Shown here: piece by piece, positions 1 through 50,020 of the stretch
Position numbering within the stretch: position 1 is the first letter of the stretch
Layout: the number at the start of each line of letters is the position of its first letter
NCBI GenBank assembly: GCA_026397515.1
Contig: JAPLUU010000007.1
Location: 1 to 50,020, forward strand
Direction: 5' to 3'
Origin: a candidate division SR1 bacterium
Lineage (GTDB): Bacteria > Patescibacteriota > Gracilibacteria > Absconditabacterales > Absconditicoccaceae
DNA: 50,020 bases
Program-made: the position numbers and the translations under genes
The notes under the pieces: generated by a model
Told to the model about the DNA's origin: nothing
The model's input: the letters and a program-made list of their open reading frames with translations, nothing else
Database searches by the model: none

Positions 1-1
1 A

Positions 2-2164
2 ATAACCGATCACCAAGACGAACGTGATGTTCGTATCGCTAAAGCGAAAAAAATGAAAAATATGGGAGTGATTCCATATGCCCAATCTTTTGATAAAAAA
101 AATCTGATTTCAGATATTATAAAGGACTATGAAAACAAAGAACATCGTGATATCAACGATATTATCCTCAACCCTGAAATGCAAGTAAAAACCGCAGGAA
201 GGGTAATGTTATATCGTACTCACGGTAAATTAGCATTTGCGAAATTGCTTGATAGTACAGAAGAGATTCAGTTAATGTTTCACAAAGACAATTGTAAACT
301 TATTACGAGCGAATGAATAGTCAATACGTTGAATGACGGTAGTGAAGAATGAATGTCAGCATATAAATTTGTAGAGAAAATGGTAGATATGTGAGATTTT
401 ATCGGTGTAGCGTGAGAAATATTCAAGACACACAAAGGAGAACTTACGATATTTGTATCAGAATATACATTTTTATCAAAAGCAATCAGACCATTACCAG
501 AAAAATTTCATGGACTCCAAGACCAAGAAGAGCTCTATAGAAAAAGATATCTCGACATGACAATGAATCCTGAAACATATAAAAGATTTTTGTTGAAATC
601 AAAACTCTATCAAACGATGAGAGCGTTTTATACAAAAGAATGATTTACTGAAGTACAGACAAGCATATTAGGAAACTCAGCTTCTGGAGCAGCGGCAAGA
701 CCATTCATTACTCATCACAATGATTATGATACGGATGTATTTTTGAGAATTGCATTTGAAACAGGATTGAAAAAAGCAACTGTAGGAAGATTTGAAAAAG
801 TATTTGAAATAGGACAAGATTTTAGAAATGAAGGATCAGATCCAAGTCATCTTCAGGAATTTACACAAGTTGAACATTATGCAGTATACTGGAATTATGA
901 AGATAATATGAAATTTACAGAAAAATTATTTGATTATTTGTTTGATAATTTGGGACTGTCTAGAAAATTAAACGTAAAAGACAAGGAAGGAAATATCAAA
1001 GAAGTAGATTTTACGACACCATGGAAAAGAATAGATTATACCAAAGGTATCCAGGAAGCTAGTGGAATAGATATAACAAAATATGGTATGGATGATGCAG
1101 ATATACTCAGAGCAGATATCAAAGCCAAAAACATTATGTTTGAAAAAATGGACAACATGAGTACCACAACATTGATTGATTATCTCTTCAAAAAAAATCT
1201 CAGACCACAAATTATACAGCCTACATTCATCTACAACTATCCAGTTATAATGCAACCACTTGCAAGAATAGCTGACAAGGATGCAAATATTGTAGAACAA
1301 TTTCAGCTGATCGTAAACGGATGGGAAATGTGTAAAGCATATTCTGAATTAGTTGACCCGATTTTACAACAAGATAATTTTGATAAACAAGCAGAAGCAG
1401 CAGCAAATGGTGATGAAGAAGCTACAGCAAGCGATGATGATTTCGTCACCGCTATGGAATATGGAATGCCACCACAATCAGGGTTTGGTATGGGAATAGA
1501 AAGATTATTGGCGATTCTTTGTGAACAAGATAACCTCAGAGATGTAGTAATGTTTCCACTTATGAAGCCAGAAAAAAAAGCAGAGGAAATAGAAATCTGT
1601 GAAGTAGATGTAGAAAAAATTTATGGAAAATTACCAGCACTCGAAGATGTAGAAAACTTAGCAAAAAAATATTTGAAAGATACCTACAGACATTGTTTGG
1701 ATGTAGCAAAAGTCATGAAATATTTTGCAAAAAAATTGAAACAAAACGAAGAAATACGATATATAGCAGGCCTTCTTCACGATATCGATCGAGATCATAT
1801 TGGTAAAGATCCGACAAAACATTTGGGAGAAGAATTTGAAAAAATTGTAGGAGAAATAGATTTACCACAATGTTTAGTAGATGATATAAAATCTCATTAT
1901 ACCGTCAAAACATCAGTCGCAGTAAGTTCTCTTTTGAGAAGATATTTGGTCTCTGTAGATGAATTAACAGGATTCATTTATGCGGTATGACTTATGAGAC
2001 CGACAGGACTTGAAGGTATGGATTACAGTTCAGTCAAGAAGAAATTGAAAGATAAAAAATTCGCTGCTGGTGTAGATAGAGAAGATGTAAAAAATTGTGA
2101 AAAATTTCTCGCTATCACGATAGATGAATTCGTACCAGAAATTATCAAAGCAATGCAAGAATAA
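2..2164 (+). CDS. lysS: Lysyl-tRNA synthetase, class II, with C-terminal HD domain (5' end outside window)
   Basis: Charges tRNA-Lys with lysine. The frame is open from the window edge and no convincing start is visible, so the N-terminus is probably cut off. Class II LysRS signatures are clear: the OB-fold part, then RKRYLDM, GAAARPFITHHN, FEKVFEIGQDFRNEG and, near residue 500, GFGMGIERLLAI. Six in-frame UGA codons fall at glycine sites, including the G before FTEVQT and two in MGDFIGVAGE. A normal LysRS ends shortly after the FPLMKPE stretch. Here about 200 further residues follow, with HCLDVAK, AGLLHDID, KHLG and DDIKSHY, which is an HD phosphohydrolase-like domain. Two CGA codons in it (1757, 1790) lie where such domains often carry aromatic residues (E-I-x-YIAGLLHDID-x-D). 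The stop is UAA, followed by a terminator. The LysRS call is certain; what the HD domain does is unknown. Confidence 0.96.
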
Positions 2165-2220
2165 AATTCTTTAAAAGAAATATATGTTTACAACTTCTAT
2201 AGAAAAAAAAACAAAAAAAA

Positions 2221-2245
2221 GCTCCTGTAATAACAGGAGTTTTTA
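2221..2245. terminator. Bidirectional rho-independent terminator
   Basis: CTCCTGT (2222-2228) pairs with ACAGGAG (2233-2239) around an AATA loop. An A-run lies on the left and a T-run on the right, so it can end lysS from the left and the convergent minus-strand lipoprotein gene from the right. Confidence 0.85.
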
Positions 2246-2279
2246 TAATAATTATAAATGTTCTTAATGTATTGTTTGA

Positions 2280-3047
2280 TTATTTCTTTTCTTCACTTAT
2301 TTCTTCGATATGTGTTTCATCTTTAGATACATGATTCATATGCTTATTCGTATGCTTCTCATGTAGATAAGAACGAATAGCAGAAATAATCGGTATCACA
2401 ATAGACAGAAATATACATAAAGAAAACAGTATGGAAACAAAGTATGCGAGATAACACCAGCTTAGAATAAACATAGCCAGAGCTACAATACAACAGATAA
2501 TAATAATAAATAGATTATCATCGTCATAATCAAGAATATTCAGAAGCGCTATAAGGAAACACACAACGAACAAAACAGCTATAGTAATTTGCCAAAACAA
2601 CCGCGCATCTCTAACAGTTCTTTGCAGAGTTACTTGATCAAAATGAATAGGATCCATTGCCTTTAACGTAAAGGTTGTTTGGGGTGCCTTCCATAAAGTA
2701 GCACCAACCGTACGATGTTCTTCACATTGAAATATCATAGGTTCCCCCAGATAAAAACATTCATAATACATAGGAACGTTTTTAAGTAGGGTATCTGGAA
2801 TATCTAAGATTCCGAACTGATTATGAATAAGAACCTGTGATACACTCGGACTGTTCTTTTCCCCCATAATTATACAGTAATGGATGATGTTTTTTGCCGT
2901 ACTATCGGCTATTACTGTTTTCCAGTGAATCGTATCTGAAGATATATCATTTTTTTGTAATGATTCTTTCAGATTGTAACGTCCACAACTCATAAACATA
3001 GTAGCAATAGCCACCAATGCTATAGATAAAAAAAGTTTTTTTTTCAT
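2280..3047 (-). CDS. Putative lipoprotein with transmembrane segments, unknown function
   Basis: 255 residues. The N-terminus MKKKLFLSIALVAIATMFMSCG is a lipoprotein-type signal peptide with Cys21 as the likely lipidated residue. A polar domain of about 125 residues follows, then hydrophobic segments near residues 153-172, 182-200 and 203-222, and a charged His/Lys/Glu-rich tail. I recognise no family. It has no in-frame UGA although it has about five glycines, all GGN; that is suggestive of foreign origin but too few to decide. It converges on lysS across a shared terminator. Start chosen at the ATG directly before the signal peptide. Confidence 0.75.
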   Translation of the reverse strand: MKKKLFLSIALVAIATMFMSCGRYNLKESLQKNDISSDTIHWKTVIADSTAKNIIHYCIIMGEKNSPSVSQVLIHNQFGILDIPDTLLKNVPMYYECFYLGEPMIFQCEEHRTVGATLWKAPQTTFTLKAMDPIHFDQVTLQRTVRDARLFWQITIAVLFVVCFLIALLNILDYDDDNLFIIIICCIVALAMFILSWCYLAYFVSILFSLCIFLSIVIPIISAIRSYLHEKHTNKHMNHVSKDETHIEEISEEKK

Positions 3048-3180
3048 ATGTTTTTATTTTTATTTATTATTTTATACATATATAAATACAAAAGTCAAGT
3101 TGAATAAGATGAGAAAAATATTTTTTATTTTTATATATTTAAATACCTACATGACAGATATAAAAAATATTATAGTAAAA

Positions 3181-3208
3181 AAAATTCCCACACATAGGGG
3201 AATTTTTT
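3181..3208. terminator. Rho-independent terminator, arginine decarboxylase side
   Basis: AAAATTCCC (3181-3189) and GGGGAATTTT (3197-3206) form a stem around a seven-base loop, with A and T runs on both sides. It sits just downstream of the minus-strand arginine decarboxylase gene. Confidence 0.75.
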
Positions 3209-3224
3209 TATTATAGAAAAAATA

Positions 3225-3770
3225 TTATTCTAGAATAAACACAGCTGCCGAGATTACAGTAGTTCGTAAGCCATCCTTATGTCATTGAGTAGATTGTGAA
3301 ATATTTCTCGTTTTAAATATTTTTCCACTAGCGATATATTCTTGTTTTCTTTCATCCCAGTTTTTATCAGCATCAAATTCTATTCATAAAGTGGTAGCAA
3401 GCATAGTAGCAGCAAGATCTTCAGCGTAATCTCAGCTTATCTCCTCAGTCTCACCATATGCATGATGTTCGGAGAGATATCCATAATTTTCATTATCTGC
3501 AGGTATCGCCAATCCTATTGCCGCAGAGATTAATCTATTTGCTTCATTTGTTTGATTTTTTGCCATCACACAAAAAGTTATTTGTCCAGGAGAAAGTAAT
3601 TGTTCTCATTCTTCTTTGGAAAGAATCTTACATGTAGGAGGATATATACTTGATACATAGACAAGGTTACATTTTTCTATTCACGCTTTTCTCAAAGCAA
3701 GTTCAAAACTAGCCAATTTATCTTTGTGTACACCGACACCTTTGGTGAAAAAAACTTTTTTTGGAATCAT
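3225..3770 (-). CDS. Pyruvoyl-dependent arginine decarboxylase
   Basis: 181 residues, usual length for the PvlArgDC family, which converts arginine to agmatine. Recognisable blocks are [28 protein letters not shown] (Ser40-Ser41, the self-cleavage site that makes the pyruvoyl group), [35 protein letters not shown] and, near the C-terminus, [12 protein letters not shown]. That x is CGA at 3264-3266, where I recall family members having Trp. In-frame UGA codons replace family glycines, for example after RKA and after ISQSTQ. Start chosen at the internal ATG giving MIPKK, because the 32 residues upstream of it are low-complexity AT-rich and lack family similarity. The UPF0489 gene about 1.4 kb away could act on related chemistry. 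Confidence 0.93.
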
Positions 3771-3932
3771 AAAAAAATATTTTAAAAAAAATAAAAAGAT
3801 AATATACTTTGTATTCTTGTAATCAAAAAAAACAAGATAAAAATCATTTTTTATACTACTATACAAAAAAATAAATAGTTGTTTTTACAGGACAAATTTT
3901 TATGCTTAAACCACTTTATTTGCATCATAGCT

Positions 3933-4847
3933 ATGTTTATAGGAAACAAGGAAAGTATCCAGACACTAACCAAATATATCGACATGTTCTTTGCGGGAGA
4001 TCCCAAAGCTCCACATTTTCTTATTGTCTCATGACCACAACATATCGGTAAATCAAGTAGTGTAAAAGAGTTATTGAAGGAAAGAATGGGAAATTATTTC
4101 GTAACTGATGTACTACAGATAAAAGATTTTTCAGAACAATTGGAGAAAAAGAAACATAATCTCAGAATAGAATTTAAACCAGGATCTGAAACAGCAAAAA
4201 TATTAGTCAAAGAGCAAAATTATGAAGATATAGGAGTAAGAGAAATCAATAAGCGATTACAACAATCAGCAGTTGGAAAAAACAAAGTAGTCCTCATAGA
4301 AAATATTGAAAGAATGACAAAAGATGCACCTCATGCATTTCTAAAAACATGTGAAGAACCACTACCAAAGAGACTTATTATAGCAACAACATCAAACGAA
4401 ACACAACTATTAGAAACCATCCTTTCTAGAGCACTTACGATTAAATTTAACGAATTATCAGACCAAGAATTATCTCAACGAATGGAGAGTGAAAATCTAT
4501 TTAACAACAATAATGAACTCAGACAATTAGTGATAAATATGGCTATGGGGAAACCATGAATAGCGAAACGTGTAGAAGAGCTTATCAAAAATGAACCAGA
4601 ATTAGAAAAAACATTTACCGATCTTATTCACAATCTCTCTACCGGCAAAAAACGCTTTTTCGCTCACGACGCATTGAAAAAATTATATAAACATGGAATC
4701 CTTGATGCCTTCATCGATGGACGAATTGGATATTGTGTAAATAATGATATGCAAGAAAAATGACAAAAACGATTGGCAACCAAAAGACTTATGAGAACGA
4801 ATGTAAACATAGAAAATCTCCTCCTTTACTGACTTATAAACTGATAG
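3933..4847 (+). CDS. holB: DNA polymerase III subunit delta' (clamp-loader ATPase)
   Basis: 304 residues. This clamp-loader subunit helps place the sliding clamp on DNA. Walker A is GPQHIGKS at residues 34-41, its first glycine coded by UGA. Further on are KNKVVLIENIERMT (Walker B region), AFLKTCEEP and an LSRAL sensor-type motif, in the order expected of HolB/DnaX-like proteins. Walker B is weak (ENIE rather than DEAE), usual for delta', which often does not hydrolyse ATP. UGA codons lie at 4557, 4761, 4830 and 4842; the stop is UAG. Start is the ATG giving MFIGNKE; no strong Shine-Dalgarno is visible. Confidence 0.85.
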
Positions 4848-5131
4848 AAAAAACGTAATAATTTTTCTACTTATTATTAAAGATAGGTAAATAAAGTCGA
4901 TTGCGTATCGCTGAATGAAGAAGACATATCAAAGAGTATCGATTTTTAATAAAGATGAAGGAGCAATCGACGAGGGGTTTTTTGCTCTTGTCCTTTGCGA
5001 AGTCAAAGGATACTTTTTTCTTGATCCTCAGCGAAGTCTGAGGGCACCTGGGAGGAAAAAAGCCCACCTTAGTGGACAAGTAAGGCCAAGCCGGCGAGGC
5101 GATAAAAAATGATTTATTATATGAAATAATA
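4848..5131. repeat. Gene-free stretch with family B hairpin element (copy B1)
   Basis: Between holB and the UPF0489 gene. It holds TTTGCGAAGTCAAA-type and CCTCAGCGAAGTCTGAGG-type small inverted repeats and the 15-base tail AGCCGGCGAGGCGAT at 5089-5103, which recurs exactly at 29944-29958 and 44681-44695. It is locally more GC-rich than its surroundings. Overlapping ORFs on both strands here look like by-products of the repeat. Confidence 0.65.
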
Positions 5132-5848
5132 ATGTACAAGGTGTGAACTTACATTACCGAACCAATAGGAAACAACGAATTTCATTATAATGAAAGAATC
5201 GCTCTTTGATCTATAGGAAAAATTTTCGTTCCAAATATAATTCAAGGAAATCTAGATGATCTCGAAGAAGGATCAGAAATAGTTTTTGAAGAAGTTGTAG
5301 ATAATAAGCTAATAAGTTGCACAGGACTTAAACACTTTATACAGACAGCATATAAGGGTATACCTACCTATATTTTCGACAATCACAATCACGCACTTTT
5401 TTTCTGGTATCGATATATAAAACAGTTTGAAGAGATAAAACCATTCGTTGTAATTCATATCGATCAACACGCAGATACCAAAGAAAACAAAAATAGTTTC
5501 AAAGTCACCCACGCTTCCCCTCAAGACGTAATGAATTTTACCAGCTATGGATGTAATGTTGGTAATTTCCTCACCTCTGCCAAAGAAGCATGAATTATAG
5601 AACAAATCATCCAGGTCAGAAGCCAACATGCACTACACAATATGGAAACATTAGATTTTCATACCTATAATTATATCTTGGATATTGATGTAGATTTTCG
5701 AGAAGATAAAACAGAACAAGAAATAGAATCTGACTTTGAAATCATCAGAAAACTCATAGACAATGTATGCCTCATCACCATAGCCACCTCTCCCTATTTT
5801 ATTGATCAAAAAAGAGCTATTGAGATCATTAAAGATATGTTAATATAA
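5132..5848 (+). CDS. UPF0489 family protein (arginase-like fold)
   Basis: 238 residues. Metal-binding style motifs are visible: FDNHNHALFFWY near residue 86, VVIHIDQHADT near residue 113 and YILDIDVDFRED near residue 180. The DxH/HxDxHxD pattern and the DIDxDxF motif are characteristic of the UPF0489 family, distant relatives of arginase and agmatinase; members include peptide arginases that make ornithine in peptide natural products. The substrate here is unknown. A pyruvoyl arginine decarboxylase lies close by, so agmatine or arginine chemistry is a reasonable guess, not shown. UGA codons are at glycine-compatible sites (MYKVG, ALGSIG, EAGI). ATG at 5132 is the first in frame. Confidence 0.8.
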
Positions 5849-6034
5849 AATTTAACAAAAAATTAAAATAACTTTAATACATCGCCAGATGCATGACTAT
5901 TCACTCCACATATTCGAAATAATCAATTCATTCGAACCGAAGTGAGTCATACGAATGTATACGAACAAGGTGAGATAAAAGAGTTTCTCATAATGAAACG
6001 ACAATTCGTTATGTTTGCATCTGGCATGATCTTT

Positions 6035-6090
6035 TTGCTTACTTTTTCTATCAAGAGAAAAAGTAAGTCTAGCGAAGCGTTTAAGAAAAA
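6035..6090. repeat. Family B hairpin element (copy B2)
   Basis: ACTTTTTCT and AGAAAAAGT form a hairpin around a six-base loop, followed by CTAGCGAAGCGTTTA. The same hairpin and tail recur at about 44625-44725. It lies in the 260-base gap between the convergent UPF0489 and guaB1 genes, where it may act as a terminator; otherwise I see nothing in that gap. Confidence 0.65.
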
Positions 6091-6108
6091 TATATGTAAA
6101 ATTATTAT

Positions 6109-7551
6109 TTATTTTCTAATTTTCCCATGGGGAGTTCCTTCAGCAAATCATGCTATCGTTTGTACGCCTACAATTGCTTTATCCGTAAATTCTTGTAAAT
6201 TATTTGCACCGACATAGGTCATAGAAGAGCGTAATCCTGTCATAAATTCGTCGACAACATCTCACACAGATTCCATTCATGGATTGATATATATTTTTGA
6301 GCTAGATATTCCTTCGCGAAACATCTGCTTTTTTGCAAGTTCAAATAAAGATACTTTCTGATTTCTTCACACAACAGCTTTCCTAGATGCCATGCCATAA
6401 TTTTCTTTATACATCAATCCACGTTCATCATATTTTACATCGCCGACAGATTCAAACACTCAAGCAAACATGGTTCCTATCATCACCTGATTTGCTCATG
6501 CAGCCAATGCGAGAATCATATCTCTCGGAGATTTTACTCCTCCATCAGCTCGGACAAATCATCAAAGTTTTTTAGCTTCTTGAGCACATTTGTAGACGGC
6601 CGTAAATTGCGGTCTACCGACTCAAGTTTTCATTCTTGTTGTACACATCGCTCATGGACCTATGCCTACTTTGACACCATTCGCTCCAGCTTCGATCAAC
6701 GCTCTCGTCGCTTCAGCAGTGATGACATTTCATGCAATCACGGTAGCTTCAGTACCAAATTGTTGTCTAAATTTTTTCACGGTATCAATCATGGATTTTT
6801 GATATCCATGCGCCGTATCCAAAACAAACGTTCTGATTCATAAATCATACAATACACGGACTTTTTCATCAAACGAATTTACTCAGACAGCAACAGCGAC
6901 ATCAAGCTTTCCATGAACATCTAATGTCGGTTGATAAATACTATTTCTGATAGTATTTTTTTTGGTAAGAATTCATTTCAAAATTCCTTGATCATCGACA
7001 ATGGGCAATGAAGATATTCATTTTTCGTCCATGAGGTTAAACGCTTCTTCGTCAGATATTCATAGTTTTCAGGTGATTAAATTTGTTTTATTGATATTTC
7101 CCAGCAAGGTAAATTGATCGAGTTTTTCTAAGTCCTGAGGCTTAAAAATAGAAAGTGCTTTCCCCTGATCATCAATCATAATGACACAATTATGTGCTCT
7201 TTTGGTAATCACTCACAACGCATCTCTGATAGTATGAGAAGCTTTCATGGTAATCGGACTATCATAATGCACATCAGCAGATTTGAGCGAAGTGATAATA
7301 GTTTTGAGTGTCTCGATATCCATATCTTGTGGTAAAACGGCAAGTCATCCATAACGTGCAAGTGTTTCAGCCATTCTTCTTCATGAGACAGCATTCATAT
7401 TTGACGATACAATAGGAATATGTGTTCCAAAAGATACGACAGGATGTACATCTATTTCCAGTCTCGATTTCCCTTCAAAATAATTTTGAAATAAGAAGAC
7501 ATCTTCATAGGTAAGCTCTTCATTTTCGTAGAGTGTGTTATTAAATTTCAT
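6109..7551 (-). CDS. IMP dehydrogenase / GMP reductase family protein, GuaB1 type
   Basis: 480 residues: a TIM barrel with two CBS domains inserted near residues 90-200. The sequence follows the GuaB1 branch rather than ordinary GuaB: GRRMAETLARYGGLAVLPQD early on, [20 protein letters not shown] at the active-site loop (catalytic Cys in MCTTR), FAGVFESVGD, and SSMTYVGANNLQEF near the end. A mycobacterial GuaB1 has been characterised as a GMP reductase (GMP to IMP), so this enzyme may make IMP rather than use it. Many glycines are UGA. A CGA at 6550-6552 (FVxADGGV) sits where I recall Trp in GuaB1. It is divergent from purA, which consumes IMP. ATG at 7551 gives MKFNNTLYE; an in-frame ATG six codons upstream is possible but less likely. 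Confidence 0.9.
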
Positions 7552-7640
7552 AGAACATACTAATAACAAATTAAAATTCTAACGGACAAATAATACCATT
7601 TTACCTCAATTTTACAATATAAATTACTATCAAAAATCCA

Positions 7641-7669
7641 TTGACATATTACCAACAAAAAGATATTAT
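7641..7669 (+). promoter_or_regulatory. Sigma-70-type promoter for purA
   Basis: TTGACA (7641-7646), a 17-base spacer, then TATTAT (7664-7669). It points at purA, whose ATG is about 140 bases further on. Between them, around 7695-7735, an AAAAAGCCA / TGGACTTTTTT hairpin could attenuate the leader. Confidence 0.6.
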
Positions 7670-7807
7670 AAAGTATATAAATAAAAAACAATAAAAAATA
7701 AAAAAGCCAAAAAAAACATATTGGACTTTTTTTATAATGCCAGCAAAATTAACGTAGAGTACACAGTATATAAAATAGAAAAGTTTTTTATATTATATAA
7801 ACAACAA

Positions 7808-9196
7808 ATGAAAAAGCTATCATCAGAGAGAGAAGGATGATCTATATATAATAAAGCAAAACCAATTGAAAATCTTACCAATGAAAATTTTGAAGATAAA
7901 ATTTGGGAAAGAGGAAATGTAACCGTAATATATTGATGACAACAATGAGACGAATGAAAGGGAAAGGTGACTTCACAATTTAAAAATAATGATCGAGTTG
8001 CTGTATCTACATGATGATGAAATGCATGACATCAAGCTGTTTGTAAAAACGGAGAAAAAATTGCACTTCATGAATTACCTTGATGAGCAGTCAATGAACA
8101 TGCAAAAATATATATAGGACAATGAAGAGTGGTAAATATACAATGAATGTACGAAGAAATAAAATTATTGGAATCAAAATGATATAATATGAAATGAAGA
8201 ACGTTCGTAGCATGATGAGCTCAGATAATTTTCAATAATTTACAAAGAAAATTAGACGGAATAATAGAAGGATTAAAATCATCAAAAGTATGAACAACGA
8301 AAAAATGAATATGACCAGCTTATGCGCTTAAAGCACTGAGAACAGGACCAAATTTCAATATAGTATCCAATCCAAATTCTGATCAATTAAACGAGTTTAT
8401 GAAAGTAAACTCAGAGTTATTCACGTGATTGGATTTAGAAGAAATAATGAATGAAGTACAAGAAGGAAAAATGTTGTTACAAAAAATGATTGATGATGGA
8501 TATATACAAATAGATCATGGTAATATGTTGTTGAATGATGCTGCTCACAAAGGAGAAAAAATCTTAGTAGAACATTCTCAATCTTCATGACTTGCGATAG
8601 ATTGATGAAATTATCCATATTGCACAAGCTCAGACACCACATCAAATGGGGTTTCTAGTGGATTGAATTTACCAGAAATTCATACTAATATCATAGTTAC
8701 AAAAGCTATAAAATCCAAAGTTGGATGATGATATTTTCCCACAAAATTTGAAAAAGAAAAAGCTGACGAATATAGAGCATATTGTAAAGATGAAGTATGA
8801 GCAACAAGTTGAAGAACAAGAGATGTAGGATATTATGACATAGTAGAACTTAGAGAAACACTTAAAAAAAATAAAGCAAATATACTGTATATAACCAAAT
8901 ATGACCTTCTAGATGCACTAGGAGAACATGCAAAAATATGAGAAAAATATATCAATACAAAAGATGGAAAAACATATACAGATTCATTACCGCAATGAAG
9001 CGAATATGAAAATATCCAAGTAGAATATAGTCAAGATTTTGATTTAAGCGAAAGTATACAGTGAAAAAAAGACAAATCTGAATTATCACAAAACTATAAA
9101 GATTATACTGATCATCTTATAGAAGTACTATGATTTGATGGTAATATAGTACTATGAACATGAGTAAAATGAGAAGAATATATTGTATATAAATAA
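7808..9196 (+). CDS. purA: Adenylosuccinate synthetase
   Basis: 462 residues. Joins IMP and aspartate with GTP to make adenylosuccinate, the committed step to AMP. Motifs in order: IYGGQQGDEGKGKVT (41-55, the GTP-binding start), STGGGNAGHQAV, LHELPGGAVNEH, TTKKGIGPAYA, EHSQSSGLAIDGGNYPYCTSS and GATSGRTRDVGYYD. About 35 in-frame UGA codons are needed for this reading and nearly every one is a conserved glycine, including consecutive UGA pairs and a triplet; under the standard code no ORF survives. The roughly 36 residues before the first motif are longer than usual. A CGA at 7994-7996 precedes VAVSTGGGNAGH. Ends UAA. Confidence 0.95.
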
Positions 9197-9206
9197 TCTA
9201 TAATAC

Positions 9207-9234
9207 TTGACATCAGACACATTATAAGTATACC
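9207..9234 (+). promoter_or_regulatory. Possible promoter for the dCMP deaminase gene
   Basis: TTGACA at 9207-9212 with TATACC at 9229-9234 (16-base spacing), about 54 bases before the deaminase ATG. The -10 box is imperfect. Confidence 0.4.
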
Positions 9235-9287
9235 ATATAAAATATAATTTTCACTATTTAGTCGTTTTATCGTTTAATCGTTTAAAT

Positions 9288-9779
9288 ATGGCTGAAGAAA
9301 AGTATATCCGCCCCACACGAGATGAATATTTTATGGAAGTAGCAAAAACAGTAGCCAAAAGAGCAACATGTGATAGAGGAAGAAGTGGTTGTGTTATAGC
9401 AAAAAATAAACAAATTTTATGTACAGGATACGTAGGCTCACCTCCATGATTACCACATTGTGATGAAGTCGGACACCAGTTTAAACAAATGACCCATGAA
9501 GATGGAAGTGTTACCAATCATTGTGTAAGAACCGTACATGCAGAACAAAATGCTATCTGTCAGGCAGCAAAATTATGAGTCAGTATAGAATGAGCGACAT
9601 TATATTGTAAGATGACACCATGTAGAACATGTGCAATGTTGATTATCAGTTGTGGAATAAAACAGGTATTCGCAGAAAAGAAATATCATGCAGGTGCTGA
9701 ATCAGAAGCAATGTTTAAAGAAGCAGGCGTAGAACTTAAATATTTCGAAGAATCCATAGAAAAATACGAAAAACAATAA
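9288..9779 (+). CDS. Deoxycytidylate (dCMP) deaminase family protein
   Basis: 163 residues. Deaminates dCMP to dUMP for dTMP synthesis. The zinc site is complete: HAEQNA (His plus catalytic Glu) and TPCRTCA (PCxxC). The middle part GYVGSPPGLPHCDEVGH is typical of dCMP deaminases. The N-terminal motif reads RPTxDEYFMEVA with x = CGA (9318-9320), where the family has an almost invariant Trp (RPSWDEYF); this is one of the cleanest CGA=Trp sites in the window. Three glycines are UGA. A second, more divergent deaminase is encoded at 36046. Confidence 0.92.
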
Positions 9780-9805
9780 TATTATTTTATGATAATTTCC
9801 AAAAT

Positions 9806-10297
9806 ATGGAGCAATTAGATGTTTTTATAGAACAAGAAAAACAAGATAATCCATATATAAAGGAACTTATTGAGGTGTTTTTTAATATGAATGAAGAGCT
9901 GCAAGCTACTACGTTTGGGGAAGATGTAAAAAATTTAGTCGATGCTATCGAAATAAATGAAGAAGAAATAAAAAAGGTACCTATGAATTATGAATATATG
10001 AGCCGAAAGAGATTATATAATCATCTTATTAGGAATGGAGCAGGTTCTCTATTCAATAAAGAAAAACAAATAAGCGAAATGATTTATATATGATATCTCA
10101 AATTCAAACAAGAAATTACCTCACTCGATAAACAAGAAAAGACAGAATTTACGAAGAGAATGATTGAATTGTTTAACCAATCAGCAACACTAAAAATAGC
10201 ACAAAATGAATGACAACGAAAATACACAGAATGAATATATTTTCAAATCATGATCAAAGAAATACAGAAGATAAAAAAAGCAGAAAAGGTAGAATAA
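9806..10297 (+). CDS. Hypothetical protein, helical and acidic
   Basis: 163 residues, begins 26 bases after the dCMP deaminase and probably shares its transcript. Predominantly Glu/Lys/Ile/Leu and likely all-helical; no signal peptide or membrane segment and no family I recognise. Three UGA codons (first at 10091) are needed to reach the UAA stop. The frame continues smoothly in composition across each UGA and a terminator follows directly, which supports the full-length reading. Confidence 0.75.
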
Positions 10298-10302
10298 AAA
10301 AA

Positions 10303-10326
10303 AATCCCTCGTAAGGGATTTTTTTA
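10303..10326. terminator. Rho-independent terminator
   Basis: AATCCCT (10303-10309) pairs with AGGGATT (10314-10320) around CGTA, flanked by A and T runs. It separates two convergent transcripts and can serve both. Confidence 0.85.
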
Positions 10327-10336
10327 GTAAAGATAT

Positions 10337-13300
10337 TTATGGAGTTGTTGATTCAGGTGAAGTTTCTCAATTCTCTTCGTTTTGATTCATCCTTGCTCTG
10401 ACAGCGAAAACAATAACAAGAATAATAAATACACCGACAACAATTCATAATACAATAAGTATTATTTTCCACCACGTAGATCATCACGTAGCATTAGCTG
10501 CTTTTATAGCATCTGCATTAGCTACAATTTTGACATTATCATTTGGACATGCATCACTGACGATAGTATAGAAAGCAAGTATTTTACACATATTTGGCAT
10601 GATAGTTGTTTGCATATCCAACGGATCTATTTGATTAGTTTGTACCGTTGCTCATGCAAGAGCAAGATTTTTGCTTATGAGATTAATAATCTCTTGGAGA
10701 ACAGCTTTTCTCTTATCTTGTTGAGAAGAATTTGCTTGAGTAGTATCAGAAATAACTGATTCAAATTCCTTGAAAAGTCATTCAACATCTACCGCAAGAT
10801 TTGATGGTAAGATAGAAAGTATTTCAGCTTTTGACTGTTGATATATATTACCACCACCTGCAGCGGAAACAGCTTTATCAGTAAGTTTGGTAAAGATATC
10901 TTCAAGTAATGTTTTTTGTTCGGCAGTAAGTTGTATACCTTTTGTTTCATAATAATCTTTTACCGAAACAATATTGGATTTTGTATCTATCTGATCAATC
11001 AATCCATCTCTAAGACCTACCATAAGCGTTCTGAAATTGCTCATATCACCAGTAGATCAAATAGCCTGAAGGGTATTAATGAAATCATTAATCTCTTTGT
11101 AAACTATAGTCATCTCTGGACTCAGATTCGCCTGAAAATCTAAAAATGAGACAGTAAAGTCTTTGGAAAATGCAGTAGTATCGGCTTTGGTATAATAAAT
11201 TCTTCAAACGACGGATTCATATTTTGGCTCGTATTTTTTAAGATAAAGTTCATTACATAAAAAATCTTTATCATTATCTTTGATGCCATCTCCATTATTA
11301 TCAAATGCAATATCTGTATCTACATAACACGTTCCTCTAGAATCATCATATTTGATATACATCAAAATACTATTGTTGAGATTTTTTCAGACGAAGAAAT
11401 CGATGATACCACTAGCAATAGAAACCTTAGGGATAGAAAGAATATGGAAGTCACCAGCATTGGCAGTGCCTGTTGTCAGATTTAATGTCCGTCTTTTATC
11501 TGCTATGTTGGCATACGTATCAGTTACCGCCATAGAAATAAAATATTTACTGAAATCAGGATACGTAAACGTAAAAGCATCACCCGTAGTGATAACAAAT
11601 CATGAACCGTTTTTACAATCTTTGATACTCAGACAAATATTTTTTTCCGCAATAGTACCCAAACTTACATCTCTAAAGATAACAAGTTTTTCAAAAGCAT
11701 CAGACAATAACATTGGTTTGAGTCAATTCTTTACAACGATAGTACCTCAGACACCAATTCATTTATATCATCTATATAATACTGCTGCTCTTGGTCTATA
11801 TCATAGTTCGTTAGGCTCAGTATATACATGTTGTACATGATCAGATTTAGTAGTCAAATCTCGCGTTCAATCACCATCAAAATCATATTGGATAGTTCTC
11901 TCTCTTATAAAATCAGGTCTATCAGAAATTATTTTTGAAACAACATCAAAAGTAACTTCATCACCAATTTCAACACTTACAAGATCAGATTTTAAAGTAA
12001 CCAAAGGAATGTCTGGTCTACTTACATCAGGTGGAAAAAACACTAATGGTCCATTCCCGATAATATCTTGATTGCTTTGTTGTCCTTCATCATTGTCATA
12101 CATAGTTACACCAAACATAAACTCACCTGGCACTCTCGGTAATGAGAAGAATACATACGGAATAGTTCCCGGAGTGATTTTAGTTTCTATTGCTCTAGTT
12201 GGATCATCTTTATAATAGAAATACCATTTGAAATAAGAAATAAATCCATCAGGATCAATAGGATTGGTAGCACTCACCTTAACTATCAAAGGATCAAACG
12301 TATCATTGAAAATATCTTTCGCATTATTTTCCTTAAACCCTACACCAACCTCATTTCCATATTGAGGAAAGAAAAGCACAAGATTATCAAGTTTAGGTAA
12401 AGCATTAACGACTTTAAAATATATTCTGACCTTATCACTCTTGGAAATTGTTGTATCTTCAGAGGTAAGATCAACATATGTACATCCCAATTCATTAAAT
12501 TTATATTTGAATATATCTTGTTTATAAATCTCATTGTTTTGTGGCTGAAAGAAAAATTGAAGTCATATTTTTTCTCACTTGGTATTTACCGACAAAGAAG
12601 GATCAATAGTAAAATCAGCATATCTATCTATCCTATATGCAGGGACCGTACCACTTCATGAATCAATATCAGGACATTCATCATTTTGTGTTTGTACATT
12701 TGATGTTTTATCAATGACAGCAAATCAGACCACAGGATAATTTTTTTCTCATACGAATACATTTTTACTTACTTCATTTTCCATACCATCTGCTCAACTT
12801 ACTTTGAGTACAACCTTATAGATACCTGATTTTTTATAGGTGTGAGCTATCTTATCTGTCTGAATTGTCCTTGTATCTGTATCTGCAAAATCCCATTGAT
12901 AATTGAGAATTGGTTGATTGGATTTTACCACAAAATTCATAGGATTACCCCAAGGAGTAGCGATAGGGACAACAAATATTGTAGGTCTTAAAACAGATAA
13001 TACATTTACGTCTTTCTCTATCTCTGCAATCTTTCCATAATCATCTCTCGTCGTAAGTTTAATTGTTTGTTTACCTAAAGTATCAAACTGAACAACAACT
13101 TTTTCATTATTATTTTCAGAATTAACAATCTTGCTCGTAGTAGGATTTGAAAACGACCGTTCATAGGTAAGATGGTCATATCCATTAATTTTATCAACAT
13201 CAGAACTAACCGATGCATCCAAGATAAATTCAGAAGGATTTTTTCGACTATTACTTGGAGTAATAGTAAACTGAGGAATAGGATCGGTAGATTCTACATA

Positions 13301-14584
13301 TACAGAAAGTGAATCCGTATTTGTCTGAGCAAGCTCATCTTCAACGGTTAATTTTACTGTATATACCCCAGGTTTTTTAAATTGTTGTTTTATAGATTTT
13401 CATTGAAACGTATCTACTTTGTTTCCATCTTGATCAAAAATTTCTCGAGTAAATAATTTGAGACTAGAAACTATAGAATATGATGGAGTAGAATCAAAAG
13501 AAAATGTAATAGAACTATTACCTACTTCAGGCATTTGTTTGATAATTGCAACAGGATCAGAAACAAGAACATAAAATAATTCTGTGATTTTATTTGATTC
13601 ATTATCCGTAGTAGTCAATGCTAATTTATATTCTCATTGTCATGGCAACACCAACCTCATCACAGAAGGTTTACCATCACCATCTTTGGTATAGATGAAT
13701 CATTCTTTGGAAGTAACCGTCCAATTATGAGAAAGAATTTGTCTTCCTCCCATAGGTAAAGTAGCTGATCAATCGAAGATAACTCCTCTTTCAGCCTCTT
13801 GAATTCCTATTTTGATTTTGCCATCTTTCACTAATTTTTGTCCATTAGCATACACGACAATATTTGCTGTCTTGGGTAATACATCGATAGAAATTGTTTT
13901 TTCTCCATCAAAAATACCATCAGTAGCTTTGTTTGAACTTCTCACCGTCAAATGAACCTGATAATTTCCCGGACTAGCGAAGGTAGTATTTACGACAGGA
14001 CCGACACCAATAGTGGTATCATTTCAATCAATGTCTCTATAATATCGATAATAATTTTTGGAAGGAATAGTATCATTAGATGGATCTACACTTGCTCTTC
14101 CATCAAACGTCACCGTCAAAGGTGCCGGTCCTCATTGTGGAGAAACTTTTGCACTCGCGATTATAGTATATTTCGAATTTACTTTTTTGACTATATCACT
14201 AAATGGCTTGTAACAATTGGTCATAAAGGAAGAAAGTTTTGTCTGATAGTCAATACTTGTATAGGTAATTAATGATTGAGTAATATCTAAACATTGTTGA
14301 TAAGTAACTTTGAATGCATAGTCTTGAGGAAATTTTGGAAAAACAGTTTGAAAACTTGTATTGAGTTCAGAAAATTTAGCTTGAGGAATCTGAGTTCATA
14401 CTTTCGTCGCAGCATCAATATCCACAAAAAGTCACATAATTTTATTATAATCTGTGGTTATCTCATAATTTGCAATATAATCAGTAGGAATTGTCGCATG
14501 TATTTTTCCGATAAAGAAAATAGCGCAAAGTGCTACAATCATGAGAAAAAGCTTGAAAAGAGACTTAGAAAATAACGATCTCAT
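10337..14584 (-). CDS. Giant PKD-repeat surface protein with C-terminal membrane anchor
   Basis: 1415 residues read through many UGA codons. An N-terminal hydrophobic segment (about residues 10-27, FLMIVALCAIFFIG) ends near HATIP and looks like a signal peptide. The ectodomain carries repeated PKD/Ig-like beta domains, seen in motifs such as VSPQGGPAPLTVTFDG, NYQVHLTV, YQWDFADTDT, GIYKVVLKV and YDFDGDGTRDLTT, plus a DNNGDGIKDNDKD calcium-loop-like stretch. It ends with WWKIILIVLGIVVGVFIILV, a single membrane span and a short tail. CGA at 14045-14047 (YYxYYRDIDG) and CGG at 13157-13159 (TYExSFSNP) fall where PKD domains have Trp. It is probably a cell-surface adhesin or host-contact protein, which is inference. 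ATG at 14584 precedes the signal peptide. Confidence 0.9.
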
Positions 14585-14765
14585 ACAAATAGATAAAGGA
14601 TAAATCCAACAAAGCTAATGTAGAAAAACTGCCATATTATGACATATATAATCGTTATAGTTATTTTCACTGCATTTGCAAAAATAAATACAAGGAAAAT
14701 ACGGTTTGAAATTACCAAAGAAATAAATACAGTAGTGCCACTTTTATCCTTTTATAGAGAGGAAC

Positions 14766-15293
14766 ATGAAGAAAATTATCATGCTATCTATTTTATCATT
14801 AAGCATATTTGCAATGATGTGATGTTCAAATGAAAAAATTGTCGAAAAATGAAATACCGTTACCGTAGATTATGTAGGAAAATTACAGGACGGAACAGTA
14901 TTCGATACAAGTATAGAAAGTGTTGCCAAAGAAAGTGGAAAATATCAATCAGGAAGAAATTATACACAAGGATTATCATTCACCGTTGGTGCTGGACAGA
15001 TGATCGCAGGATTTGATAAAGGCGTTGAATGAATGAAAGTAGGAGAAACCAAAACTGTAGAAATACCAGCAAAAGATGCATACGGAGAACGAAGTGAAAC
15101 TAAATTACTCACCGTACCAAAGACACAGATTCCAGAAGCGTCTCAATATGAAGTCGGTATGCAAGTAATGTCACAAAACGGACAAACATTCAAAGTATAT
15201 AAAGTAGACAAAGATACTATCACCTTCGATGCAAACCATGAATTAGCAGGTAAGACATTAATATTTGATATCACCGTCAAAAGCGTAAAATAA
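14766..15293 (+). CDS. FKBP-type peptidyl-prolyl isomerase, lipoprotein
   Basis: 175 residues. The signal peptide ends in MMGC (Cys20 lipidated); the lipobox glycine is UGA, so it is visible only with code 25. The FKBP domain follows: VTVDYVGKLQDGTVFDTS, FTVGAGQMIAGFDKGVEGMKVGE and KDAYGE. The insert after the active-site strand resembles SlyD-like or long FKBPs. It likely catalyses proline isomerisation during folding of exported proteins. AGAGG six bases upstream is a good ribosome binding site. It is divergent from the PKD protein, a plausible client. Confidence 0.92.
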
Positions 15294-15382
15294 TAAAAAC
15301 ATTTCAGAAACAAATAGTGAAATAACAGATAAAAACAAAAAAGACATAGATTTCTCTATTTAATTTTTTCCGTATCATAAAA

Positions 15383-15814
15383 ATGTTATACAAGGAAAAA
15401 CCCAAAGATTTTAATTCGAAATTCGAAGTAGTAAGCTGTTTCGTAGAATATAACAACGAAATATTGCTATTATTGAGACAAGATCATAAACCACAACCAA
15501 ATACTTTATGAGTACCTGCAGGGAAAGTCGATCCAGGAGAGACCATACGTAAAGCAATGAAAAGAGAATGAAATCAAGAAACGGAATTAAATCTACGAGG
15601 TGCGAGCTATATCGATGTACGTTATGTAAGATATAATGAATATGATTTTATATATCATATGTTTAAAAAGACATTCCAAGAAAAACCACCAGTAACTATC
15701 AATCCAGAAGAACATAAAGCATATGCACGAGTAGATCGCAAAAAAGCATTAGAATTGAATCTCATCAAAGATCTCGATGAATGTATTAGAATAACATATC
15801 CGGAAACCAGATAA
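15383..15814 (+). CDS. Nudix hydrolase
   Basis: 143 residues. The Nudix box reads GVPAGKVDPGETIRKAMKRE then GNQETEL; the G-x5-E-x7-RE core is present, while the usual second half (xEExG) is altered to NQETE, so metal binding may differ. It hydrolyses a nucleoside diphosphate linked to some other group; the substrate cannot be told. UGA codes glycine at two places, including the G opening GVPAGK. The CGA at 15728-15730 (HKAYAxVDRKKAL) lies where Nudix proteins commonly have Trp (WV...EAL). Confidence 0.85.
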
Positions 15815-15836
15815 ATAAAAATCTCACATACTAATA

Positions 15837-15856
15837 AACAAAATTAAAACAAAAAA
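15837..15856 (+). repeat. 20-base leader shared by two adjacent genes (copy 1; copy 2 at 16189-16208)
   Basis: The same 20-base A-rich leader, beginning AACAAAATT, lies just before the ATG of both small genes at 15859 and 16212. Copy 2 overlaps the end of the first coding sequence. Confidence 0.7.
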
Positions 15857-15858
15857 CC

Positions 15859-16215
15859 ATGAATACAATATTTAAAGCAATCCAAACATCATTTGATTTG
15901 TTGGATAAAAGAGTATCCAGAGAATCTTTAATGAGCACAATAGAATATATGCTCAAAATCGCAAACGAAATTACATGTAACGTAGAAAGTTGTCAGATAA
16001 AAAAATCTGGTAATGAAAATGTATCAATAGATATTAATTGTGAGAGGACAAAAGCACATCTTACAATCAATGTATGTGGTAACCAAGTTTCTTATATAGG
16101 AACAGGCCCTGACAAAAATGATAACATAAAAACAGTTAATACCCATTATTATTCCATCAACCAAGAAGTAATTGAATGGATAAGAAGGAACAAAATTAAA
16201 ACAAAAAAAATATGA
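15859..16215 (+). CDS. Hypothetical protein, probably foreign; stop codon depends on the code
   Basis: 118 residues if UGA at 16213-16215 is a stop; 155 residues (to UAA at 16324-16326) if UGA is glycine. Under the standard code the two small genes overlap as ATGA, the classic coupled stop/start. With code 25 the extra tail runs out of frame through the next gene and is low-complexity. This favours an origin in a standard-code genome. No family recognised; four cysteines (including the CNVESCQ pair) and no membrane segment. The frame has no other UGA. Confidence 0.6.
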   Translation: MNTIFKAIQTSFDLLDKRVSRESLMSTIEYMLKIANEITCNVESCQIKKSGNENVSIDINCERTKAHLTINVCGNQVSYIGTGPDKNDNIKTVNTHYYSINQEVIEWIRRNKIKTKKI

Positions 16216-16697
16216 AAAAAACAAGTTTTAAAAGTCCAAATGCAAAATATTGGACACCAGAAGACATCCAAGCACTCAAAGATGCAGTGATGTATACTGA
16301 TTTATTCGTTATTGCATTACGAATAATAGACAGGATGCCACAAAAAAACCTCACACAGATTTGTGGTCCTATAACTACAGGAGGAAAAGGATCAAAAGAA
16401 GCAAACATTAAAGAGTTTAATAAAGCAATTCGCTTTTTTATCTCCAAAGGAGAAAACATCTTTGACCAGATGCCTTTCCAAGATGCCATGGAAAGATTGA
16501 GTAAAGATGTAGAAGGATATGACGAACGGATTCTTGAGCATTTTTACTTACCACTCTTCAGATCAGGAAAAATAAAAAAATTCAAATTTTTACCTGATTG
16601 GGAAAGCTCAAAAGGAGCAAGTTGGGAAAACGAACAACTTACTACATTGAACTACAATATAACATATTTACTACCAAATTGGCATAAAACAGCGTAA
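16212..16697 (+). CDS. Hypothetical protein, UGA-free
   Basis: 161 residues, overlapping the previous gene by ATGA. All eight or so glycines are GGN and none is UGA, unlike neighbours such as purA where UGA is very frequent. The N-terminal NAKYWTPEDIQALKDAV and later CGPITTGGKGSKEANIKEFN are distinctive, but I assign no family. With the preceding gene it shares a duplicated upstream leader. Likely a small acquired pair. Confidence 0.65.
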   Translation: MKKTSFKSPNAKYWTPEDIQALKDAVMYTDLFVIALRIIDRMPQKNLTQICGPITTGGKGSKEANIKEFNKAIRFFISKGENIFDQMPFQDAMERLSKDVEGYDERILEHFYLPLFRSGKIKKFKFLPDWESSKGASWENEQLTTLNYNITYLLPNWHKTA

Positions 16698-16814
16698 AAT
16701 AAGACGCCGAGACTTTAAAAGAAGTTCAACATAGTAAAAAAAATATGGGGGTTGGTTTTCCAATCTCTTTTTTTAATAAAAAACAAATAGCAAATCAAAA
16801 CACAAAGAAATTTC

Positions 16815-16965
16815 CTGCTGGAAAGTCCGTTCGATGGTCTAGTAAAGGGGGAAACAAAATGGCGGATTATTTTCCCCTAGAGTTTTTGCTCTCGTCATTT
16901 GCGAAGTCAAAGGGTAGTTTTGGGGCAATGCAAAAAGTAAGCCCAGCGGAGCATTTAAATATATT
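16815..16965. repeat. Family B hairpin element (copy B3)
   Basis: In the roughly 280-base gap before the end of tsaD. It shares with 29843-29963 the order: a GTCTAGT block, a hairpin whose loop contains AATGGCGGAT, then an AAAAGTAAGCCCAGCGGAG-type tail. Here the stem is AGGGGGAAA / TTTTCCCCT. The open frames across this stretch look spurious. Confidence 0.6.
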
Positions 16966-16973
16966 TAGAAAAT

Positions 16974-17987
16974 TTATTTATTTGTAAATTCTAATATTCA
17001 AGCCAATCCAATCATCGCAGCATTGTCCATAGAATAGACCTTTTTCATCGGTCTGAGGACTACGGTTTCTGGCATTTTTTCCTTAGCATAGCTTTGTAAA
17101 TATTCTCGTAATCTATCGTTACATGAAACTCCTCCAGCAAGTCATAACGTCTTTGCATCGAAAGCGATTCATGCTCTGATCAATTTTTTGATCATAACTT
17201 CGACGACCGCTTCTTGAAATTCATATGCAATATCGCAGATCAGCTCTTCCGTCAATGGAGTTCATTTTTTTTCTAACTGTTTCAAAAGAAATGAAACCTG
17301 ACTTTTCATTCACGAAAAACTGAATTCGAAGCCTTCTTTGGAAAGGAAGATTCTTTTGAATTCAACGTCACTATTTGGTTTTCCTTGCAAAGCTTTTTCT
17401 AAAATTCGTTGTCCTCCAGGGTACGGTCCTCATAGCATTCTCGCAACCTTATCAAAGCACTCACCTGCTGCATCATCCAACGTATATCAGACTTTTTTGA
17501 TTCGATATCATCAGAATTGATGAGCTTCTTCAGTAGCTGAATCAGTGACGACGTAAATATCATTGTGTCCACCACTCGCAGTCAACACGACAAGCGGGAA
17601 TTGAAGTTCAGATGTCTTTCTGTCGAGTAATAATGAAAATAAATGTCCGTAAATATGATTTACATGTACGAGCGGTTTAGTGAAATAGCTCGCAAGTAGT
17701 GAAGCTACGGCTTTACCGACAACTAAAGAGCCAGGAAGTCATGGATGAACCGTTACGCTGATAAAATCCACATCCTTAATAGTATCAAACCCGATATTTT
17801 TTATCACTTCAAGAATTTTATCATAATGAAGTCTAGATGCAATTTCAGGCACTACACCACCATATTGTTGATGGTCTTGGATTTGAGAATAAGCCAAAAG
17901 TGCATCAACGGTAAAAATCTGTGAATCAAAGTTCACTATTCCCACAGAAGTATCATCACAACTGGTTTCTATAGCTAAAGTTTTCAT
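16974..17987 (-). CDS. tsaD: tRNA N6-adenosine threonylcarbamoyltransferase
   Basis: 337 residues. Transfers threonylcarbamoyl to A37 of ANN-decoding tRNAs. Diagnostic stretches: MKTLAIETSCDDTS, YGGVVPEIASRLH, PGLPGSLVVGKAVA, HVNHIYGHL (metal-binding His pair), VVLTASGGHND, GYTLDDAAGECFDKVAR, YPGG and GGVSCNDRL. Several conserved glycines (GLPGSL, GGH) depend on UGA. ATG at 17987 is chosen because the 21 residues upstream of it have no family match. Tandem palindromic repeats lie about 50 bases upstream. Confidence 0.95.
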
Positions 17988-18036
17988 ATACAAAACAAAT
18001 ATCGTTAAAATTTGCAAAAAAATAGGTTTTCGGATA

Positions 18037-18193
18037 TAATTGAGATACAATAAAAACCAGAATCTTTTTGAAGGTTTTTATGACATCGAAATTATATCAA
18101 CAATGATGTAATTGAGATACAATAAAAACCAGAATAATTTTGAGGGTTTTTATGACATCGAAATTATATCAACAATGATGTAATTGAGATATA
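18037..18193. repeat. Two tandem 72-base palindromic elements (family A, copies A1 and A2) plus a fragment
   Basis: Copies at 18037-18108 and 18109-18180, nearly identical, followed by a third start at 18181-18193. Each is an imperfect palindrome: TAATTGAGATACAATAAAAACC, a short variable loop, then GGTTTTTATGACATCGAAATTATAT-like sequence (written here in two parts with their junction in the loop). Located between the divergent starts of tsaD and the S1-domain gene. Confidence 0.85.
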
Positions 18194-18228
18194 ATATACA
18201 TATATCATTTATCTTGTAAAGTAAAAAT

Positions 18229-20430
18229 ATGAACACAAAAGACCAAAAAATCAAAAAACCTGAAGCATCATCGAAAGAAAATGCTTATTTAGACAAGAAA
18301 ATCGTAATAGGCGATAATACTTTTTCCAAGGTTCAACATAAAACTAAGGAAGAATTAGCCAAAGAAATGACTGCAAAAAAAGAAAGGAAAATAGAAAGAG
18401 AACAGGTACAAAAATATTGAAAAATACTTTTTCTCAATTTAAAAGACAGTGCAGACAATAGTATAGTGGCAAACAATTATCTCTTTGAACTCATAAAAAA
18501 ATATATCAAAGGTAAAGAAGCATATCGTGGATTGTATAAGATAGATGTAGTCAAAAAAGACGATCAAGGTATTGCTTGTAAAATCAGTGGTGCAAACTAC
18601 ACGCACGAAATGAGAATAAGTAATGAAGAAATTATGAAAGAAAAAACAACAACACAAATCAAACGAGTAAAAAATGAACAAGGAGAAAGAATAAAACAAC
18701 CCACAGAATATGAAGATAAGTTAGAAGATGTATTTACTATGTCAAAAACATATTATACACCAGAAAGAGAGAAAAAAACAAAAATAAGACCAGGAAGAAA
18801 AGAAGACTTTTTGATGGAAATAGAATACGGAGATAGTGTAATCATTGACGTACAAAACGACAATATTAGAAAAATAGAACCAAACGATATTATTGAAGAA
18901 ATAGGAACGTACATCAAAAAAAATGATAGTAATGATATAAAGAGCAAAAAAATCCAAACAGCAATGAAATTTTTCAATGAATCAAAAAAAAGATTATCAT
19001 CAGAATATATTAAAGATTTTATGAATAAACTCGTAAAAGATAAAGAAATCAAATGGGGTAATGTAAAAAAATGAGCGCTATTATCAAAGGAAAATAAAGA
19101 ACATTTTGCAGAAGTGCTCAAAAAATTTATCAACCAACAAAATCTTTATGTTCACAAAGAAAATGACATAGACAAGTCAGCAGTAAAACTTTTACTCCAA
19201 AAATTTGGAATCAAAGAAAACAACAGATTCAATGAAATAGACCATAATGATGAAGAAACATTTAAAGAATGAATATATTTCGATGTATTATGAACGACAA
19301 ATGGAATGAAAGTTATAGAAAAAGAGATTCAAATACCATGATGAAAAAAAATCATAAAAAGAAAAAAAATAATTAGCGAACACACAGACACTTCAGATGA
19401 AGCTGAATTTAAAAATAGACCAAGTTCAACGACACAAATGATTTTCACAATAGCAAAAGAATTATGAGTAATCAATAAAGAAGACTTTCCACAAATAGAA
19501 AGATTTGTTAATTTTGTAAATACGGTAGACAGTATGGATTACCAGATAAGTAGTATCGATTATAAAAACAACTATCAGACTATATTTGGATTATATCGCA
19601 CGATGGACATACAAGATGTGTTTGATTATTTCAAAAATCCAGAACACAATGGATTTGAAAAATTACCAGGATGGTATATGAAACAAACAAAAACAGTCAG
19701 CAAAGATAATAGTGGTAAAAAAATAGAAAAAACACTCAAAGAAATATCAGAAAACCATTATCAAAAAATAGAAGAAAGTATAAAAAACTTTGAAAAAATT
19801 AAAAAATGAGGAAATGTATTGGAATATAATAATACAAAATTCATTGTAGATATAGAAGACAAAACAGAAAATCAGATTAAATATGGTCCACAAACAGCAG
19901 GATATGAAGGATACGGATTTTTCAATATCAAGCCAGAAAGAGGAAATATTTATATATATAGTCCAAAAAAACTTCCTCCAACGATAGAATGATTTTCTAC
20001 AGAAAGCAATAATCACTTTTTGATAATAAATACCCCAACAAAAGATGATATGAAAAATATATTAGAAAAATTTGATACAAAAGATCTAGAACTAAAAAAA
20101 AGAATACTAGATCGCTTAGAATATATACAAGAAAAAAAGGCAGAACCACTCAATGAAAAAGATATTACATTGAGATGTAGCAAAATACTTCCTGAAATTA
20201 CTAAGAAAGATATAAAAATAGGAAGAACATATACATGAATCATTAACAATGATGTTCAAAACAAAATAGCGTATGTCACACTAGACAGCAAAGAAACTAT
20301 AAAAGGAAGAATAAAAGTAGAAGACAAAAATGAATTAAAAAAATACAAAAAATGAGATATAGTAAAAGTAAAAATACAAGAAATTTCTGAAGAAGAAGGA
20401 AAATTACTAACACTATCTCTTGCAGCTTAA
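18229..20430 (+). CDS. Large protein with C-terminal S1-like RNA-binding domain
   Basis: 733 residues, read through about ten UGA codons in a single frame. Residues 1-65 are highly charged. The C-terminal 70 residues (KDIKIGRTYTGIINNDVQNK ... KKGDIVKVKIQEISEEEGK) look like an S1/OB-fold. In the middle, ISEHTDTSDEAEF then RPSSTTQMIF and FVNTVDSMDYQ recall the DHH-family phosphoesterase order (DHH, then STT, then a D-rich helix), but the DHH triad itself is degenerate, so that is a weak guess. No signal or membrane segment, so probably cytoplasmic and RNA-associated. Confidence 0.7.
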
Positions 20431-20442
20431 AAATATAAATTT

Positions 20443-22023
20443 CTATTGTATGGGTGGATAAACATCAGCCTCTACGGTCAAACCACGACCCAATTTTTTG
20501 AGTAATGGTAAAGAAATAAGTGCTACTGATCAATTAAGTATGATAGCTATCACAAAAAAAGTAAGATAGGTCATATGAATATAAGAAGTTACTCATCGTC
20601 CAACCACAGCAAATCAACACATAATCAAAAGCATTTTAATCAAAATAGAGACATTGAGGATAGGAGAAACTTTCATACGAAATCACGTAATAATAGCTCA
20701 AGAGGTAAACAAAATTTCCATAAGCATTTGAGTAACTACCGCTCACAAAAGTCACCACCCAAGAGTAAATCATCGAGCAGGAATAGTATATAATCATACA
20801 AATATTCAAATGAAAACACCTACACCATTTACTAGAAGAAGAACATTTTGCTTTCAAGTAGCTACAAAAACGTAGTTATACACCTGTTTTATAAAACTAA
20901 AAATAAGTACGATACCTAAAAATGGCAATAATTGATTTGATCACCAATGTGCTATTGAATCCCAACTTCACATAAAACTTTTGTCTGATGTAACTCTAAT
21001 AACCATATCAGCAAATACACAAAAATTTACCGCAAAAAGACAACCAAACCAAATCATAAGACTCAGTAGACTACCAAGACTTTTACGTTTATGAAGATCA
21101 GAATAAGTAGATATATTATGAAGAAGACTATTTCACAATGCTGATGGAATGATAAGAAGGATTTCTATCAACCCCAAGGAAAGTCACCGTAATCACGAAT
21201 AATTTACACCAGACATAGTAGGATAAAACCACGTCAAAAACAACAATGGCAGCAACGTATGAAAACTACTAAGATAATAAGAGACACCATAGTTTCGGTT
21301 TGTTTTTATCGTATTTCCGATAAATTTCCAATCCCAAATAATTTTGAGTGGTAATATTCTCCTCGATCTAATTCAAATTTCAATATTTTGTCATATTCAG
21401 CTTCAGACGACAGAAAACAATACTAAACAAAATGCTATGACACCGACAGTAGTAGGTCAAGACATAAAGTCTACATGTTTGAAAAGCAAATATACTACAG
21501 GAAGCAAAATCACAAGTTGACTCAATCTTGCGGTGATAAGCGTAATACTCAACTTTTCCATTTTCCAAAAAAGCTGTAATGGTAATTGTTGTATTCCTGC
21601 AAACATAAAACTCGCAGAAAATAAAAGTCCAAAAGGTAATCACCAAAGATAATATGGGTTAGCTCTATAACTAGGAATCATATATGCTATACCGATAGCT
21701 ACAGCATAGATCACTACCATTGTCACAATCCTTGTCGCTACAAACTTTCCATATTCTGATTTAAGTTCAGTATTATCTGGATCATTTTTACACTTTTCTT
21801 TGAGTTCACCAAGCCTTTTGACTGCCAAAACATACAGACCAAGATCTGCCAAAGCCGTTCGAAATGCAAAATATTTAAGGATAGAATTATAATCTCCATA
21901 TCTCAGAGATCACAAATAAGATGCCATAATTTTGGTTGTAACAAACCCAAAAACAGCACTGATTATCCTAGACATCAACTGCCATGCTGCATCTTTAATA
22001 ACCAATCTATGTGAAGAAACCAT
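20443..22023 (-). CDS. Polysaccharide/oligosaccharide flippase-like membrane protein
   Basis: 526 residues with roughly a dozen to fourteen hydrophobic segments. The N-terminal part (KDAAWQLMSRIISAVFGFVTTK, YLGSLRYGDYN, ADLGLYVLAVKRLGE) is typical of the RfbX/Wzx and MurJ-like superfamily: a first helix pair, then LGxxxYG and ADLGL. It likely moves a lipid-linked sugar across the membrane for surface glycan or wall assembly. Many UGA glycines in the C-terminal half explain why standard-code translation breaks there. It ends 12 bases from the convergent S1-domain gene. Confidence 0.85.
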
Positions 22024-22057
22024 ATGAGTAAATTCTAAATGTTAAATTCCGAAATGA

Positions 22058-22618
22058 TTATAATTTCATTTTTCTCGACATTTTTTCAAACGAAGTCTGA
22101 TGAAAATCACCAAGCATAGGCAGATATTGATCAAGTTCAGAAAGAAAAAGTCTAATGTGTTCGGCTGAATCATCAAACGTATAAATCATGTGTCATTTGG
22201 ACGTAAGAAAAACCACATTTTTTATCTTTTGTGTCTTAGGATAAATTTCTACAACATATCATACAAAAGTATTTCGTGGAAAATTTTTGGCTCATAAGAT
22301 AAGCTGGTTTTTATCTAGAGTAATTTTAATTACCTGATTATTTATGGTAGAATAATAAAAATATCATCACAGTAAAAAGAAAAGTAATACTGCTCCGACA
22401 ATATTATTATTGAGCAATGAAAGTACAAAGACACTTGCGAAAACAGCCGCAAATATCAAATACCAGAGTTTATTTCTCTGAAATTTTTCTCCGTTATAGA
22501 CGAGTACACTCATCAAATAGAATAATACAGTAAAAGAATATAAATTTTTATAGTCAATATACGCGAATTTGCAAGACTTTAGGAACTTTTGGACAGAATT
22601 GTAGTCAAATCGTCCCAA
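22058..22618 (-). CDS. Small membrane protein, unknown function
   Basis: About 186 residues if the TTG at 22618 is the start, which overlaps the end of rsmA by 40 bases; a shorter version could start at the ATG of MSVLVYNG. Two or three hydrophobic segments (YSFTVLFYLMSVLVY, LWYLIFAAVFASVFVLSLL, VGAVLLFFLLGGYFYY) are followed by a soluble domain of about 100 residues containing KNFPRNTFVGYVVEIYP, reminiscent of PH-like membrane-associated domains, though that is uncertain. UGA at glycine positions carries the frame through. Probably co-transcribed with rsmA. Confidence 0.6.
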
Positions 22619-23349
22619 GTCAATTCTTCCAGTCTTTTGGAAGATAACGAAGTCGGAATTTCAAAAGATATATCTGATTTTTTTTTGATCATCTTCTGGA
22701 TTGCTCCCAAAGTTTTTCTACTAAACGGCGCAAATAATTCCAAAAACTCGACAACTTTTTCAAAAGGGATTTTGGGTTGTTCTGGTTTAATAGTCAATTG
22801 AATAAGACAACTCTTCACTTTTGGTACAGGTTTGAAACATTTTGCAGGTACTCATTTTAAATAGGTAACGTCACAAGAATAATTAAGTAATCGTCGTAAA
22901 TATGATTTTTTCTTAGCATCACTTTTGAGCTTGAGACCTACCTCATCTTGCACCATAAAGATTCATCAAGCATAGTGTTGAGCGCTAAAAAATTTTCTCA
23001 AAATCGGTGAAGTGATATAGTAGGGAAGATTTCCAACGATTAAAGTTTTTTGAGGACTCAGATGTTTTTCTTGTAACACTGCTTCGACATCCAGTTCTAG
23101 AATATCAGACAGAATAAATTGTCAATTCGTAATCTGTAATTGTCAATTATCATAGAATGTCGGATCCATATCTACCACGAAAAAATGATCAGAAATAGTT
23201 TGGATAAGTTTAGTGATGGAGCCCTTACCAGGTCATATTTCGATTAATGCTTCACATCATGTTGTAGTATACAACGCCAAAATCTTGTCAGCGATATAGC
23301 TTCTGATCTTTGCATCGATAAGAAAGTTCTGTCCAAGATATGTTCACAT
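22579..23349 (-). CDS. rsmA: 16S rRNA dimethyladenosine transferase
   Basis: 256 residues. Dimethylates two adjacent adenosines near the 3' end of 16S rRNA during small-subunit assembly. Signatures: GQNFLID at the start, EIGPGKGSIT (SAM-binding motif I with two UGA glycines), VVDMDP, IVGNLPYYITSPI (the NLPY motif) and the C-terminal LFAPFSRKTLGAIQKM. It begins ATG-UGA (Met-Gly). The frame continues cleanly through five or six UGA codons. A palindromic repeat touches its start codon on the upstream side. Confidence 0.94.
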
Positions 23350-23410
23350 AATTGAGACGCAATAAAAGCTCGAAACTCTTGTAAGAGTTTTTATGATGTC
23401 GAAATTATAT
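23349..23410. repeat. Palindromic intergenic element (family A, copy A3)
   Basis: Same flanks as the copies near 18.1 kb (TAATTGAGACGCAATAAAA at one end, TTTTATGATGTCGAAATTATAT split across the other) but a different central hairpin, AAACTCTTGTAAGAGTTT. It starts at the rsmA start codon. A further inverted repeat, ATATATTCTC / GAGAATATAT, follows to about 23452. Confidence 0.75.
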
Positions 23411-23525
23411 ATTCTCCTTCAAAAGTATTCTTTATCTATTAGAGAATATATAATCACATACTAAATAAAACAGAAAGAATATAAAGAAATAATAATCATA
23501 TACAAATAACTACCAAAGACAAATA

Positions 23526-23555
23526 TTGACTTTGGAGATAAAATATCTATATACA
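23526..23555 (+). promoter_or_regulatory. Possible sigma-70 promoter
   Basis: TTGACT (23526-23531), 18-base spacer, TATACA (23550-23555), about 58 bases before the ATG at 23613. Confidence 0.45.
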
Positions 23556-23612
23556 AAAAAATATAAAATTTTCTAAACACAAATAATAACAAATACCAAA
23601 TACCAAAAAATT

Positions 23613-24683
23613 ATGAAACCAGAAATAACATTAAAACAATTAACTGAAGCTGGATTTTCTTCCAAAGTACTCGACGTGCTCAACGGCGGTCCAATACAAG
23701 GAGACCTGACTCCAGGTGAATTATTCTGTCTGAGTATATTAGCTCCTGAACGAGTAGACCAATTAATCAAACAAGAGCATATGCCCTTTGCAGGATTGAT
23801 TGAATTATACCACAATGAAGATAATTCAGAAATTACAGAGCAAACAATTGCAAGCTTACTAAGAAAAAAGGCTATAGGATTTGATGAAAAGTCGAAAATC
23901 CTTGATATGGAAAACGACGTAGACCAGGATCTTTTTAATGAGACACTGCCACTTATCTCTAATCTGGATCAATGCTCAATGATATTTACTATCATTGACA
24001 TGAGCGAATTACTGGAACCAGAGAAAGAGATAAATTTTCGTACACTCATTGAGATGATAAAAAAATTCAATCCAGACATTGATTACTGGATAGAAATGTA
24101 CGAGGATTCAAACTCCTACAAAAGAAGGATTGTTTGTATAAAAGAAATGAAAACTTTAGCATCACAAAATCCAACTTTTAAACATTGGGCCGCAGTATAC
24201 TATTACAGTTTGGCTGGATCCGAATGGGAAAAAGATGCTATAGAAAACATGCATGCGTTTACTCCTGATTTTGATGAAATAGCTGATGTGTATATTGCTC
24301 TCGATGACGAATCTAATCAAAAGAAAAACGAGATCACCAAAAGGCTGAAAGCTGTAGCAAAATTTGATGATTGGTATAATCGTTTTGAACCATCAGAGTA
24401 TGACGGATTATCCTCAAGCCGCATAAACGAACTTTGCTTTGCTATGATGATGGAACTAAATGGAGAATTTTCAAAGTATTTTGATGTCTATCTTGCACTA
24501 AAGGAGATAGCATACATGAAAATAATCGCAGAAAAAATGCCACAACTAAAAGCCAAAATGTTATCCATGGACGTTATAGGAAGCATAGAAGAACACATGG
24601 AACTCTATAACGATGTAGATGGAGACTACCAGCTTGATGTCATGAAAAAGATGATGAACATCCTGGACAATACCAAGAATTAA
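23613..24683 (+). CDS. Hypothetical protein, UGA-free, 356 residues
   Basis: An uninterrupted 356-codon frame with about 13 glycines, all GGN, in a genome where UGA glycine is very common. The sequence is acidic and helical with repeated aromatic turns (DYWIEMYEDSN, KHWAAVYYYSLAG, DDWYNRFEP), suggesting an alpha-helical repeat protein; I recognise no family. It has its own promoter-like sequence and a strong terminator, so it is a self-contained unit. First of three consecutive UGA-free genes, possibly recently acquired. Confidence 0.75.
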   Translation: MKPEITLKQLTEAGFSSKVLDVLNGGPIQGDLTPGELFCLSILAPERVDQLIKQEHMPFAGLIELYHNEDNSEITEQTIASLLRKKAIGFDEKSKILDMENDVDQDLFNETLPLISNLDQCSMIFTIIDMSELLEPEKEINFRTLIEMIKKFNPDIDYWIEMYEDSNSYKRRIVCIKEMKTLASQNPTFKHWAAVYYYSLAGSEWEKDAIENMHAFTPDFDEIADVYIALDDESNQKKNEITKRLKAVAKFDDWYNRFEPSEYDGLSSSRINELCFAMMMELNGEFSKYFDVYLALKEIAYMKIIAEKMPQLKAKMLSMDVIGSIEEHMELYNDVDGDYQLDVMKKMMNILDNTKN

Positions 24684-24704
24684 GTTTAACCAAAACATTG
24701 ACTA

Positions 24705-24734
24705 CGGAACTGTTATACAGTTCCGTTTTTTTTT
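24705..24734 (+). terminator. Rho-independent terminator
   Basis: CGGAACTG (24705-24712) pairs with CAGTTCCG (24718-24725) around TTATA, followed by nine T. The strongest terminator in the window. Confidence 0.9.
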
Positions 24735-24825
24735 TATATATTGATTTCATATAACGTATCTATACACTAAATAAAAAAGGGCCCAAAGAAAACATAGTAC
24801 AAACTCATAAAAAATGGAGGTATAT

Positions 24826-25446
24826 ATGAACACACAGAAAAATATCGTAAAGATTGTAATAACCGGTGGACCATGTGCGGGGAAATCAACCGTACTCACA
24901 AGTATAAACCAAGCACTGAAACATACAGGATGGAAAACATTCATTGCCCAAGAGATGGCAACAAGACTCTTCCAATCAGGTGTGGAAATTTCAGAAAAAG
25001 GACTATCATTATATCAATTTCAACAACAGTTACTCCTTCGTCAAATCAACGAAGAAGATTTTATCAAAGCATTAGCAGAAGACCACAAGTACGATAATGT
25101 TGTACTCTTATGTGATCGAGGAATAATGGATGGACAAGCATATATGTCAGAAGAAGATTTTGGTAAAATTTTACAATATAATGGATATACAAGAAAACAA
25201 GTAACAAACGAACGATACGATCTTGTTATCCATTTGACTACTGCAGCGTATGGAGCTGAAAAATTCTATACATTAGCAAACAACGAAGTACGCACAGAAA
25301 ACATCGCTGAAGCGAGAATATTGGACGATAGGATCAAAACCGTATGGAAAGAACACCCAAATGTACGGATAATCGACAACAGTACGTGTTTTCAAGGAAA
25401 AATCGATCGTACAATTCAAGAGATACATTCATATCTACACATGTAA
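24826..25446 (+). CDS. AAA_28-type P-loop ATPase/kinase-like protein
   Basis: 206 residues from the ATG at 24826, which has GGAGG five bases upstream (24816-24820); the earlier ATG at 24814 overlaps that site. Walker A is GGPCAGKS (14-21). VVLLCDRGIMDGQAYM, DLVIHLTTAAYGAEKFYT and ILDDRIKTVWKEHP follow the AAA_28 / NadR-like family. In that family the Arg of DRG is strongly conserved; here it is CGA (25117-25119), a codon that reads as Trp elsewhere in this window. With zero UGA codons, the gene looks written in the standard code and recently acquired. Function unknown. Confidence 0.85.
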   Translation: MNTQKNIVKIVITGGPCAGKSTVLTSINQALKHTGWKTFIAQEMATRLFQSGVEISEKGLSLYQFQQQLLLRQINEEDFIKALAEDHKYDNVVLLCDRGIMDGQAYMSEEDFGKILQYNGYTRKQVTNERYDLVIHLTTAAYGAEKFYTLANNEVRTENIAEARILDDRIKTVWKEHPNVRIIDNSTCFQGKIDRTIQEIHSYLHM

Positions 25447-25452
25447 AGATAT

Positions 25453-25481
25453 ACCAGCTTCTGTATTAAGGAGCTGGTTTT
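25453..25481 (+). terminator. Rho-independent terminator
   Basis: ACCAGCT (25453-25459) and AGCTGGT (25472-25478) with a T-rich tail, just after the AAA_28 gene. Confidence 0.7.
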
Positions 25482-25482
25482 A

Positions 25483-25610
25483 TTTGAGACGCGAAAAAAC
25501 TTGAAATATATGTTCAAAGAATAATATATTCTTAAAATAAGAATATACAATTTCGACATCATTAAAATTTTCTCTGCCTAGGCAGATCAGAATTTTAATT
25601 GTGTCTCAAA
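25483..25610. repeat. Palindromic element (family A, copy A5, reverse orientation) with terminal inverted repeats
   Basis: The right half, read on the minus strand, has the family flanks (GAGACACAATTAAAA ... TTTTAATGATGTCGAAATT) with a different hairpin centred on TCTGCCTAGGCAGA, a perfect 14-base palindrome. The whole block is bounded by TTTGAGACGC (25483-25492) and GTGTCTCAAA (25601-25610), imperfect inverted ends like a miniature mobile element. Confidence 0.6.
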
Positions 25611-25612
25611 TG

Positions 25613-25645
25613 AAAAAATGCCTGGAAAAATATTCCAAGCAAGTT
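25613..25645 (-). terminator. Rho-independent terminator, minus strand
   Basis: On the minus strand TGCTTGGA pairs with TCCAGGCA (one mismatch) and is followed by a T-run, about 20 bases after the stop of the gene at 25663-26085. Confidence 0.6.
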
Positions 25646-25662
25646 ACTAAACAAATTAGTAA

Positions 25663-26085
25663 TTAGATATTAACATTGTGTGGTTGATGTTCTGCCACGA
25701 AAAGAGTTACCCGATATGCAATATCTTCAAGTTCTCTGGATGAAAAATGGTGAATACTGCAGAGTTCTTTGATATGATTTTTTTTATCAATGAACTCAGG
25801 ATTACTGATGAGAAGTTTTCCCCAAGAAGCTAAATGTTCAACAGGAACTTTAACTTTTTTTTCATCTACCGAATGTTGTATCAACAACAGCAAATGTTTA
25901 CCCGCATGACTTAACCCCTCACTACTAATTTGTGGCAATCTTGTAGGCCGCGCGGAAGAAATGTGAGTTGTACCAACAATCACAACGGGGTTTTTTTTGC
26001 TAACTACCTTACCACGAATTTTATTAATAATTCTTCTAGTACGACTTGGGTTTTCGTCTTTTTTTGAATTTTTTTCTTTCGACAT
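25663..26085 (-). CDS. Hypothetical basic protein, UGA-free
   Basis: 140 residues. A Lys/Arg-rich N-terminus (KNSKKDENPSRTRRIINKIR) is followed by a mostly helical domain with several His residues (SIHHFSSRELEDIAYR, EHQPHNVNI). No signal peptide or membrane span; no family recognised. The frame has no UGA and its glycines are GGN; a CGG occurs in SARPTR. With the two preceding genes it forms a UGA-free block. Confidence 0.6.
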   Translation of the reverse strand: MSKEKNSKKDENPSRTRRIINKIRGKVVSKKNPVVIVGTTHISSARPTRLPQISSEGLSHAGKHLLLLIQHSVDEKKVKVPVEHLASWGKLLISNPEFIDKKNHIKELCSIHHFSSRELEDIAYRVTLFVAEHQPHNVNI

Positions 26086-26225
26086 AAACGTTTTTTTTTG
26101 TTATTACTAATTTTTGTTTTTTTAAAATATTATTTGTAATGAAAAGATAGTAAAAATCAAGACACATAGCAAAAAAGACGCCGATTGACGCCTTTTTAGT
26201 GAAGTATATAATAATGGAATTATAT

Positions 26226-26813
26226 TTATTTTTTCTTTTTTTCTAACGGGTCAGCACCATATTGATTATGTCATATTGTTCCTTTAGCAAACAAAAGAGG
26301 TCGCAACAATACTATAGACCAAATAGAAAATACAATCATAGCGATAGAAATACTGATGTATAACGGAGTAAATACTTGAGAAACCGCTTTTTGTTGTAAA
26401 GCAAGAATATCTTGAGAAATTTTTGCTTGTTCTCATGTTGTGGTAGCAGTCTGAAGTTGTTGAACAAGGTGTTGTGCTTCAGTTTGCATAGAAGGCAAGG
26501 TAATCATAGTAACAATACTAGAAATAAGAGAAAGAATATAACTGATACCAAAGACTATCCATATCCATTTTAGTTTAGACTTTCCATCGTCATTACGATC
26601 ATGTTGTCTTTTATAGATAAGCGCAGGATATATAAAAAACAATGCTGCAAGTCATAACAATGTAGAAACAATTACATACACTAGAGAAGGAAATACTAGT
26701 CCAAAAAAATAGTTAACAATAGACAATGCAATACCAAGAAGAAATAAATACCAGAAGAATTTAGCTCTTGATAATCTTCATTCACGAGAAAGATAGATTT
26801 TTTTGAGGTTCAT
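26226..26813 (-). CDS. DUF805-like membrane protein
   Basis: 195 residues with about four transmembrane helices (FFWYLFLLGIALSIVNYFFG; VYVIVSTLLGLAALFFIYP; WIVFGISYILSLISSIVTMI; IAMIVFSIWSIVLLRPLLF). The start REGRLSRAKFFWY matches the DUF805 pattern (GRxSRxxFW). Between helices 3 and 4 is a Gln-rich soluble loop of about 45 residues, longer than usual. Function of the family is unknown. Three UGA glycines. Confidence 0.8.
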
Positions 26814-26928
26814 ATACCAAAAAGAAAAAATAAAAAAAAGTATCCTAGTGATAAAGTTTCAAAGAAAAAAAACAAGAAAAAGAACTGCCCGTAGACAGTC
26901 CTCTTTCGTAGATATAATTCTGAATATA

Positions 26929-29568
26929 TTATGAATTTTTCAAAGCTGCATGAGCTGCTGCTAATCTTGCGATAGGTACTCTAAATGGTGAACAACTTAC
27001 ATAATTCAACCCAGCTTTATGACAGAAATAAATTGATTCTGGGTCTCCACCATGTTCTCCACAGATTCCAAGCTTGATGTCAGGTCTTGTTTTTCTTCCT
27101 TTTTCGATAGCCATTTGAACAAGTTGACCAACTCCTTCAGTATCTAGTGTTTGGAATGGATCCTTTTCAAATATATTTTTATTTACATATTCCTTGATAA
27201 ATGAACCAGCATCATCTCTAGAGAATCATAATGTCATCTGCGTAAGATCATTAGTTCCAAATGAGAAGAATTCAGCTGTTTCAGCTACTTTGTCTGCAGT
27301 TACTGCACCTCTTGGTACTTCAATCATGGTACCGAGTTTATAATCAACCTTCACTCCATATTTGTCCATGGTTGCTGAAGCAACCCTTCTTACAATTTCA
27401 GCATTGAAATCAAATTCAGCTTTGAATCCTACCAATGGAATCATGATTTCTGGTTTTACTTCTACGCCTGCCTTTTGAAGTTCACATGCTGCAGAGATAA
27501 CTGCTTCTGTTTGCATTTCTGCGATTTCAGGATAGGTAACAACCAATCTACATCCTCTATGTCCAAGCATTGGATTGAATTCATGAAGTCCTTCAATTCT
27601 CTTTCTCAATACTTCAAGATCAACACCCATATCTCTTGCAAGTTCGACGATATCTTTCTCTTCTTGTGGCAAGAATTCATGTAATGGAGGATCTAAGAAT
27701 CTAATAGTTACCGGTAATCAAGCCATAGCTTTGAGGATTCAGACGAAATCTTCTTTTTGGAAAGGAAGTAATTTAGCCAATGCTTTTTTTCTTCCATTCA
27801 CATCATCAGCAAGAATCATTTCTCTTACTGCTTTGATTCTATCTTCAGCGAAGAACATGTGTTCTGTTCTACACAAACCAATTCCTTGCGCACCAAATTT
27901 TCTTGCTACATCAGCATCATGGGGAGTATCAGCATTTGTCCTTACAAGCAATGTTCTGTAATTATCAGCCCAAGTCATAAGCGTTCCGAAGTCACCACTC
28001 AATTCTGGATCCATTACTCCCAATCCACCAGCAAATACTTCTCCTGTTGATCAATCCAAAGTAATCATATCTCATTCATTATATACTTTTCCTTTTACTG
28101 TAAGTGTTTTATCCTTTTCAGATACAACAATTTCTCCAGCTCCAGCTACACAACTCTTTCCCATTCCTCTAGCAACTACGGCAGCATGAGATGTCATTCC
28201 TCCTCTAGCTGTTAAGATTCCTTGAGATGCTATCATTCCGATAATATCCTCTGGAGAAGTTTCTGTCCTTACTAATACAACTTTTTTACCATCTTCAGCT
28301 CGATCATGAGCAGCTTGTGCAGTAAATACAATTTGTCCAACTGCAGCTCCTGGTGAAGCTGGAAGTCATTTAGTAAGTAAGTCAGCTGTTGTTTTAGCCT
28401 TTGGATCTATTTGTTTGTGAAGTAAACTATCAAGTTGTTCTGGTTTTACTCTCAACACTGCTTCTTTTTCATTGATAAGTCATTCTTTCACCATGTCTAC
28501 TGCCATTTTGATAGCTGCAGCAGCTGTTCTTTTTCCATTTCTTGTCTGAAGAATGAAAAGTTTTCCTTCTTGGATAGTAAATTCCATATCTTGCATATCT
28601 CTATAATGTTTTTCTAGTCCTTGATAAATTTCTACAAGTTCTTTGTAACAGTCTGGCATTACTTTATCAAGTTCTGAGATTTCCAATGGTGTTCTGATAC
28701 CAGCAACAACATCTTCTCCTTGTGCATTCATCAAAAATTCTCCATAGAATTTGTGTTCTCCGGTTGATGGATTTCTTGTGAAACATACTCCAGTTCCTGA
28801 AGTGTCTCCCATATTTCCAAATACCATTGCTTGGATATTTACTGCTGTTCCGAGCAATCCTTTGATATCATTTATTTTTCTGTAGATAATAGCTCTATCA
28901 TTATTCCATGAACCAAATACTGCGTCGATAGACATTTGTAATTGTTCTCTTGGATTACTTGGAAAATCTTTTCCTGTAGCTTTCTTGATTGCTTCTTTGT
29001 ACAAAACAACAACCTTTTGAAGATCAACAACATCAAGTTCTGTATCAAGTTTTACTCCTTTAGCATCTTTTACTGATTGTAATGCATGCTCGAAATCATG
29101 GTGAGGAACTTCCAATACTACATCACCAAACATTTGCAAAAATCTTCTGTAACTATCTCGTACAAATCTTGGATTACCAGTTTTTTCGATTAATCCTTGG
29201 ACTGATTCATCATTAAGTCCTAGATTCAAAATAGTGTCCATCATTCCAGGCATAGAATCAGCAGCTCCAGATCTTACAGACACCAACAATGGATCTTTAG
29301 GATCTCAAAGATTTTTACCCATAACATGTTCAAGTTTTTGAAGTTCTTTTTCAATCTGATCCAATACTATTTGTGGATACGTTTTGTTGCTTTTGTAATA
29401 CAAATCACATGTTTCTGTTGTGATAGTAAATCCACTTGGGATAGGCAATCCCATTTCCACCATTTCAGATAAGTTTTTTCCTTTACCTCCTAAGATTTCT
29501 TTACCGAGGCCTTTTGTTTCACCAAAAAAGTACACGTACTTTTTTTCACTACTTCCAAATAATCACAT
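26929..29568 (-). CDS. ppdK: Pyruvate, phosphate dikinase
   Basis: 879 residues, full length. Interconverts PEP, AMP and PPi with pyruvate, ATP and Pi; in cells with limited carbon metabolism it can make ATP from PEP and PPi. Starts ATG-UGA ([10 protein letters not shown]). N-terminal ATP-grasp domain: [47 protein letters not shown]. Swivelling domain: [19 protein letters not shown] with the phosphorylated His. C-terminal TIM barrel: [30 protein letters not shown] and the catalytic Cys in [11 protein letters not shown] codons at 29158 (FVxDSYRRF) and 28300 (AHDxAEDGKK) lie where the family has Trp. Unlike purA, only a handful of glycines are UGA, perhaps because it is highly expressed. Confidence 0.97.
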
Positions 29569-29595
29569 AATAATACAGTTTATATAAAATAAAAT

Positions 29596-29653
29596 ATTCG
29601 AGACACAATAAAAACCCGAAGTATTGAGGGTTTTTGTGATGTCGAGATTATAT
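29596..29653. repeat. Palindromic intergenic element (family A, copy A4)
   Basis: ATTCGAGACACAATAAAAACCC, loop, GGGTTTTTGTGATGTCGAGATTATAT arranged as an imperfect palindrome (the two arms lie either side of 29625). It lies 28 bases upstream of the ppdK start, the same relation that copies A1-A3 have to tsaD and rsmA. Confidence 0.75.
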
Positions 29654-29842
29654 CGACGATTTGAGAAACTATAAGCACGAATTAAATGAAGTGATTATGG
29701 ATTTCGAAAACAGTCGATGATTGCATAACAAAAATTGCTGGGCAATAGAATATAGTAATATATTTTTTTTTCAAGAGAAAAAAGTATAAATTTACCACAA
29801 AACACATAAAAAAGAAAAAATGTATCGAATTTCTAAAGCTGA

Positions 29843-29963
29843 AAAGTCTGCTCTGATTGTCTAGTTAGGAAAAATGAAATGGCGGATCATTTTTCCTAGA
29901 TTTTTTTGATTACCTTTTGCAGCAATGGCAAAAAGTAATGCCCAGCCGGCGAGGCGATAAGAA
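29843..29963. repeat. Family B hairpin element (copy B4), apparently inserted in a direct repeat
   Basis: GTCTAGT, then a TAGGAAAAATG / CATTTTTCCTA hairpin with AATGGCGGAT in the loop, then AAAAGTAATGCCCAGCCGGC leading into AGCCGGCGAGGCGAT (29944-29958). At 33824-33891 the two halves of the flanking direct repeat lie six bases apart; here roughly 190 bases including this element separate them. Confidence 0.65.
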
Positions 29964-29993
29964 GAGAAAATATTTCTTGTTTGACATAAAAAA
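29963..29993. repeat. 31-base direct repeat flanking the four-gene array (left copy; right copy 33861-33891)
   Basis: 31 identical bases beginning AGAGAAAATATTTC and including TTGACA, present on both sides of the tandem paralogue array. On the right it serves as the -35 region before mltG; on the left no plus-strand gene follows. Confidence 0.8.
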
Positions 29994-30118
29994 TAATCAT
30001 CGAATAAGGAAAAAATATATACAAAAGATTCAACCACATAGATATGATAGAAAAAAATAGATGGGAAAATTATATTCGACACAGTTTAATTAGAATTGTT
30101 TTGAAATTCCTACGTAAT

Positions 30119-30153
30119 AAAAAGCCTCTCATCACGAAGAAAAGAGGCTTTTT
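30119..30153. terminator. Bidirectional rho-independent terminator
   Basis: AAAAAGCCTCT and AGAGGCTTTTT form an 11-base stem around a 13-base loop. It ends the minus-strand tandem array. Confidence 0.85.
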
Positions 30154-30176
30154 CGATAGAAAATATATAAACATAT

Positions 30177-30956
30177 TTAAGCGGCTTTGATTTGGTATGG
30201 AGTACTTCCATTATATAATTTATTCATAGCATCAACATCATCTTGGGTTCGTGTATACTTATTCAAATCTGCACGATACCATGAAGGAACTTTATCTGCA
30301 GCCGGACCAGCCATATAATCATAATCAATGTGACCTGAAATATGTGCATATATAGTATCACCAACCAAGTAAAATGGAGTAGATACATAATCTGATTCTA
30401 TGCTCTGCTTATCAGCCTTGATGTCATTTTTAAGCCACTTTACTTTAGCAATCCTAAGTGCTTCCTTATCCTTTTTTTGTGCTTCTTTAACTTCTTGAAG
30501 TGTTTTTTTTACAACGATTCAGCTATTTATTGATTTTTTATATAAATCATTTACATAGGTGGTATCTTCTTTGGTCCATGCATATTTATAATTTTCCATA
30601 ATATCATTATCCAAAACACCGCTTTTGTGTTTCGCCTTGATATATGATCAGGTCAAAGAATAAAAGAAAGGGTTTCCATCGTATACCTCATCTATCTGTA
30701 ATTTTCCTGCTTTAATATCATTGATGATTGATTGGACTCTTTCAGCCATAAAATTCACCTTATCCTGAGAAAGAACTTCATTACCACTCAAAAAAGAATA
30801 TTGTTCTTCCATCTTCGTCTTAGCATCATCTGCTTCTTTTTTGCTAACACTTTCGATAACCTTACTCTGTTTCTGTACAGAACTAATATCAAAAGATGTA
30901 CCAACAATTTTGGTATCTTTTTTAAGATCTAAATCTGCTGCTTTTTCTATTCACAT
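30177..30956 (-). CDS. Tandem paralogue array, member 1: two-module protein of unknown function
   Basis: 259 residues, last in transcription order. Begins ATG-UGA with the conserved start (MGIEKAADLDLKKDTKIVG then TSFDISSVQKQSK). Two copies of a module of about 110 residues follow: a helix with INDIKAGKLQIDE, a PFFYS strand, an AHIS/YIKA block and an aromatic motif (YAWTKEDTTYVNDLY; KYTxTQDDVDAMNKLY with x = CGA). The most divergent member, ending PYQIKAA rather than WQKRAKQM. No signal peptide or membrane span. Confidence 0.75.
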
Positions 30957-31073
30957 AGTACATAAGTAAAGGTATAAAACATAACTATGATTAATTATAC
31001 TCGCACATATTCAATTTGTTAAATTTGATTGAGGGTATTTTTATTGTTGGTATAATGGACAATGTAGTGCTAA

Positions 31074-31868
31074 TTACATTTGCTTAGCTCTCTTTTGCCA
31101 ATACTCATTATTCATATACGTTACATCTTGTTCCGTCCATGTATATTTCTGTTGCTTTATATTATTAAGACCTATGCTGACATCACTAGATTCATCTTTC
31201 ATAAAATCATAGTCGAAAGTATTCTTGATATGTGCCATTATACTTTTTTCTTTAGTACTAAAGTAAAATGGAGCTTTTCGGTATTCTGATTCTATATCTT
31301 GCTTACCAGACTTAATATCATTGATAAGCCACTGTACCTTATCAGACATAAATTTTTCTTTACTCTTTTTTAAAGATTCTCGGATCTCTAAAGGTGATTG
31401 TTTTACAATGGTTCATACAGACTTCCATTGTTTGTATAAATTATTCATATATGTTGTATCTTCTGGAGTCCATGTATGTGTATCATCACCTATAATATCA
31501 GAATCTGGAGTATTTTTAATGTGAGCACGAATATGTAGTGGTAAATTTTTATCCTTATTCGGCTGTATATACGAATAAAAAGGAGTATCTTGATGATTTT
31601 CCTCTATTGCAATCTTTCATGCGCTAATATCATTGGTAACTTCCTTAACTTTTTTAAACATGATATCTATCTTATTCTCCGACATGGTTTCATTACTTTT
31701 CAAAAAGGAATATTGTTCTTCCATCTTCGTTTTAGCGGCATCTGCTTCTTTTGTACTAGCATTTTCGATGATCTTACTCTGTTTCTGTACAGAGCTAACA
31801 TCAAAAGATGTACCAACAATTTTGGTATCTTTCTTAAGATCTACATCTGCTGCTTTTTCTACTCACAT
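31074..31868 (-). CDS. Tandem paralogue array, member 2: two-module protein of unknown function
   Basis: 264 residues. Same conserved N-terminus (MGVEKAADVDLKKDTK then IVGTSFDVSSVQKQSK), a Lys/Glu-rich helix, and two modules each built as NDI-S/K-GK-IE, PFYSY or PFYF, AHIKNT and a TWTPEDTTYMNNLY / YTWTEQDVTYMNNEYW motif. Ends WQKRAKQM. The intergenic sequence to the next member is also conserved, showing recent duplication of gene plus leader. UGA and CGA are used as in native genes. Confidence 0.8.
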
Positions 31869-31985
31869 AGTACATAAGTAAAGGTGTAAAATATAACTAT
31901 ACTTGATTATACTTGCACATATCCAATTTGTCAAATTTTCTTAAGCATATTCTGATTTTTGATGTAACTGAAAAATTAGAGACAA

Positions 31986-32783
31986 TTACATTTGTTTAGC
32001 TCTTTTTTGCCAATAGAGGTTATTCATATAGACCACATCTTCTGGAGTCCATGTATATTTATGCAATGACGTGCTTTTAAGGGCTGCATTATAACCACCA
32101 AATCCATCTACCATAAAGTCATAATCTCCCTGATTCTTGATATGTGCCTTTATTGTTTTAGTTTCAGCTTGAGGATAAAAATAAAATGGAGTTTCTCGAT
32201 ATTTTGATTCTATCTCCTGCTTACCAGACTTAATATCATTGATAAGCCATTGTACCTTGTCAGACATATATTTTTCTTTACCCTTTTTTAATGACTCCTT
32301 GATCTCTTGAGGTGATTGTTTCACAATGGTTCATGTAGATTCCCACTGTTTGTATAGATCATTCATATATGTCGTATCTTCTCGAGTTCGTGTATATTTA
32401 TTATACTCTATAAGATCAAAATCATTAGCACCTTTAACATGGGCATAAATATTTTGTGGGTTAGTATGATACTTATTTGGTTTGGCATACAAATAAAAAG
32501 GAGCATCTTTATGATCTTCCTCTATTACTAACTTTCATGCCTTTATATCCTTGATAAGTGAATTAACGGTATCAAACAGAATATTCAACTTATCATCCGA
32601 AAGGGTTTCATCTCCCTTCAAAAAAGAATATTCTTCTTCCATCTTTGTTTTAGCTACATCTGCCTCTTTTTTGGCATCTTCGGTAGCCTTATTCTGTTTC
32701 TGTACAGAACTAGCATCAAAAGATGTACCAACAATTTTGGTATCTTTCTTAAGATCTACATCTGTTGCTTTTTCTATTCACAT
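31986..32783 (-). CDS. Tandem paralogue array, member 3: two-module protein of unknown function
   Basis: 265 residues. Closest to member 4 in its first module. Module 1 has KYTxTxEDTTYMNDLY with both x = CGA, where other members have TGG and CCA or CGA; module 2 has KYTWTPEDVVYMNNLYW with TGG. The swap of TGG and CGA at the same aligned site is direct evidence that CGA reads as Trp. Ends WQKRAKQM. Confidence 0.8.
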
Positions 32784-32905
32784 AGTACATAAATAATAAG
32801 ATAAAAGATAACTATATTCGATTATATCATATCAAAACACCATCAATTTTTCAAATCCTCTTGAGCATATTCTGATTTTTGAGGCGACTGAAAAGTTAGA
32901 GATAA

Positions 32906-33709
32906 TTACATTTGTTTAGCTCTCTTTTGCCAATAGAGGTTATTCATATAGACTGCATCTTCTGGGGATCGTGTATATCTCTGTTGTTTCATATCATGAA
33001 GATCTATATTCACACCACTAGATCCATCTAGCATAAAATCATAGTCGGTAGTATTTTTGATATGCGCCATTATTGTTTGATTTTCAGCATCTTCAGCATT
33101 AAAGTAGAATGGAGTTTCTCGATATTTTGATTCTATATCTTGCTTGCCAGCTTTGATATCGTTGATAAGCCATTGTACCCTATCAGACATATATTTTTCT
33201 TTATCTTTTTTTAAAGATTCTCGGATTTCTAAAGGTGATTGTTTTACAATAGTTCATGTAGACTTTCGTTGTTTGTATAAATTATTCATATATGTCGTAT
33301 CTTCTCGAGTTCGTGTATGTGTATCATCACCTATAATATCAGAATCTGGAGCATTTTTGATGGTGGCACGAATGTGTAATGGTAGAGTATGATATTTATT
33401 AGGCCTTACATATAAATAAAAAGGAGCATCTTTATGGTCTTCCTCTATTACCGACTTTCATGATTTTATATCATTGATAAGTGAGGTAACGGCATTAAAC
33501 AAAATATTTACTTTATCCTCGGGAATGGTTTCATCACCCTTCAGAAAAGAATATTGTTCTTCCATCTTCGTTTTAGCTGCATCTGCTTCTTTTTTGCCAA
33601 CGCTTTCGATAACCTTACTCTGTTTCTGTATAGAGCTAATATCAAAAGATGTACCAACGATTTTGGTATCTTTCTTAAGATCTACATCTGCTGCTTTTTC
33701 TACTCACAT
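32906..33709 (-). CDS. Tandem paralogue array, member 4: two-module protein of unknown function
   Basis: 267 residues, first in transcription order. MGVEKAADVDLKKDTK start; first module with INDIKSGKSVIEEDHKD and PFYLY, THTxTxEDTTYMNNLYKQxKS (x = CGA); second module INDIKAGKQDIESKYRET, PFYF, AHIKNTTDYDFM, YTxSPEDAVYMNNLYW. Charged, soluble-looking and without export signal. No homologous family known to me. Confidence 0.8.
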
Positions 33710-33860
33710 AGTACATAAGTAAAAGTGTAAAATATAACTATACTTGATTATACTCACACATATTCAATTTGTCAAATTTTTTTGAGAGTATTTTATTGTT
33801 GATATACGTGAAAAAATATAGTACAATAGAATATAGAAATATATTTTTTCAAGATTTAAA

Positions 33861-33906
33861 AGAGAAAATATTTCTTGTTTGACATAAAAAACAAGATTAG
33901 TAGTAT
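33861..33906 (+). promoter_or_regulatory. Right copy of the direct repeat, with promoter-like boxes for mltG
   Basis: TTGACA (33879-33884) lies inside the 31-base repeat (33861-33891), followed after 16 bases by TAGTAT (33901-33906), 30 bases before the mltG ATG. Confidence 0.5.
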
Positions 33907-33935
33907 TAGCAGACATTTATTTAGTAAACCATCAC

Positions 33936-34970
33936 ATGGCTCCAAAAAAGAAAAAGTTTAAACTCTGAAGACGAATAGTACTTATTGTGCTTATTTTTTG
34001 CATCTACCTATTCACCAAAAATATCACCCTCGACACCAAAATAACTATCAATCAAGGAGAAAGTGCTTCCAAAATATTGAATCAGCTTGGTCCGATAGAA
34101 AAGCTTCGTGTAAAACTCTATATCAAGACACATAATGTAGATTTTTCTAAACTCGAAGCAGGAAGTTATACGTTCAGCGGTAGGTATACCAAAGCGTGAT
34201 TCATAGAAAAAATATTGAATGGGTCAGAAAAAGAGTACCTTCGCCTCACTATTTTGGAGGGACGATCTATCTATGATATCGATGAAGCACTAACAAAAAA
34301 GTGATACATAACCGGCTGAGATTATATAGCTTTTGTAAGTGATCCGAGCATAATCACGAAATATGGAGCAAGATATAGTTTTTTAAACGAAACAGTCTTA
34401 AACGTTTCTCCATTAAAAAGCCTAGAAGGTTTTTTATATCCAGATACCTATAACGTAGACAAAACAAAAAATATCATCGACCAATTGGTATATGCACAAC
34501 TGGAAAATTTCAATACCAAAGTACGAAGTAAATATGAGAATACATTGGCAAGTTCTTCACCAGGATGACATAGTGCATATGATATAATGATCCTCGCAAG
34601 TATTTTAGAAAAAGAAGAAAGAAATAATGCTAACAAACCGACCGTTGCAGGAATATTTTTAAAAAGATTAGAAATATGAATGGCATTGGACGCAGACATC
34701 ACCTTATGTTACGGATTGAAAACCTCATACGCTAATTGTACACCAGCAGTGATAGGACAAAAAATATGAGACAAAACTAACGTCTACAATACCAGAGCAG
34801 TCCGTTGATTACCACCGACACCAATTTCAAATCCTACTTGAGAAAGTATCAACGCAGTTATAAATCCACAAAAATCCGATTATTTATATTATCTTCATGA
34901 TATGAAAGGAAATATTCATTACGGAAAAACGCTAGAAGAACACAACGCAAACAAAGCACAATATCTGTAG
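33936..34970 (+). CDS. mltG: Endolytic murein transglycosylase MltG (YceG-like)
   Basis: 344 residues. Membrane-anchored enzyme that cleaves nascent glycan strands and ends their growth. One N-terminal transmembrane helix (IVLIVLIFCIYLF region), a LysM-like part, then the YceG domain: LEGFLYPDTYNV, ILASILEKEERN (catalytic Glu in the EKE stretch), KPTVAGIFLKRL, LDADITLCYGL, YNTRAVRGLPPTPISNPTGESI. The CGA at 34263-34265 is in LEGxSIYDID, where related proteins have EGW(S/T). Several glycines are UGA. Presence of MltG implies peptidoglycan. Confidence 0.95.
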
Positions 34971-35006
34971 TAAATTTTATTTTTAAAATTTTCATAGTAA
35001 TAGATT

Positions 35007-36011
35007 ATGAATAATCATCAGAAGATTATGGAAAAACAGATTCAACTTTTTGAAAAAGGAGATATTTTGAAAAAATATATAGATAATGCAAACGATACCT
35101 TACGTTTGATTATTACAAAACAATGTAATTCTCAATGTATTTATTGTTACGAAGAATGAATTTTTGGTTCGACAAATACGCAGAAACAAAATTTGGATCT
35201 AGAAGATTTTAAAAACATCATCATAGCAGGAAAAGCATTATGAGTAAAAAGAATTTCGATAGCATGAGGAGAGCCAACAATGCTATTTTCCCGAGTGGAA
35301 GAATTGATAAAACTATGTTATCAAGAAGGTTTACTCGTATATTTAACTACTAATGCGACAAATAAAGATATTATCGATTTAGCAAAAAAATATCCTTCTC
35401 TAGAATTCAGAATAAGTCTCGATTGTTCATCCAAAGAACAATATAAGTATTTAAGAGGTATAGATGTATTTGATCAGGTGATATCTGTACTCAAAAAGTT
35501 AGCTGAATTACCAAACGAAATACATATTAACAGGGTTATTACGACATTGGAAAACGAATGGGAAGAATTCAATAAGATGATAGATATGTTAAATGAAAAT
35601 GGTCTCAACAAAGAAAATGTATATTTGAGATTGATACCAAGTTATCCAAGCAAAGTAACAGAGCAATTAGAAGTAGTAGATTATGTCGAGTATTTATCGA
35701 AACATATTCCTAATTTAGAAACACCATTAAAACAGAGAAATTTACAATTCATGTATAAATTTATATATGAAGGTATAAACATAATCATAAGAACGAGAGG
35801 ATTTTATTCACCAAAATGTTGTGCTATAAAGAAGAAGAAAAAATGTACGGAAGGAATAGCATATACAAGAATAAATCCCAATGGAATAATACAACCATGT
35901 TTTGGAAGTTTTTTACCTGAAAAAATAAATCATGGTGATAGTCTACAAATCATCAAAAAGAGATTAATAGAATCCAGAGATTTTCTAAATAAATTATATA
36001 GCAAAAAATAA
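35007..36011 (+). CDS. Radical SAM protein, MoaA-like, substrate unknown
   Basis: 334 residues. CNSQCIYCY (Cys40, Cys44, Cys47) is the radical SAM cluster motif and SIAGGEPTML the GGEP motif (its first glycine is UGA). A C-terminal set of cysteines (SPKCCAIKKKKKC, then NGIIQPCFG) suggests an auxiliary Fe-S cluster as in MoaA or SPASM/twitch enzymes. No molybdopterin genes are in the window, so true MoaA function is doubtful; peptide or tRNA modification are alternatives. An in-frame ATG seven codons downstream is a possible alternative start. Followed 34 bases later by a deaminase gene. Confidence 0.85.
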
Positions 36012-36045
36012 GACAACTAATGCATTTTACTTACAAATATTTATC

Positions 36046-36531
36046 ATGAGATACCTTATCGGCAATGAAGAGCAACAGGCGCTCGCATATATCAAAAAAG
36101 CAGCAGAAGTAGCATTACAAGCGACGTGTGAACGTGCTCGCTGTGGGTGTATAATTGTAGAAAACGATGAAATTATCGGGACAGGATTTAATAGTCCTCC
36201 AGGAGAAAAAGAAAATCAGAGAAGATGTAAAAACGATAAAAATAATTATAACAAAAAAGTGACCGATAAAACTTGTTGCGTCCACGCAGAACAAAGAGCA
36301 ATCATGAATACATTGATAGATGCCCCAGACAAAATCATTGATTCGAGATTATATTTTGTCCGTATCGACGAAAACGGAAACCCGACTCACGCAGAAAAAC
36401 CCTATTGCACTATCTGTAGTAAAATGGCATTGGATGCAGGGATCAGTGAATTCGTCTTACGAGATGAAAAGTGAATTTGTGTGTATGATACCGATGAATA
36501 TAATACACTATCATTTAATTATTCAGCATAA
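36046..36531 (+). CDS. Cytidine/deoxycytidylate deaminase-like zinc protein
   Basis: 161 residues. CVHAEQRAI and KPYCTICSKMAL give the His/Glu and PxCxxC zinc site. RCGCIIVENDEIIGTGFNSPPG resembles dCMP deaminase. It is distinct from the gene at 9288 (shorter zinc loop, an extra Cys pair, ERCRR-type Lys/Asn-rich insert between the strands). One UGA near the end (36472-36474) adds an 18-residue tail. The substrate could be a free base, a nucleotide or tRNA. First of a closely packed run of plus-strand genes. Confidence 0.85.
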
Positions 36532-36537
36532 AAAATA

Positions 36538-37206
36538 ATGAAGAAAATAGTCACATTTTTTACAGGAACAATAATTTTTGTAGTACTTCCATTAATCGCA
36601 TGGTGAATAGCTGACTGGGAATGATATTTTAGTAATACAGAACGTATGCTTTATAGTATCGTTATGATAATAATGAGTATACTGGTAGTTATACTTATTC
36701 CTAATCAAGGGAAAGGTATGGGTGAATGAGAAAAACTAATGAAGAAACATAAAATCTCATTACTTGCACTACAAATAATTCCCTTATGTATAATACTAGT
36801 ATCACCAATTTTTGATCGTTATAACATATTCACATTTTGAGAATATGAACGAACAAGAATACTAGGAATTATATTTATTGTTGTCGGTTTTATTATTATG
36901 AACTGGTCAGCATACGCCTTATGAAAACAATTTAGTATTGACGTAACTATCCAAAAAAATCATGAGCTAATAATTACTGGACCATATAAACGAATAAGAC
37001 ATCCAAGATATATAGGAACCATACTATTTTTTCTCTGAGTAGCATGAGTTTTTAACACAATAATCTCAATCGGAATAGTAGTAATTCTCACCGGATTCTT
37101 GATATGGAGAGTATATGATGAAGAAAAGATAATGAAAACAGAATTCAAAGATAAGCGAGAAAAATATGTAAAAAAATCATGGAAACTACTACCCTTTATT
37201 TGGTAA
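36538..37206 (+). CDS. Isoprenylcysteine/phospholipid methyltransferase-like (ICMT family) membrane protein
   Basis: 222 residues with about five transmembrane helices. The C-terminal signature GPYKxIRHPRYIGT ... DEEKIMKTEF ... YVKKS matches the SAM-dependent ICMT/PEMT-like family (x = CGA, often Trp in homologues). Such bacterial proteins methylate lipids or small hydrophobic molecules; the substrate here is unknown. Starts six bases after the deaminase stop. About nine UGA glycines, which is why standard-code translation yields nothing here. Confidence 0.8.
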
Positions 37207-37214
37207 ATTTATTC

Positions 37215-37436
37215 ATGAAAAATAATCGATTCAGAAAACTGGGACGAATCTATATTCCAAGATCATGGCAATGACGAATTATCACCATAATTTTCTTTGT
37301 TTTCTGTATCCATATTTTCCTTTTTATAGATAGCAAATCACATTCTGTCAGTGACACTTTTTACGGAATTTTTCCTTATATAATTCCTGCATTTTTAGTA
37401 TATCTATGGATAGGAAGAGAAAAGAGCAAAAAATAA
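37215..37436 (+). CDS. Small membrane protein
   Basis: 73 residues, two hydrophobic segments (IITIIFFVFCIHIFLFI and FYGIFPYIIPAFLVYLWI) with positive flanks. Starts nine bases after the methyltransferase. Too short to assign; one UGA codon. Confidence 0.6.
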
Positions 37437-37458
37437 TTTTATTCACTATCAATTCATT

Positions 37459-37872
37459 ATGAAAATCGTGAGTGCTTGTTTAGCAGGAATAAATTGTAAA
37501 CGAGATGGCAAATCAAAACCATGCCAAAAGATTATTGAATTAGTTAAACAGGGAAAAGCAATTCCTATTTGCCCAGAACAATTAGGTGGTTTGACCACAC
37601 CAAGAACTCCTGCAGAACAGAAAAACAACAAGGTTATTACAAAAGATGGTAAAGATGTGACCGCTCAATTTGAAAAAGGAGCAAAAGAAGCTTTGCAAAT
37701 AGCAAAATTATTCAACTGTAAAGAAGCAATTCTGAAATCTAAATCACCATCTTGTGGTTCTGGAAAGATTTATGATGGTACTTTTTCTGGAAAATTAATT
37801 GATGGAGATGGAGTCACTGTTAAACTTCTAAAGAAAAATAACATTAAGGTAGTTACCGAAGATGAAATATAA
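37459..37872 (+). CDS. DUF523 family protein (TudS-like thiouracil desulfurase family)
   Basis: 137 residues. SACLAGINCKxDGKSKPC, CPEQLGGLTTPR and KSKSPSCGSGKIYDG are the three conserved cysteine blocks of DUF523, a family that includes the 4Fe-4S enzyme TudS, which removes sulfur from 2-thiouracil. The x is CGA, where the family usually has an aromatic (YDG), consistent with Trp. No UGA is used despite about 14 glycines. A salvage role for thiolated pyrimidines from degraded tRNA is conceivable; this is inference. Confidence 0.88.
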   Translation: MKIVSACLAGINCKRDGKSKPCQKIIELVKQGKAIPICPEQLGGLTTPRTPAEQKNNKVITKDGKDVTAQFEKGAKEALQIAKLFNCKEAILKSKSPSCGSGKIYDGTFSGKLIDGDGVTVKLLKKNNIKVVTEDEI

Positions 37873-37900
37873 AAAATATTTTATATTTTAATTATATATC

Positions 37901-38194
37901 ATGCCAACAAAAAAAACACCAGCAAAAAAAACAGCTAACATCAGTGCAAAATTCAGTGCAAAAGTACCTGAAGAAATGATGAATGAATATTACACACCGA
38001 AAAAATACGAATATAAATATAAGAACTATAAAAAAGGCTCTAACGGGGCATTGTATTTTATGTGATTTATCTGAGCAGCAATCTATTTTGTTGGAAAAGC
38101 TGTTGGATTTCGAATGGGAGTACTTGGAATATTGAAAGCACTTGTTCGACCAGTATTTTTGGTCCATGGACTACTTAAATATTTGGGGCTATAA
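37901..38194 (+). CDS. Small membrane protein with Lys-rich N-terminus
   Basis: 97 residues. A Lys/Ala/Thr-rich start (MPTKKTPAKKTANIS), a Tyr/Lys-rich stretch (PKKYEYKYKNYKKG) and two hydrophobic segments (ALYFMGFIGAAIYFVGKAVG; LGILKALVRPVFLVHGLLKYLGL). Two UGA glycines. No family recognised. Confidence 0.65.
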
Positions 38195-38221
38195 TCTGTT
38201 TTATAAAAAATCATTCAGAAA

Positions 38222-38593
38222 ATGGAAATAAACGCACAATTCGATCCAGAATCATCAAAAATTTCTGAGAAAATAATTTTTTCTTGTGAACATTTTGAAC
38301 TTACTCAAGATAATATTACTGAGCTTAAAAAAAAGAAATTCATCAGTTATATAATGGAAGAAACATTGCCACGCATAATCCCCTGCCAAGTATTGATTTT
38401 TATAGAAAATTCCACCAAAGCAAGAATAATATTTTTCAATCCAAGATTTACTCTACCACTGGAAGTATTTGATGAACCGTTTTTGAATAAAAACCTTATT
38501 GAACGATGTAAAACAAATGGCTGATTCTGGATGGAATTTACAATGCCGTTACATAATAAATCTATTAAACTAGATTTCTCTTTCAAAATATAA
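38222..38593 (+). CDS. Hypothetical protein
   Basis: 123 residues; a single UGA at 38522 is followed by FWMEFTMPLHNKSIKLDF. Mixed alpha/beta composition, no signal peptide, unknown family. Ends UAA; last of the plus-strand run that begins at mltG. Confidence 0.65.
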
Positions 38594-38693
38594 AGCACTA
38601 CAGAGATTATTACAAAAAAGACAAGATGGGAAAAAAGGAAGGAAAACTTGAATAAGCAGAAAGATTAAATTTTCACAATAACATTATATAAAA

Positions 38694-40205
38694 TTATTCG
38701 TATGTCTGGACGTATTCTTTAATTTTTTCTACATCGTTTAGAGCAAGCAATTTAGAGTCTGCCGTCATTTCCGATGTTTTAATCTTTTCTGATAATTCTG
38801 TTATTAAGGATTGCACCTTCTCTATTATTCCACTATTTCATCATTCCGTGGTTATTTCACTATTTCATCATTCCGTAGTTGTTACATTATTTAATCATTC
38901 CGTTGTTATACTGTTTCATAATTTTGCTATAGATAATTCTAATGCTGTACCGAGAGCAGCGAGCGAAGTTGGAAGGAACGCTCATGTAAGCTGTTCAAAT
39001 ATCAACCCAAATTCCTTTTTTACCAAATCATGTTCTAGATTCGCAACACGTGACTTACCTAATAAAAGTACATTTGCTTTTCCTACAACAGTTGCCTTTG
39101 GATTTAATCTAGTTGTCAGCTGTTTTTCTACTAAGGTAAGAAAATTTATTTCTCCTATATCTCTTCCCTCAAGTATTGCTTTTTTCAATGTTTGTGATAC
39201 CCTTTCTTTTTGAAATTGAAGTTCTTGTTTTGTTAATCATTCTTGCATAATTTTATGGTCTATACCATTTATTTCATGAAGATATTTATTCACCTCTGAT
39301 GTCTCAAATACCTTACCCTCTATGACTATGTGTTTTGATCCATATCTTATCTTGGAGGCATTAAAAATCAATCATATGGCAATAATCTCTCAAACTATTT
39401 TGAGGAACTCCTTTGCATCGATATCCTTTCCGCTAATGACATCTGAAGCTACTTGTATCGTTCCCACTCCCATTGCAGCAGTAATATTTTCCAAAATAAC
39501 ATGAGCACGACTTGCTACTACTCTTTCCTCTATCTCGATTGACTTGAGAAGATGTAACATTTTCGGCAATTCAAATAATTTTTTTACTCGTCATAATACA
39601 GCAAAGACTGCTATATTTTTCCCTATATCTTTTACAAAATCGCTACCTCGCTCTGAAAAGTCTCATTTCAATGTACTTCTGATCGAGACATCTGCTAGAG
39701 TAAAAATTAAAGCTTTCGCTGCTAAATTGGCTAAACGCCAATACCATGTTGCTTTCTGCAGTACTTGTATAGAGGCAGTAATAGATAATGCTGCCCCGAA
39801 CGTAATACAACTCAGTGCTATTTCTCAAGCAAATTTGATCACCTGCGCTGTATTGTTGTAAAATGTATCTGAAACATATCAGCCAATACCATTGATATCC
39901 ATATATAATTCCATTGTCCCTCCTACAGCTCATCTTTTGAGATCATCCTCGTTTTCTAGCATAATATGCTTAGCGAATGTCCATTCTAGTGAGCTGGTAA
40001 ATGCAAATTCACACGATGTACGTCGATAGTCCATTGCCATATCATGCAGAGAAAATGACGCTCCTCATGTCTTAGTAAATACATCTGCCTTGTCATCTGA
40101 TTGTTCTACTTTTTGGAAAAATTTTATTTTAGCATTCAGCTCCTGAATCTTTGTTTGTAGAGTATTCTTTTCTTGTTCGGATGATGTTTGTTTCAACTCT
40201 TCCAT
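38694..40205 (-). CDS. Large unknown protein, 3' part (probably frameshifted from the gene above it)
   Basis: 504 residues from the first ATG (40205), although the frame is open, and looks coding (LEKIVVPYIKQKRKEISENI), up to a UAA at 40296-40298. That block continues the sense of the upstream gene, so this is most likely the second half of one protein of about 1130 residues. It has three hydrophobic stretches (AGEIALSCITFGAALSI; KNIAVFAVLG; VGEIIAIGLIFNA) and coiled-coil-like parts. Near the C-terminus is a 9-residue repeat, NSxxTTEGG. UGA codons in the repeat and elsewhere fit glycine. No family recognised. Confidence 0.65.
38832..38912 (-). repeat. Three 27-base tandem repeats inside a coding sequence
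   Basis: Copies at 38832-38858, 38859-38885 and 38886-38912, each coding a nonapeptide of the type NSxITTEGG with two or one UGA glycines. The frame is kept. Confidence 0.8.
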
Positions 40206-42114
40206 AAGTACCTCTTGCTGAGCAGAAAGATCTATGATGTTCTCACTTATTTCCTTTCTCTTTTGCTTTATGTAGGGAACAACAATCTTCTCCAGTTATG
40301 ATTTGTTCTGTGGAAGTTGCTGGAGCACTCATAAGATTTACGAGCTTTTCTACTTTACCTCAAGCTGCAGCATCTGCCAAAAAAATTTTTAATGCTGCTA
40401 CAGAATTTTTGATCGATAACATACTATTTTTAATGAGATCTTTAGCCAAATCTTCAAGTTGATCATCAATGCCCAGTTTTAGTCAGCGTAAAAAAGTTAT
40501 AATTTGCTCTGTAGAAGTTGCTGGAGCACTCATAAGATTTACGAGTTCTGCTCTCTTTGCAGGATTCAATAAACTTTTTAGTGTTGCTACAAAATTCTTA
40601 ATCAATAAGATATTATTTTTAGCTCCTTTCGCAAATACAGTTTCCATCTCATCTACGAATGAAGTCGTCTGTGTAATTCCCTGCTCTACCAACTCACCAT
40701 ATTCTATGCCTGTAGCTTCCATGACATTTATAAATCACCTGTCGTAATTTCTGATGAGTCCAAATATCTGAGTAGCAATTTCCTTCGTATTTCCCTCTTG
40801 AAATAATCATGGCAATGATTGGAACATTTTTAACTGGATATTATGCCAAGCTTGATGAGTATTTTCTACGTGATATTCATTTCCATCCTTATCTTTTGTA
40901 ATTGTCACATCTACCTTTATCTCTGACTCTGTATCTTCTTCTATGCTCACAAATATTTTTTTCATAGCATAACTCACCTGTGCATCACACATAAACTCAG
41001 AAATAGTGCCAGCAGCAAATGCTGTCTTCGTCTTCTCTAGCATAGCAATTCATGTAGTTATTCCCTGGCCTTTTTTTTCATACAGATGTTTGTCATATGA
41101 TTTATAAAATGATTCCCGGATACCTGCAATGGTATGGAGAGATTCTATTGATTTTATTTTTTGCTCTTTTTGTTCGACACCTTTATTTATGTCCTTCATA
41201 ATATCATTTGTTTTGACCACCAAATCATTGGACTCATCTGCATTTCGATATTTTGCAATATCTGATTGAGATTGGGATATAAGCAACTCTATTTCTGTTT
41301 TTTCTTGAACAGTAGCATTTTTTAGAATGTCTTGCGTGAATGTCATAAGATAACTTGTTGCGGCATATTTTTTGTCGGCAGAAGTTTTGTTCCTGATATC
41401 TAGAAGTGTTGTCACTTTCTGTACATTGGTGAATGATGTATTTTTTACTATTTTCTCCATTGCATCCCAGGCCTGTGAGGCATAACTGAAAGATTTTTCT
41501 GTGGTTTTGATATTAAATGTAGTTAGTGTCTCCCCCTGTGGTGGGACAATGCCACTCAGAGCACACAATTGTCATAACGTAGATTCATCTATCACACAAT
41601 CAGATCATTTACCTATTTTCTGAAATGCATGGATCTTTTTGACCAATGTTCATGAAGTCATATTTTTTAATTTACTATCAGCTAATGCTTTGTAGGTCAC
41701 AAGATTAATCGGTCAATCCTTTGCATCTAATAAGATACTGATCAGAAACATTTTTTTATCGATCTGTGTAATTGTTTTATCTACCATTATTTGTCTTAGT
41801 GCTATTTTAGTGTTACTTATGAGCATAGGATTGGTTCCTAACTTTCCGCTAACAGATAATTGGTTGATAAATCACTCTGGACTAAGCAGCATCCAATTGA
41901 TTGCCATGCGCATATTTGCTGTACTGATAAGTGATTTTTCATTTGCTGCTTTGATATCTTGAAGTAAAAGCTGCTCAGTTTTCTCTTTAAAATCTAAGAC
42001 TAATTTTTCTTGTGATTGTAAAAATTTTCTCTCATTTGCATCTAGGAGATTATTTCACAAGCTGAGCTTGATCTTTTCTAATTCTTGAGACTGTTGGATT
42101 TCTGTCTTCTCCAT
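40129..42114 (-). CDS. Large unknown protein, 5' part with internal duplication
   Basis: 661 residues in its own frame. Helical, Lys/Glu/Gln-rich, without obvious membrane spans. A block ending LVNLMSAPATSTEQIIT occurs twice (DNA near 40495-40560 and 40297-40341) with related sequence before it. Right after the second copy the frame degenerates (GEDCCSLHKAKEKG...), while the other frame reads sensibly, so a frameshift near 40295 is likely. The duplication makes a real slippage event, an assembly error or an inactivated gene all possible. Begins three bases after the stop of the gene at 42118. Confidence 0.65.
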
Positions 42115-42117
42115 GTA

Positions 42118-42426
42118 TTATATTTGTTTGAGTAAATCGTCCGCTGCTTTGGATTCTGCCTGTTGAGTAATATCATGAGCTATGGTGTATGTGATTGTCT
42201 CCTTCTGACTAGCATCATATGTTCATACTCCAATCTTTTTTATCATAGCATATCATTGATCATAGATACTATTTAGCGTATTATCGTGTATTTCTCAGCT
42301 AGAATCTAAGAGAAAGATGATATCCTCAAAAGAATTTGTTGCTGTAGTCATCGATAGAAATAGTGACTTTAGTGTTTCTTTTTTTTGTGCATACGGTAGC
42401 TGTCTAAACTGCTGTGGGAATAACAT
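42118..42426 (-). CDS. Hypothetical protein, first gene of a minus-strand operon
   Basis: 102 residues: MLFPQQFRQLPYAQKKETLK, then SFEDIIFLLDSSGEIHDNTLN and a helical C-terminus. Three UGA glycines, UAA stop. Three bases separate it from the large gene downstream, so the two are surely co-transcribed. No family recognised. Confidence 0.65.
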
Positions 42427-42593
42427 GTATTGATGCAAATAATATAAAATATAGAGTAATTATACTTGATTCTTATAATTCTATCAAGAACTGATGGCTT
42501 TTTTGTGATGTAAAACAACTATTTTAGCATTATTATGATATAGTATTGTTTTAGTGGGTTGATTTGTCTTATTTTTTTCGTATGTACGACTAG

Positions 42594-43003
42594 TAAAAGA
42601 TATTTATTTTCATCTATTCATTTCATTCAAATAGCGTATACATAGAGAAATTTACAAAAAAATATCCATTTGAAAACGTAAAAATTATCTGCCTTAATGA
42701 ATCTAATGCCGAAGATTGTAAATATATAGAAAAAAATATTTTACACGGTCCATTAGACGGTCATGCAAGCAATTCAGAAATATCAAATATATTAGTGATA
42801 GAAGAAAAATTAGTACAATTACACCAAAAGAGTATCCAAAAACCCACATAGAAAACCATTTTGAAACTGATAATTTTATTGAAAAAAGCACAAATGAAAT
42901 AGCTGATAATCATTTCGAATGGATTGTAAACAAGAAGGTTTGACAAGATATTTTGGATATATATAGTAAAAGAGTTATTGAAAATGTAAAAAAATATTTG
43001 TAA
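42594..43003 (+). pseudogene. Degraded creatininase-family (creatinine amidohydrolase-like) gene
   Basis: Two overlapping frames carry fragments in order: IFIFIYSFHSNSVYIEKF (compare the NGHGGN region of creatininases), then LDGHASNSEISNILVIEEKL (compare HAGExETS), a frame change near 42820, then ADNHFEWIVNKKVGQDILD and IENVKKYL to UAA at 43001. The N-terminal half is missing. No single frame covers it in any code considered, so it looks like a remnant. The family assignment is tentative. Confidence 0.45.
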
Positions 43004-43035
43004 TGAATTCTTTATATATTAAAAATATATATATC

Positions 43036-44415
43036 ATGAAACTAACTTTTTGTTGAGCAGCCAAAATCGTTACCGGATCATGTTATTATATCGAGACATG
43101 AACGAAAAAATTTCTTATAGACTGCGGGATGTTTCAATGACCCAAAGAAGTTATGAGGTTAAATTATGAACCATTTCTTTTTGATCCCAAAGAGATAAAT
43201 TTTATACTTCTTACGCACGGACATATCGATCACTGCGGATTGATTCCTAAGTTATATAAACAAGGATTTACCGGAAAAATTTATACAACAGCAGCGACAC
43301 TTGATATTTGTGATATTATTTTGGAAGACAGTGCTACAATCCAAGAAAGAAATATCGAAGAAGAAAATAAAAGAAGAAAGCAAAATCACCTACCACCGAG
43401 ATTTCCTATGTATACCGTAGATGATGCGAAAGCATGTATGAAATTATTTCAAGCTATAAAATATAAAGAAACAATTAAACTGACAGATACCATCGAAGCG
43501 AAATTCCAAGATGCAGGACATATTCTCTGATCAGCGAGCATTGAACTATTCGTGACTGAATGAGACAAAAAAACTAAGTTAGTTTTCTCAGGAGATATAG
43601 GACAACGAGATACACCTATCGTACAAGATCCGACATTGATTGCGGATGCAGATTATCTATTTATGGAATCGACCTACGGAGACAGAAAACACGAAGACAC
43701 TGCAGGTAAAAAAGAATTATTGATAAAATATGTTGATGAAACATTTAAAAAATGAGGAAAAGTTTTGATTCCATCGTTTTCTGTAGAAAGGACTCAAGAA
43801 TTACTCTATTTCTTCAATATCATCATCAAAGAATGAAATTTTCCCGCAGAAAAAATATTTTTAGATAGTCCATTGTCTATCAAAGCGACAGAAGTCTTCA
43901 AAAAACATACAGAAGTATTTGACGAAGAAGCATTACACAAATATCCTAATGCATTCGATTTCGAACAGTTAGAATGTACACAAACTGTCGAAGATTCTAT
44001 AAAGTTAAATACGTATAATAATCCATGTATCATTATAGCAGGAAATGGAATGTGTACAGCTGGAAGAATAACACATCACCTTCTTCATGGACTTTTAAAT
44101 AAAAATAATACAGTACTTTTCGTAGGATACCAAGCTGATGGAACATTAGGAAGACATATTCTAGAATGAGAAAAAAAAGTATGGATGATGGGAGAAACAG
44201 TTACAGTAAATGCAGAAATAGCAAAAATAAACGGATTTTCTGGACACGCAGACTCAGAGCAACTACTAAGACGAGCAAAAGGATTTACCAAAGCACCAAG
44301 AAAAACATTTATTATTCATGGTGAATGAAATGCACAAATGACATTAAAATGAAAGCTAGAAGAAATAGGTTTCACCTGTGATATTCCAAGTCTAAGAGAT
44401 AATGTAGAATTATAA
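43036..44415 (+). CDS. Metallo-beta-lactamase/beta-CASP RNase-like protein
   Basis: 459 residues. The metal motif THGHIDHCG (HxHxDH) near residue 61, GHILGSASIEL, FSGDIG, MESTYGDR, then the beta-CASP blocks IPSFSVERTQELLYF, DSPLSIKATEVF, IIIAGNGMCTAGRI and GFSGHAD, ending in FIIHGEGNAQ. These are the marks of CPSF-73-like and YSH1-like RNA nucleases, here probably in RNA processing or decay. CGA at 44272-44274 (EQLLRxAKGF) aligns with a Trp usual in HADxxxLLxW. About 13 UGA glycines, including motif glycines. Confidence 0.93.
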
Positions 44416-44823
44416 TTGAGTATCAAGTATCAAAATATAACCATAAACTAAAAATACATCCGCCGACTCATACTTGTTTGAGATGTCATTTTTCGTAGAT
44501 GAAACAATCAATATATAAGTGAGGGTCTGATCCCGAACGATTATGGACTATCTAGTATTAGAAAGTTAATCATTTCGAAGTAATAAATTATTATCTCCGA
44601 GGATTTGAGTTGGCTTGATCTTTTTGCATACTTTTTCTATCAAGAGAAAAAGTATGTCTAGCGAAGCGTTTATAAAGCCTAGCCGGCGAGGCGATAGAAA
44701 AAGTATATCTAGCGAAGCGTTTAATTAGATTACCGCTAATTTATAGTTGATTTTCACCATCAAAAACATACTAATTTTACTAGTAATGAAACAACTGGAA
44801 ATTTTATCATATTCGAGAAAAAA
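44416..44823. repeat. 408-base gap with family B element (copy B5)
   Basis: From about 44625 an ACTTTTTCT / AGAAAAAGT hairpin, CTAGCGAAGCGTTTA (44658-44672), AGCCGGCGAGGCGAT (44681-44695) and a second CTAGCGAAGCGTTTA (44709-44723). I see no gene or tRNA in the rest; the ATG at 44786 is followed in frame by UGA then UAG. Confidence 0.6.
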
Positions 44824-45342
44824 ATGATAGTAAAAAAAATACTCTTGATGATGAGAAAAAACAGTATGACGCTCCTATGAGCGGTGATTTTGGCTTCATG
44901 AATGTTTTATGTAATCCACAATCCTGATGCCTTTATGGCAAGTGTACTCTCTCTCCAAGAAAAAACATTTATCGTAGAAAAATGACGAGACATAGCATAT
45001 AAGACAAATAGTTGATATGTAGATATCTTTATGTCAGAAAAATTAGAAACACCAAAAAACATAGACTTTACGGTAAGTTTTAATAAGGATACCATAACTA
45101 TAGATTCTACAAACATCAGCGGACAATGAACACGGACAACAAGAAATCCAGACGAAAATAGTATAATCATCCAATCAACACCAAGTCAAACTATGGATAA
45201 AAGTCAGAGTATAATTATGTTGCCATTTACCGGAGAGATAAGAGATATTTTACTGAGCGAAGCAGTAGCAAAACTCAGTAATGGAACGGAAAAAAACTTA
45301 TCTATCTGATCACTTAATGAGATAACAACACATTCAAGATAA
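44824..45342 (+). CDS. Exported or membrane-anchored protein, unknown
   Basis: 172 residues. N-terminal basic stretch and hydrophobic helix (SMTLLGAVILASGMFYVI) followed by a beta-rich domain (YVDIFMSEKLETPKNIDFTVS) faintly reminiscent of cohesin-like folds; not a firm assignment. Six or so UGA glycines. Directly upstream of another exported protein, 20 bases apart, so probably one operon. Confidence 0.7.
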
Positions 45343-45361
45343 TTTTATTTTTCATGATCGT

Positions 45362-47005
45362 ATGATGAAAATTTCACGTAAAACACTCATAATAAACATA
45401 TTGACGTTCGGAATCCTTTGAATGGGATTCATAGCAAATACCGTACTAGCAGCTGATCCTGCGGCATTTTCTGTAGACGTAACGCCAAGTTCATTTGATG
45501 TCAATCAAGCCGTAGATATAACCATTAAAGCAATAGCATCCAACGGAGACACCATAAAAGATTATCAATGAGATGTATTTATAGAAATAGAGGGTATCGT
45601 AGATACTGCTGATTATACCGTTCCAAGTGATGGACTCTATACGTTTCTTCCCCAAGATCAGGGAGTAAAATTATTTTCCAAAGGACTAACCATCAAAAAG
45701 GCAGGAACATTTACCATCAAAGTATCAGACATTATCAATGATAGTATTATAGGTCAAAAAACAATTATCGTGGGTACTACAGCACCGACAACCACGACAG
45801 AAACAGTAACGTTAATCTCTCCTGTACCTGGTGGTGTAGAAAAAAATAATATTGCAAATATTATGGCGAGTGCACCAGCATTACCAAATGCACCATATGA
45901 AATTTATATCAACAACAATGCAGTTTCACAAGGTACAACAAATGGAAACGGTGATATTAGTGCATACGTAAGTGGGATAACTGAATGAGACAATATTCTT
46001 CAAATAAAGATTCTGAATGCCAACAACGAAGTAATCGGTGAATCACAGGTTGTTTCCTTTGGCTATCAACCTATCAAAGACGGTGTTTTCAATAGCATAA
46101 AAATAACACCATCATGACAATTCAAACAATGAGAAAAAGCAAGCTTCACCGTAAATAGTAGTGATAGCGTCACATCAGCTCAGTTAAAATTAAGCGATGG
46201 GAAATCAATTCCCATGGACAAAAAAAATCCTTGAGTCTTTACCAAGGATGTAGTCATGGATACTGAATGAAACATTCAAGTAAATGTAGATCTTATAGTC
46301 TTATGACAAGCCAAAAGTTATAGTGGTGTTGCAACAATAATTGTAGAAAAAGGGTCGGCCATAGGGAAAATAAGATTGTATTCTGATAGTGTTGATAAGA
46401 CAAAATTGAATGTAACACGGGAAAGTATATGAACTATACCTCAATATAAACTTGATTATGGAACAAGCCAAAATAATCTCAACCTCACCACAACCGTACA
46501 AACAAATGAAATCGTTATAAACAATCTCAATATCGGTGATATATATTATTTTCAAATAACACCACTTGATGCAAGTGGTATTCCTAGTGGAACACCATCA
46601 GAAATAACTCAAGCAAAAATAGGAGAAGAGATAAGTTGTACAGTTGTAGGTATCAAAATAACTACATGACAGATTGGTGAAAAATATTATCTTATGCGAA
46701 GTTGAGCTATAAACATGGATAAATACGTTGTGTATAGATCAGATTTTGAAACTACTGATATAAGCCAAATGCAGAAAGTAGGAGAAACCACAGGAACCAT
46801 GTTTGAATATCCATTCAACAAAAACGCCAAAAAAGAAGCATTTGCATATTATATGATTCAATGAATATGTAAAGATTGAACGACACTCAATGTAGATAGT
46901 GTTAAAAAAATACAAACAGGTCCAGCAGAAAATATCTTACTCATTATCTTGATAAGTCTTTTTGGGTATACAATTTACAAGCTCTATGAATTCTCTAAAA
47001 ACTAA
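45362..47005 (+). CDS. Surface protein with beta-sandwich domains and C-terminal membrane anchor
   Basis: 547 residues. Signal peptide (INILTFGILGMGFIANTVLAA, cleavage probably after LAA), then VTPSSFDVNQAVDITIKA and later blocks with PVPGGVEKNN, APYEIYINNN and a fibronectin-III-like part (YKLDYGTSQNNLNLTTTV, IGDIYYFQITPLDASG). Ends with one transmembrane helix (ENILLIILISLFGYTIYKLY) and a short basic tail. Likely displayed on the cell surface like the PKD protein. ATG at 45362 or 45365; the second gives MKISRK. About twelve UGA glycines. Confidence 0.85.
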
Positions 47006-47080
47006 ACTATATTCCAAGTTAAAAAATTCCAAGTTAAAAAAATTGATGGTTGTTAATTTTTAGTTGTTAGTTGGATTGTT

Positions 47081-49936
47081 ATGCCAGAAATCAAAAAAAA
47101 ATATAATCACTTTTCTATAGAATCAGAACTCCTCAAAAAAAACTATTTTCAAAAACTCTTTACGACCAAGAAAAATACAGTAAAACGAGAAACGGTTATA
47201 ACACAATTGCCGATTACTATAACAAAAGATACATCTTTGGCTTCTATCAGTGGTCTCATCAAAGAAGACGTGATAGCAACATATCAAATAATGAAATGAA
47301 TCAAATCAAAACTATTACCTATTTTTGATACTGAAGAAAAAAATATTAAAACAGAAAATTACGAAAATCTACTTACCAAAGCAGGTATATTTTTTAGTAT
47401 CGATACTGACAATATCGTCTATTCAGAAAGAAATACAAATTTTGTAAGAAATTTATTTGTTGAACTCGTTGAAGATTGACATATTTATGAAGACTGCTCT
47501 ATCAATCATCGAAGTCTTCAAGAACAAAAAACATTGGGTACTGACGAAATACAGTATAAAAAAATGCAAGTCAAAGAATATAATCTGAGATATTTTGTAG
47601 ATACAAAAAATATATCGCTCATTGTGCCTACAATCTGGCCAGAAACACTATTTGCTGATGTGGCACTTGCCGTACATCCAGATGATAAAAGATATAAAAA
47701 ATTGATCAAAAATAAGGTAATCATACCAATCATCAACAGAACAATCCCTATTATCGGAGACGAATCCATAGATCCAACCAAAGGTACATGAATAATGAGA
47801 ATTACACCAGCACATGACAAACATTCACTGATAATAGCACAAAAAAATGATTTAAAAATAGATAATTTTGCAATAGACAAAAATGGTTGTTTCACAAAGT
47901 CAGCAGGTGATTTTTGTGGTAAAAATGCAAGTGAGTTTATAAAAAATATCGTAAAAAATCTTGATGATATCCACAATCTTGAATCTACAAAATATATAGA
48001 GACAGAAATTGCTGTACATAGAAAAACAAATGAAAGAGCACGACCACTCCTCTGTAACCAATTATTTATCAAAACAGACAAAGAGTTGGAAAATATTCAA
48101 ACAGCAATCCAAGAAAAAAAACTCACTATCACACCAGAATATTATGAAGAAAACATAGCAGACGTAATCAGTAAAATGGAATATTGGCCAGTTACCAAAG
48201 AAGACTCTAAATGATATTCATTACCACTTTGGAAAAATAAAAGTGGAAAAAATTATTTTATCTCTGATAATGAAATTCTCAATTTACCAGTAAAAAAAAC
48301 AAAGAACAAATTTACCGTTCTTTCGCTTATCATATTCAATCTTATCGTAGATAGACGTATGAAACAAGAGTTTAGCATTGAAGAATGTATAGATATTTTA
48401 TTAGGGAAAAGTCGTACAGGAGAACAAAATACACTCGAAGCATATATCGAGCTTTTTAATGAAACACTTCCAAGAGGATACAGCAAAGAAATCAATGAAC
48501 TGAAAAAAATAATAGAATATACAGAAAAAGATATAAACTCTAAAAAAGGGAAATGAATAGGTCATTTTGAAAAATTTTCGATAACATTGACAAACTTTTT
48601 GGAAAAATCTATAGCAATCTCAAGCAACAGAAAATGATTTTATAGCTTTGATATAGATACATTAGTACCAAACGATACATGACTTATCCAGCAAAAAGAA
48701 AAAATTGAAGAAACACTAGGTCATGCATTGATTTTAATCAAAATGATGGAGGCATTTGACGACAGTAAAAAACAACCACAAAAAATATTTTGTATAAACG
48801 AAAATAAAGTTTTTGAGTTTCTCAAAACTATTATCATAGGATATAACGTACAAAATAAGATGTTGTTTGATACATGCTATATACAGAAAGAACAGAAAAC
48901 AAACAAAAAAAATAAAGAAACATTTAAAGAACTTATAAAAAACTTTTGAACAGATTGTACAAGATTGTATGCAATAGATCCTGATAAAGATATAACAGAA
49001 TATGATAATTTTATAAGCAAACTACGAAATGCATCCAGATTTGTTTGACAACATATATATGAAAAAAAATGAACAAGAAAAATAGCAGACTTTGAGCAAT
49101 TGACAACATATCTAGAAAAAAGAAAAAACGAATTAAGTGAATTTGAACTTTGGATTATTTATAAAACCATTGAACTTCAAAAAGAATATGAAGACGCTAT
49201 GGCAAAAAACGCACTTCCAGAAATTCAAGAAAAAATAATTACCCTAATCAAAGATGATTTCTGTGATAAATATTTAGAGATACAAAAACATCAAGACACA
49301 GAAAATGGGAACAAGGTAACATTATGGTGTCTAGGAACTTTATTGAAGCTTTTACACCCATTCATCCCGTTCATAAGCCAACAAATACGAGAATTATTGG
49401 GCCTTGATTGACCAGTTTTGGCACAAGAGATACAAGAACAGTTTACCACAATCAGCAAAAATTACAAAACACAGCTTTTCATGGATATCATAGATAAGTT
49501 TCTCAATATGAAACAAAAATATGAATATGCAAAGCATGAAGAGATAGAAATATGTTTCTTTGCTCCATTAGATTTTTTACAATATCTCAGGAAACAAGAA
49601 AAAATAATTTATAAACTGATTAATGCATCATCGATTGAATACCTCGAAAACGAAAAAGAACTCGAAAAATATCATATAGAAAGTATTATCAACATCACCA
49701 TAGGTATCAAAATAGAACGTAAAAAAACAGTAGTCACCAATAAGAAAGAAGATATCCGTGAAAGTTTACGTGAAAAAGAACAAGAACTTCAATCAATGAG
49801 AACAATGATGCCTAGCCTTTCATCAAGTGGTGCAGATCCCGAGGTTATCAGAGGAAAAAAGAAAGAAATGACCAAACTTAAAAAAGATATAGAAGAACTC
49901 CAATACCAGCTTCAAAAAGAAAAAGCAAATAAGTAA
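47081..49936 (+). CDS. Valyl-tRNA synthetase-like protein lacking catalytic signatures
   Basis: 951 residues in one frame through about eight UGA codons. The editing (CP1) region is recognisable: VPTIWPETLFADVALAVHPD, INRTIPIIGDESID and GTGIMRITPAHD. C-terminal parts also fit ValRS: GTDCTRLYAI, SKLRNASRFV, LLHPFIPFISQQIxELLG (x = CGA at 49388, Trp in ValRS), EICFFAPLD and a final coiled coil. The catalytic signatures are gone: the HIGH position reads in TSLASISGLIKED, the KMSKS loop in KTNKKNKETFKE, and the CISRQ block is also lost. It is therefore probably not an active ValRS but an editing or tRNA-binding paralogue; a true valS must lie elsewhere. Confidence 0.85.
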
Positions 49937-49986
49937 TATCGTAAGGGAAAGTTTAAAACTGTCCCCTACAAAAAAATACGATAAAC

Positions 49987-50014
49987 AAAAAACGGCCTTT
50001 CGACCGTTTTTTTT
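49987..50014 (+). terminator. Rho-independent terminator
   Basis: AAAAAACGG (49987-49995) and CCGTTTTTT (50004-50012) with a long T-run, 50 bases after the ValRS-like gene. Confidence 0.8.
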
Positions 50015-50020
50015 ATAATA

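What the first reader, a model, noticed from the sequence alone, without database searches (positions are those of the whole stretch)
9318..9320. CGA (and probably CGG) reads as tryptophan, a second recoding
Seen: CGA occurs where families have Trp: RPTxDEYF in dCMP deaminase (9318), EGxSIYDI in MltG (34263), LLRxAKGF in beta-CASP (44272), FVxDSYRR and AHDxAEDGK in PPDK (29158, 28300), FVxADGG in GuaB1 (6550), GLxTTV in PvlArgDC (3264), HKAYAxVD in Nudix (15728), QIxELL in the ValRS-like protein (49388). CGG at 13157 gives YExSF in a PKD domain. Core Arg sites (LysRS RKRYLD, DSYRRF, YNTRAVRG) use AGA, AGG, CGT or CGC. I recall such a reassignment being reported computationally for Absconditabacteria; unverified here.
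Basis: partly seen in the sequence, partly recalled or inferred. Interest (0 to 1): 0.85.

Follow-up and report, generated by a model that had tools for sequence, protein, structure and literature searches.

The report
CGA and CGG mean tryptophan here
In this uncultured SR1/Absconditabacteria-type bacterium the codons CGA and CGG, which spell arginine almost everywhere else, are very probably read as tryptophan, a change already predicted for its clade in 2021 but gone so far here that CGA is the commonest tryptophan codon.

Summary
The finding holds. The listed CGA/CGG codons are in frame where stated. The only tRNAs able to read CGA/CGG, anticodons UCG and CCG, have the tryptophan discriminator G73 with G/A1:U72 and lack the arginine determinant A20; no tRNA-Arg(ACG) was found. 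In codon alignments with same-family genomes, CGA/CGG stands opposite UGG 55 times and opposite the other Arg codons 4 times; AGA stands opposite CGA/CGG once in 678. Pfam scores favour Trp over Arg by about 95 bits over 24 genes; reading CGU/CGC as Trp costs about 24 bits.

The reassignment is published for Absconditabacteria (Shulgina & Eddy 2021, PMC8629427). Added here: CGA+CGG make up 57% of Trp codons, more than reported; the UCG/CCG tRNAs are nearest to sister families' tRNA-Trp; and the TrpRS anticodon loop is altered across the family, which is suggestive but unproven. One gene (24814-25446) has CGA/CGG at conserved Arg positions and looks imported from a standard-code donor. No peptide evidence exists here.

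The parts
9318..9320 (+). CGA read as Trp in dCMP deaminase (RPT[CGA]DEYF)
   Evidence: in frame; CGA in 6 aligned relatives; Pfam +2.5 bits for Trp
17406..17408 (-). CGA read as Trp in TsaD (PGGQ[CGA]ILEKA), the clearest interchange site
   Evidence: relatives have UGG in 10, CGA in 8, CGG in 3
13157..13159 (-). CGG read as Trp in the PKD-domain protein
   Evidence: relatives: CGA 5, UGG 1, CUG 1
11489..11491 (-). CGG read as Trp in the PKD-domain protein
   Evidence: relatives: CGA 4, UGG 3
21187..21189 (-). CGG read as Trp in the flippase-like protein
   Evidence: relatives: CGA 3, UGG 4
21859..21861 (-). CGA read as Trp in the flippase-like protein
   Evidence: UGG in all 7 aligned relatives
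22891..22896 (-). tandem CGA CGA read as Trp-Trp in RsmA
   Evidence: second codon (22891) is UGG in 4 of 4 relatives, first (22894) CGA in 4 of 4
6550..6552 (-). CGA read as Trp in GuaB1 (FV[CGA]ADGG)
   Evidence: UGG in both aligned relatives; Pfam +2.1 bits
3264..3266 (-). CGA read as Trp in PvlArgDC (GL[CGA]TTV)
   Evidence: Pfam +4.8 bits
15728..15730 (+). CGA read as Trp in the Nudix protein
   Evidence: Pfam +5.8 bits for the gene
44272..44274 (+). CGA read as Trp in the RMMBL domain of the beta-CASP protein
   Evidence: Pfam +7.1 bits for this domain
49025..49027 (+). CGA read as Trp in the ValRS-like protein (KL[CGA]NASRF)
   Evidence: anticodon-binding domain +7.4 bits together with 49388
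49388..49390 (+). CGA read as Trp in the ValRS-like protein (QI[CGA]ELL)
   Evidence: anticodon-binding domain +7.4 bits together with 49025
30177..33916 (-). four tandem paralogues r1-r4 in which UGG and CGA swap at the same positions
   Evidence: e.g. r2 KQ[UGG]KS against r4 KQ[CGA]KS (33266); r2 HT[UGG]T against r4 HT[CGA]T (33311)
17106..17108 (-). CGA in TsaD (DRL[CGA]EYL), a column that is Arg in standard-code relatives
   Evidence: CGA in 8 and UGG in 3 relatives, but other Arg codons in more distant ones; counts against Trp in Pfam
24814..25446 (+). ATPase gene whose CGA/CGG codons lie on Arg columns: the exception

Best explanation
CGA and CGG are sense codons for tryptophan in this genome, on top of UGA = glycine (code 25). 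Two tRNAs, UCG (reads CGA and, by wobble, CGG) and CCG (reads CGG), are charged by the single TrpRS because they carry G73 and G/A1:U72, and escape ArgRS because they lack A20. Arginine is left to AGA/AGG (tRNAs UCU, CCU) and CGU/CGC (tRNA GCG). Shown: the tRNA genes and their identity nucleotides, the codon interchange and the profile fit. Inferred: charging and decoding themselves. The two tRNAs most likely descend from a duplicated tRNA-Trp(CCA): CCA to CCG is one base change at position 36, with C35 kept. The TrpRS anticodon loop, which in E. coli reads C35 and A36, has changed in this family, plausibly so that G36 is accepted as well as A36 (inference, moderate confidence).
For: Opposite CGA/CGG, same-family genomes have UGG 55 and other Arg codons 4 times; AGA stands opposite CGA/CGG 1 in 678 within the family but 9 in 43 against standard-code class relatives. 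Site level: 21 UGG only, 1 Arg only, 2 both. Pfam: about +95 bits for Trp over 24 genes, control CGU/CGC as Trp about -24 bits. ValRS against 1gax: four CGA face W, three face Y/F, none R. tRNA-UCG and tRNA-CCG with G73, no A20, no ACG tRNA; same in 21 UCG and 21 CCG tRNAs across the family. Nearest tRNA outside those groups is tRNA-Trp in 38 of 42 cases, never tRNA-Arg. TrpRS loop T-D-S in 0 of 24 family members against 28 of 43 others; G73-reading Q152/E155 kept.
Against: TsaD (-7.0), ATPase (-6.9) and endonuclease III (-2.8) fit Arg better. In paralogues r2/r4 a CGA (31380, 33221) lies where r3 and r1 have Lys. No peptide or charging data. All tRNA and TrpRS evidence comes from draft genomes. 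The TrpRS change is one of about ten altered conserved columns, and S227 varies in standard-code relatives too.
Confidence: 0.96

Rival explanations
1. CGA and CGG keep their standard meaning Arg; the Trp-column sites are coincidence or selective citation.
For: Three of 24 genes score better with Arg; DRG of the ATPase.
Against: 55 to 4 interchange with UGG, about +95 bits, tRNA identity.
Confidence: 0.01
2. Ambiguous decoding: CGA/CGG are read mostly as Trp but to some extent as Arg, because the anticodons UCG/CCG keep C35 and G36, which ArgRS also favours.
For: Anticodons remain good ArgRS anticodons (PMC9976931); a few CGA codons sit at conserved Arg columns, some in both of two congeners.
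Against: A20 is absent in the family's UCG/CCG tRNAs as read from the sequences; AGA almost never interchanges with CGA/CGG inside the family (1 in 678), as it should if some Arg were inserted usefully.
Confidence: 0.1
3. The UCG/CCG tRNAs are former Arg tRNAs that switched identity by losing A20 and gaining G73 and A1:U72, as the 2021 paper proposes for the AGG-to-Met tRNA, rather than duplicated tRNA-Trp.
For: In G012 the UCG gene lies next to tRNA-Arg(GCG); 70-base trees are weak and mean identities to several tRNA kinds are alike, about 0.6.
Against: With anticodons masked the nearest outside tRNA is a tRNA-Trp in 38 of 42 cases and never a tRNA-Arg; a model of UCG/CCG retrieves tRNA-Trp in 11 of 16 class relatives.
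Confidence: 0.25

Closest known systems
CGA and CGG to Trp in Absconditabacteria (SR1), Shulgina & Eddy 2021, PMC8629427
   Same: Both codons to Trp, with UGA to Gly, low G+C, tRNA-UCG and tRNA-CCG with Trp identity, no tRNA-ACG, tRNA-GCG for CGU/CGC; relatives of the window are titled SR1.
   Different: The paper describes rare codons (CGA under 37, CGG mostly under 7 per 10,000 in Pfam-aligned columns) at an early stage; here CGA is 55 per 10,000 of called genes and CGA+CGG are 57% of Trp codons. The paper does not discuss TrpRS.
NCBI genetic code 25 (SR1 and Gracilibacteria, UGA = Gly)
   Same: 297 in-frame UGA in 41 window genes and a tRNA-UCA with G1:C72, C2:G71, G3:C70 and U73.
   Different: Code 25 leaves CGA and CGG as Arg, so it mistranslates this genome.
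CGG to Trp in Anaerococcus and in RFN20 Bacilli (PMC8629427)
   Same: Arg codon of the CGN box taken over by a Trp-type tRNA-CCG.
   Different: There only CGG changed and CGA stays Arg through tRNA-ICG; here tRNA-UCG moves CGA along with CGG.

Membership tests
CGA/CGG to Trp code of Absconditabacteria | CGA conserved at Trp positions | tested here: met
CGA/CGG to Trp code of Absconditabacteria | CGG conserved at Trp positions | tested here: met
   25 aligned cells: CGA 14, UGG 9, other Arg codons 0, unrelated 2; few sites
CGA/CGG to Trp code of Absconditabacteria | tRNA-UCG and tRNA-CCG with G73 and without A20 | tested here: met
CGA/CGG to Trp code of Absconditabacteria | no tRNA-Arg(ACG); CGU/CGC read by tRNA-Arg(GCG) | tested here: met
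   genome 95% complete
CGA/CGG to Trp code of Absconditabacteria | UGA read as Gly | tested here: met
   loss of release factor 2 not tested
CGA/CGG to Trp code of Absconditabacteria | membership of the clade | tested here: met
   nearest named TsaD homologues are titled candidate division SR1 or Gracilibacteria; GTDB name not shown by the tools
CGA/CGG to Trp code of Absconditabacteria | Trp inserted at CGA/CGG in proteins | not testable with these tools
   needs mass spectrometry
NCBI code 25 | all codons other than UGA keep the standard meaning | tested here: not met
   CGA and CGG are Trp

The most novel reading that the evidence does not exclude
In this family the reassignment is far advanced rather than early (CGA has become the commonest Trp codon), arose by duplication of tRNA-Trp with a change at anticodon position 36, and was accompanied by relaxation of the TrpRS anticodon loop (loss of the T-D-S motif that reads C35 and A36), so that one synthetase serves the CCA, CCG and UCG anticodons.
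Probability: 0.45. Interest if true: 0.65.

Novelty: new member of a known kind. Interest (0 to 1): 0.45.

Why it matters
Sense-codon reassignments in bacteria are rare and so far known from computation. This lineage stacks two code changes (UGA to Gly, CGA/CGG to Trp) and has carried the second so far that translation with code 11 or 25 puts Arg in place of more than half of its tryptophans. It also offers a testable account of how one synthetase came to accept new anticodons, and a natural case of a foreign gene written in the wrong code.

Tried and rejected

The ATPase at 24814 as evidence for Arg decoding: considered, but the homologue in the only relative that has it is just 57% identical (TsaD of the same pair 86%), neither copy has UGA among 12 and 17 Gly codons, and the gene is sporadic, so import from a standard-code donor is likelier. 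Lack of UGA in the window copy alone is not exceptional (p = 0.013 among 134 genes).

TrpRS G271K as a family signature: rejected, as Lys also occurs in 7 of 30 phylum members.

The PPDK sites as Trp columns: not supported by solved PPDKs. PDB search with the ATPase: no match.

A convergence test with Anaerococcus TrpRS: I found no route to that genus with the remaining tools.

Full report
OBSERVATION. The window is positions 1-50020 of contig 15 of a 1.21 Mb genome in 23 contigs, rated 95% complete. Read with UGA as Gly, its 41 genes contain 297 UGA, 77 CGA, 12 CGG, 84 UGG, 276 AGA, 34 AGG, 44 CGU and 15 CGC in 14,943 codons. Over 170 genes called in about 230 kb of the genome the numbers per 10,000 are CGA 55, CGG 6, UGG 47, so that CGA and CGG, if Trp, are 57% of Trp codons.

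CODON INTERCHANGE. I aligned the genes with ORFs of relatives (same genus, family and class; for the genomes, for the DNA), with CGA/CGG masked as X in the protein comparison so that no meaning was assumed, and counted the codon found opposite each codon. Opposite CGA/CGG: genus 91 CGA/CGG, 37 UGG, 2 other Arg codons; family 23, 18 and 2. Opposite UGG: genus 79 UGG and 30 CGA/CGG. Opposite AGA: 1 CGA/CGG in 507 (genus), 0 in 171 (family), but 9 in 43 against class relatives, most of which use the standard code. Cells are not independent; by site, 21 of 65 show UGG and no other Arg codon, 1 shows only other Arg codons (TsaD 17502, a variable column), and 2 show both. The clearest single site is TsaD 17406, with UGG in ten, CGA in eight and CGG in three relatives. 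The tandem paralogues r1-r4 (30177-33916) show the same swap inside the window, for example KQ[UGG]KS in r2 against KQ[CGA]KS in r4.

PROFILE TEST. Genes were scored against Pfam with CGA/CGG as Arg and as Trp. Summed over 24 genes with a family hit, the difference is about +95 bits for Trp; 15 genes gain more than 1 bit, 6 are neutral, and 3 lose (TsaD -7.0, ATPase -6.9, endonuclease III -2.8). The genome's true ValRS (locus L043) alone gains 29.2 + 10.4 bits. In its alignment to T. thermophilus ValRS, made with the query read as Arg, the eleven CGA codons face W, W, W, W, Y, Y, F, K, K, A and a gap, while fifteen AGA codons face Arg seven times. As a control, reading CGU/CGC as Trp in ten window genes costs about 24 bits.

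tRNAs. The genome's tRNA hits were all classified. CGA/CGG can be read only by tRNA-UCG (contig 7, about 27870) and tRNA-CCG (contig 20, 37055-37125). tRNA-UCG has G1:U72, G73 and U20; tRNA-CCG has A1:U72, G73 and U20; tRNA-Trp(CCA) has A1:U72 and G73. The three Arg tRNAs (GCG, UCU, CCU) have A20 and A73. No ACG was found. A20 is the main ArgRS determinant in bacteria and G73 a main TrpRS determinant (PMC9976931, PMC12135181). A covariance model of the UCG/CCG tRNAs searched over 40 relatives returned 21 UCG and 21 CCG tRNAs in the family. By inspection of the printed sequences they carry G73, with A1:U72 or G1:U72 in nearly all (the script mis-registered the acceptor stem of a few, for example G021 UCG and G014 CCG, which I read by eye). 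In 11 of 16 class relatives the same model retrieved tRNA-Trp(CCA). With anticodons masked, the nearest tRNA outside the two groups is a tRNA-Trp in 38 of 42 cases (36 from sister families, 2 from the family itself) and never a tRNA-Arg. This favours descent from tRNA-Trp, but trees of 70 bases are weak, and the sister tRNA-Trp set was itself retrieved with this model.

TrpRS. There is one TrpRS gene. In the E. coli TrpRS-tRNA complex Thr225, Asp226, Ser227 and Lys274 read C35 and A36, and Gln152/Glu155 read G73 (PMC12135181). I aligned family sequences to E. coli TrpRS, whose sequence I supplied from memory; its residues at the positions named match the paper. All 24 family sequences keep T225, K274 and E155, and 23 keep Q152. 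None keeps T-D-S: D226 is S, A, N, T or H in 19, and S227 varies. Of 43 other sequences (15 class, 28 phylum), 28 have T-D-S and 40 keep D226. This fits relaxed reading of position 36. But about ten other conserved columns also differ in the family, S227 is Thr in some standard-code relatives, and the family is a single evolutionary event, so it remains a hypothesis. The 2021 paper does not discuss TrpRS, and two library searches found nothing further.

THE AWKWARD GENE. In the ATPase 24814-25446 the CGA/CGG codons fall on Arg columns; the Arg of its DRG motif is present in all twelve homologues aligned. The gene has no UGA among 12 Gly codons, occurs in 2 of 41 relatives and 12 of 287 phylum members, and its congener homologue is only 57% identical, with no UGA among 17 Gly codons and again CGA in DRG. 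The two copies are probably separate imports from standard-code donors that have not been rewritten. Whether and how they work is unexplained; some Arg decoding of CGA is not excluded.

VERDICT. CGA and CGG are Trp here (0.96). The reassignment was predicted by Shulgina & Eddy for Absconditabacteria (PMC8629427). This genome is a further and far advanced case: across its genus CGA/CGG account for 39-58% of Trp codons in the stretches sampled, and 12-59% in other genera of the family.

Noticed in passing
24814-25446 (and L178, genome G004): AAA_28 ATPase gene with no UGA and with CGA/CGG at Arg columns, including the invariant DRG Arg, in a genome where CGA is Trp; apparently imported from standard-code donors, twice in the genus. 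Its function there is unexplained.
   Followed up: partly
L283 and L292 (genome G019): One family member has two TrpRS genes with different anticodon loops (T-H-S and T-D-A), possibly a division of labour between CCA and UCG/CCG tRNAs.
   Followed up: no
L202 (genome G035): A UGA=Gly genome of another family in the class shows a tRNA with anticodon CCA but C1:G72 and A73, unlike bacterial tRNA-Trp.
   Followed up: no
30177-33916: Four tandem paralogues of an unknown protein (about 260-340 aa) sharing an N-terminal GxEKAxDxDLKKDTKIVGTSFD motif.
   Followed up: no
47081-49936: ValRS-like protein separate from the genome's true ValRS (L043 4883-7294), with degenerate synthetase and anticodon-binding domains; probably a repurposed paralogue.
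   Followed up: no
53-2164: LysRS fused to a C-terminal HD domain.
   Followed up: no

Follow-up and report, generated by a model that had tools for sequence, protein, structure and literature searches.

Three consecutive genes upstream of rsmA in a recoded bacterial genome very probably represent foreign DNA written in the standard genetic code, which would have arrived with transcription signals of its own, by uptake or some other route, and settled in a permissive slot. The window, i.e., the whole 50,020-nucleotide stretch that we analysed, covers bases 1-50020 of an 89.7-kb contig in a 1.21-Mb assembly. The assemblies are metagenomic, the gene calls are mechanical, and the promoter and terminator rules are simple. 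At the level of sequence, the comparisons establish the code of the host, the standard-code writing of the AAA_28 gene of the block, the conserved slot, a class of such genes with terminators, and unrelated families that carry them.

The native code, in which UGA would be read as glycine and CGA and CGG as tryptophan, holds on the evidence of tRNA genes and alignments. The genome encodes a tRNA with anticodon UCA and glycine-type ends, a single tRNA-UCG, and a single tRNA-CCG. The last two resemble tRNA-Trp(CCA), with a purine1:U72, G73, and no A20 (pairing and numbering were read off the sequences); the tRNA-Arg genes with anticodons GCG, UCU, and CCU have A20. We applied here the criteria of tryptophan identity that Shulgina and Eddy used for Absconditabacteria tRNAs (PMC8629427). 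Around rsmA, the vertically inherited genes of seven genomes of the genus have CGA opposite TGG 108 times and opposite unambiguous arginine codons 7 times, and CGG opposite TGG 44 times and opposite arginine once. The native thymidylate synthase has CGA/CGG at the bracketed positions of HI[W]DE[W]. Tryptophan at CGA and CGG together with glycine at UGA places the predicted code with the Absconditabacteria type (PMC8629427), with which it also shares the tRNA types GCG, UCG, and CCG and a low G+C content. In that study one code was inferred per genome, whereas here a minority of the genes use all three codons in their standard sense.

The first gene of the block (23613..24683, + strand), taken from the list of open reading frames (ORFs) and submitted to searches for families and relatives, encodes 356 residues and is followed by a terminator-like sequence (GGAACTG...CAGTTCC plus a run of T; 24703..24736, +). 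The second (24826..25446, +) encodes a P-loop kinase-like protein of the AAA_28 family, recognised by profile match and alignment, with 206 residues, or 210 from an alternative in-frame ATG at 24814. The third (25663..26085, − strand), from the same list and with a search for relatives, encodes 140 residues and has no family. They contain 12, 12, and 5 GGN glycine codons, respectively, and no TGA. The CGA/CGG codons of the block are at 23751, 25117, 25213, and 25366, plus two CGG within the 140-residue gene. When the variation in UGA use between genes is fitted to native genes, three consecutive UGA-free genes would arise by chance with P ~2e-4 (1e-3 with a one-component fit). A search of the window with Rfam gave no match.

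The block lies between two native genes: rsmA (RrnaAD, nine UGA; 22579..23457, −), which is the conserved edge of the slot, and a DUF805 gene (six UGA; 26226..26951, −) at the opposite edge, next to which comes PPDK (nine UGA; 26929-29568). Sister genomes conserve this slot from rsmA to the PPDK side, and 6 of the 7 genomes of the genus have UGA-free ORFs, mostly different ones, directly upstream of rsmA. The 11 UGA-free ORFs of this slot have 82 glycines (P ~1e-11, or 2e-9 with a wider fit, given the spread among native genes), and several of them are short, so individual ones may be native. Elsewhere in the window, a UGA-free ORF at 16212-16697 has a relative (42%) in the rsmA slot of genome G006, and a UGA-free gene of the 2-thiouracil desulfurase family with one CGA is found at 37459-37872.

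The AAA_28 gene is the only one of the block with a known family (PF13521; 84.2 bits for a cut-off of 27). Its standard-code translation contains the P-loop GGPCxGK[ST] and the DRG motif, with invariant columns G14-K20, D97, and R98. The predicted structure (pLDDT 95) has a thymidylate kinase/NadR-like fold (Z 17.2 to NadR and 16.8 to thymidylate kinase); a sequence search for a solved structure of an AAA_28 protein found none. We aligned 83 sequences to analyse the positions of the three CGA/CGG codons. The first, CGA at 25117..25119 (+), encodes the arginine of DRG (residue 98, in LCDRG), and this column is arginine in 83 of 83 sequences, nine of which, the window copy included, use CGA. The second, CGA at 25213..25215 (+), encodes residue 130 (in ERYD), where the commonest residues listed are R (33), S (17), and N (14), tryptophan being absent among them. 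The third, CGG at 25366..25368 (+), is residue 181, in a column with arginine in 74 of 83. Two marks of standard-code import are thus found, with no UGA at glycines and, in AAA_28, CGA/CGG at conserved arginine rather than tryptophan sites. Because CGA is natively tryptophan and the DRG arginine is arginine in all aligned sequences, the AAA_28 gene is, on this codon evidence, foreign and written in the standard code. An earlier note on this DNA had described three UGA-free genes at 23613-26085, one with CGA at a strongly conserved DRG arginine, and had proposed a foreign, standard-code origin on the premise that CGA means tryptophan in this host. The ORF lengths, the absence of TGA, and the codon are confirmed, the premise is borne out by tRNA identity, the alignments of vertical genes, and the native ThyA, all of them sequence evidence, and the proposed origin is supported.

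The DRX arginine of thymidylate kinases is in contact with the phosphate of the substrate, so a tryptophan at residue 98 would probably abolish activity. Made in the native cell, the AAA_28 protein would have D-W-G at this motif and would probably be inactive. The protein shares the P-loop, DRG, other invariant residues, and the thymidylate-kinase/NadR-like fold with AAA_28 proteins (PF13521) that have a C-terminal extension and are common in Clostridia and some CPR, but it stops after the kinase-like part. Its relatives are mostly 356-461 residues long, nearly all with the extension. The ~150 residues of extension of this two-domain subgroup are absent from the 206-residue copy, and a search for a remnant downstream of the gene gave no convincing match (best E 0.68).

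Among 192 related genomes, AAA_28 was found, besides the window, in G004 of the same genus (57% identity), G034 of the same family (40%), G178 of the same class (37%), and one remote genome. It is thus present in 2 of the 9 genomes of the genus, at different loci. The earlier note had named close homologues with UGA at glycines, or tryptophan at the DRG site, as observations against an import. Neither was found in near kin, where the sole relative within the genus, that of G004, is likewise UGA-free with CGA at DRG. The G178 gene has UGA at invariant glycines but, with 37% identity, is no close homologue. The phylogeny of the protein, proposed in the same note, groups the window copy with that of G004 (SH-aLRT 99), and no outside sequence lies close to the pair. 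We found no donor, the closest relative beyond the genus being ~46% identical. A phage origin was rejected, since 50,697 phage records gave no match and viral contigs gave full-length relatives at only 35-42%. At synonymous sites, the copies of the window and of G004 differ by a pS of 0.78, more than the 0.51-0.69 measured in vertical genes for this pair of genomes. This value and the different loci disfavour vertical descent of the gene between the window's genome (G000) and G004, and favour separate acquisition of the two copies. On these comparisons, a recent import of the AAA_28 gene is likely.

The 356-residue gene matches no Pfam/NCBIfam family and has no significant relative across 191 related genomes; one weak match was found in a sample of the phylum (E 5e-4, 68 residues). 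It has a single CGA and four UGG tryptophans, and we place it with the foreign kind by these tryptophans, the absence of UGA, and its position. The 140-residue gene has a distant relative in the rsmA slot of G002 (28% over 85 residues), with one CGG opposite arginine, and is probably of the same standard-code foreign kind. Neither gene has a match in viral contigs, and their foreign origin would rest mainly on the absence of UGA and on their setting. Since highly expressed native genes are also sparing of UGA (3 of 54 glycines in EF-G, 9 of 82 in PPDK), UGA absence alone says little for small genes. High expression is a possible cause of UGA absence in single small native genes and is excluded where CGA/CGG occupies a conserved arginine site. 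One native gene that lacks UGA is thioredoxin-like and has CGA at its WC site.

The block is not unique, because ~9% of the genes belong to a UGA-free class. We sampled 484 kb of genome with 321 coding-like ORFs of at least 5 glycines (the stretches cover ~40-45% of two genomes, and some of those of G000 were chosen for holding the palindrome described below). UGA-free ORFs numbered 40 against 5.4 expected, and a mixture including ~9% of true UGA-free genes fitted 24 log units better. We then compared the 32 UGA-free genes having at least 8 glycines with 234 native genes. Per 1000 codons, UGG is used 11.7 times by the class and 5.3 times by native genes; the former value matches the native sum of UGG, CGA, and CGG (11.9), indicating that the class writes tryptophan by the standard code. 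Intrinsic terminators are present for 25 of 32 UGA-free and 69 of 234 native genes (p = 1.7e-7), and promoter-like sites are modestly enriched (12 of 32 versus 39 of 234). A good Shine-Dalgarno sequence does not distinguish the class (1 of 32 versus 5 of 234); within the block, GGAGG precedes only the AAA_28 gene. Hence, the earlier claim that good Shine-Dalgarno sequences and strong terminators set the block apart is upheld for the terminators, as a feature of the whole class, and fails for the Shine-Dalgarno beyond AAA_28. UGA-free genes rarely have relatives within a 535-kb sample of G008 (3 of 32, versus 118 of 234 native genes; p = 6e-6). A purB-like gene (L195:18413-19716) is UGA-free, has CGA at its DGRY motif, is broken by stops, and is without a match in the remaining eight genomes of the genus. 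The picture given by the class is one of steady import with turnover.

A dispersed, imperfect palindrome of ~50 nt (TTTCGACATCATnAAAA ... TTTTnATTGTGTCTCAA) recurs near these genes. The repeat search placed one copy within the leader of rsmA, where it borders the first two genes on one side (23352..23404, −), and a second, inverted, 54 nt past the stop codon of the 140-residue gene (25551..25609, +). Further copies in the window are at 18040-18091, 18112-18163, and 29598-29647. Across the genome, the half-site matches 41 times and the reversed pattern 6 times. Of 19 full copies in the sample, 9 have a UGA-free gene within 600 bp (3.0 expected, p = 5e-4), a comparison based on within-contig shuffles, which are unaffected by the palindrome-based choice of some G000 stretches that biases palindrome density. 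Several copies are 52-60 nt behind the stop of a UGA-free gene. The palindromes beside UGA-free genes suggested integron cassettes, which we rejected because no integron integrase IntI scored over the TIGR02249 cut-off in nine genomes. A second tyrosine recombinase (G000:C23:19226-20023), besides a Xer-like one on contig C15, is under that cut-off.

In the scenario that we favour, standard-code genes would have landed between rsmA and the DUF805/PPDK side, in the intergenic slot, possibly after uptake of DNA from prey or neighbours; competence has been described in Vampirococcus, a relative. A standard-code gene that ends with UAA or UAG and lacks internal UGA would keep its glycines undamaged in this host. 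The sole clash would concern CGA/CGG, natively tryptophan. The sections of the Vampirococcus study on gene transfer (PMC8080830) report many transfers and propose uptake of host DNA. The genes acquired there resemble ours in their gain by transfer and in this proposed route, and differ in that their code was not the subject of those sections. The code-11-compatible phages of Gracilibacteria/Absconditabacteria (PMC10746230) also have UGA-free genes tied to code-25 hosts, whereas we describe single chromosomal genes with a CGA/CGG clash at conserved arginine sites.

Other standard-code genes seem to have been resident for longer. Three species have a second, UGA-free thyA between ackA and the native thyA (L191:1503-2492 and L226; L230; L231), the two copies standing side by side in the region from ackA to a long synthetase-like gene. 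The native copy has six UGA and has CGA/CGG at tryptophans; the foreign one has CGA/CGG at conserved, partly catalytic, arginines. Across the three species, the native copies are 85-90% identical and the foreign ones 50-70%, with conflicting relationships. The thymidylate synthase of G006 (L233:5569-6477) is of the native type (78% identical), with neither UGA nor CGA/CGG.

A PIN-PhoH gene adjoins obgE in G000, G004, and G007, and in G000 and G004 the flanks can be aligned up to the gene. In five species (L205:8654-10207, L247, L250, L246, L249), its 152 glycines include no UGA wherever the sequence is coherent; the G006 copy has one UGA, in a tail beyond a run of N. In its arginine columns, CGA/CGG exchange with CGU, CGC, AGA, and AGG. 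The G000 and G004 proteins are 85% identical (pS 0.50, dN/dS 0.10), a divergence like that of native genes. The partners of CGA/CGG between the two are other arginine codons in 5 of 8 cases and UGG in none, against 1 arginine and 43 tryptophans among 188 in native genes (p = 1.4e-7). If their ancestor lacked UGA, we estimate from a codon exchange table a chance of ~1% for the absence of UGA in both. An Acyltransf_2 gene beside pyrG (between fusA and pyrG) in G000 and G008 behaves in the same way. At least these two genes, PIN-PhoH and the acyltransferase, thus appear to have kept the standard code while the species diverged. As UGA-free genes with CGA/CGG as arginine were apparently in place before species split, "recent" is no general rule. 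The recent import of the earlier note suits AAA_28 and the decaying purB-like gene, and does not extend to the whole class, in which PIN-PhoH and the acyltransferase keep their place.

Two readings can account for these vertical cases. The genes may be refreshed from donors that use the standard code, or they may act in a cell where that code is in force. The first, a refinement of the favoured import scenario for long-lived genes, has a substantial chance of being right, if somewhat short of even. Resident copies would recombine repeatedly with incoming standard-code homologues, which would leave the flanks vertical and the coding sequence standard. The conflicting relationships of the foreign ThyA beside the native one argue for it, as do the uptake and many transfers reported for Vampirococcus (PMC8080830). 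It is weakened by the synonymous divergence of PhoH, which is at the level of native genes, and by the phage and plasmid collections, whose closest full-length PhoH and ThyA are less than ~50% identical, so that the recombining donor is not seen there.

The second reading, which we consider unlikely, holds that some standard-code genes are kept because their products act, or the genes spend time, in a standard-code host or prey cell. The stable position of PIN-PhoH, its lack of UGA in the coherent parts, its exchanges among arginine codons, and the similar acyltransferase are consistent with it, as are the self-contained units with terminators formed by the class and the conjugation-like T4SS genes widespread in Patescibacteria (PMC12102498). 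Yet, promoters are only modestly enriched, the class is mostly lineage-specific, its purB is broken, and recombination with standard-code donors would yield the same codon pattern. We also regard as rather unlikely a genome with two codes, where a set of genes, with CGA/CGG selected as arginine and UGA excluded, would be kept standard and read in, or in alternation with, a host or prey cell.

Ambiguous decoding, whereby CGA/CGG would give a mixture of tryptophan and arginine and both kinds of genes would partly work, seems quite improbable. The tRNA-UCG does retain C35, on which ArgRS mainly relies in the anticodon, but native CGA/CGG are almost only at tryptophan sites and the absence of UGA would go unexplained. 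An assembly chimera or contamination by a standard-code genome could be suspected in a metagenome assembly with a contamination estimate of 4%. This is very improbable, because UGA-free genes occur singly among native ones, in several independent assemblies and in shared slots at rsmA, thyA, obgE, and pyrG. The block could also consist of native genes in which UGA happens to be missing and tryptophan is tolerated. The short genes and the existence of other native genes without UGA would fit, but this has equally little chance and is disfavoured for AAA_28 by the CGA at an arginine conserved in 83 of 83 sequences and the location of all three of its CGA/CGG codons in arginine-rich columns.

Codon reassignment has been suggested, in a passage of the Vampirococcus study (PMC8080830), to shield recoded bacteria against foreign genes. 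In the genome analysed here, roughly one in ten of the tested genes looks standard-code. UGA and CGA/CGG codons provide a per-gene clock of the adaptation of an import, and the syntenic PhoH and acyltransferase genes appear to show standard-code evolution inside a recoded genome. Whether imports are translated, and as what, becomes a directly testable question, with the thyA pairs available in three species.
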